This document shows positions 1 to 36,493 of a DNA stretch of 36,493 nt, piece after piece. The position numbers and the translations under genes were made by a program. The notes under the pieces were generated by a model that saw only the letters and a program-made list of their open reading frames with translations, made no database searches and was not told the origin of the DNA. How positions within the stretch are numbered: the first letter of the stretch is position 1; every line of letters starts with the position of its first letter. Source of the DNA: Nitrospirota bacterium (GTDB lineage: Bacteria > Nitrospirota > JAOUDF01); assembly GCA_029859385.1 (NCBI GenBank), contig JAOUDF010000004.1, positions 1-36,493 of the forward strand, in the 5' to 3' direction.

Positions 1-1319
1 TGCCGAAGCAGCAGCCGGTATTCGGCGCGGGAGGTGAACATCCTATACGGCTCGTTGGTCCCCTTGGTCACCAGGTCGTCGATGAGCACGCCAATGTAGG
101 CCTCGGAGCGGTCGAGAACCAGCGGCTCCCGGCCGTGGACCTGCAGCGCCGCGTTGATCCCCGCCATGATCCCCTGGGCCGCCGCCTCTTCGTATCCCGA
201 TGTCCCGTTGATCTGTCCGGCGTGAAACAGTCCTTCCACCAGTTTGGTCTCGAGGCTCGGCTTAAGCTGGGTCGGCGGGACGAAGTCATACTCGATGGCG
301 TAGCCGGGGCGCATCATCTCCACCTTTTCCATGCCGGGGATGGTCCTCAGCATGGCCAGCTGAACATCGTAAGGGAGGCTGGTGGAGAGACCGTTGACGT
401 AGTACTCCTCCGTATCGTACCCCTCCGGTTCGAGGAATATCTGGTGCCGCTCCTTGTCGGCAAAGCGCACCACCTTGTCCTCGATGGAGGGGCAGTAGCG
501 CGGCCCCACCCCCTGGATGGCCCCGCCGTAAAGGGGCGACCGATCGAGGTTTTCGCGGATGATGCGATGGGTCTCGGCGTTGGTGTAGGTGAGCCAGCAG
601 GGGAGCTGGCGGCATTCAATCCGCTCCGTGGAGAAGGAGAAGGGAAGCGGTGGCTCATCGCCGGGCTGGGCAGTGGTGCGGTCGAAGTCGATGGTGGCGC
701 CGTTGACCCGGGGCGGAGTGCCGGTCTTGAGCCTCCCCAGCCTGAACCCCAGTTCTTCCAGTGACGGCGAAAGCCCCATGGCGGCAAACTCTCCCGCCCG
801 CCCCGCGCTGAAGTTGGTCTGTCCGATATGGATAAGCCCGCGGAGAAAGGTGCCGGTGGTGAGGATGACCGCCTTGGCGTGATAGACAACGCCGAGGTTG
901 CTCTCCACTCCCACTACGCGGCCGTCTTCAACGACAAGCCGCTCGACGACCTCCTGCTTGACCTCCAGCCGCTCCTGCTTCTCCAGCACCGCCTTCATGG
1001 AACGGCGGTAGGCCTGCTTGTCGGCCTGCACCCGAAGCGCCTGCACCGCAGGCCCCTTGCGTGTATTGAGGGTGCGGAACTGGATGCCGGTCTTGTCGAT
1101 GTTCCTCGCCATCTCGCCGCCAAGGGCGTCGATCTCCCGGACGAGGTGGCTCTTGGCAAGCCCGCCGATGGCCGGGTTGCACGACATGAGGGCGATGGTG
1201 TCGAGGGTTATGTTGAAGACGAGGGTTTCGCACCCCATGCGGGCGGCGGCGAGGGCGGCCTCGCATCCCGCATGGCCTGCGCCTGCCACGATTACGTCAT
1301 ACTGTCGGGGGTAGAGCAT
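1..1319 (-). CDS. mnmG: tRNA uridine-5-carboxymethylaminomethyl(34) synthesis enzyme MnmG (GidA), C-terminus cut by window edge
   Basis: Reverse-strand translation from ATG at 1319 gives [68 protein letters not shown]..., the typical MnmG FAD-binding N-terminus; open through position 1. Confidence 0.97.
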
Positions 1320-1391
1320 GGGGATAAACCAGGGGATCAGGCTGAAGCTTGAAGACTGAAGGTAAAAGCCTTAAAGCATTTCCTTCGGCCT

Positions 1392-1886
1392 TCAACCTTC
1401 AGCCTTCAACCTGCCTTTACCAAAAAGGGCGTCCCAGAAAAGGAGGGCCACGCCGATACAGACCGCCGAATCGGCCACGTTGAAGGCCGGCCAGTGAGCA
1501 TTGTACCAGTGGGCGTCGAGAAAATCGATCACCTCTCCGAGCCGTACCCGGTCGATCAGGTTGCCGACAGCGCCGCCCATGACCAGTCCGTAGGCCGTGG
1601 CCAGCAGGGTTTCATCGTCTTTCAACTGGCGCCACAGGTAGATAAGAACGGCAAAGGCCAGCAGGGAGACACCGATGAGAAAGGGGAGACGGAAGCTATC
1701 AGCAGTCCCGGCAAAGAGGCTGAAGGCCGCCCCGCGGTTCCGCAGATAGGTAAGGTGAAAGAAGTTCTCAAGGATGGTGATCGACTGCCCCAGCATCATG
1801 GTGCTGTCGACCAGTATCTTGGTCACCTGGTCCAGGACCACCACCGGCAACGCCGTCAGCAGGAGGGCGGCTACCTTACCTTTCAA
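1392..1886 (-). CDS. lspA: Lipoprotein signal peptidase (signal peptidase II)
   Basis: 164 aa, hydrophobic; motifs VVLDQVTKI, NRGAAFSL, GGAVGNLIDRV, VIDFLD, AFNVADSAV typical of LspA; directly adjacent to ileS. Confidence 0.97.
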   Translation of the reverse strand: MKGKVAALLLTALPVVVLDQVTKILVDSTMMLGQSITILENFFHLTYLRNRGAAFSLFAGTADSFRLPFLIGVSLLAFAVLIYLWRQLKDDETLLATAYGLVMGGAVGNLIDRVRLGEVIDFLDAHWYNAHWPAFNVADSAVCIGVALLFWDALFGKGRLKAEG

Positions 1887-4709
1887 CTATCTCTCCGGAA
1901 GCGGGGCAACCGCGGTCTCGCGCACCACCGCGCTGCAGCGCCCGCACAGGGAGGGATGCTCGCTGTCCTTGCCCACCAGGACACTGTAGGTCCAGCACCG
2001 CTCGCATTTTGCGCCGGGGGCGGACGAAACGGCAATCTTCAACCCCTCGACTTCATCCGAGCCCACCGCCGATTCAGGGGCAGCTTCAAGCCCCTTCAGC
2101 TCCACAGACGATACGATGAATATCTCCGCCAGCCGCTCGGCATAGGGGGCCAGAAACTCCTTGAGCCCGCCGTCGGCACAGAGCTCTACCTTCGCATCGA
2201 GGGAATGGCCGATGACCTTGTCCCGCCGCGCCGCCTCGAGGACCTTTGCCGCTGCCGTCCGTACTGCCTGAATACGGTCCCAGCGGTTTCGCAGCCCTTC
2301 GTTGACATATTTGTCTTCCACCTTCGGAAAGTCGGCCAGATGGACGCTCCCTGTGTCGGCATTCCCCGGCAGATAGCTCCACACCTCTTCAGCGGTAAAC
2401 GACAGGATCGGGGCCATCAGTCGGGTCATGGCGTGGATGATGCGGTACATGACGGTCTGGGCAGCCTTGCGGTCCGGGGAGTTTTTCCCCGATGTATAGA
2501 GGCGGTCCTTGAGTATATCGAGATAAAAGGCGCTCATCTCCACTGAGCAGAAGTTGTTGAGGGCGTGGTAGACCGCATGAAACTCGAAGTTGTCGTAGGC
2601 CTTGCCCACCTTCTGGATGAGCTGCTGAAGCCGGTCCATGGCCCACAGGTCGAGCTCGGAGAGGCCCTTGTCTTCTACGATGTCTTTTGCCGGGTCGAAG
2701 TCCGACAGGTTTCCGAGGATATAGCGGCAGGTGTTGCGGATCTTCCGATAGGCCTCGGAGAGCTGGTTCAGTATCTCCTTCGAGATGCGGATGTCGTCGC
2801 GGTAGTCCTCGGCCGCCACCCAGAGCCTCAGGATGTCGGCGCCGAACTGGTTGATGACCTCCTGCGGAGTGACAACGTTCCCCAGCGACTTCGACATCTT
2901 TTTCCCCGCGCCGTCCACGACGAAGCCGTGGGTGAGAACGCTTCTGAATGGCGCCTGGCCTGTGGAGCTGAGCGATACCATAAGGGATGAGTTGAACCAT
3001 CCTCGATGCTGGTCGCTCCCTTCGAGATAAAGGTCAGCCGGCCAGGAGAGGTCTTCGCGCTGCTTGAGCACCGCCGCCTGGGAGGCACCGGAATCAAACC
3101 AGACGTCGAGGATGTTGTTGTCCTTGGTAAACTCGGTGGCGTCACACACGGGGCAGGTAGTGCCGGCTGGCAGGAGCTCTGATGCTGATTTGGTAAACCA
3201 GACGTCGGCCCCCTCTTTTTCCATCAAATCCGCCACATGGTTGATGACGCTCTGGTCCTTCAGGGTGTAAAAACACTTGGTACAGGTGAAGACAGTAATC
3301 GGCACTCCCCAGGACCGCTGCCTCGATATACACCAGTCGGGGCGGTTTTCCATCATCCCCAGTATCCTGTCGCGGCCCCATGAAGGGATCCACTGTACCT
3401 TGTCTATCCACTCCAGTGCCTTCTTTTTAAGGTCGTTCTTCTCCATGGAGATGAACCACTGCTCCGTCGCCCGGAAGATAACAGGGTTCTTGCAGCGCCA
3501 GCAATGGGGGTAGGAATGCCTGATATTCTCCCCGGCAAGGAGCGCCCCTTTCTGTTTAAGAAGCTCGATGATCCCGGCATTGGCCTTAAAGACATACTGT
3601 CCCTCGAACTCGGGGACCTGGGCTGTAAACTTCCCCTGGTTGTTGACGGGGTTGTAGATATCAAGACTGTACTTCAGGCCTATCTCATAGTCTTCCTGTC
3701 CGTGACCCGGTGCGGTGTGGACACATCCCGTGCCCGCATCCAGCGTGACATGGTCGCCAAGGATGATCGGTACCTTCCTCTCTACAAAGGGATGGCGGCA
3801 CTTTATCCCTTCCAGCTCGCCGCCCCTTACAGTCTTTAAAGTAGGGCTATCGGTAATCCCGAACTTCGAAAGACACTGTTCGGCCAGTTCCGATGCAACG
3901 ATTAAAACTTCTCCGTTGCCTGTATCTATAAGGGAGTAATCAAAATCAGGGTGCAGACATACCGCAAGATTAGCAGGCAGCGTCCATGGGGTAGTGGTCC
4001 AGATCACCACGCTTACCGGTTTCCCCCCCAGCTCCGGAAACTTCTCCCCCGGGTTATCCACAGGGAACTTTACATAGACAGAGGGTGACTCCTTGTCGGC
4101 ATATTCAACCTCAGCCTCGGCAAGGGCTGTCTCGCATGAGGAACACCAGTGGATAGGCTTCTTTCCCTTATAGAGGCTGCCGTTCTTCGCAAATATCCCC
4201 AGCTCCCGAACAATGGCCGCTTCGTATGAATAGTCCATGGTAAGGTAGGGGCGCTGCCAGTCGCCAAAGACTCCCAGCCTCTTGAACTCTTCGCGCTGGA
4301 TATCGATAAACTTCCCGGCATACTCCCGGCAGAGCTTTCTCTTTTCCTCCTTGGATACTTCATACTTCTTGTCGCCAAGGTTTTTATCCACCTGATGTTC
4401 TATAGGAAGACCGTGACAGTCCCAGCCCGGCACGTAAGGGGCGTAGTACCCCTGCATCGACCTGGCTTTTACAATGATGTCTTTTAGTATCTTGTTGAGC
4501 GCATGACCAATATGGATATTGCCATTGGCATAAGGGGGGCCGTCATGCAGGATATACGACTGCTTCCCTTTGTTCTTCTCCTGGATTTGTCGGTAGATAT
4601 TCTGAGTCTGCCATCGTTCAAGCAGGTCAGGCTCAAGCCTGGTAAGGCTCGCCTTCATGGGAAACGGTGTGTTGGGCAGGTTCAGTGTGGATTTGTAGTC
4701 GGTGGTCAT
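1887..4709 (-). CDS. ileS: Isoleucyl-tRNA synthetase
   Basis: 940 aa; HIGH-type motif GNIHIGHALNK, KMSKS motif (GKKMSKSLGN), C-terminal Cys zinc-binding motif CERCWTY...CGRC. Confidence 0.98.
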   Translation of the reverse strand: MTTDYKSTLNLPNTPFPMKASLTRLEPDLLERWQTQNIYRQIQEKNKGKQSYILHDGPPYANGNIHIGHALNKILKDIIVKARSMQGYYAPYVPGWDCHGLPIEHQVDKNLGDKKYEVSKEEKRKLCREYAGKFIDIQREEFKRLGVFGDWQRPYLTMDYSYEAAIVRELGIFAKNGSLYKGKKPIHWCSSCETALAEAEVEYADKESPSVYVKFPVDNPGEKFPELGGKPVSVVIWTTTPWTLPANLAVCLHPDFDYSLIDTGNGEVLIVASELAEQCLSKFGITDSPTLKTVRGGELEGIKCRHPFVERKVPIILGDHVTLDAGTGCVHTAPGHGQEDYEIGLKYSLDIYNPVNNQGKFTAQVPEFEGQYVFKANAGIIELLKQKGALLAGENIRHSYPHCWRCKNPVIFRATEQWFISMEKNDLKKKALEWIDKVQWIPSWGRDRILGMMENRPDWCISRQRSWGVPITVFTCTKCFYTLKDQSVINHVADLMEKEGADVWFTKSASELLPAGTTCPVCDATEFTKDNNILDVWFDSGASQAAVLKQREDLSWPADLYLEGSDQHRGWFNSSLMVSLSSTGQAPFRSVLTHGFVVDGAGKKMSKSLGNVVTPQEVINQFGADILRLWVAAEDYRDDIRISKEILNQLSEAYRKIRNTCRYILGNLSDFDPAKDIVEDKGLSELDLWAMDRLQQLIQKVGKAYDNFEFHAVYHALNNFCSVEMSAFYLDILKDRLYTSGKNSPDRKAAQTVMYRIIHAMTRLMAPILSFTAEEVWSYLPGNADTGSVHLADFPKVEDKYVNEGLRNRWDRIQAVRTAAAKVLEAARRDKVIGHSLDAKVELCADGGLKEFLAPYAERLAEIFIVSSVELKGLEAAPESAVGSDEVEGLKIAVSSAPGAKCERCWTYSVLVGKDSEHPSLCGRCSAVVRETAVAPLPER

Positions 4710-5471
4710 CTTTTTTTATCCATAAATCAAAGATTTGAGCGGGGATGTTATCATTTGGTTCTTTTATGTGTCAAGGAAGTTACCTGGATATTGTGAGTTC
4801 CCCAAAGGTTTATTGAATTTCTCTTTCTAAACTATATCCAGAATATCGTAGTAATCGATAGTAAGGCGGGTAAACTCTGTGGATGGTGTATTATTAGTAT
4901 TTGATATCAATAAGGTACCCCTCCTTCATACTGTTGGTATGTTGTTGAAAATCCGACTACCGGTGTGGGGAGACCGGTAAACCCTGTGTGAAGATTTCCG
5001 GTAAAAAACTCTTGATAGAGGGCCATCCCCCTTGCTATAGTCTCTCTGCCTTTTTGGAGTCGATGTTGTACTTCACTCCTTGCTGATCTCTAAATTAAAG
5101 TACCTGATATATCTTATCAAAAAAACTCCTCCCCTGAGCCTTACGTCGCGTTCAGGAATTTTTGAACCTGGGGGCGGTACTGTTTTTTGATGTCGTATAT
5201 AAGGGATATATTAGTTAAAACGGTTATTATTCGGGCCTTCATGGCAGGTAATAGAAAGTTTCGGCCGGATAAATGGAACTCTCTGAAAAATATAGACGAA
5301 AAAGGGTAGTTTAGAGAGTTGTAATAAATGATGTTAAAAAGATTTTCAGGTAGCGTATTTTATTGAAAAATATAAACAAATCGGATTATACACATCTGTT
5401 GATAACTCTGTTTATAATATAGTGCTATTGACTTTTTGTAATACCCCGTAAAAAAACAGGAAACCGATTTT
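4710..5471. other. oriC: Putative chromosomal replication origin (oriC) in the ileS-dnaA intergenic region
   Basis: About 760 bp non-coding, strongly AT-rich especially 5100-5471, directly upstream of dnaA, with DnaA-box-like 9-mers and divergent transcription of ileS and dnaA. Confidence 0.75.
5386..5417. promoter_or_regulatory. Cluster of DnaA-box-like 9-mers
   Basis: TTATACACA at 5386-5394 (matches TTATNCACA), TGTTGATAA at 5397-5405 (reverse complement TTATCAACA), TGTTTATAA at 5409-5417 (reverse complement TTATAAACA). A further near-match TTATCCATA lies at 4716-4724. Confidence 0.7.
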
Positions 5472-6824
5472 ATGAAGGCGACGACTATCTGGGAACAGAG
5501 TCTTGAGCTCATAAAGGGCAATATTACGGAGCAGAACTACAAGACGTGGTTCGAGGCTACAAAAGGGGTTGGGTTGAACGAGTCGGACTTCAGGATAGAA
5601 GTCCCCAACAACTTCTGTGTAGAGTGGCTCCAGGACAAGTATCTGGGACTTATCGAGTCGTCACTGAAAGAGGTGACCAAGAAAAGGGATATAGAGGTCA
5701 GTTTTATCGTTTCCAAATCAGTGCCAAAGGAATCTTTGGCAATAATGAAGGAAACCGCGGCGACGGATCAACCCAGGACAACCGCTAAAAAGAAGGAATA
5801 CGATGAAATAGATACTCGGTATACCTTCGACAACTTCATCGTCGGCTCCTCCAACCAGTTTGCCCATGCCGCTTCCATAGCCGTTGCTGAAAGACCCGCC
5901 TCCTCTTATAACCCTCTCTTCATCTACGGCGGCGTTGGCCTCGGTAAAACCCACTTGCTCAAGGCCATAGGACACACCGTTAAAGTGAAAAACCCATCGG
6001 CAAAAATGACCTATGCCTCTGCCGAGCAGTTTACCAATGAAATGATCAACAGCCTCAGGTATAGCAAGATGACCGAATTCAGGGAGCGCTACCGCGGGGT
6101 TGACGTCCTTCTTATCGACGATATACAGTTTATTGCGGGCAAGGAGCGGACCGAGGAGGAGTTTTTCCATACCTTCAATACCCTCTTTGAGGCAAAGAAG
6201 CAGATCGTCATAACCAGCGACCGGTTTCCCAAGGACATCAACATGATCGAGGACAGACTGCGGTCCCGCTTCAGCTGGGGACTTATCGCCGATATACAGG
6301 CCCCCGACCTCGAAACCAAGATCGCCATCCTTGAAAAGAAGGCCGAACAGGAAGGCAAGACCATTCCTCGGGAGGTATCGCTTTTTATTGCGTCAAAAAT
6401 TCACTCCAACGTCAGAGAGCTGGAGGGTTCGCTGACAAGGCTTCTCGCCTATTCATCCCTTACCGGCAGCGAAATAACGACAGCTCTTGCCAGGGACATT
6501 CTGCGGGATACCCTGGGAGAAAAGGAAAAACTCATTACACCTGATGCGGTGTTAAAGATGATCTCCGACTATTACGGGATAAAGATAGCCGACATTCGCT
6601 CGAAGAGAAGGACCAACAGCATTGCCAAGCCACGGCAGGTCGGCATGTACCTGTGCCGCCAGCTGGCGAATATGTCGTTTCCCGATATCGGGAGGTTCTT
6701 TGGAAACCGTGACCACAGCACCGTAATCCATGCGTGCAAACAGATAGAAGAGAGGAAAGGTCAAGGCGGAGGGTTTGCCGCCGAGATCGACACCCTCATA
6801 GACCTTTTACGAAAAGAATCATAA
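5472..6824 (+). CDS. dnaA: Chromosomal replication initiator protein DnaA
   Basis: 450 aa; YTFDNFIVGSSNQFAHAA, Walker A GGVGLGKTHLL, Walker B LLIDDIQF, C-terminal DnaA signature GRFFGNRDHSTVIHACKQIE. Confidence 0.99.
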   Translation: MKATTIWEQSLELIKGNITEQNYKTWFEATKGVGLNESDFRIEVPNNFCVEWLQDKYLGLIESSLKEVTKKRDIEVSFIVSKSVPKESLAIMKETAATDQPRTTAKKKEYDEIDTRYTFDNFIVGSSNQFAHAASIAVAERPASSYNPLFIYGGVGLGKTHLLKAIGHTVKVKNPSAKMTYASAEQFTNEMINSLRYSKMTEFRERYRGVDVLLIDDIQFIAGKERTEEEFFHTFNTLFEAKKQIVITSDRFPKDINMIEDRLRSRFSWGLIADIQAPDLETKIAILEKKAEQEGKTIPREVSLFIASKIHSNVRELEGSLTRLLAYSSLTGSEITTALARDILRDTLGEKEKLITPDAVLKMISDYYGIKIADIRSKRRTNSIAKPRQVGMYLCRQLANMSFPDIGRFFGNRDHSTVIHACKQIEERKGQGGGFAAEIDTLIDLLRKES

Positions 6825-6860
6825 TAATACCGCGAGAGATATAATCCCCGGGGAGTCATC

Positions 6861-7979
6861 ATGAAGATACGAATAGCTCAGGAAGAACTGGTTAAGGCAC
6901 TCCAGCAGTTTCACAGCGTTGCAGGGCGGAAGAGCACCATGCCCATCCTTTCAAACATACTGCTGGAGGCGCGGAAGGACACCATCGTCGTCTTTGCGAC
7001 CGACCTTGAAATAGGAATCCGCGGCATCTTCCCGGCGGAGGTGCAGGAGGAAGGGGCGGTGACCCTTTCCTGCCGCCACCTGATGGATATCGTCAGGGAA
7101 CTGCCCGCGGCCGACATCTCCATCGGCAGCCTTGATAACAACTGGGTCAGCATCACCTGCGGAAAGAGCGACTTCAAGATTGCCGGACTATCGGCAGAGG
7201 AATTCCCTTCGTGGCCCGAGTTCGATAGCGGCAGGATGATCGAGATCGACGGCGGCCTGCTCAGCGACATGATCAGAAAGACCATCTATTGCGTGGCGGA
7301 GAACGAGACGCGCTACGTCCTCAACGGCGCCTGCTTCAAGATAGCACCGGCGGATGGAGGGACCATGGCGGAGATGGTCGGCACCGACGGACACCGCCTT
7401 GCGTTGATCAAGAAAAATATTCCCGGCGCGGAGGCAACGGAAGGACCCGGCGTCATCATCCCCAAGAAAGGGCTTCTCGAGCTGAGGAAACTCCTGGACG
7501 ACAAGGTCGAAAAGGTCTCCTTCTCCATAGGTAAGAACCAGATCCTCTTCAAGAAGGATTCCGTTGAACTTTTCGCCCGCCTGATCGAAGGGAACTATCC
7601 CAACTACAACCAGGTAATCCCCTCGCGGAACGAAAAGAAACTGGCCATCCAGGACAAGAAGGTCTTCGCCAGCGCCATCAAGAGGGTTTCGGTCCTGGCA
7701 AAGGACAAGGTAAGCGCGGTGAGGATGGATATTGCCCCGGAGAAGATCACCCTGGTGGTGAACAATCCCGAGCTGGGGGAGGCAACGGAGGAGATGGCCG
7801 TCAGCTATTCGGCCGAACCGCTTTCCATTGCGTTCAACGCCCGCTACGTCCTCGATGCCCTGCAGGCCGTGGACGGCGACGAGGTGACCATCAGCCTGGC
7901 CGACCAGGTCAGCCCCTCCATCATTACCGCAGCAGGGGATACCGACTGTCTCGCGGTGATCATGCCTCTCAGGATATAA
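6861..7979 (+). CDS. dnaN: DNA polymerase III beta subunit (sliding clamp)
   Basis: 372 aa following dnaA; N-terminal LQQFHSVAGRKSTMPILSNILLEA, C-terminal ITAAGDTDCLAVIMPLRI. Confidence 0.98.
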   Translation: MKIRIAQEELVKALQQFHSVAGRKSTMPILSNILLEARKDTIVVFATDLEIGIRGIFPAEVQEEGAVTLSCRHLMDIVRELPAADISIGSLDNNWVSITCGKSDFKIAGLSAEEFPSWPEFDSGRMIEIDGGLLSDMIRKTIYCVAENETRYVLNGACFKIAPADGGTMAEMVGTDGHRLALIKKNIPGAEATEGPGVIIPKKGLLELRKLLDDKVEKVSFSIGKNQILFKKDSVELFARLIEGNYPNYNQVIPSRNEKKLAIQDKKVFASAIKRVSVLAKDKVSAVRMDIAPEKITLVVNNPELGEATEEMAVSYSAEPLSIAFNARYVLDALQAVDGDEVTISLADQVSPSIITAAGDTDCLAVIMPLRI

Positions 7980-7983
7980 AAAA

Positions 7984-8007
7984 AGGGGCGTGAATCATCA
8001 CGCCCCT
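7984..8007. terminator. Hairpin terminator between convergent dnaN and purA
   Basis: AGGGGCGTGA-ATCA-TCACGCCCCT, 10-bp perfect stem; A-run 7977-7984 gives a U-tract on minus-strand (purA) transcripts. Confidence 0.8.
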
Positions 8008-8035
8008 GCATTGCTTTTCTCGTTTTTCAAAAAAA

Positions 8036-9361
<1,326 letters not shown>

Positions 9362-9670
9362 TCACGGAACCAGAGCCGCGGATACAACAGCCTGAAAAAA
9401 CCGTCTGATTATATGGGGTAAGCCGGCCCCTGTCAATCGTTCAGCGCAATTGCTGCCAAACCGCACGGTTCAGGCGGCCCTTTGGCCGAGCCAGGGTATC
9501 TCCGTTCAAGAGGCCCAGGGCTGCCATTGCCACCACTCTGCAAGAAAGTCCTCTTTATACGGCAAGAAAGTCCGCGACAACAAACCGTCCAGATGCTTTA
9601 TTAGTTGTCGTGCCGGCGGCGATGCCGCGGATAAATGACGACCTCAATCTTCTGCTGACAAGGAGACGCA

Positions 9671-11383
9671 ATGATTACCTCTACTCTCGAAATGAACTTT
9701 GTTCCGACCGGCAGCATCTACCCCTCGCCCGCGGACTGGAGAGACACATTCATCTACTTTTTGCTGGTGGACCGGTTCGACGATAATGATAACGGCACGC
9801 AGCCCTACAACCCGGCAGCGCCGACGGATGGCAGAGATTCAGCGGACGGGAGGGTTTTTCAGGGCGGGAACCTGAAAGGGATCACCCGACGGCTCGATTA
9901 CATTAAAGGGCTCGGTGCAAATGCGGTATGGCTTAGCCCTGTATTCAGGAACCGCCAGGAAATGAACGACAGTTACCACGGCTACGGTATCCAGAATTTC
10001 CTTGAAGTAGATCCGCGTTTCGGGACAAGAGAAGACCTCAGAGAGCTGGTAGACAAGGCGCACGCGAAAGGAATGTACGTCATCCTCGACATCATCTTCA
10101 ACCATACAGGAGACAACTGGGCCTATCCAGAAAACTATCCTTACTATTACTGGAAAGAAGCGCAGGAACCTTTCCCCTTCGGCTTCTGGCGGGAAAAGGA
10201 TCCTCAAGCGGGATTTCAGCATGACGATGCTGTCTGGCCCAAAGAGCTCCAGCGTGAGGACTGCTACAAAAGGAGAGGGGAGATCAGGGACTGGTATGAC
10301 CAGAATGAAGCGATGAACGGCGATTTTCTTAGCCTGAAGGAGCTGGACATCAACAGGCCCGATGTGCTGGACGCCCTGATTAAATCGTACAAATACTGGA
10401 TATGCGAGACCGATATCGACGGTTTTCGCGTCGATACGGTCAAGCATATGGAAAGCAGCGCCACGGCAATCCTCTGCAATGCCGTGAGGGAATATGCGAA
10501 GAGTATCGGCAAACAGAACTTCTTCATCTTCGGAGAGATCGTTGGCGACGACAACATCATTCAAAGCTATATCGGTCGCAACAGCCGTCTGCCGCATACC
10601 AGCGAGCGTTTCCCTTCCCTTGACGCCGCCCTCGATTTCCCGCTCTATTTTGTTCTGGAAGAAGTCCTGAAAGGGTTCAGGAAGCCCGACGCACTTCGAG
10701 ACAGATATGAGCGCTTCCATACGCTCTATGCCGACCATGGCGCTGCCGGCAAAAACTTTGTCACCTTTGTCGACAATCACGACCAGATGTCAAGAAAGTA
10801 CAATCGGTTCATGCACGGCAACCCATACCCTCAACAAGCGGTTCTGGCCATAGGATATCTCCTGACCAGCCAGGGGATCCCATGTATTTACTATGGGACC
10901 GAGCAGGGTTTTGACGGCGGCGGAGATCAGGACTTCTATGTGCGGGAGTGCATGTTCGGAGGGACATGGGGCGCTTTTAACAGCACGGGTCGCCACTTTT
11001 TCGCCCCGGCGCATCCGATCTACCAGGGCATCTCAAAGATTGCCGAGGCCCGAAGAAATGAACCGGCGCTGCGCTACGGGAGGCAATACTTCCGTGAGAT
11101 ATCGGGGAATGGCACGGACTTCGGTCATCCCCAGGACGGCAATTGTACACTGGCTTATTCACGAGTGCTGGATACCACCGAAATAGTTGTCGCCTTGAAC
11201 CTTGGGTTAAATGCGAGGGGTGATTACGTGACAGTGGATTCAAATCTCTGCCCGGAAGGCACGACGATGGTCAACCTGCTCAAGCCGTCGGAAGAATTTA
11301 AGGTCGAGGCGCGAGGCGGAAGGCATGCGGTCAGGGTTGATCTCGGGGGGCACGGGATAGCGGTCTTGAAGCGAAAAGGGTGA
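9671..11383 (+). CDS. Glycoside hydrolase family 13 (alpha-amylase family) protein
   Basis: 570 aa; GH13 conserved regions DIIFNHT, GFRVDTVKH, FGEIVGD, FVDNHD; no obvious signal peptide. Confidence 0.92.
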   Translation: MITSTLEMNFVPTGSIYPSPADWRDTFIYFLLVDRFDDNDNGTQPYNPAAPTDGRDSADGRVFQGGNLKGITRRLDYIKGLGANAVWLSPVFRNRQEMNDSYHGYGIQNFLEVDPRFGTREDLRELVDKAHAKGMYVILDIIFNHTGDNWAYPENYPYYYWKEAQEPFPFGFWREKDPQAGFQHDDAVWPKELQREDCYKRRGEIRDWYDQNEAMNGDFLSLKELDINRPDVLDALIKSYKYWICETDIDGFRVDTVKHMESSATAILCNAVREYAKSIGKQNFFIFGEIVGDDNIIQSYIGRNSRLPHTSERFPSLDAALDFPLYFVLEEVLKGFRKPDALRDRYERFHTLYADHGAAGKNFVTFVDNHDQMSRKYNRFMHGNPYPQQAVLAIGYLLTSQGIPCIYYGTEQGFDGGGDQDFYVRECMFGGTWGAFNSTGRHFFAPAHPIYQGISKIAEARRNEPALRYGRQYFREISGNGTDFGHPQDGNCTLAYSRVLDTTEIVVALNLGLNARGDYVTVDSNLCPEGTTMVNLLKPSEEFKVEARGGRHAVRVDLGGHGIAVLKRKG

Positions 11384-11449
11384 AAGGGAAGCAAGGGGTC
11401 TACCGGTTGAAACGCTTTGCCGAGGGTTTTCAGAAAGCGTCTTTGTTCA

Positions 11450-12736
11450 TCAGCGACGCAGCGCGCCCAGGAGTTTCTCCGCCGGTATGGCCTGTTCACC
11501 GCCATCCTTAAGATCGACCAGCGCTACCGTACCTTTCGGCAGATCGCTCCTCCCAAGGATTACCACAAAGCGGCAGCGGTTTTTCCGCGCGTACTTCATC
11601 GACTCTTCTACGGAGCGCTTTACTATATCCCTCGCCACCGAGTAACCGGCCTCCCTGAGTTTTCCGCAGAGCTGAAAGGCCTCCCGCTTGTCGGCCTGGT
11701 AGTCGATGACAAGGATGTCGGTCCCCTTGGTCTCGGGGAGCCTCTTCTGTGTCTCCAGGGCGTTCATCACCCGCTCCAGGTCCAGGGCGAAACCGGTGGC
11801 GGCGGACGGTGTGCCGAACTTGCCAAGGAGGTTGTTGTAGCGCCCGCCGGAGCCCAGATGGCTGCCCATCCCCTCGGCAAAGATCTCGAAGATGACGCCG
11901 GTGTGGTAATCGAAGCCCCGCACCTCTCCCAGGTCGATGATGACATGCTCTTCAAGGCCGTAAGCCGCGAGCATCCGCCAGATTTCAGAGAGGTTCCCGA
12001 GGGCCTTTTTCGACTCCTCGTTCCCTGCATAGGTCGCCGCCTTCTCGAGGACCTCGGGACCACCAAACAGGTTGCAGGCGCCCAGGATGGCCTCCCGCTG
12101 CGCCTCATCAATCTCCACCCCTGCCAGCAATTCCACCAGTCGGGAGAAATTTTTCTTGCAGACCGCCTTCTGAATGTCGTCGGCCAGGGTGCCGCTGATT
12201 CCCGAGGCGTTGAGGATACCACGGTAAAACTCCACCTGCCCCAGGGCGATCTGGAATTTTTCCACTCCCGCCGCCTTCAGCACCTCGATGCACAGGGCGA
12301 TTACCTCTGCGTCGGCCTCCGGTTCGTCCAGGCCTATGAGTTCGGCCCCCAGCTGGATGATCTCCCTCTGTCTCCCCCCGTGCTCGCTCTCGTACCTAAA
12401 GACACTCTGGGAATAGCAGAGGCGCATCGGCTTCGGCTGGTCAGCCATGGTGGTGGAGACGATGCGCGCCACCTGCGGAGTGACATCGGGGCGCAGCACC
12501 ATCATCCGGCCGGTGGAGCGCTCGGTGATCCGGTAGCTCTTCTTGAGGATATCCTCGTGGGTGCCCGCCGAGAGAAGGTCAAGATACTCGAAGGGCGGGG
12601 GAACTATCTCCCGGTATCCCCAGCGGCCAAAGACGGCCAGGGTCTGTTCCTCTATCCACCGCTTGCGGGCGGCGGCTTCGGGTTGAAAGGTGAGGACGCC
12701 CTTTGGGGTGAGTGGCCCCTTGTCACTTTTTTTCAT
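11450..12736 (-). CDS. hisZ: ATP phosphoribosyltransferase regulatory subunit (HisZ; HisRS paralogue)
   Basis: Class II aaRS-like fold without a HisRS anticodon-domain signature; LRPDVTPQVARIV, GLEEHVIIDLGEVRGFDYHTGVIFEIFA, GGRYNNLLGKFG; start MKKSDKGPL chosen over 12769. Confidence 0.85.
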   Translation of the reverse strand: MKKSDKGPLTPKGVLTFQPEAAARKRWIEEQTLAVFGRWGYREIVPPPFEYLDLLSAGTHEDILKKSYRITERSTGRMMVLRPDVTPQVARIVSTTMADQPKPMRLCYSQSVFRYESEHGGRQREIIQLGAELIGLDEPEADAEVIALCIEVLKAAGVEKFQIALGQVEFYRGILNASGISGTLADDIQKAVCKKNFSRLVELLAGVEIDEAQREAILGACNLFGGPEVLEKAATYAGNEESKKALGNLSEIWRMLAAYGLEEHVIIDLGEVRGFDYHTGVIFEIFAEGMGSHLGSGGRYNNLLGKFGTPSAATGFALDLERVMNALETQKRLPETKGTDILVIDYQADKREAFQLCGKLREAGYSVARDIVKRSVEESMKYARKNRCRFVVILGRSDLPKGTVALVDLKDGGEQAIPAEKLLGALRR

Positions 12737-12771
12737 CGTTTCCTGTTTCGAAATATGGGCGAAAAGCAAAA

Positions 12772-12794
12772 GGCCCTCCGGTCGTCGGAGGGCC
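12772..12794 (-). terminator. Rho-independent terminator after serA
   Basis: GGCCCTCCG-GTCGT-CGGAGGGCC, with aaaagcaaaa to its left giving a U-rich tail on minus-strand transcripts. Confidence 0.7.
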
Positions 12795-12826
12795 CTGCGA
12801 TAACCAGGTTCAGGAGCTCAACGACC

Positions 12827-14407
12827 TTACAGCTTTATCTGCTTGGCCGAAATGATGTTCGGCAGCTTCCTGATCTCGTCCAGAACCTCGGCCGATGCCG
12901 CTGAATCGACATTGACGACCGAAATGGCATTCTCGCCAAGGGCGCGTCTGCCGAACTCCATGCGGGCGATGTTGATGCCGTGCTTGCCAAGGGTGGAACC
13001 GATGTTTCCGATAACGCCCGGCTTGTCATAGTTCTGCATGACCAGCATATGGCCCTCGGGGAAGGCCTCAACGGCGAACTTGTCGATCTCGACGATCCGG
13101 GGCTCCTTCTTGTGGAAGAGGGCGCCGGAAACCGCGTGGACTCCCTGCGCGGTCTTTACCTTCACGGTGATGAGGGAGGCAAAGTCGTGGGTGTCGCTGG
13201 ACTTGGTCTCGCGGACCTCGATGCCCCTCTCCTTGGCCATGATCGGTGCGTTGACGTAGTTTACATGCTCCGAAATCGGCGTCAGCAAACCCTTCAGCGC
13301 AGCGATGGTGACCGGGCCGACGTTCATCTCGGCAACTTCACCGGAGTACTCGATCTCTATCTCGGTAAGGCCGCCTTCGTAGAGCTGGGCCTGGAAGGCC
13401 CCGAGCTTCTCGGCCAGGGCCAGATAGGGCTGTACCCGGGGAAGCTGGTCCGCCGGCACGGAAGAGACGTTGACCGCATTGCGCACCACGCCGTTTACGA
13501 GATAGTCGGCGATCTGCTCCGCCACCGCCAGCGCCACATTCTCCTGGGCTTCAAGCGTGGATGCGCCCAGGTGGGGCGTGCCGATGAAGTTGTCCAGCGT
13601 CAGCAGCGGATGGGCCGGGTCTACCGGTTCCTTCTCGAAGACGTCGAGGGCCGCTGTGGCGACATGCTTGCTCACAAGGGCGTCATACAGTGCCTTCTCG
13701 TCGATGATGCCGCCACGGGCCGCACATACGATAACCACGCCCTTCTTCATCTGGGCGATGACGTCGGCGTTGATGAGCCCCTTGGTCTCCGGGGTCAGCG
13801 GCGAGTGGATGGTGATGAAGTCCGACTTCTTGTACAGGGTCGGCAGGTCAACCTGCTCCACGCCCAGCTGGGCGGCCTTCTCGGGGGAGAGGAAGGGATC
13901 AAAGGCGACGACGTTCATGAACAGGCCGTTGGCGACCCGTGCTACGTGGCTGCCGATCTGGCCGAGGCCGATGATACCGAGGGTCTTGTTGTAGAGCTCG
14001 ATACCCATGCGGCTCTTTTCCCACTTGCCCGCCTTGAGCGCGCCGGCTGCCTGCGGCACCTGACGGCATGCGGCGAAGAGGAGCGCAACCGCGTGCTCGG
14101 CGGTGGTGACGGTGTTGCCGCCGGGGGTGTTCATTACCACGATGCCCTTGGCCGAGGCCGCCTTCACATCGATATTGTCCACACCGGAACCGGCGCGGCC
14201 GATTACCTTCAGCTTATCAGCGGCGGCGATGATCTCCGCCGTTGCCTTGGTGGCACTTCTTACGACGAGTCCGTCGTACTTCCCTATCTCTTTCTTCAGC
14301 TCCTCAGGGTTGGCGGCCAGCGAGGTGTTTACGTCCACCTCGATCCCGGCCTTCTTCAGTATATCTACCCCCTGATCGGAGATTTTGTCACTCACCAGTA
14401 CACGCAT
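12827..14407 (-). CDS. serA: D-3-phosphoglycerate dehydrogenase
   Basis: 526 aa; MRVLVSDKISDQGVDIL, GRAGSGVDNIDVKAA, LGIIGLGQIGSHVA, C-terminal ASB/ACT domains (NYDKPGVIGNIGSTLGKHGINIARMEFGR). Confidence 0.97.
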   Translation of the reverse strand: MRVLVSDKISDQGVDILKKAGIEVDVNTSLAANPEELKKEIGKYDGLVVRSATKATAEIIAAADKLKVIGRAGSGVDNIDVKAASAKGIVVMNTPGGNTVTTAEHAVALLFAACRQVPQAAGALKAGKWEKSRMGIELYNKTLGIIGLGQIGSHVARVANGLFMNVVAFDPFLSPEKAAQLGVEQVDLPTLYKKSDFITIHSPLTPETKGLINADVIAQMKKGVVIVCAARGGIIDEKALYDALVSKHVATAALDVFEKEPVDPAHPLLTLDNFIGTPHLGASTLEAQENVALAVAEQIADYLVNGVVRNAVNVSSVPADQLPRVQPYLALAEKLGAFQAQLYEGGLTEIEIEYSGEVAEMNVGPVTIAALKGLLTPISEHVNYVNAPIMAKERGIEVRETKSSDTHDFASLITVKVKTAQGVHAVSGALFHKKEPRIVEIDKFAVEAFPEGHMLVMQNYDKPGVIGNIGSTLGKHGINIARMEFGRRALGENAISVVNVDSAASAEVLDEIRKLPNIISAKQIKL

Positions 14408-14435
14408 TTAACAGTTCCTCCGCTTAACAAAGTCG

Positions 14436-14507
14436 TCACACCGGTGAAAACCGGTGTCCAGGGGTTGTGCGCCCATTCGCTGGATTCCGGCTTCCGCCGG
14501 AATGACA
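14436..14507. repeat. Two-hairpin REP/MITE-like intergenic element, copy 1
   Basis: GTCACACCGGTgaaaACCGGTGTCCAG...CTGGATTCCGGCttccGCCGGAATGAC; the ends GTCA/TGAC are inverted; shares architecture with 22554-22616. Confidence 0.7.
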
Positions 14508-14528
14508 AACCAAAGGCGTTTCAGACTC

Positions 14529-15668
14529 TTACTTCTTGCAAAGAATTTCCTGAGCCGCTGCTACACCCTTGCCGAACTCCACGGGATGACCCAGACCCTT
14601 CAGTACCATCTCCGTCGCGGAAACGGCGGTGATGACATCGAAGGTGTCGGCATACCCGAGGTGGGCGATGCGGAAGATCTTCCCCTTGAGGTGGTCCTGA
14701 CCGCCGGCGGCGGTAATGCCGTACTTCACGCGGAGGTCCTTGTATATCTGCTGACCGTCAACCCCTGCCGGTGCACAGACCGCGGTGAGGGCGTTGGACG
14801 GCGACTGCTTCGGGAAGAGCTCCATGCCCAGCGCCTTGTAGGCGGCGCGGGTGGCGTCGGCCAGCCTCTGCTGACGGCCGAAGACGTTCTCCAGCCCCTC
14901 GGCCTTCATCATCTTGAGCGCCTCGCGAAGGCCGATGATGAGCGACACGGCGGAGGTGAAGGCCGTCTGGTTCTTGGCCAGGTTTTCCCGCTCTTTCTTG
15001 AGGTTGAAATAGAACTTGCTGTTCTTCGCCTTGTCGGCCATGGCCCATGCCTTGTCGGAAACGCTTACGCAGGCAAGACCGGGAGGCAGCATCAGCGCCT
15101 TCTGGGAGCCGGTAACCACGATGTCCACGCCCCAGTCGTCGGTCTTGATATCGAAGACGCCGATGGCGGTGATGGCGTCCACCACGAGGATGGTATTCGC
15201 GCGCGGCTTCACGATCTCGGCTATGGCCTTCGTGTCATGTGCGACGCCCGTGGAGGTCTCGCTGGCCTGCATGTAGACCGCCTTGATGGAGGGGTCCTTG
15301 TCGAGGGCCGCCTTTACCGTCTGCGGGTCAATCGCGTATCCCCATTCCACCTTGATCTCTTCAACCTGCACGCCGAAGGCCTGGCAGATCTTGGTCCAGC
15401 GCTCGCCGAACTTTCCGCCGTTGAGGACAAGGGCCTTGTCGCCGGGGTTGAGGAAGTTGTTTACCGATGCAACCATGCCGCCGGTACCGGTCGAGACGAG
15501 AATCATCACGTCGTTCTTCGTCTGGAAGAGCCACTGGAGGTCCTTCTTCGCCTCATCAAGGACGGGAAGGAACTCGGGAGCCCGGTGGTGAATAATGGGC
15601 AGGGACATTGCGGACAGAACCTCCGGCGGAACCGGAGTTGGTCCAGGAGCCAGCAGGTACTTTTTCAT
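14529..15668 (-). CDS. Class V aminotransferase, serine-pyruvate / alanine-glyoxylate type
   Basis: 379 aa; MKKYLLAPGPTPVPPEVLSAMSLPIIHHR, VDAITAIGVFDIKTDDWGVDIVVTGSQKALMLPPGLA (PLP lysine region); upstream of serA on the same strand. Confidence 0.92.
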   Translation of the reverse strand: MKKYLLAPGPTPVPPEVLSAMSLPIIHHRAPEFLPVLDEAKKDLQWLFQTKNDVMILVSTGTGGMVASVNNFLNPGDKALVLNGGKFGERWTKICQAFGVQVEEIKVEWGYAIDPQTVKAALDKDPSIKAVYMQASETSTGVAHDTKAIAEIVKPRANTILVVDAITAIGVFDIKTDDWGVDIVVTGSQKALMLPPGLACVSVSDKAWAMADKAKNSKFYFNLKKERENLAKNQTAFTSAVSLIIGLREALKMMKAEGLENVFGRQQRLADATRAAYKALGMELFPKQSPSNALTAVCAPAGVDGQQIYKDLRVKYGITAAGGQDHLKGKIFRIAHLGYADTFDVITAVSATEMVLKGLGHPVEFGKGVAAAQEILCKK

Positions 15669-15808
15669 CGGCGAAACCTCCTCGAACTAGCTGTTTTTGT
15701 TATGGTTTTTCGGAAAAATGGAAACGGTACGCTAACACGGGGTTAATTTTTTGTCAAGGAAAAGAGTTTTTCCATAAACTGGATTTCTACACCACGCAGG
15801 CAAAAAAA

Positions 15809-15836
15809 ATCTCCGGGCGGTGTTGTGCCCGGAGAT
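15809..15836 (-). terminator. Rho-independent terminator downstream of the Tim44-like gene
   Basis: ATCTCCGGGC-ggtgttgt-GCCCGGAGAT, preceded by aaaaaaaa on the plus strand (U-tract on minus transcripts). Confidence 0.8.
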
Positions 15837-15868
15837 CGGTTGTTTTCTTAAAGGAAAGGGCTTGCCGG

Positions 15869-16834
15869 TTATGCCTGGTTGATTGCCGACAGCCTCCAGG
15901 GGTTGTTCCCCACGGTCCGCGTCAAGGTCCAGTATTCCTCGAACTTGACCGGCTCCGTCTTGCTGCCGGCAATAATCTCGCCGCTTTCTTTTACCGTGTA
16001 GTCCAGCAGGTTGGCGTATATCCGCACCGTCACGAAATCCTGCCCCGTTTCCTGCCACGCCTCGGTAATTTCCACATCTCTCACCGCCACATTCTCCATG
16101 CGGTTCAAAGTCTTCTCCCGCAGCATCCTGTCTATGTCTTCCTGAAGGATTCGCCGCATTTCGTCGGTGAGAAGGTCTCCCGCCGGGGCCAGGTCGCGGT
16201 TCATCCATGCCCCCTGGACCTTGAAGAAGGTGTCCATGGCAGCGTCCTTGAAGCGGCCTTCGTCAAAAGACGGATCGAACTGGCGGATATGCGTGAGGCC
16301 CGTCTCCCGATCGCTGAGGGTTGGTGCGTAGGCGGGTTGAACTGGGGGCTCCTGTGTTGCCACCGGTGAACCGCTGCCGTAGGCTGTGGCGCCCTGGTAG
16401 GCGTAGCTTTCTTCCCTTCTTCCCTTGACCATCCTGAAAATCATGTAACCAATGCCGGCAACAAGGATGATCTCGAAGAGTCCTATGCCGCTTCCACCCA
16501 AGCCACCGGTGCCGGCGAACCCGAGGCTGCTGAAGAGCATGCCTCCCAGCAACCCTCCCAGAATCCCGCCTCCCATGCCGCGCATGAAACCGCCGCCGGC
16601 CGGCTGTTGCTGGTAGGGCATCTGCTGTACGGGCGACGGAGCGACCTGCTGTTGAGATGGGGCGGTCTGGGTTGAAGGTTTGCTGGTCAGGGGAGTGGAA
16701 TAACTCCGCGAGCCGCGGCTTCCGCCGGACCTGCCGCCGCCCGCCCGGGCTTCGGATTCCAGCTCGAGGACGGTCAGAGAAAGGAAAAGTACCGACGCCG
16801 CTATGGCAAACCATTTGAACATGCCTTTGCTCAT
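15869..16834 (-). CDS. Tim44-like domain membrane protein
   Basis: N-terminal signal/TM, Gly/Gln/Ser-rich linker, glycine-rich membrane segment, C-terminal Tim44-like domain (FFKVQGAWMNRDLAPAGDLLTDEMRRIL...EEYWTLTRTVGNNPWRLSAINQA). Confidence 0.85.
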   Translation of the reverse strand: MSKGMFKWFAIAASVLFLSLTVLELESEARAGGGRSGGSRGSRSYSTPLTSKPSTQTAPSQQQVAPSPVQQMPYQQQPAGGGFMRGMGGGILGGLLGGMLFSSLGFAGTGGLGGSGIGLFEIILVAGIGYMIFRMVKGRREESYAYQGATAYGSGSPVATQEPPVQPAYAPTLSDRETGLTHIRQFDPSFDEGRFKDAAMDTFFKVQGAWMNRDLAPAGDLLTDEMRRILQEDIDRMLREKTLNRMENVAVRDVEITEAWQETGQDFVTVRIYANLLDYTVKESGEIIAGSKTEPVKFEEYWTLTRTVGNNPWRLSAINQA

Positions 16835-17057
16835 AAATCTCCATTAATAAGGTTATGACGGCATCCGGCCGTCCCGTTATTTTCGGGCAGATTCTGCCCG
16901 ACGGTTTTTGCAAAGTCAAGACGAATAGCGGTGCGGACCGTCTGGCCGGAAATCAGCGGCCAAGAAGGCGGGAGGGTTTCCCATTGTCGCCCCTTTGCCG
17001 TTGTGGTATTTTAGCAGTCGTTGTGTTGGACAGGAGGTTTTCATACAGGAGGGAGTA

Positions 17058-17255
17058 ATGTCTGAAAAGATTACCAAGGATCAGATACTCAACAACGTGC
17101 TGGCCAAATACCCCGCGACCATGGGAGTCTTCAACGACTTCAATATCGACTCGTGCTGTGGTGGAGCGGTGCCTATCGAAGAAGCCTGCAAGCGCGACGG
17201 CGCTGACACCGGCAAGGTGATCGATGCGCTCAACAAGGCGGCGGGACTGGCGTAA
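17058..17255 (+). CDS. Stand-alone DUF542 / ScdA-YtfE (RIC) N-terminal domain protein
   Basis: 65 aa: MSEKITKDQILNNVLAKYPATMGVFNDFNIDSCCGGAVPIEEACKRDGADTGKVIDALNKAAGLA; SD-like aggaggga upstream; no hemerythrin domain follows. Confidence 0.85.
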   Translation: MSEKITKDQILNNVLAKYPATMGVFNDFNIDSCCGGAVPIEEACKRDGADTGKVIDALNKAAGLA

Positions 17256-17262
17256 AAAGATC

Positions 17263-17287
17263 GGCCCCCGGTTCTCGTCCGGGGGCC
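17263..17287. terminator. Hairpin terminator between convergent genes
   Basis: GGCCCCCGG-TTCTCGT-CCGGGGGCC, flanked on the left by aaaaaga. Confidence 0.7.
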
Positions 17288-17291
17288 CCGG

Positions 17292-17696
17292 TCACTGCTG
17301 ACTGGAATTTTCTGATTTGGTGCCGAACAATCCTTTGATCTTGTCGAAGGTCTCCCCGGCTTTCTGATACGCCTCTTTGAACTGATCGCCGACTTCCTGG
17401 CCTATTTCGCCCTTCCGCTCGTTGAGGTCCTTCAGCTTTGCCACGGCATTATCCTTTTGCTCGATGAACTGTGCCTTCAGTTCGCGAAATTCCTCCCGTG
17501 TCTTTTTCCCCAGCTTTTTCCCCTTCGCCTCCATCTCCTTGAGATTCTCTTCCCACTCATGCAGCTTCTTCTTTGCCGCGTCGAGAGAAGAGTCGACCTT
17601 CTGGCCCACAGTCTCATCGGTTTTTTCCTGGGCGTAGCAGATACCCCCGGCAATAAGGAATTGAATGGCAAGGACGAGGGCTGCGAGTTGTCTCAT
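17292..17696 (-). CDS. Secreted/periplasmic coiled-coil hypothetical protein
   Basis: Signal peptide-like MRQLAALVLAIQFLIAGGICYAQ then charged heptad-like helix; start MRQL chosen over 17714. Confidence 0.65.
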   Translation of the reverse strand: MRQLAALVLAIQFLIAGGICYAQEKTDETVGQKVDSSLDAAKKKLHEWEENLKEMEAKGKKLGKKTREEFRELKAQFIEQKDNAVAKLKDLNERKGEIGQEVGDQFKEAYQKAGETFDKIKGLFGTKSENSSQQ

Positions 17697-17797
17697 ATAG
17701 TCTCCTTTCAGCAAACAGGGATAAACCGTTGTTACTATACGGCATCTTTGACCAAAATCAATGGCCCGTGTTCCCGCTTGCCGTCGCCGCGAACTAG

Positions 17798-17814
17798 TTG
17801 CAAATCATTTGCAA
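17798..17814. promoter_or_regulatory. Putative Fur/Zur-family operator
   Basis: Perfect inverted repeat TTGCAAA-TCA-TTTGCAA, about 45 bp upstream of the Fur-family gene that heads the znu operon. Confidence 0.6.
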
Positions 17815-17859
17815 TTGGGGTAGATTGTATTTCCTGTATACGCAATAAAGGATATTTCC

Positions 17860-18285
17860 ATGGCACAAAAAGACGACCGAACCATAAAGAGCGCTCTCCG
17901 CGAAAAGGGGTATCGCCTCACCGGGCCGCGAAAAGGGGTGGCCGACCTGCTGGCGAAAGAGGGGCGGCCCCTCTCGGTCCAGGAGATTTACGAAAAGATG
18001 CAGAAGAAGGTCGACCTCGCCACGGTCTACCGGGTTATCCACCTCCTTCTCGATCTGGGACTGGCGCGCAAAACCGGCTCTCCCTCCGGCAGTGCCCTCT
18101 ACGAAATGGAGGGAGAGCAGCACCATCACCATATCTTCTGCAAAGAATGCGGCAGGATGGAAGAGATCGAGGGGTGCCTGCTGAGCGCCCTGGAAAAGGA
18201 GCTTTCGCGGAAGAAGCGGTTTACCATAACCGGCCATACGCTGGAATTCTTCGGTGTCTGTTACGACTGCGGACAGAAGGGGTAG
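17860..18285 (+). CDS. Fur-family transcriptional regulator, probably Zur-like
   Basis: 141 aa; LTGPRKGVADLLAKEGRPLSVQEIYEKM...DLATVYRVIHLLLDLGLA, HHHHIFCKECGRMEEIEGC, C-terminal CYDCG; followed by znuACB. Confidence 0.9.
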   Translation: MAQKDDRTIKSALREKGYRLTGPRKGVADLLAKEGRPLSVQEIYEKMQKKVDLATVYRVIHLLLDLGLARKTGSPSGSALYEMEGEQHHHHIFCKECGRMEEIEGCLLSALEKELSRKKRFTITGHTLEFFGVCYDCGQKG

Positions 18286-18286
18286 G

Positions 18287-19222
18287 ATGAAACGATTTGC
18301 AAATATCTTCTGTGCTTTGGCGCTCCTTTTCGTCTTCGCCGGGTGTAGCAAGGGGCCTGAGCAGGCTTCAAAAGCTACGGACAAACCCCTGGTGATCACC
18401 ACCTTTTTCCCGCTCTATGACTTTGCCAAAAACGTAGCAGGAGACCGGATGCGGGTGGAAAACCTTTTACCGGCCGGTGCAGGCCCTCATGAGTTTACCT
18501 TTACCCCGAAGGACCGTCAGCGGCTGGAGAATGCCCGCCTTCTCATCAAGAACGGCTTCGGTCTCGAAACCTTCCTGGAAGACGTTACCCTCTCTCCCGA
18601 CAAGACACTGGTCGTCGAGGCGGGCAAGGGGATTGCGCCTCTTGAACTCAAGAAAAAGGAAGATCACCGCGACGAGCACGAGCACGTCGGTGGTCATCAT
18701 CACGAAGGCGGCGACCCGCATGTATGGCTCGATCCGGTCAACGCCATGAAGCAGGTGGAGAATATCCGCGACGCCATGATCGCCGTCGACCCGGCCAACA
18801 AGACCGTTTACGAGGCCAATGCCGTCCGCTATCTCGATCAGCTGCGGGCGCTGGACGAAGAGTGCCGCAGGGAGATTGAGGGTTTCGCCCGTAAGGAGTT
18901 CGTGGCCTACCACTCGGCCTTCAGCTATTTCTCGAACCGCTACGGGTTGAAGCAGGTGGCGGTGTTCGAGGAGGTCCCCGGCAAGGAGCCGTCGCCGCGC
19001 TCTATGGCGGGGCTTATTAATACCATCAAAAAGTACAACGTCAGGGCGCTCTTTACCGAGCCACAGTTTTCGCCGAGGATCATCCAGACCGTCGCGTCGG
19101 ACCTGAAGCTGAGCGTGCTGGAGCTCGATCCCATGGAGACGGGGGATTTTGAAAAAGGGTCGTACATCGGCGTCATGAAGAAGAACCTGGCGGCATTCAA
19201 AGAGGCGCAGAACAAGCCATGA
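18287..19222 (+). CDS. znuA: Zinc ABC transporter substrate-binding lipoprotein (ZnuA-like)
   Basis: Lipobox-like LLFVFAGCSK; His-rich loop DHRDEHEHVGGHHHEGGDPHVWLDPVNAMKQVENI; start 2 nt after the Fur-family stop. Confidence 0.93.
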   Translation: MKRFANIFCALALLFVFAGCSKGPEQASKATDKPLVITTFFPLYDFAKNVAGDRMRVENLLPAGAGPHEFTFTPKDRQRLENARLLIKNGFGLETFLEDVTLSPDKTLVVEAGKGIAPLELKKKEDHRDEHEHVGGHHHEGGDPHVWLDPVNAMKQVENIRDAMIAVDPANKTVYEANAVRYLDQLRALDEECRREIEGFARKEFVAYHSAFSYFSNRYGLKQVAVFEEVPGKEPSPRSMAGLINTIKKYNVRALFTEPQFSPRIIQTVASDLKLSVLELDPMETGDFEKGSYIGVMKKNLAAFKEAQNKP

Positions 19223-19944
19223 GCATCATCGAAGTAGAAGACCTCAACGTGCGGATCGGCTCGCACCATATCCTTCAGCATGTCAGCTTCACCGTGGAGA
19301 AGGGTGCGGTAACCGCCATCATCGGTCCCAACGGCTCGGGCAAGACCACCCTCGTTAAGGTGATTACCGGCCTTCAGTCCTTCGATACCGGCACCGTTAA
19401 GCTCTTTGGCACCCCGGTAAAAGAGCTGGGCAAGTTGCACCGCAAGCTGGGGTATGTCCCCCAGAAGGTCGATTTCGACCGGAGCGTCCCCCTTACCGTC
19501 GAGGAGCTATTGAACCTCAACCTGCTCGAAAAAACCGGGCGTAGGGAAAAGATCGCGGCATCTCTGGACGAGATCGGCGCGGGGCATCTCATGGACCGTA
19601 AGCTCGGCGTCCTCTCCGGCGGCGAGTTTCAACGGGTGCTCATCGCCCTGAGCCTCATTCAGGACCCCGAGATATTGATCCTCGACGAACCCTCCGCGGG
19701 CATCGACGTCGAAGGCGAGAAGGTTTTTTACGACATGATCGAACAACTCGCCGAGTCCCGGGGCATGACCGTACTGCTTGTCTCCCACGACGTAGGGGTG
19801 GTGTATCGCTACGCCGACGGTGTGCTCTGCCTTAACCAGAAGCTTGTATGCAGCGGCACGCCGCACGAGGCCCTTTCCCAGGAGACGGTGCGGGAGCTTT
19901 ACGGACAGGGGGCATCCCTGTACGACCACGTCCACAGGCATTAG
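19219..19944 (+). CDS. znuC: Zinc ABC transporter ATP-binding protein
   Basis: Walker A GPNGSGKTTLVKV, signature LSGGEFQRVLIA, Walker B ILILDEPSAGID; overlaps znuA by 4 nt. Confidence 0.93.
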   Translation: MSIIEVEDLNVRIGSHHILQHVSFTVEKGAVTAIIGPNGSGKTTLVKVITGLQSFDTGTVKLFGTPVKELGKLHRKLGYVPQKVDFDRSVPLTVEELLNLNLLEKTGRREKIAASLDEIGAGHLMDRKLGVLSGGEFQRVLIALSLIQDPEILILDEPSAGIDVEGEKVFYDMIEQLAESRGMTVLLVSHDVGVVYRYADGVLCLNQKLVCSGTPHEALSQETVRELYGQGASLYDHVHRH

Positions 19945-19953
19945 GAGACCACA

Positions 19954-20748
19954 GTGCTCGACATACTCGCCTACCCCTTCGTTCAGCGCGCCCTCGTATC
20001 GGGGGTCATCGTCGGGATCGTCTGCGCCCTGCTGGGGGTCTTTGTCGTCATCCGCAAGATGTCGTTCTTCGGCGACGCCATCTCCCACTCCGCCTTTACC
20101 GGCGTGGCCCTGGGCTTTCTCCTCGGCATAAACCCGTCGCTGTCGGCCCTCGGTTTCGCCATCCTTGTCGCCGCCGGCATGGTCTATCTGCAGAACAAGG
20201 GGAACCTCTCCGCCGACACCACCATCGGCATCTTCTTCTCCGGTTCCGCCGCCCTGGGCCTACTGATAATCGCCCTGCTCAGGGGCTACCGCACCGATCT
20301 CTTTCAATATCTGCTGGGAGACATCCTCTCCATCTCCGACCGCGACCTCATGATCTCCGTAGTCATGGGGATCGTCGTCGTAGGCGTCATGTCCCGCATA
20401 ATGAGGCCGCTGCTGCAGATAACCTTTAACCGCGACATGGCCAAGGTTGCCGGGGTGCCGGTCGAGCGGTACGAATACCTGCTCATGTTCCTCCTCGCCG
20501 CTACCGTCGCCGTGAGCCTCAAGATCGTCGGCATCATCCTCGTCACCGCGCTCCTCATCGTCCCTGCCGCCGCCGCAAAGAACATCAGCGCCAACTTTCG
20601 GCAGATGGTCGCCTGGTCGGTCATCTTCGGTGTCTCCAGCAGCATCCTCGGCCTCGCCGCGTCTTACTGGCTCGACACCTCGTCGGGGCCGACCATTGTT
20701 CTTACCTCGATCCTTATCTTCTGCATTACCCTCGCCGCGCGGAAATAG
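19954..20748 (+). CDS. znuB: Zinc ABC transporter permease
   Basis: 264 aa polytopic ABC-3 family permease; RKMSFFGDAISHSAFTGVALG, GDILSISDRDL. Confidence 0.92.
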   Translation: MLDILAYPFVQRALVSGVIVGIVCALLGVFVVIRKMSFFGDAISHSAFTGVALGFLLGINPSLSALGFAILVAAGMVYLQNKGNLSADTTIGIFFSGSAALGLLIIALLRGYRTDLFQYLLGDILSISDRDLMISVVMGIVVVGVMSRIMRPLLQITFNRDMAKVAGVPVERYEYLLMFLLAATVAVSLKIVGIILVTALLIVPAAAAKNISANFRQMVAWSVIFGVSSSILGLAASYWLDTSSGPTIVLTSILIFCITLAARK

Positions 20749-20927
20749 CTGCTCCACAGTCGACCAATTATAAATCAGTGTGTTCTACTTGTTATTCTGC
20801 TTTACAAAGGCTGGAGGGGGTTGGTAAATTCGGGACATGATTAATGGCTTATTGAAGTTGAACAGAGAGTGGCATCTGAAAGCCGAAACAAAGTCTCCCC
20901 AACTTATTCAGTGAGGTATGGGTCGAT

Positions 20928-21224
20928 ATGGGATTCAATTTTGATACGATAGAGTCAATCCTCGGCATCCTTTTCTTTGGATACATCATTTACTTCGTCA
21001 TATTTCGTGCACCAGCTTCGGACATGGTATTTTCAGCCGGGACAGACACAGAAATAGAGGATATGAAAGACTACCTTGAGATGAATGGCATCAAGACTTA
21101 CAAAAAGAACATAGCGAGAAATCGGAAGTATACAAAATCAGGCCCGCTGGACCCGTCATTGCACGTAATCAACTTGCACGATAAAGCCAGGGCGTTGCAA
21201 TTGATTAAAGAGAGAGCCAGCTGA
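20928..21224 (+). CDS. Small membrane-anchored hypothetical protein, possibly DUF2007-like
   Basis: 98 aa; one N-terminal TM helix then a small soluble domain ending HVINLHDKARALQLIKERAS; family assignment weak. Confidence 0.5.
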   Translation: MGFNFDTIESILGILFFGYIIYFVIFRAPASDMVFSAGTDTEIEDMKDYLEMNGIKTYKKNIARNRKYTKSGPLDPSLHVINLHDKARALQLIKERAS

Positions 21225-21286
21225 CTTGTGGAACAACAACTGAGACGTTGTTAAATTGCCCGCTTAACTAGCTATCAAGCTCATCA

Positions 21287-22405
21287 CTACTTCTCCCCCT
21301 TCTCCTTCCCACGATACTCCCACACCTTCGACCAGTTCACGGCAGCCTTGGTCTCCATTTCCGCTGACCTTAGCACCTGAAAGCGCCCCAATTGCTCGGG
21401 GTTGATAAGCCCGCGCAGTTCGGTCCCTTTCATGACGGGGACAAGGGTGACGTGGGTCTGCGACATCTTCACGAACAGTTCGTCGAGGGAGTTTTCTTCG
21501 GACGCACAGTAGAAGGTGCGGACCATGATTTCCGACACGGGCGTGGAGGCGGGTTTCTCGCGAAGGGCGCCGAATATGGCGTCCTTGGGGAGTATTCCGA
21601 CCAGCCTGTCGCCATCCATGACGGGAAAGTCCCACTGCAGGCTGTGGGTGATCTTGCTGAGCACCTCCTCGATGGTCTCCTGGGGCGTTACCTGTTCCCA
21701 CGAGGTGAGCATGGCCTGGCTCACGGTCACCGAGCTGAGGGCGGCCTTGGTCTCCGACGCCCGTTCCTCGCTCTCTGCCCCGAGGTAGATGAAGATGGCG
21801 ATGAGCGACAGCCACCAGTTTACATAAAAGCCGGCAAAGAAGAGGAACATGGCGAAGAGCTGACCGATGGCCACGGCGGCCCTGGTTGCCCGAAGCCACG
21901 TCATTTTGAGCGCAAGTGCCGCCCGCAGCGCCCGTCCGCCGTCGAGGGGAAAGGCGGGGAGCATGTTGAAGAGGCCGAGCATGGCGTTTATCTGGAAAAG
22001 GAGCATCCAGATGTTGCCTGGGCGGTAGGCGATGCCGGCCTCGTCTTTTCCCATGAAGTAGAAGAGGATGGCGAGCGCGAAGCTGGCAAGCGGACCGGCG
22101 AGGGAGATAATGATCTCCTGCCGCGGCTTGTCGGGGACTTCGTCCATTTGCGCGACGCCGCCAATAGGGAGCAGGGTGATGTCTCTTACCGGGACTTTGT
22201 AATGACGGGCGACGAGGCTGTGGGAGAACTCGTGGATGAGGACGCAGGTAAAGATGAGGAGGACCACCCCCACGGCGTTGAGGCCGGTGAATCCGCCGAT
22301 GAAGCCGCTCGGTACAACGGCGACGAAGATCAGCAGCAACAGAAAGGTGATGTGAACCTTGACGGGGATCCCGAACAGGGTGATGAGCTTGAACGACCAC
22401 TTCAT
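21287..22405 (-). CDS. Site-2 protease family (M50) metalloprotease with tandem CBS domains
   Basis: 372 aa; LIHEFSHSLVARHYKVPVRDITLLPIGGVAQM (HExxH), NMLPAFPLDGGRALRAALA, C-terminal CBS pair. Confidence 0.93.
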   Translation of the reverse strand: MKWSFKLITLFGIPVKVHITFLLLLIFVAVVPSGFIGGFTGLNAVGVVLLIFTCVLIHEFSHSLVARHYKVPVRDITLLPIGGVAQMDEVPDKPRQEIIISLAGPLASFALAILFYFMGKDEAGIAYRPGNIWMLLFQINAMLGLFNMLPAFPLDGGRALRAALALKMTWLRATRAAVAIGQLFAMFLFFAGFYVNWWLSLIAIFIYLGAESEERASETKAALSSVTVSQAMLTSWEQVTPQETIEEVLSKITHSLQWDFPVMDGDRLVGILPKDAIFGALREKPASTPVSEIMVRTFYCASEENSLDELFVKMSQTHVTLVPVMKGTELRGLINPEQLGRFQVLRSAEMETKAAVNWSKVWEYRGKEKGEK

Positions 22406-22553
22406 GAAGGGGCCTCTAAATAAGTATCTGCTTAGATTCTAACAGTTTTTGCCTTTGTGTCAAAACCTGCGCTGAGCATTATGTCATAAAACAGCGCCCG
22501 TTGCCGCCATTTGTTGAAATATTCCGGCGGCAATTAAACAAGTGAAACATCCC

Positions 22554-22616
22554 GTCATGCCCGAGTGATTCTATCGGGCATCCAGTGGCATGGATTCCCG
22601 CTTTCGCGGGAATGAC
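22554..22616. repeat. Two-hairpin REP/MITE-like intergenic element, copy 2
   Basis: GTCATGCCCGagtgattctatCGGGCATCCAG...TGGATTCCCGCtttcGCGGGAATGAC; same layout and termini as 14436-14507. Confidence 0.75.
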
Positions 22617-22749
22617 GTCCTTTGAGTATTTTGTTGTCGTAATAATACCTGCCCATCGTCCCGTGTCGCTTCGGACGGCAACGGTGAAATGGGGTATACT
22701 ATTATTGAAGCAAGTCAACGGGATAGAAGCAAAAAAGGAGGTGACCATT

Positions 22750-23229
22750 ATGTTCGCGATCAGAAAGTGGGATCCCTTTAATGAACTGTCATCCCTTCGC
22801 AGAGAAATGGACGATTTCTTCAAGAGGACGCTTGGTGTTACCCAGGAGTTCATCGGCGGAGAGAGAGCCGGATGGTATCCGCGGGTTGACAGCTTCCTGC
22901 ACAAGGGAAATGTTGTAGTGAGAATGGAGTTGCCCGGTGTTGACGCCAGGGATGTAGACATCTCGGTACGGGGCAATCAGTTAATCATCAAGGGTGAGAA
23001 GAAGGCCGAGAAGGACGTGAAAGGTGAAGAGTATGTCCTTTGCGAGGCCTGCTATGGCTCATTCGAAAGAACTCTCCTGCTTCCGGAGGGGGTAGAGGCT
23101 GACAAGATTCACGCCTCTTACAAGAACGGTATCCTCGAGGTGACGATGCCGGCGGCAAAGGCTGCGCTGCCGAAGAAGGTCAACATCGAGATCGAGGGGC
23201 GTCCCGTGGCCCTGAAGAAAGCTGCGTGA
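22750..23229 (+). CDS. Hsp20/alpha-crystallin family small heat shock protein
   Basis: Start MFAIRKWDPFNELSSLRREMDDFFKRTLG with strong SD aaaggaggtgacc; VRMELPGVDARDVDISVRGNQLIIKGEKK, YGSFERTLLLPEGVEADKIHASYKNGILEVTMPA. Confidence 0.95.
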   Translation: MFAIRKWDPFNELSSLRREMDDFFKRTLGVTQEFIGGERAGWYPRVDSFLHKGNVVVRMELPGVDARDVDISVRGNQLIIKGEKKAEKDVKGEEYVLCEACYGSFERTLLLPEGVEADKIHASYKNGILEVTMPAAKAALPKKVNIEIEGRPVALKKAA

Positions 23230-23268
23230 TGGAAGGTTGACCAGGCTTCTGTCCCATTGCGAAACGCG

Positions 23269-23300
23269 AAAGCCCGACCATTTTAGTGGTCGGGCTTTTT
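23269..23300 (+). terminator. Rho-independent terminator after hsp20
   Basis: AAAGCCCGACCA-ttttag-TGGTCGGGCTTTTT. Confidence 0.88.
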
Positions 23301-23325
23301 GTCTATATCTAGCCGGAGTTGTCGC

Positions 23326-25827
23326 TCAGTAGGTCTTCCCGGGATACAGGCTGACAAATGCCTTAACGACTTGCGGATCAAGATGAGTGCCGGAGAGCGA
23401 TATTATATGCTCACGGGCTTTATCCTCTGTCCACGCCGGTCGGTAGGGGCGGTCGGAACACAGGGCGTCCCATACGTCCACAAGTGAAAAGATACGTGCC
23501 GCGGAAGGAATCTGTTCCCCCTTGAGGCCGCGCGGATAGCCGCTCCCGTCCCATTTTTCGTGATGACAGTAGGGGATGTCGATGGCGGGGCGAAGGTATG
23601 AAATAGGGGAGAGGAGTTCATAGGCATACTGAGGGTGGCGTTTCATGATGTTCCACTCTTCATCGTTCAGCCTGCCCGGCTTGAGCAGGATATTGTCGGG
23701 AATGCCCAGCTTGCCTACGTCGTGCAGGAGAGCGCCCCGGTACATATGAACAAGCTCTGCGTCCGGCACTCTCATGGCCCGCGCCAGGAACACCGTCAGC
23801 TCACTTACGCGGCGGGTGTGCCCCTCGGTCTCCTTGTCGCGCAGGTCCATGGCCCGTGACCACCCCTCCAGCGTGGTGTCATAGGCCATGACCAGCTCGC
23901 TGTTCGTGCGCTGCAGGTCGTCGAACAAGCCTGCGTTGTCAATGGCAATGGCGGCTTGGGCGGCGATGGTCTTGAGGAACCCCTTCCAGTCGTCATTGGG
24001 GAAGAAGCGGCGGCGGTGGAATACCTCGAGCACGCCCTTTATCTGTCCTTTGGTAATAAGCGGTACTGCGTGGTACGTAGTGAAATCTTCCTTTGAGAAG
24101 AGAGGGGAACGGACGAAACGCTCCTCGGTTTTTTTCAGGTTGGCGATGCCGACAAGTCTTCGACCCAGAACCGCCTGCCCAGCCACGCTCTCGTTGACGT
24201 GAAGCACACCGGACCTTTCCGGGTCGGACCGGAAGCCACGGCTGGCGGCAAATTCCAGGGTGTTGAGCCGGGTATCGAGCAACAGTATGTCGGCGGCGTC
24301 GACGTCGAGCTGCTCTATTATCTGGGCAAGGATTACCTTAAGCGTAATATTGAGGTCGATACTGGCGGTGATGGCCAGGTCGATTTCGTGAAGGGCAGCG
24401 AGGTTTTCGAGTTGATGCTGAATCTGCTGTTCTGTTTCCCGGGTTTTCGAGACGTCTCTGAAGATGACGACTGCCCCCCGACATTTCCCCTGATCGATGA
24501 TCCCCTTCCCTACATACTCAACGGGAAAACGTGACCCGTCGGTCCGGTGAAAGACAGCATCCTTAACGACGCACGACAGGCCGGTCCGAGCGGTCGTCAT
24601 AATGGCACATTCGATCTCGGGCAGCGGCGTGCCGTCTTCACTGGTGTGGTGCCAGAGGATATGGAATGACTTTCCGGTAACCTTTGCCGGAATGCATCCC
24701 AGCATTGAAGCGGCCGCCGGGTTTATAAAGGTTATCAACCCTTCGGTATCGACGCCGAATATTCCTTCACCGGCATTGTTCAGAATGAGCTCGTTATGAT
24801 GAAGCGCCCCTCTGAGGGCTGCCTCCGCCTTTTTTTGTTCGGAGATATTGCGTACGACGTGGATGATGTTGATGATCTCTCCCGAATCATTTCGCATCGG
24901 CGCGGTCGCAACCGAGAGCCAGGTTCCGCCGCCGATCGACTCTTCAAACAGCTCCACATATTCTCTTTTCCCGGAGCCTCTGGTTTTCAGGAGAGGGCAT
25001 TCTTCAATAGGGTTACTTTTGTGATGAAAAACCTCGTGACATTTCTTTCCGATCAACTCTTCGCGGGTCATCCCGAGCATTTCGCACAGTACGGAGTTGA
25101 CATTGACGATCTCAAAATCGGTGCTGTGGATCGATACACCGTCAACCATGGAGTTGAAGGTCAATTCCCACTGACCGGCTGTCTCGGCCCGTTTGTCATC
25201 CGCAAGTTTCTGGCCGGTGACGTCGATGCCGGTCATCAGGATAAGATCATCTCCTTCGGGATTTTGTTCGAGAAGTGCATAGGTCCACCTGATGGTCCGG
25301 ACCTCTCCGTTAAGGGTTTTCAGCGACTGATCCCGTTCTTCCAGCGACCCGGCCGACCGGAGGCTTTCTGCCATGGCCGGTATTGATTGTGCGTCAGCAG
25401 GATCGCGAAACAGCCTTTGGGCCTCTTTTCCTGCGAGTTCCCCGGGGGCGTATCCGAGAGCCTTTTCACAGGCCTGATTACAGCGAACGATTCGCCCCGT
25501 CCTGTCAATTACCATCATAAAAGATGAAGTAGTATTAATTATCGTTGAAAGGAGTCCATGTTCTTCGCTGAGGGTGGTTTCAACCTGGGCCAGCCGGCCG
25601 GTCTCCAGTTGATACCGCCGCATAAAGCCGAAGTAGAGGAGGGGAGTGCCTGCAAGCATAAGCAGGCTGGCGGCGACGGTACTCATTGAAATACCAGGAG
25701 AAATCGGCAGAAAATGAATGACGAGCATTACCAGCATTCCCAGTAAAGCGAGGGTGGCGGCAATTGCGAGAATGTTATTAAATGGCTTCACGATGAGGAA
25801 GGGTCTGGATAGAAAGTTAACAGCCAA
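23326..25827 (-). CDS. Membrane PAS-PAS-PAS-GAF-HD-GYP protein (putative c-di-GMP phosphodiesterase)
   Basis: Two N-terminal TM segments; PAS repeats; GAF; LLHDVGKLGIPDNILLKPGRL and HHEKWDGSGYPRGLKGEQIPSAARIFSLVDVWDALCSDRPYR. Confidence 0.92.
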   Translation of the reverse strand: MAVNFLSRPFLIVKPFNNILAIAATLALLGMLVMLVIHFLPISPGISMSTVAASLLMLAGTPLLYFGFMRRYQLETGRLAQVETTLSEEHGLLSTIINTTSSFMMVIDRTGRIVRCNQACEKALGYAPGELAGKEAQRLFRDPADAQSIPAMAESLRSAGSLEERDQSLKTLNGEVRTIRWTYALLEQNPEGDDLILMTGIDVTGQKLADDKRAETAGQWELTFNSMVDGVSIHSTDFEIVNVNSVLCEMLGMTREELIGKKCHEVFHHKSNPIEECPLLKTRGSGKREYVELFEESIGGGTWLSVATAPMRNDSGEIINIIHVVRNISEQKKAEAALRGALHHNELILNNAGEGIFGVDTEGLITFINPAAASMLGCIPAKVTGKSFHILWHHTSEDGTPLPEIECAIMTTARTGLSCVVKDAVFHRTDGSRFPVEYVGKGIIDQGKCRGAVVIFRDVSKTRETEQQIQHQLENLAALHEIDLAITASIDLNITLKVILAQIIEQLDVDAADILLLDTRLNTLEFAASRGFRSDPERSGVLHVNESVAGQAVLGRRLVGIANLKKTEERFVRSPLFSKEDFTTYHAVPLITKGQIKGVLEVFHRRRFFPNDDWKGFLKTIAAQAAIAIDNAGLFDDLQRTNSELVMAYDTTLEGWSRAMDLRDKETEGHTRRVSELTVFLARAMRVPDAELVHMYRGALLHDVGKLGIPDNILLKPGRLNDEEWNIMKRHPQYAYELLSPISYLRPAIDIPYCHHEKWDGSGYPRGLKGEQIPSAARIFSLVDVWDALCSDRPYRPAWTEDKAREHIISLSGTHLDPQVVKAFVSLYPGKTY

Positions 25828-25993
25828 GTAACACTTACTGACTGAATTATCGGCAGGAGGAGAAGAAACTTGATGAAGAAATGTTAACTTTTTTCGGGGT
25901 GCGTTGCAGGGGTTGGGAGCAGCAGAGTTTGTACTGCTAATTGTTTAGACCAGCGGTTGGCCTTGTCAAATTTGCGCGTCGCCTTTGATCGAC

Positions 25994-26719
25994 CTATCGG
26001 AACATGGGAACAGGTTCGGGTTCTTCGTGGTAAAGCCCGACGGTTACCGTTCGCTTGCTCTCTTTTGCGAATTTTCTTCGGGCCCTGGCCGCGATTACCC
26101 AGGAGCATTTGGCTGAGCAGAACCTCTTGTCCTTTTCAGTGGCTTTGAGGAAATAGCCGCTGCAGTCGTCACGCTGGCAGGTAAGGATAAGGTCCAGGGG
26201 GAACTGGCTGAGGGAATTGACGAATTCGAGGAGCAGTTTGTCCTGAATCTGGGGAATAAAGGGATAGACCGTGTTGCCAAGAACGAGCACCTTTGTCTCA
26301 AAAGAATGACTGAATGCGGTGTGATCGCCGATCCATTCGACCACGGCTTCTCCGCCCGAGGCGGCTTCGGCGAGGCGCTTGCTGATTACGTTAAAGCCGC
26401 CGGCAAGCTTCTGGCCCGACCCGGATATCCCTCTCTCCTCTTTGGATGCCGCATAACCGGCAAGGATCTTCTCCAGAAACCCTTTCAGGTGTTCCTGTAT
26501 CCTCATGAGGTCCTTTTTGCGCTTGTCCCAGCGGACGATGGCATGGTCAGGGATAAAGGCCTCGCCCAGCTTTCCGTAAGCGATATACCGGAGGTCTGTC
26601 CAGAGCCTGAATACCTGGTCGGAAGGCATCTCTTCGACATTCAGGTTGATAAGGTCGAGGAACCACTTGAGTTGCTGTTTCGCGACGGCCAGCTTTTTCT
26701 CGGGAAGTTTCCTGTCCAT
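25994..26719 (-). CDS. CGNR-like zinc-finger protein (hypothetical)
   Basis: Start MDRKLPEKK; C-terminal CQRDDCSGYFLKATEKDKRFCSAKCSWVIAARARRKF resembles the CGNR zinc-finger domain of putative regulators. Confidence 0.65.
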   Translation of the reverse strand: MDRKLPEKKLAVAKQQLKWFLDLINLNVEEMPSDQVFRLWTDLRYIAYGKLGEAFIPDHAIVRWDKRKKDLMRIQEHLKGFLEKILAGYAASKEERGISGSGQKLAGGFNVISKRLAEAASGGEAVVEWIGDHTAFSHSFETKVLVLGNTVYPFIPQIQDKLLLEFVNSLSQFPLDLILTCQRDDCSGYFLKATEKDKRFCSAKCSWVIAARARRKFAKESKRTVTVGLYHEEPEPVPMFR

Positions 26720-26951
26720 TTGTCCCTCCATGCAAGTCCTATTGAGAATGTCCGCATGGTACCTCAAGCATTCTCGGGTAGTCAAAGATAATCTTGCAGT
26801 TTTGTATGACTTTGTTGGTCACATTTTTGCGCCCGCAATGCGTGATCATGGAAAGATGCGAGACCGTGCATGATTTCAAAGGGATAGAGTGGGGAAAAGA
26901 GGCGATATGGTAACGAAAAAAGGCTGCCTGATTAGGCAGCCTTCTGATGTA

Positions 26952-27026
26952 TGGTAGTCCCAAGGGGAATCGAACCCCTGCTTCCGCCGTGAGAGGGCGG
27001 CGTCCTGACCGCTAGACGATGGGACC
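26952..27026 (-). tRNA. tRNA-Glu (anticodon CUC), CCA encoded
   Basis: Reverse complement GGTCCCATCGTCTAGCGGTCAGGACGCCGCCCTCTCACGGCGGAAGCAGGGGTTCGATTCCCCTTGGGACTACCA; anticodon loop CTCTCAC. Confidence 0.95.
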
Positions 27027-27041
27027 ATATGGGTGGTAATT

Positions 27042-27115
27042 TGGCTGGGGGACTAGGATTCGAACCTAGGTAAACGGAGTCAGAGTCCGTTGTCCTACCG
27101 CTAGACGATCCCCCA
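27042..27115 (-). tRNA. tRNA-Gln (anticodon CUG), CCA encoded
   Basis: Reverse complement TGGGGGATCGTCTAGCGGTAGGACAACGGACTCTGACTCCGTTTACCTAGGTTCGAATCCTAGTCCCCCAGCCA; anticodon loop CTCTGAC. Confidence 0.95.
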
Positions 27116-27365
27116 TCATTTGCGACAGACTGCACAATTTAGTAAAAAACCTTCGAGCTGTCAAGGGGTAAGCATCTTATCTGACGAAGACAAAACAAGT
27201 CAAGGTGTCTGTGCAGATCGATCTAACGGCCAAGCATTATGGAGGGAGCAACGTGTGCCAACAGGACAGTTATAATCGCCAAGAGTCGTCAAATGGCGCA
27301 AAAATTTCCGCATTTTACCGTGGAAATGGTATACTGCATCCATACCCCAGGTACGGAGGAGGGCT

Positions 27366-28007
27366 ATGATAAAAGACGCTACCCAAGTCTATATGGATAT
27401 GCTCAAGGCGACGCAGAAGGTAGAAAAGGGCCACGAGTACGGTAAGAGCGGTCAGCAGGGCAGAGGGGTCGAAGGGAAGGAAGTCGGAGGAGACCGGGTA
27501 ACGCTTAATGCCTCGAGGAATGAAGTCGTCACCTACAGTAAACCTGTAGGCGAGGCTGCCAGGTTCCTCGTTACCAGCCAGATAGTTTCGACGCTTGTTA
27601 CCCAGCAAAGCGGGGTTGGTGCCATCGGCGAGGAAGGGGGAACCCTTAATAGTCAGATAGCGCAACTCTTCGGAAAGCTCGGTATCTCGACCACCCTCGA
27701 TATCGGGGGAGGCAACACCGCAGATTTGGCCAACCTGTCCCAAGCCGATGCCCAGGCACTGATTGCCTCCGATGGCTACTGGGGCGTGGAACAGACCTCG
27801 GACAGAATAGCAGCCTTTGCCCTCAACGCCGCGGGCAACGATCCGGAAAAACTGCAAAAGGTAAAGAACGCCGTGATGCAGGGGTATGAGATGGCGAAGG
27901 TCTCTTTTGGCGGTTTTCTTCCCGACATCTCCGAAAAAACCATCGATGCCGTCCTTGCCAAGCTCAACAATCCTTCACAGCAGGACGACCAGAACGTAAC
28001 CGCTTAA
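27366..28007 (+). CDS. Conserved hypothetical protein
   Basis: 213 aa; C-terminal GYWGVEQTSDRIAAFALNAAGNDPEKLQKVKNAVMQGYEMAKVSFGGFLPDISEKTIDAVLAKL; coding-like composition, SD-like ggaggagg upstream. Confidence 0.7.
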   Translation: MIKDATQVYMDMLKATQKVEKGHEYGKSGQQGRGVEGKEVGGDRVTLNASRNEVVTYSKPVGEAARFLVTSQIVSTLVTQQSGVGAIGEEGGTLNSQIAQLFGKLGISTTLDIGGGNTADLANLSQADAQALIASDGYWGVEQTSDRIAAFALNAAGNDPEKLQKVKNAVMQGYEMAKVSFGGFLPDISEKTIDAVLAKLNNPSQQDDQNVTA

Positions 28008-28109
28008 TACAGGTGTGTCTGCGGTAACCCACATCAGGCCGCAGCTCGCATGACTTGCTCTCCTTTCTTCCCCCTTTACACCCCATCCACCGGGGCGTAA
28101 ACTTCCCCC

Positions 28110-31100
28110 ATGCAGACCGATACCCTCCATATCCTGCCTTCCTCTCTCTCGGTTCTCCGGCATGAACGCGATGCGCTCCTCAAGGCCCCAGGCGGCACAC
28201 TTGGTGGAACCCGGTACCTGACGCTGCCCCAGCTTGCGGAACGGATTGCCGGCGCACCTTTTGAAGGAAACCGCATCGAAGGATTCGGGAAAAAAGCCCT
28301 CCTTGCCAGCATCTGCAGGAAACGTGAGGCAGGCAGCGCCTCTTACGCAGGAGGGTCGGGTACTCTACGCCTGCTTCTCTCGCTCATTGAGGAGCTAAGG
28401 GCCGCCGGTGTATCGCCCCGGCAGTTCGACGAGGCCACATCGACCCTTTTCCCTCCCCTTCGAGAGAAATACAAGGGTATCGCGGAGCTATACGGTTGCT
28501 TCGAGGCGGAGATGGAACGGCTTGGGCTGTGCGACCAGACCACACTCTACCGCCGTGCCATCGAACGGGTGTCCGGCGGCTTCATACCTCCTGTGCTGCA
28601 AGGCGTGCGAGAGCTCCGGGTATCCGATATCTATGACCTTACCTGGCTCCAGGTAGAGCTGCTGGGAGCCCTTGCCCGAGTGGTCAGCGTCTTTATCACG
28701 CTTCCGTGGGACCCCTCTAGGGCTTCGGTCTTCGGCGCCGTCTCCGGCACCCTGTCCCGCTTTGAGGCATTGGGGGGCGAGAACCTCCGGCTGGAGGTCG
28801 AGTTCGACGACCTCTGCGGCACTGACAACCTTTCCCCGCTTCGCCGCCGTTTCCTTTCCACGAGCCCGACTGCTCTGCCTTCCGCCGAGCTGCCCAGGGT
28901 CATCACCGCCCGGGGCCACTACCCCCAGTGCGAAGCCATCGGCCGCGAGGTGCGCCTGCTGCTGGATGACGGCGTTTCTCCCACCGACATATTCGTGGCC
29001 TTCCGCGATCTTTCGGTCTACGGCCCTATGATGGAGGACGTCTTCCGTCGCTACCGCATCCCTCTCTCCTTCCGTCGCGGCATGCCTCTGGCTATGTCGC
29101 CGCTGGTAAAGGCGGCACTGGCAGTCTTTGAGGTCATCGGGAGCCGCTTCGAGCGGGAGGAGATGCTCCGGCTGTTGAAATCGGGCTATTTCGAACCCTT
29201 CGTCAAAAAAGCCGACGGCTCTCCCTGTACTCCGGAAGAGGTGGAGGGACATGTCCTCCAGGCCGGAATTATCGACGACCGGGAGGGCGGCGGCTGGGAA
29301 CAGCGCCTCCGCGCCTATGCAGCCAAAGAGGGGTCGCCTGATATCAACGCCTTGCGGGAGGGGGTGTCTGCCTGCCTGCTAAGGCTCAAGGCCCTCGGTA
29401 AACCGATGCCGGTGACCGATTTCGGTGATGTCTTTCGCCGTTATCTCCGAAATGCCGGTCTCTATCGCATGGCGCTCATCCCCGGCGAGACCTTCGAGCG
29501 GGATGCCCGCTCCCTGGGGCTCCTGGAGGAAACCATTTTGGAAATAGCGGAGATATACCGAAGACTGGGTGATACGGAGCCGGTGACCGCCCCTCAATTC
29601 TACCGTCTTCTCCTGTCGGCCATGGAGGGGAAGTCACTGGGCAGCCCCGCGGAGGAAGGGGTGGCCGTACTGAGTTTTCACGACCTGCGGGGGTTGAGCG
29701 CGCCCCGCCTGTTCCTCGGCGGACTCAACGAGGGGGAGGCGCCTGCTCCCTCCGCTCCCGACCCGCTGATGCCCGATACCGAGCGGCAGGCACTCAACAG
29801 CGCCCTCAGGAAAAAGGTCTTTCGCGCCACAAACGAACAGGCCCAGTCTGAGCCGCTCCTCTTCGCCATGGCCCTGGCTGCGGGGGAGCGGATAACCTTT
29901 TCCTGGTCCTGCACCGATATTTCCGGTCGCGAGACCCTCCCCTCCTTTTTCCTGAGGGAACTGGGCATTACCCATGACCGAAAGGAACCGGCTGCCGGTT
30001 TCGCCCCGCTGGCCGATGCCATGGAACCACAGGAGGTGGAGACAGCCCTCTTCCGTAACCTGTTCGGCCGTTCCCGCGTCGATGAGGAAGGCTTGTCCGG
30101 CGCCCTCACGCGGCTCCTGCCGGAACGGCTGGCTTCGCTGCCCTCAATGATGGAGACCGTGCGGCGCGAGGCCCTGCGGCAGGTCGTCGAACAGGACGGC
30201 GCAGTGACGGCGGGCCCCTTCTCCGGCCGTCTTTCGGGCGACGACATCCGGCGGATACTCCGGGAGCGCGTCTTCCCCGACATCCAGCCCTGGAGCGCCA
30301 CCGCAATGGAGCAGTATGCCGCCTGTCCCTACGTATTCTTCTCTCAAAGGGTGCTGGGGATACTGGAGGAGGAAAAGCCTTCGCTGGAGATGGAGCGGAG
30401 CGAGGAAGGGAGCCTGGTCCACGCCGCCCTCCGCGAAGGATTCCAGCGCTTGTACGACAAGAAATTGGTACCGCTCACCGGCAGGCCCGAGGAAAGAGAA
30501 GTCTTTTTCGAGGCAGCAAATCAGGTTATCCGCCGATGGGAGGAGGAACGTTCCACGGGGAACATGGTGTTGTGGCAGGCGCGGAAAAAGGAGCTGCTGA
30601 CCGTGCTGGGGTGGATGCTCGATCACGAACCGGCCCTCGAGGCGGATGGTTTCATCCCCTCGCGGTTTGAGGCAGCCTTCGGCGATGAGGCCAGCCCCAT
30701 GACCCTGACCGGTCTGCAGGGGGAGCAGGTGGCGCTTAAGGGGAGGATCGACCGGATTGACCTCAAACCCGACGGGCTGCGGGTGGTGGACTATAAGCAC
30801 AGCAGCAGCCTCGACAAGAAGGCCATGACCAACCCCGATACCTGGGGGGTGTCGTCGTTCCAGCTCCCGGTCTATCTTATGGCGGCAAAGCGGCTTTTCC
30901 CGGAACATGCGGTGCATATCGATGCCCTCATCTATCTGCTCAAGAAGTACGACAAGCCATGGCAGTCCAGCGGCGACCCGTCGGAGCTGCTGACGGAGAA
31001 TTCCGAAAGACGCCGGGCGCTGATGAACGAGGGTGCTCCGGCCTTTATCGACCGAGCCATAGCCCTGGTCGAGAGGATACGGAGCGGCGAGTTTGCCGTC

Positions 31101-31187
31101 TGGCCCATGGAATGCCCCGACTACTGCGACTATCGCGGCATCTGCCGGTATGAGAAGAGGGGGGAGGGGAGTGTCAATGCCGAATGA
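28110..31187 (+). CDS. addB: AddB-like PD-(D/E)XK nuclease / inactivated helicase subunit
   Basis: 1025 aa; PWSATAMEQYAACPYVFFSQRVLG, GSLVHAALREGF, nuclease core GRIDRIDLKPDGLRVVDYKHSS, terminal CPDYCDYRGICRYEKRG (AddB-type Fe-S cysteines). Confidence 0.85.
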   Translation: MQTDTLHILPSSLSVLRHERDALLKAPGGTLGGTRYLTLPQLAERIAGAPFEGNRIEGFGKKALLASICRKREAGSASYAGGSGTLRLLLSLIEELRAAGVSPRQFDEATSTLFPPLREKYKGIAELYGCFEAEMERLGLCDQTTLYRRAIERVSGGFIPPVLQGVRELRVSDIYDLTWLQVELLGALARVVSVFITLPWDPSRASVFGAVSGTLSRFEALGGENLRLEVEFDDLCGTDNLSPLRRRFLSTSPTALPSAELPRVITARGHYPQCEAIGREVRLLLDDGVSPTDIFVAFRDLSVYGPMMEDVFRRYRIPLSFRRGMPLAMSPLVKAALAVFEVIGSRFEREEMLRLLKSGYFEPFVKKADGSPCTPEEVEGHVLQAGIIDDREGGGWEQRLRAYAAKEGSPDINALREGVSACLLRLKALGKPMPVTDFGDVFRRYLRNAGLYRMALIPGETFERDARSLGLLEETILEIAEIYRRLGDTEPVTAPQFYRLLLSAMEGKSLGSPAEEGVAVLSFHDLRGLSAPRLFLGGLNEGEAPAPSAPDPLMPDTERQALNSALRKKVFRATNEQAQSEPLLFAMALAAGERITFSWSCTDISGRETLPSFFLRELGITHDRKEPAAGFAPLADAMEPQEVETALFRNLFGRSRVDEEGLSGALTRLLPERLASLPSMMETVRREALRQVVEQDGAVTAGPFSGRLSGDDIRRILRERVFPDIQPWSATAMEQYAACPYVFFSQRVLGILEEEKPSLEMERSEEGSLVHAALREGFQRLYDKKLVPLTGRPEEREVFFEAANQVIRRWEEERSTGNMVLWQARKKELLTVLGWMLDHEPALEADGFIPSRFEAAFGDEASPMTLTGLQGEQVALKGRIDRIDLKPDGLRVVDYKHSSSLDKKAMTNPDTWGVSSFQLPVYLMAAKRLFPEHAVHIDALIYLLKKYDKPWQSSGDPSELLTENSERRRALMNEGAPAFIDRAIALVERIRSGEFAVWPMECPDYCDYRGICRYEKRGEGSVNAE

Positions 31188-31257
31188 AACCCGTTCGGGA
31201 ATGATCACCGAGTTTACCGAAGACCTCTGCGTCGCGGCGGGAGCAGGGAATCGATAG
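31177..31257 (+). pseudogene. addA: Truncated 5' end of an AddA-like UvrD-family helicase gene
   Basis: ATG overlaps the addB stop by 11 nt; peptide MPNETRSGMITEFTEDLCVAAGAGNR*; ITEFTEDLCVAAGAG looks like a UvrD/AddA N-terminus whose Walker A (expected AGAGTGKT) is interrupted. Confidence 0.7.
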
Positions 31258-31430
31258 CGGATAAGGTCGGCATTCATTTGCCCTTTTGAAATAACTTGCA
31301 ACGTGTCATTTCGATAGCTAAAAATAACCGGTAATATCAGTCAGCAAAAATCGATGTTGCAGCATCTGGGGTTTGTGACATAAAAATATGCTCTGACTGT
31401 ATTTCAGCTGACAATCAAGCTGCTTAAAGG

Positions 31431-32402
31431 GTGACAGTGGAACGGACGGAGCGATTTCACCGCATCGAACAACTACTCAAGTCTTGCCGTACCGTGCCTC
31501 TGAGAGCGATGGTCAATGACCTTGAGGTCTCGCCGGCTACCGTCAAGCGAGATCTCGAATATCTGCGTAACCGCCTGAATGTCCCAATTGTGTGGGTCCG
31601 GGAGAGGCGGGGCTACATCCTCGACTATGAAGCGCCTCGCAGCGAACTCCCCGGCTTGTGGTTCGGCAGTGCCGAGGCCCATGCCCTCCTCTCCATGGAA
31701 CACCTACTCGAAAACCTTCAGCCGGGGCTCCTCACCCAGCATATCGATCCGCTGAGAAAGCGCATCGTCGCGCTCCTCGAAAAGGGCGATCATTCAGCAG
31801 AAGAAATCAGGCAGCGCATCCGCGTATTGCCCATGGCTTCGCGCCGCGTTGAGTCAAAACATTTCGCGGCAATCGCCGCCGCTCTCCTGCAGCGTAAACG
31901 GCTACATATCACCTACCAGAGCCGTACCAGAGACGAAAAAACAGGAAGGGAAGTGTCGCCCCAACGGCTCGTCCACTACCGTGACAACTGGTATCTCGAC
32001 GCCTGGTGCCACATGCGAAAAGAACTGAGGTCCTTCGCCGTCGACCGTATTGCCTTTACAAAGCTGCTGGATAAAAAGGCCCGCAACGTATCGGAGAGAC
32101 TGCTCGACAAGGTGCTCGCCTCGGGCTACGGCATTATTTCGGGGCAAAAGACAAAAACCGCACGGCTACGCTTCTCCGCCGAGGTATCCCGCTGGGTGTC
32201 TGACGAGCAGTGGCATCCGAGGCAAAAAGGATGGTTCGAGGGCGAGCGCTGGCTGCTTGAGTTGCCCTACTCCGGGGATACTGAACTCCTAATGGACATT
32301 CTTCGCTACGGCCCGGATGTAGCGGTTGTTAGCCCGCCGGAGCTGAGAGAGAAGGTTGTCGAAAAAATGCGTGAAACGCTGGAGATGTACGAAAATGAAT
32401 GA
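31431..32402 (+). CDS. HTH-WYL domain transcriptional regulator
   Basis: 323 aa, GTG start; N-terminal winged HTH (VPLRAMVNDLEVSPATVKRDLEYLRNRLNVPIVWVRERRGYIL), WYL-type core (KRLHITYQSRTRDEKTGREVSPQRLVHYRDNWYLDAWCHMRKELRSFAVDRI). Confidence 0.9.
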   Translation: MTVERTERFHRIEQLLKSCRTVPLRAMVNDLEVSPATVKRDLEYLRNRLNVPIVWVRERRGYILDYEAPRSELPGLWFGSAEAHALLSMEHLLENLQPGLLTQHIDPLRKRIVALLEKGDHSAEEIRQRIRVLPMASRRVESKHFAAIAAALLQRKRLHITYQSRTRDEKTGREVSPQRLVHYRDNWYLDAWCHMRKELRSFAVDRIAFTKLLDKKARNVSERLLDKVLASGYGIISGQKTKTARLRFSAEVSRWVSDEQWHPRQKGWFEGERWLLELPYSGDTELLMDILRYGPDVAVVSPPELREKVVEKMRETLEMYENE

Positions 32403-32503
32403 TTAGCGAGTGTATCACGTGGTGAGGCTGTGGGTGTGGTAGTGTAACCATGCTCGAAGAACGGTTCTTGTTTTTAAGGGACTTCTCAACCACGGGAGGG
32501 CAT

Positions 32504-33049
32504 ATGAAAAGGTTGACCACAGCGGAACTCAATCAACTCCGCGATAACCTTAAAAAGAGCGACAGAGAACATAACGGCGAGAGGGTAGAGACGGAGAACA
32601 GGATATTCTGGCAATCTAAATTGGTCTACTGGGCATCAAAAGCTCCGCGAACCAGGGTGTCGGTAGAGATAGTCGACCATTTCGACGCCCGGGGGATGAA
32701 ATGTATTTACGGCCGTGGCGATCATTTCCAGCGGAGCTATCACATGGATATCTGGAAGACCAGCAAAGGGCGCGTTCTGATGCGATTCTGGTCTCGGAAC
32801 ATAGATGTTGAATGGTGCTCATACGAGGTCAAGGGGCTCGATTTGCGCAAGATACCTGATTTGCCAGGTCCTGGCAGTTATGCAGATTGGTGGATACCTA
32901 AGAGCGTGCGCGCCGAGTATGATGCATGGATATTGTATGATTTCTCGTCAGATGAAATCCCGGATTGGTTGAATGGCGACAGGGAAAAGTGCACAACAAT
33001 AGAAATGTTCCGGGTAAGGAAGTCGAGTATGGACACGGCGGATGTTTAA
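32504..33049 (+). CDS. Hypothetical protein
   Basis: Start MKRLTTAELNQLRDNLKK with SD gggaggg; Trp-rich; no family recognised. Confidence 0.7.
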   Translation: MKRLTTAELNQLRDNLKKSDREHNGERVETENRIFWQSKLVYWASKAPRTRVSVEIVDHFDARGMKCIYGRGDHFQRSYHMDIWKTSKGRVLMRFWSRNIDVEWCSYEVKGLDLRKIPDLPGPGSYADWWIPKSVRAEYDAWILYDFSSDEIPDWLNGDREKCTTIEMFRVRKSSMDTADV

Positions 33050-33111
33050 AACAATGGCTCTACATCCAAGACATTCAACATAAGGGCAAGCGACTAGAGT
33101 AGAGGAAACAT

Positions 33112-34404
33112 ATGGTTAACAGTAGTTGGGGCTTACTTGGTCTGGAATCTCTTTCTAGTGCTCGTCGCACACGCTCGCTCGGTGTGGGAGCCGCCGTGCG
33201 TATATTCAATGACCTTGCTGTACCAGGAATGGGGAATGTCTGGTTCGGTAAACAGTTATTTCTGGCAACGCTGGGCGTAGCGGTAGTGGACCTTGCCAGA
33301 AGCAACGGCACACAACTCCAAAACATTGAGGTAGCGAACGCTATCGAAGCGATGGCTTGCTGGTTGGCATTAAAGGATAACGGCTGGAAATCTGATCCAC
33401 GTCTGCGCGGTGCAGAGAAAATGAAGGGCGAGAGAAAGGTACCTTCCTTTAAGTATGCTCGCAAACGAGAGTTTTATGTAACTCAGCCTATGCGCATGGC
33501 GACAGTGCAGCCACTTCCGGCGCTTGGTGTTGTTGAAACCGCAGGCAGCCGGTTCAATGCTTTTACATGTTCGCGGTACGGGCATGACTTCATCGAAGCA
33601 ATGTGCATTGATTATAAAGATATTATTGAGCATTTGAGAGGTTGGGTACGAGGCGACGCTGTGAAAGTGGCTAAACTGCGAACGGTGTTGTCGCCACTTG
33701 AACAAATGCCCAAGGGCGCCAGAGAGTTTTTGAAAGAGAGGCTGATTCAAGGCGGTATTCAGGAAAGTGACACGAACAAAGGGCGACGTCGTGCGGCCCT
33801 TGCCTGGGTCGAGTCTCTGCGGGAACACCCAACCCAGGAACTAGCCTGGAGAAGCAAGCCCCTGGTGATTGATGATGCTCATTGGAGCGACCTGCACGCC
33901 GGTGCTCGTTTCTTCATAGCGCGGGACGCCGCGATTCGTGTGCTGGATCGGCTTGAGACATGTGTCGACAATCAGGCGGAGCAGCGCTTCTCGCTAGTTG
34001 ATCGGATACCCAAAGACATCAGAGAGGCGATTAACTCCTTGCGAGTCTGCGCTGACACCTTTTTACAAATCCAGCACAGGAACGAACTTGCAAACGCTTT
34101 TTGCGAGGAATGTAGGGATTTGGATGATCTGAGACTGCTCGCTAAACTCGTCGGACGTGACAACCACGGGCTTCGCATTCAGGATCATATTATCCTGCCC
34201 GGCCCTGCATTCAGGGGTGAAACGAAATCCGGTCAATCTCAAATGGAGGAAGAGGGCGGCGAGAGTGTCCAGGGTGCCATCAAGTGGCCGGAAGGGATTT
34301 CGTACCGGATTCAAAATTTATTTCTCCTGAATCTCGATCTTCACGGTGAACTTTCCGAGTGGCTAGGTGCGGCGACTGTTTCTGCTGCTGGCGAGGAGGA
34401 ATAA
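33112..34404 (+). CDS. Hypothetical protein, 430 aa
   Basis: Long ORF ending 2 nt before the next start; no recognisable family. Confidence 0.85.
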   Translation: MVNSSWGLLGLESLSSARRTRSLGVGAAVRIFNDLAVPGMGNVWFGKQLFLATLGVAVVDLARSNGTQLQNIEVANAIEAMACWLALKDNGWKSDPRLRGAEKMKGERKVPSFKYARKREFYVTQPMRMATVQPLPALGVVETAGSRFNAFTCSRYGHDFIEAMCIDYKDIIEHLRGWVRGDAVKVAKLRTVLSPLEQMPKGAREFLKERLIQGGIQESDTNKGRRRAALAWVESLREHPTQELAWRSKPLVIDDAHWSDLHAGARFFIARDAAIRVLDRLETCVDNQAEQRFSLVDRIPKDIREAINSLRVCADTFLQIQHRNELANAFCEECRDLDDLRLLAKLVGRDNHGLRIQDHIILPGPAFRGETKSGQSQMEEEGGESVQGAIKWPEGISYRIQNLFLLNLDLHGELSEWLGAATVSAAGEEE

Positions 34405-34406
34405 AC

Positions 34407-36410
34407 ATGCCTGCTAAGCCGTATATACCTCTGTCGTTGGCGCAACATTTTGAGGCGCCAGTTGCATATCTGGGCTGCTTCGGCTGGGTGTGTGGTTATT
34501 CCGCCGATGCGATATTTATGGACGATGCCGCGGAGCGCTTCACGCGACAAACTCATGCGCAGCGTGCATATAATGGCAGAATCACTTTGGCGATGATGCT
34601 TGACCCTGGTATCTCGCAAATCGATGTGCCGGGTGTGGCGCACTTACCAATCAGAGATATCAATGAGAAACCATTCCGGTTGATGCATGCAAAGGTTGCT
34701 ATTCTCGGTTTCCGTCATGAAACCGACGCAGAGCAGTGGCAATTGCGATTGATCGTTTCCACCGGCAACTGGACGCGTGAGACGCTGGAGAAGACTCTCG
34801 ATTTGGCTTGGCGCGTTGATCTTGCCAGCGATGATTTGAAAAATTCAAGTAATACTATCCGCCAGGCTTGTGCGGATATCAGGTCGGCCGAGGATTTGTT
34901 TAGTTGGCTTTGCAACTACTACGACACACGAATTCTGGATGCATTGCCACCGGGACGAACGGATAGTGAATCAGTCCATGCCAAACGCTTGTTCGAATCC
35001 TGGATTATGCAAGCCGCGGCGAAGGCTGGTTGGGCGAAATCTCGCTTCTTCGACACTCGAGAAAAGCCCCTCCTTGCCCAACTTCCGGCGATGATCGAAA
35101 AGGTGGGCAAGGCCGCCAAGCGCAATTACCTTGCGCTGGGTTCAGGTTTTTACGAAGCCACATCAGAGAATAATGTTATTCCAGTTGTACTCGGCAAAAT
35201 TGTAGAGACATTGAAACACAAACAGCTGCTGACAGCGAATCCGGAGGTGGATGTCTTCGTTAATCCCAACGCCTGTCAGGCGGTCGCTGCTTCCTATCAG
35301 GCATTGATTGAGGCAGGCTTTACTGTCAGACCGGCTGGACAACCAGACTTAGGCCAGAAGCTTCAACGTACACTACATGCCAAGTTTATCTTCGGTGCCA
35401 ACTGTCGAGAAAACTCTGCACTTTGCAATAGTGCTTGGCTGTATCTTGGATCAGGCAACCTGACCTCGCCTGGATTTACCAACAAAGCTTCAACTAATGG
35501 AGGAAACCTGGAGGCCGGTGTCGTTCTCATACCAGAGGATATATATTGGCGTGACGGCAGAGGCGTAAAGTCTGAGTGCGTGATCACCAATCTGCTGCCG
35601 GTACAATGGGAGACCGATGTCTCAGACTTGCCCGAGTCGTTAGACAAAGGTGCCGACATGCCGGAAAGAGATTGTCAGTTTGTTGCGGCTCCTGTGGCTT
35701 GGTTGTACTGGAACGAGAATGCGGATAAGCGATGGTTGACAGCAGCCGATGATGCAACTGTACCATTTGAGGTTCTAGATGATGGCGGTGAGCCATGTTA
35801 TTCAGACGGGAAACGCCGATTCTTATGGGTAGGCAATCGCCCTCGGTTTGTGCGGCTTCGCTGGGATGTCGGCGGCCAAATGCAAGAATCCACGGTGTCC
35901 ATACTTGATGAGTACGGCCGGTTGGCCGCAACGGCATTACCGGAAATCGATCTCGATGAAGCGTGGTGGCAGTTGGCCAACTTTCCCATGCCGCCAGACG
36001 ACGAAGAGTTGGTGAACGAAGATGATCAAGTTGCACAATCAGCAACCAGGCCACAATTAGCAAGACCAACACTGGCTGCTGTTTATCCGATAAGACAGAT
36101 GATGCAATTGGTTGAGAATATCGCCGCCAAACAAACGGCGATATCCGAGGTCGACTGGGCATCATGGTGCACACGACTCGAACAATGCTTGATTCAAGCT
36201 ACTGACAGTTCGGTTGTCGAGGTATTCAGGGAGAAGATAAAGATTAATCCGCTCAGTCCGCTATGGCATGCACCTTTCCGCCCTGCATTTGCGGAAACAG
36301 CATACACCGAAGAAGGACAGCGTTATGAGGATGCGTTGCGAAGAGTAGAGATGGAATGGAATGTGGCGTCCTTGACAAAAATAGGGGGCTGCGATGAAAC
36401 AGGTGTTTAA
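34407..36410 (+). CDS. PLD-superfamily protein with Tdp1-like paired HxK...GN motifs
   Basis: Start MPAKPYIPLSLAQHF with SD gaggagga; motif 1 MHAKVAILGF...VSTGNWT, motif 2 LHAKFIFGAN...GSGNLTSPGF...NLEAGVVLIPE. Confidence 0.85.
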   Translation: MPAKPYIPLSLAQHFEAPVAYLGCFGWVCGYSADAIFMDDAAERFTRQTHAQRAYNGRITLAMMLDPGISQIDVPGVAHLPIRDINEKPFRLMHAKVAILGFRHETDAEQWQLRLIVSTGNWTRETLEKTLDLAWRVDLASDDLKNSSNTIRQACADIRSAEDLFSWLCNYYDTRILDALPPGRTDSESVHAKRLFESWIMQAAAKAGWAKSRFFDTREKPLLAQLPAMIEKVGKAAKRNYLALGSGFYEATSENNVIPVVLGKIVETLKHKQLLTANPEVDVFVNPNACQAVAASYQALIEAGFTVRPAGQPDLGQKLQRTLHAKFIFGANCRENSALCNSAWLYLGSGNLTSPGFTNKASTNGGNLEAGVVLIPEDIYWRDGRGVKSECVITNLLPVQWETDVSDLPESLDKGADMPERDCQFVAAPVAWLYWNENADKRWLTAADDATVPFEVLDDGGEPCYSDGKRRFLWVGNRPRFVRLRWDVGGQMQESTVSILDEYGRLAATALPEIDLDEAWWQLANFPMPPDDEELVNEDDQVAQSATRPQLARPTLAAVYPIRQMMQLVENIAAKQTAISEVDWASWCTRLEQCLIQATDSSVVEVFREKIKINPLSPLWHAPFRPAFAETAYTEEGQRYEDALRRVEMEWNVASLTKIGGCDETGV

Positions 36411-36493
36411 GTGGGAGCAGGTGGCGGCTCGTTTGGAGAAATATGCGGGCGAACAGAAAGATATAGCTAACAAGAAGGGCGAAGGTGCTTGCA
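36394..36493 (+). CDS. N-terminus of a further operon gene, truncated by window edge
   Basis: ATG at 36394 overlaps the end of the PLD-like gene by 17 nt; MKQVFKWEQVAARLEKYAGEQKDIANKKGEGAC... open to the end. Confidence 0.65.
   Translation, partial: MKQVFKWEQVAARLEKYAGEQKDIANKKGEGAC

Follow-up and report, generated by a model that had tools for sequence, protein, structure and literature searches.

A putative PLD-superfamily nuclease gene in a mobile Azaca-like three-gene module

Near the right end of the window (the whole 36,493-nucleotide stretch of Nitrospirota DNA analysed here) lies a gene for a PLD-superfamily protein with two motifs of the HxK...N type. Such motifs raise the question of whether the protein is a repair enzyme of the Tdp1 type, as an earlier note on this DNA had proposed, or a nuclease with another role. 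Our comparisons indicate that the gene probably encodes the nuclease subunit of a putative mobile module of three genes for DNA-targeting defence, distantly related to Azaca. The features on which the argument is built are listed in Table 1.

Table 1. Features of the trio, of the insert that carries it and of its flanks
Feature	Position	Strand	Basis or remark
Chromosomal addB-like flanking gene, outside the trio	28110..31187	+	PDDEXK_1 6.5e-38
Left copy of the 51-bp direct repeat	31198..31248	+	blastn of flanks
HTH-WYL-WCX regulator, 323 aa, first gene of the insert	31431..32402	+	WYL 1.9e-23, WCX 1.7e-15
199-aa ORF inside the insert	32450..33049	+	in-frame ATG at 32504 also possible
Partner A, 430-aa protein, fold not recognised	33112..34404	+	co-occurrence with PLD gene; alignment A2
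PLD-superfamily nuclease-like protein, ZacB-like	34404..36410	+	ORF; PADLOC ZacB; PLDc_2; alignment of 9
Motif 1, HAKVAILGF...RLIVSTGNWT, H95 to T124	34686..34775	+	translation; H, K, N invariant 9/9
Motif 2, HAKFIF...YLGSGNLT, H325 to T354	35376..35465	+	translation; H, K, N invariant 9/9
Partner C (start), SNF2/RapA-type helicase	36394..36493	+	completed on contig C274
Right copy of the 51-bp direct repeat	G000:C274:2841-2891 (L003)		blastn of flanks

The PLD ORF encodes about 667 to 668 aa. It has an ATG at position 34407, and residues are numbered here from the codon at 34404, one codon ahead of this ATG. The translation contains, in frame, the two motifs that the earlier note had read, H95-A-K97...N122 (VSTGNWT) and H325-A-K327...N352 (LGSGNLT); the span given there for the feature, 34686-35471, includes both of them yet amounts to no more than about 40% of the gene. 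When nine members of the family, drawn from several phyla, were aligned, both motifs had H, A, K and N without exception (9/9), a degree of conservation far beyond chance. A conserved Asp in the HKD role, which the note had named as evidence against its reading, was sought at the corresponding position (H+7) and was found in none of the nine members; the residue there was G or H in motif 1 and A or G in motif 2. The HxKx4D signature of a canonical HKD phospholipase D was accordingly missing from both motifs in 9/9 members. The distance of exactly 27 residues between His and Asn, claimed for both motifs, is correct for this copy and is found only in it and its near copies, since the spacing across the family ranged from 26 to 31 in motif 1 and from 22 to 27 in motif 2. 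Farther downstream, in the NLEAGV stretch, N368, E370, G372 and V373 were invariant in the nine-member alignment.

Profile searches were then used for the family assignment. The PADLOC model for ZacB matched the window protein (6.5e-8) over residues 89-375, which correspond to the PLD core only and span both motifs, and it matched all nine family members, with a best value of 2.9e-9. The other PADLOC models, DrmC, PDC-M27B and PbeC, matched one member each at most, with E values of 0.01 or higher. The Pfam family PLDc_2 was detected in seven of the nine members; the match in the window protein (7.6e-5, 23.0 bits) was below the cut-off of 27. Membership in the PLD superfamily, as previously proposed, is thus borne out by the two invariant HxK motifs and the ZacB (PLD) profile found throughout the family. 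The C-terminal part of about 240 aa, which has no assigned function, lies outside the ZacB match. For comparison, we used authentic Azaca loci from Halomarina, Cronobacter, Agrobacterium and Rhizobium plasmids and from genomes of the window's phylum. In the literature, ZacC has been identified as a helicase and a PLD-like domain is listed among the components of Azaca (PMC12278908; PMC10952713). A profile of authentic ZacB aligned with that of the PLD family with a score of 51.7 over a segment that corresponds to the motif 1 region; the maximum was 24.1 with shuffled profiles, and the reversed profile gave 24.0. Motif 1 of authentic ZacB reads HPK...[ST]RN, with a spacing of 25 to 27, and lacks Asp at H+7; motif 2 reads HAK...GSxN, with a spacing of 20 to 23 and D (2/6), E (3/6) or L (1/6) at H+7. 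Judged by these comparisons, the PLD protein matches ZacB, the PLD component of Azaca, better than any other family.

Structural searches were also carried out. When the PDB was searched by sequence, neither the PLD protein alone nor the nine-member profile found a relevant solved structure. AlphaFold, run for the full protein and for the core with four sequences, gave mean pLDDT values of 45.4 and 39.9, and Foldseek found nothing significant with either of these low-confidence models (PLD3/PLD4 appeared only at E values of about 0.7 to 1.3). The first model showed, at low confidence, the succession strand-helix, HxK strand, strand-GN and helix roughly twice, in agreement with two PLD repeats.

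The genes next to the PLD gene form a set with it. Partner A, whose relatives have about 400 aa, is located directly upstream and had no significant Pfam, NCBIfam or PADLOC match. Partner C starts at the end of the window and is complete on the adjoining contig of the same genome (885 aa, G000:C274:47-2704), which overlaps the window end by 146 bases with 1 mismatch. Its product matched ResIII, Helicase_C and SNF2-rel_dom above cut-off, and Walker A, DEAH and motif VI are visible in the translation. When 72,556 plasmids were searched with the proteins, A and the PLD protein were found in an identical set of seven records, and the helicase in those seven plus two. The order A-PLD-helicase was kept in metagenome-assembled genomes of Planctomycetaceae (L004) and Acidobacteriia (L005), on plasmids of Pantoea, Haematobacter, Paracoccus, Leisingera, Fuscovulum and Desulfosarcina, and on one IMG/VR contig. 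Among 396, 347 and 343 genomes of three phyla, the trio was present in the source genome only, with no second member; phage records contained no trio PLD gene, and a DNA search of E. coli genomes with the Pantoea gene gave none. The trio is a rare, patchily distributed and horizontally transferred three-gene set. No description of an A-PLD-helicase gene set was found in a literature search.

Individual copies showed additional peculiarities. In Novosphingobium resinovorum (L010, 5137-8000), an insertion with transposase-like ORFs appears, according to our own reading, between the A and PLD genes. On the plasmid pAMI8 of Paracoccus aminophilus (L050, 6806-9638), only a C-terminal fragment of the trio helicase was seen, beside an IS5-family transposase, and this fragment is probably a decayed copy of the trio. 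In Paracoccus versutus (L008, 6756-9770), a single frame of 1004 aa runs through the A and PLD genes; this apparent fusion was rejected as evidence because, by comparison with locus L013, the reading frame probably changes close to the end of A.

In the source genome, the trio is found between addB and addA (L003), preceded by the gene for the WYL regulator and by the 199-aa ORF, for which neither a Pfam family nor a match in the 72,556 plasmids was found. The two copies of the 51-bp repeat are identical at 49 of 51 positions and bound a 7,942-bp insert in the 5' end of addA. The repeat comprises the first addA codons (ATGATCACCGAG...) as far as the Walker A region; with the right copy, addA has its full start, and the left copy forms a short stub running into a stop. 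Both copies are situated well within their contigs and so did not arise from the joining of the contigs. The GC content of the insert was 0.517/0.499, as compared with 0.626 for addB and 0.629 for addA. The flanking addB-like gene itself matched addB_Gpos with 6.3e-35, far below the cut-off. The arrangement suggests that the insert integrated at an attachment site resembling the beginning of addA. No recombinase was recognised in the 7,942-bp insert, and the search among addA relatives for an empty site found no close relative.

We also examined the neighbours of the trio at other loci. An AddB/AddA-like pair is located upstream of it in Haematobacter, Leisingera and Fuscovulum, and in Haematobacter the pair and the trio directly follow a BREX operon. 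In Novosphingobium an AddA-like gene lies upstream, and in Paracoccus and on the IMG/VR contig an AddB-like gene lies downstream. A PD-(D/E)XK protein and a UvrD-type helicase (AddB/AddA-like) precede authentic Azaca in Agrobacterium and Rhizobium. Pairs of this kind before the trio or Azaca were mapped at L007 (1029-6775), L009 (939-6688), L011 (985-6725), L047 (1862-7908) and L048 (1837-7889). The AddAB-like proteins of the Rhodobacterales type and of the Rhizobium type are not closely related (roughly 25 to 31% identity over part of AddA), which suggests more than one origin of the association. In L005, L006 and L012, no AddAB-like genes were annotated or seen next to the trio. An AAA ATPase with a PADLOC IetA match was present at the Pantoea and Desulfosarcina loci, and AAA proteins homologous to it (29 to 80% identity) were present at the Leisingera, Fuscovulum and IMG/VR loci. 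WYL regulators were found at all five of these loci and in the window, and an ADP-ribosylglycohydrolase was found in Leisingera and Fuscovulum, with a similar ORF on the IMG/VR contig according to our own reading of the sequence. These neighbours are the company of defence islands. Upstream of the trio, a conserved block of AAA ATPase, WYL and ADP-ribosylglycohydrolase genes was seen at L013 (1906-6596), L065 (6200-10196) and L066 (6876-11548), of the Rhodobacterales type; the ADP-ribosylglycohydrolase-like ORF of L013 has an N-terminal phosphatase-like motif, HCRGGLGRAG.

Could the PLD protein instead be a bacterial phosphodiesterase of the Tdp1 type, removing proteins or other blocking groups from DNA 3' ends? 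It has HxK...N in both halves of one chain (9/9) and an E-x-G-V stretch after motif 2, end processing would fit because the neighbouring AddAB-like enzymes act from DNA ends, and the Pfam family Tyr-DNA_phospho (PF06087) appeared below threshold in four of the nine members, with a best value of 1.4e-4. However, this match reached 20.3 bits in the window protein, under the gathering score of 22, and was confined to residues 88-172, the first half-site region, whereas ZacB matched every member and far better. The HxK...N pattern is not peculiar to Tdp1, because authentic ZacB proteins carry the same signatures; for this reason it is also not unusual for a defence operon, contrary to what had been supposed. 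A Glu residue following GSxN is common to PLD nucleases generally, so that E370, although invariant, does not single out Tdp1. The co-occurring SNF2 helicase, in turn, fits restriction-like systems. Membership in the Tdp1 family was therefore rejected on account of the sub-threshold Pfam score and the lower consistency across members than that of ZacB, and we regard an enzyme of this type as unlikely. The Tdp1 interpretation of the earlier note is over-specific; its placing of the gene in a defence-like operon, with a probable action on DNA, was judged right. Tdp1-like end cleaning by the PLD protein is conceivable, though not specifically indicated. A scheme built on it, in which an undescribed defence system would use the PLD protein to unblock or process DNA ends in a Tdp1-like manner and dedicated AddAB-like helicase-nucleases to degrade phage DNA, with the AAA ATPase, the WYL regulator and the ADP-ribosylglycohydrolase as optional parts, seems to us very unlikely. 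Hardly probable at all is a role as a DNA-repair accessory of the flanking addB and addA in double-strand-break repair of the host: the position between these genes, and AddAB-like genes beside other copies, would agree with it, but the insert is much lower in GC content and is bounded by the repeat derived from the 5' end of addA, no such genes were annotated or seen at the three loci named above, and the AddAB-like proteins are not closely related from one locus to another.

The relation of the trio to Azaca itself leaves two readings to be weighed. The trio may be a true Azaca, too divergent for the current models, in which A is ZacA and C is ZacC; we give this a chance slightly short of even, and it overlaps the main reading, which leaves the homology of A with ZacA and of C with ZacC undecided. 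From the gene order in the Azaca loci used for comparison, we take ZacA to be DUF6361, a family on which a literature search found nothing. In favour of true Azaca are the gene order, the similar sizes of A and B, the ZacB match in all members, the AddAB-like neighbours shared with Rhizobium and Agrobacterium Azaca, and an N-terminal LGxG...VPGxG block of A that resembles ZacA, though not significantly: 1 of 200 shuffles aligned as well, and the block was chosen post hoc. Over its full length, however, A was not above shuffles, 6 of 60 being as good; hhalign of A against ZacA gave an E value of 0.18, and no DUF6361 protein was recognised upstream of the ZacB-type PLD subunit. Partner C, with about 850 to 930 aa across the trios as against about 1050 aa for ZacC, is nearer to other SNF2 models, its PADLOC scores being 3.7e-21 for PDC-M27C, 2.1e-18 for DrmD and 5.1e-8 for ZacC. 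These same facts, an unmatched A and a helicase not specifically ZacC-like, together with recurrent partners of its own (AAA ATPase, WYL, ADP-ribosylglycohydrolase), would suit a separate defence system that has only the PLD nuclease in common with Azaca and in which A, PLD and SNF2 helicase were assembled independently. This is a finer version of the main reading and a tenable one, to which we lend somewhat less than even credence, and the ZacB similarity, the gene order and the AddAB-like association common to the trio and Azaca speak against it. We named the trio Azaca-like, not Azaca, because A over its full length resembled ZacA no better than shuffled sequences did and because the helicase prefers PDC-M27C and DrmD over ZacC.

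If the PLD gene belongs to a defence module distantly related to Azaca, as we prefer, the roles may be assigned by position: A would take the place of ZacA, the PLD protein would be the ZacB-like component B, and the SNF2-type helicase would take the place of ZacC. By analogy with characterised enzymes, the trio is most likely a helicase-coupled nuclease with A as a recognition or licensing factor. Both HxK...N half-sites belong to one chain and most likely combine into one active site that needs no metal; like BfiI and other PLD nucleases, it would break DNA by way of a phospho-histidine intermediate. BfiI is metal-independent and forms a covalent intermediate of this kind (PMC4081073). The three proteins may act as a complex against phage, with cutting gated by the ATP-driven activity of the helicase partner. 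The model for such gating is provided by R.CglI and R.NgoAVII, whose PLD nucleases cut DNA only with an SF2 ATPase partner and ATP, and in which mutation of the HxK histidine abolishes cutting (PMC4267653). Partner A probably recognises the target or licenses the activity, and the AddB/AddA-like nuclease-helicase adjacent to many copies could degrade DNA from the ends produced.

The constant parts of an Azaca-like module would then be the PLD double half-site and the helicase, A being the part that differs most. The repeated link to AddAB-like end-resecting enzymes suggests a division of labour in which DNA is cut and then degraded; a literature search found no description of the Azaca mechanism. 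Bacterial PLD proteins with 'HKN' motifs should not be taken as Tdp1 repair enzymes by default.

Among known systems, BfiI, NgoFVII, CglI and NgoAVII share with the trio HxK active sites in a nuclease of a restriction setting, and CglI and NgoAVII also share the need for an SF2 helicase-like partner (PMC4267653). BfiI and R.NgoAVII differ in having one PLD half-site per chain, in dimerising and in a B3 DNA-binding domain, whereas the trio protein has both half-sites in one chain, and no Pfam match to B3 was found in the window protein. CglI and NgoAVII include a methyltransferase gene, and none was found in the insert. Tdp1 shares the HKN motifs in both halves of one chain and the E-x-G-V after motif 2, but the spacing from His to Asn is 20 and 23 in the human enzyme (PMC6895789), as against 26 to 31 and 22 to 27 in the family, and the trio gene is embedded in a nuclease-helicase operon and scores below the Pfam cut-off. 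DISARM likewise has a PLD protein, DrmC, in a helicase-containing defence system; here the DrmC match was limited to one member (E value of 0.01), and neither the trio proteins nor the rest of the insert matched DUF1998, so that the set of DrmA helicase, DrmB (DUF1998) and DrmC is not present. PDC-M27 supplies the best PADLOC match to C, PDC-M27C, and PDC-M27B was matched by one PLD member (0.018) but not by the window protein; no PDC-M27B loci were found for comparison. Azaca is like the trio in its gene order and in the sizes of A and B, in a PLD subunit with two HxK...N half-sites in one chain and in AddB/AddA-like neighbours at some loci. It differs in its DUF6361 protein and longer helicase, in a motif 1 of HPK...SRN or TRN as opposed to HAK...STGN, and in the H+7 residue of motif 2, which is D or E in 5/6 ZacB proteins and never in the trio.
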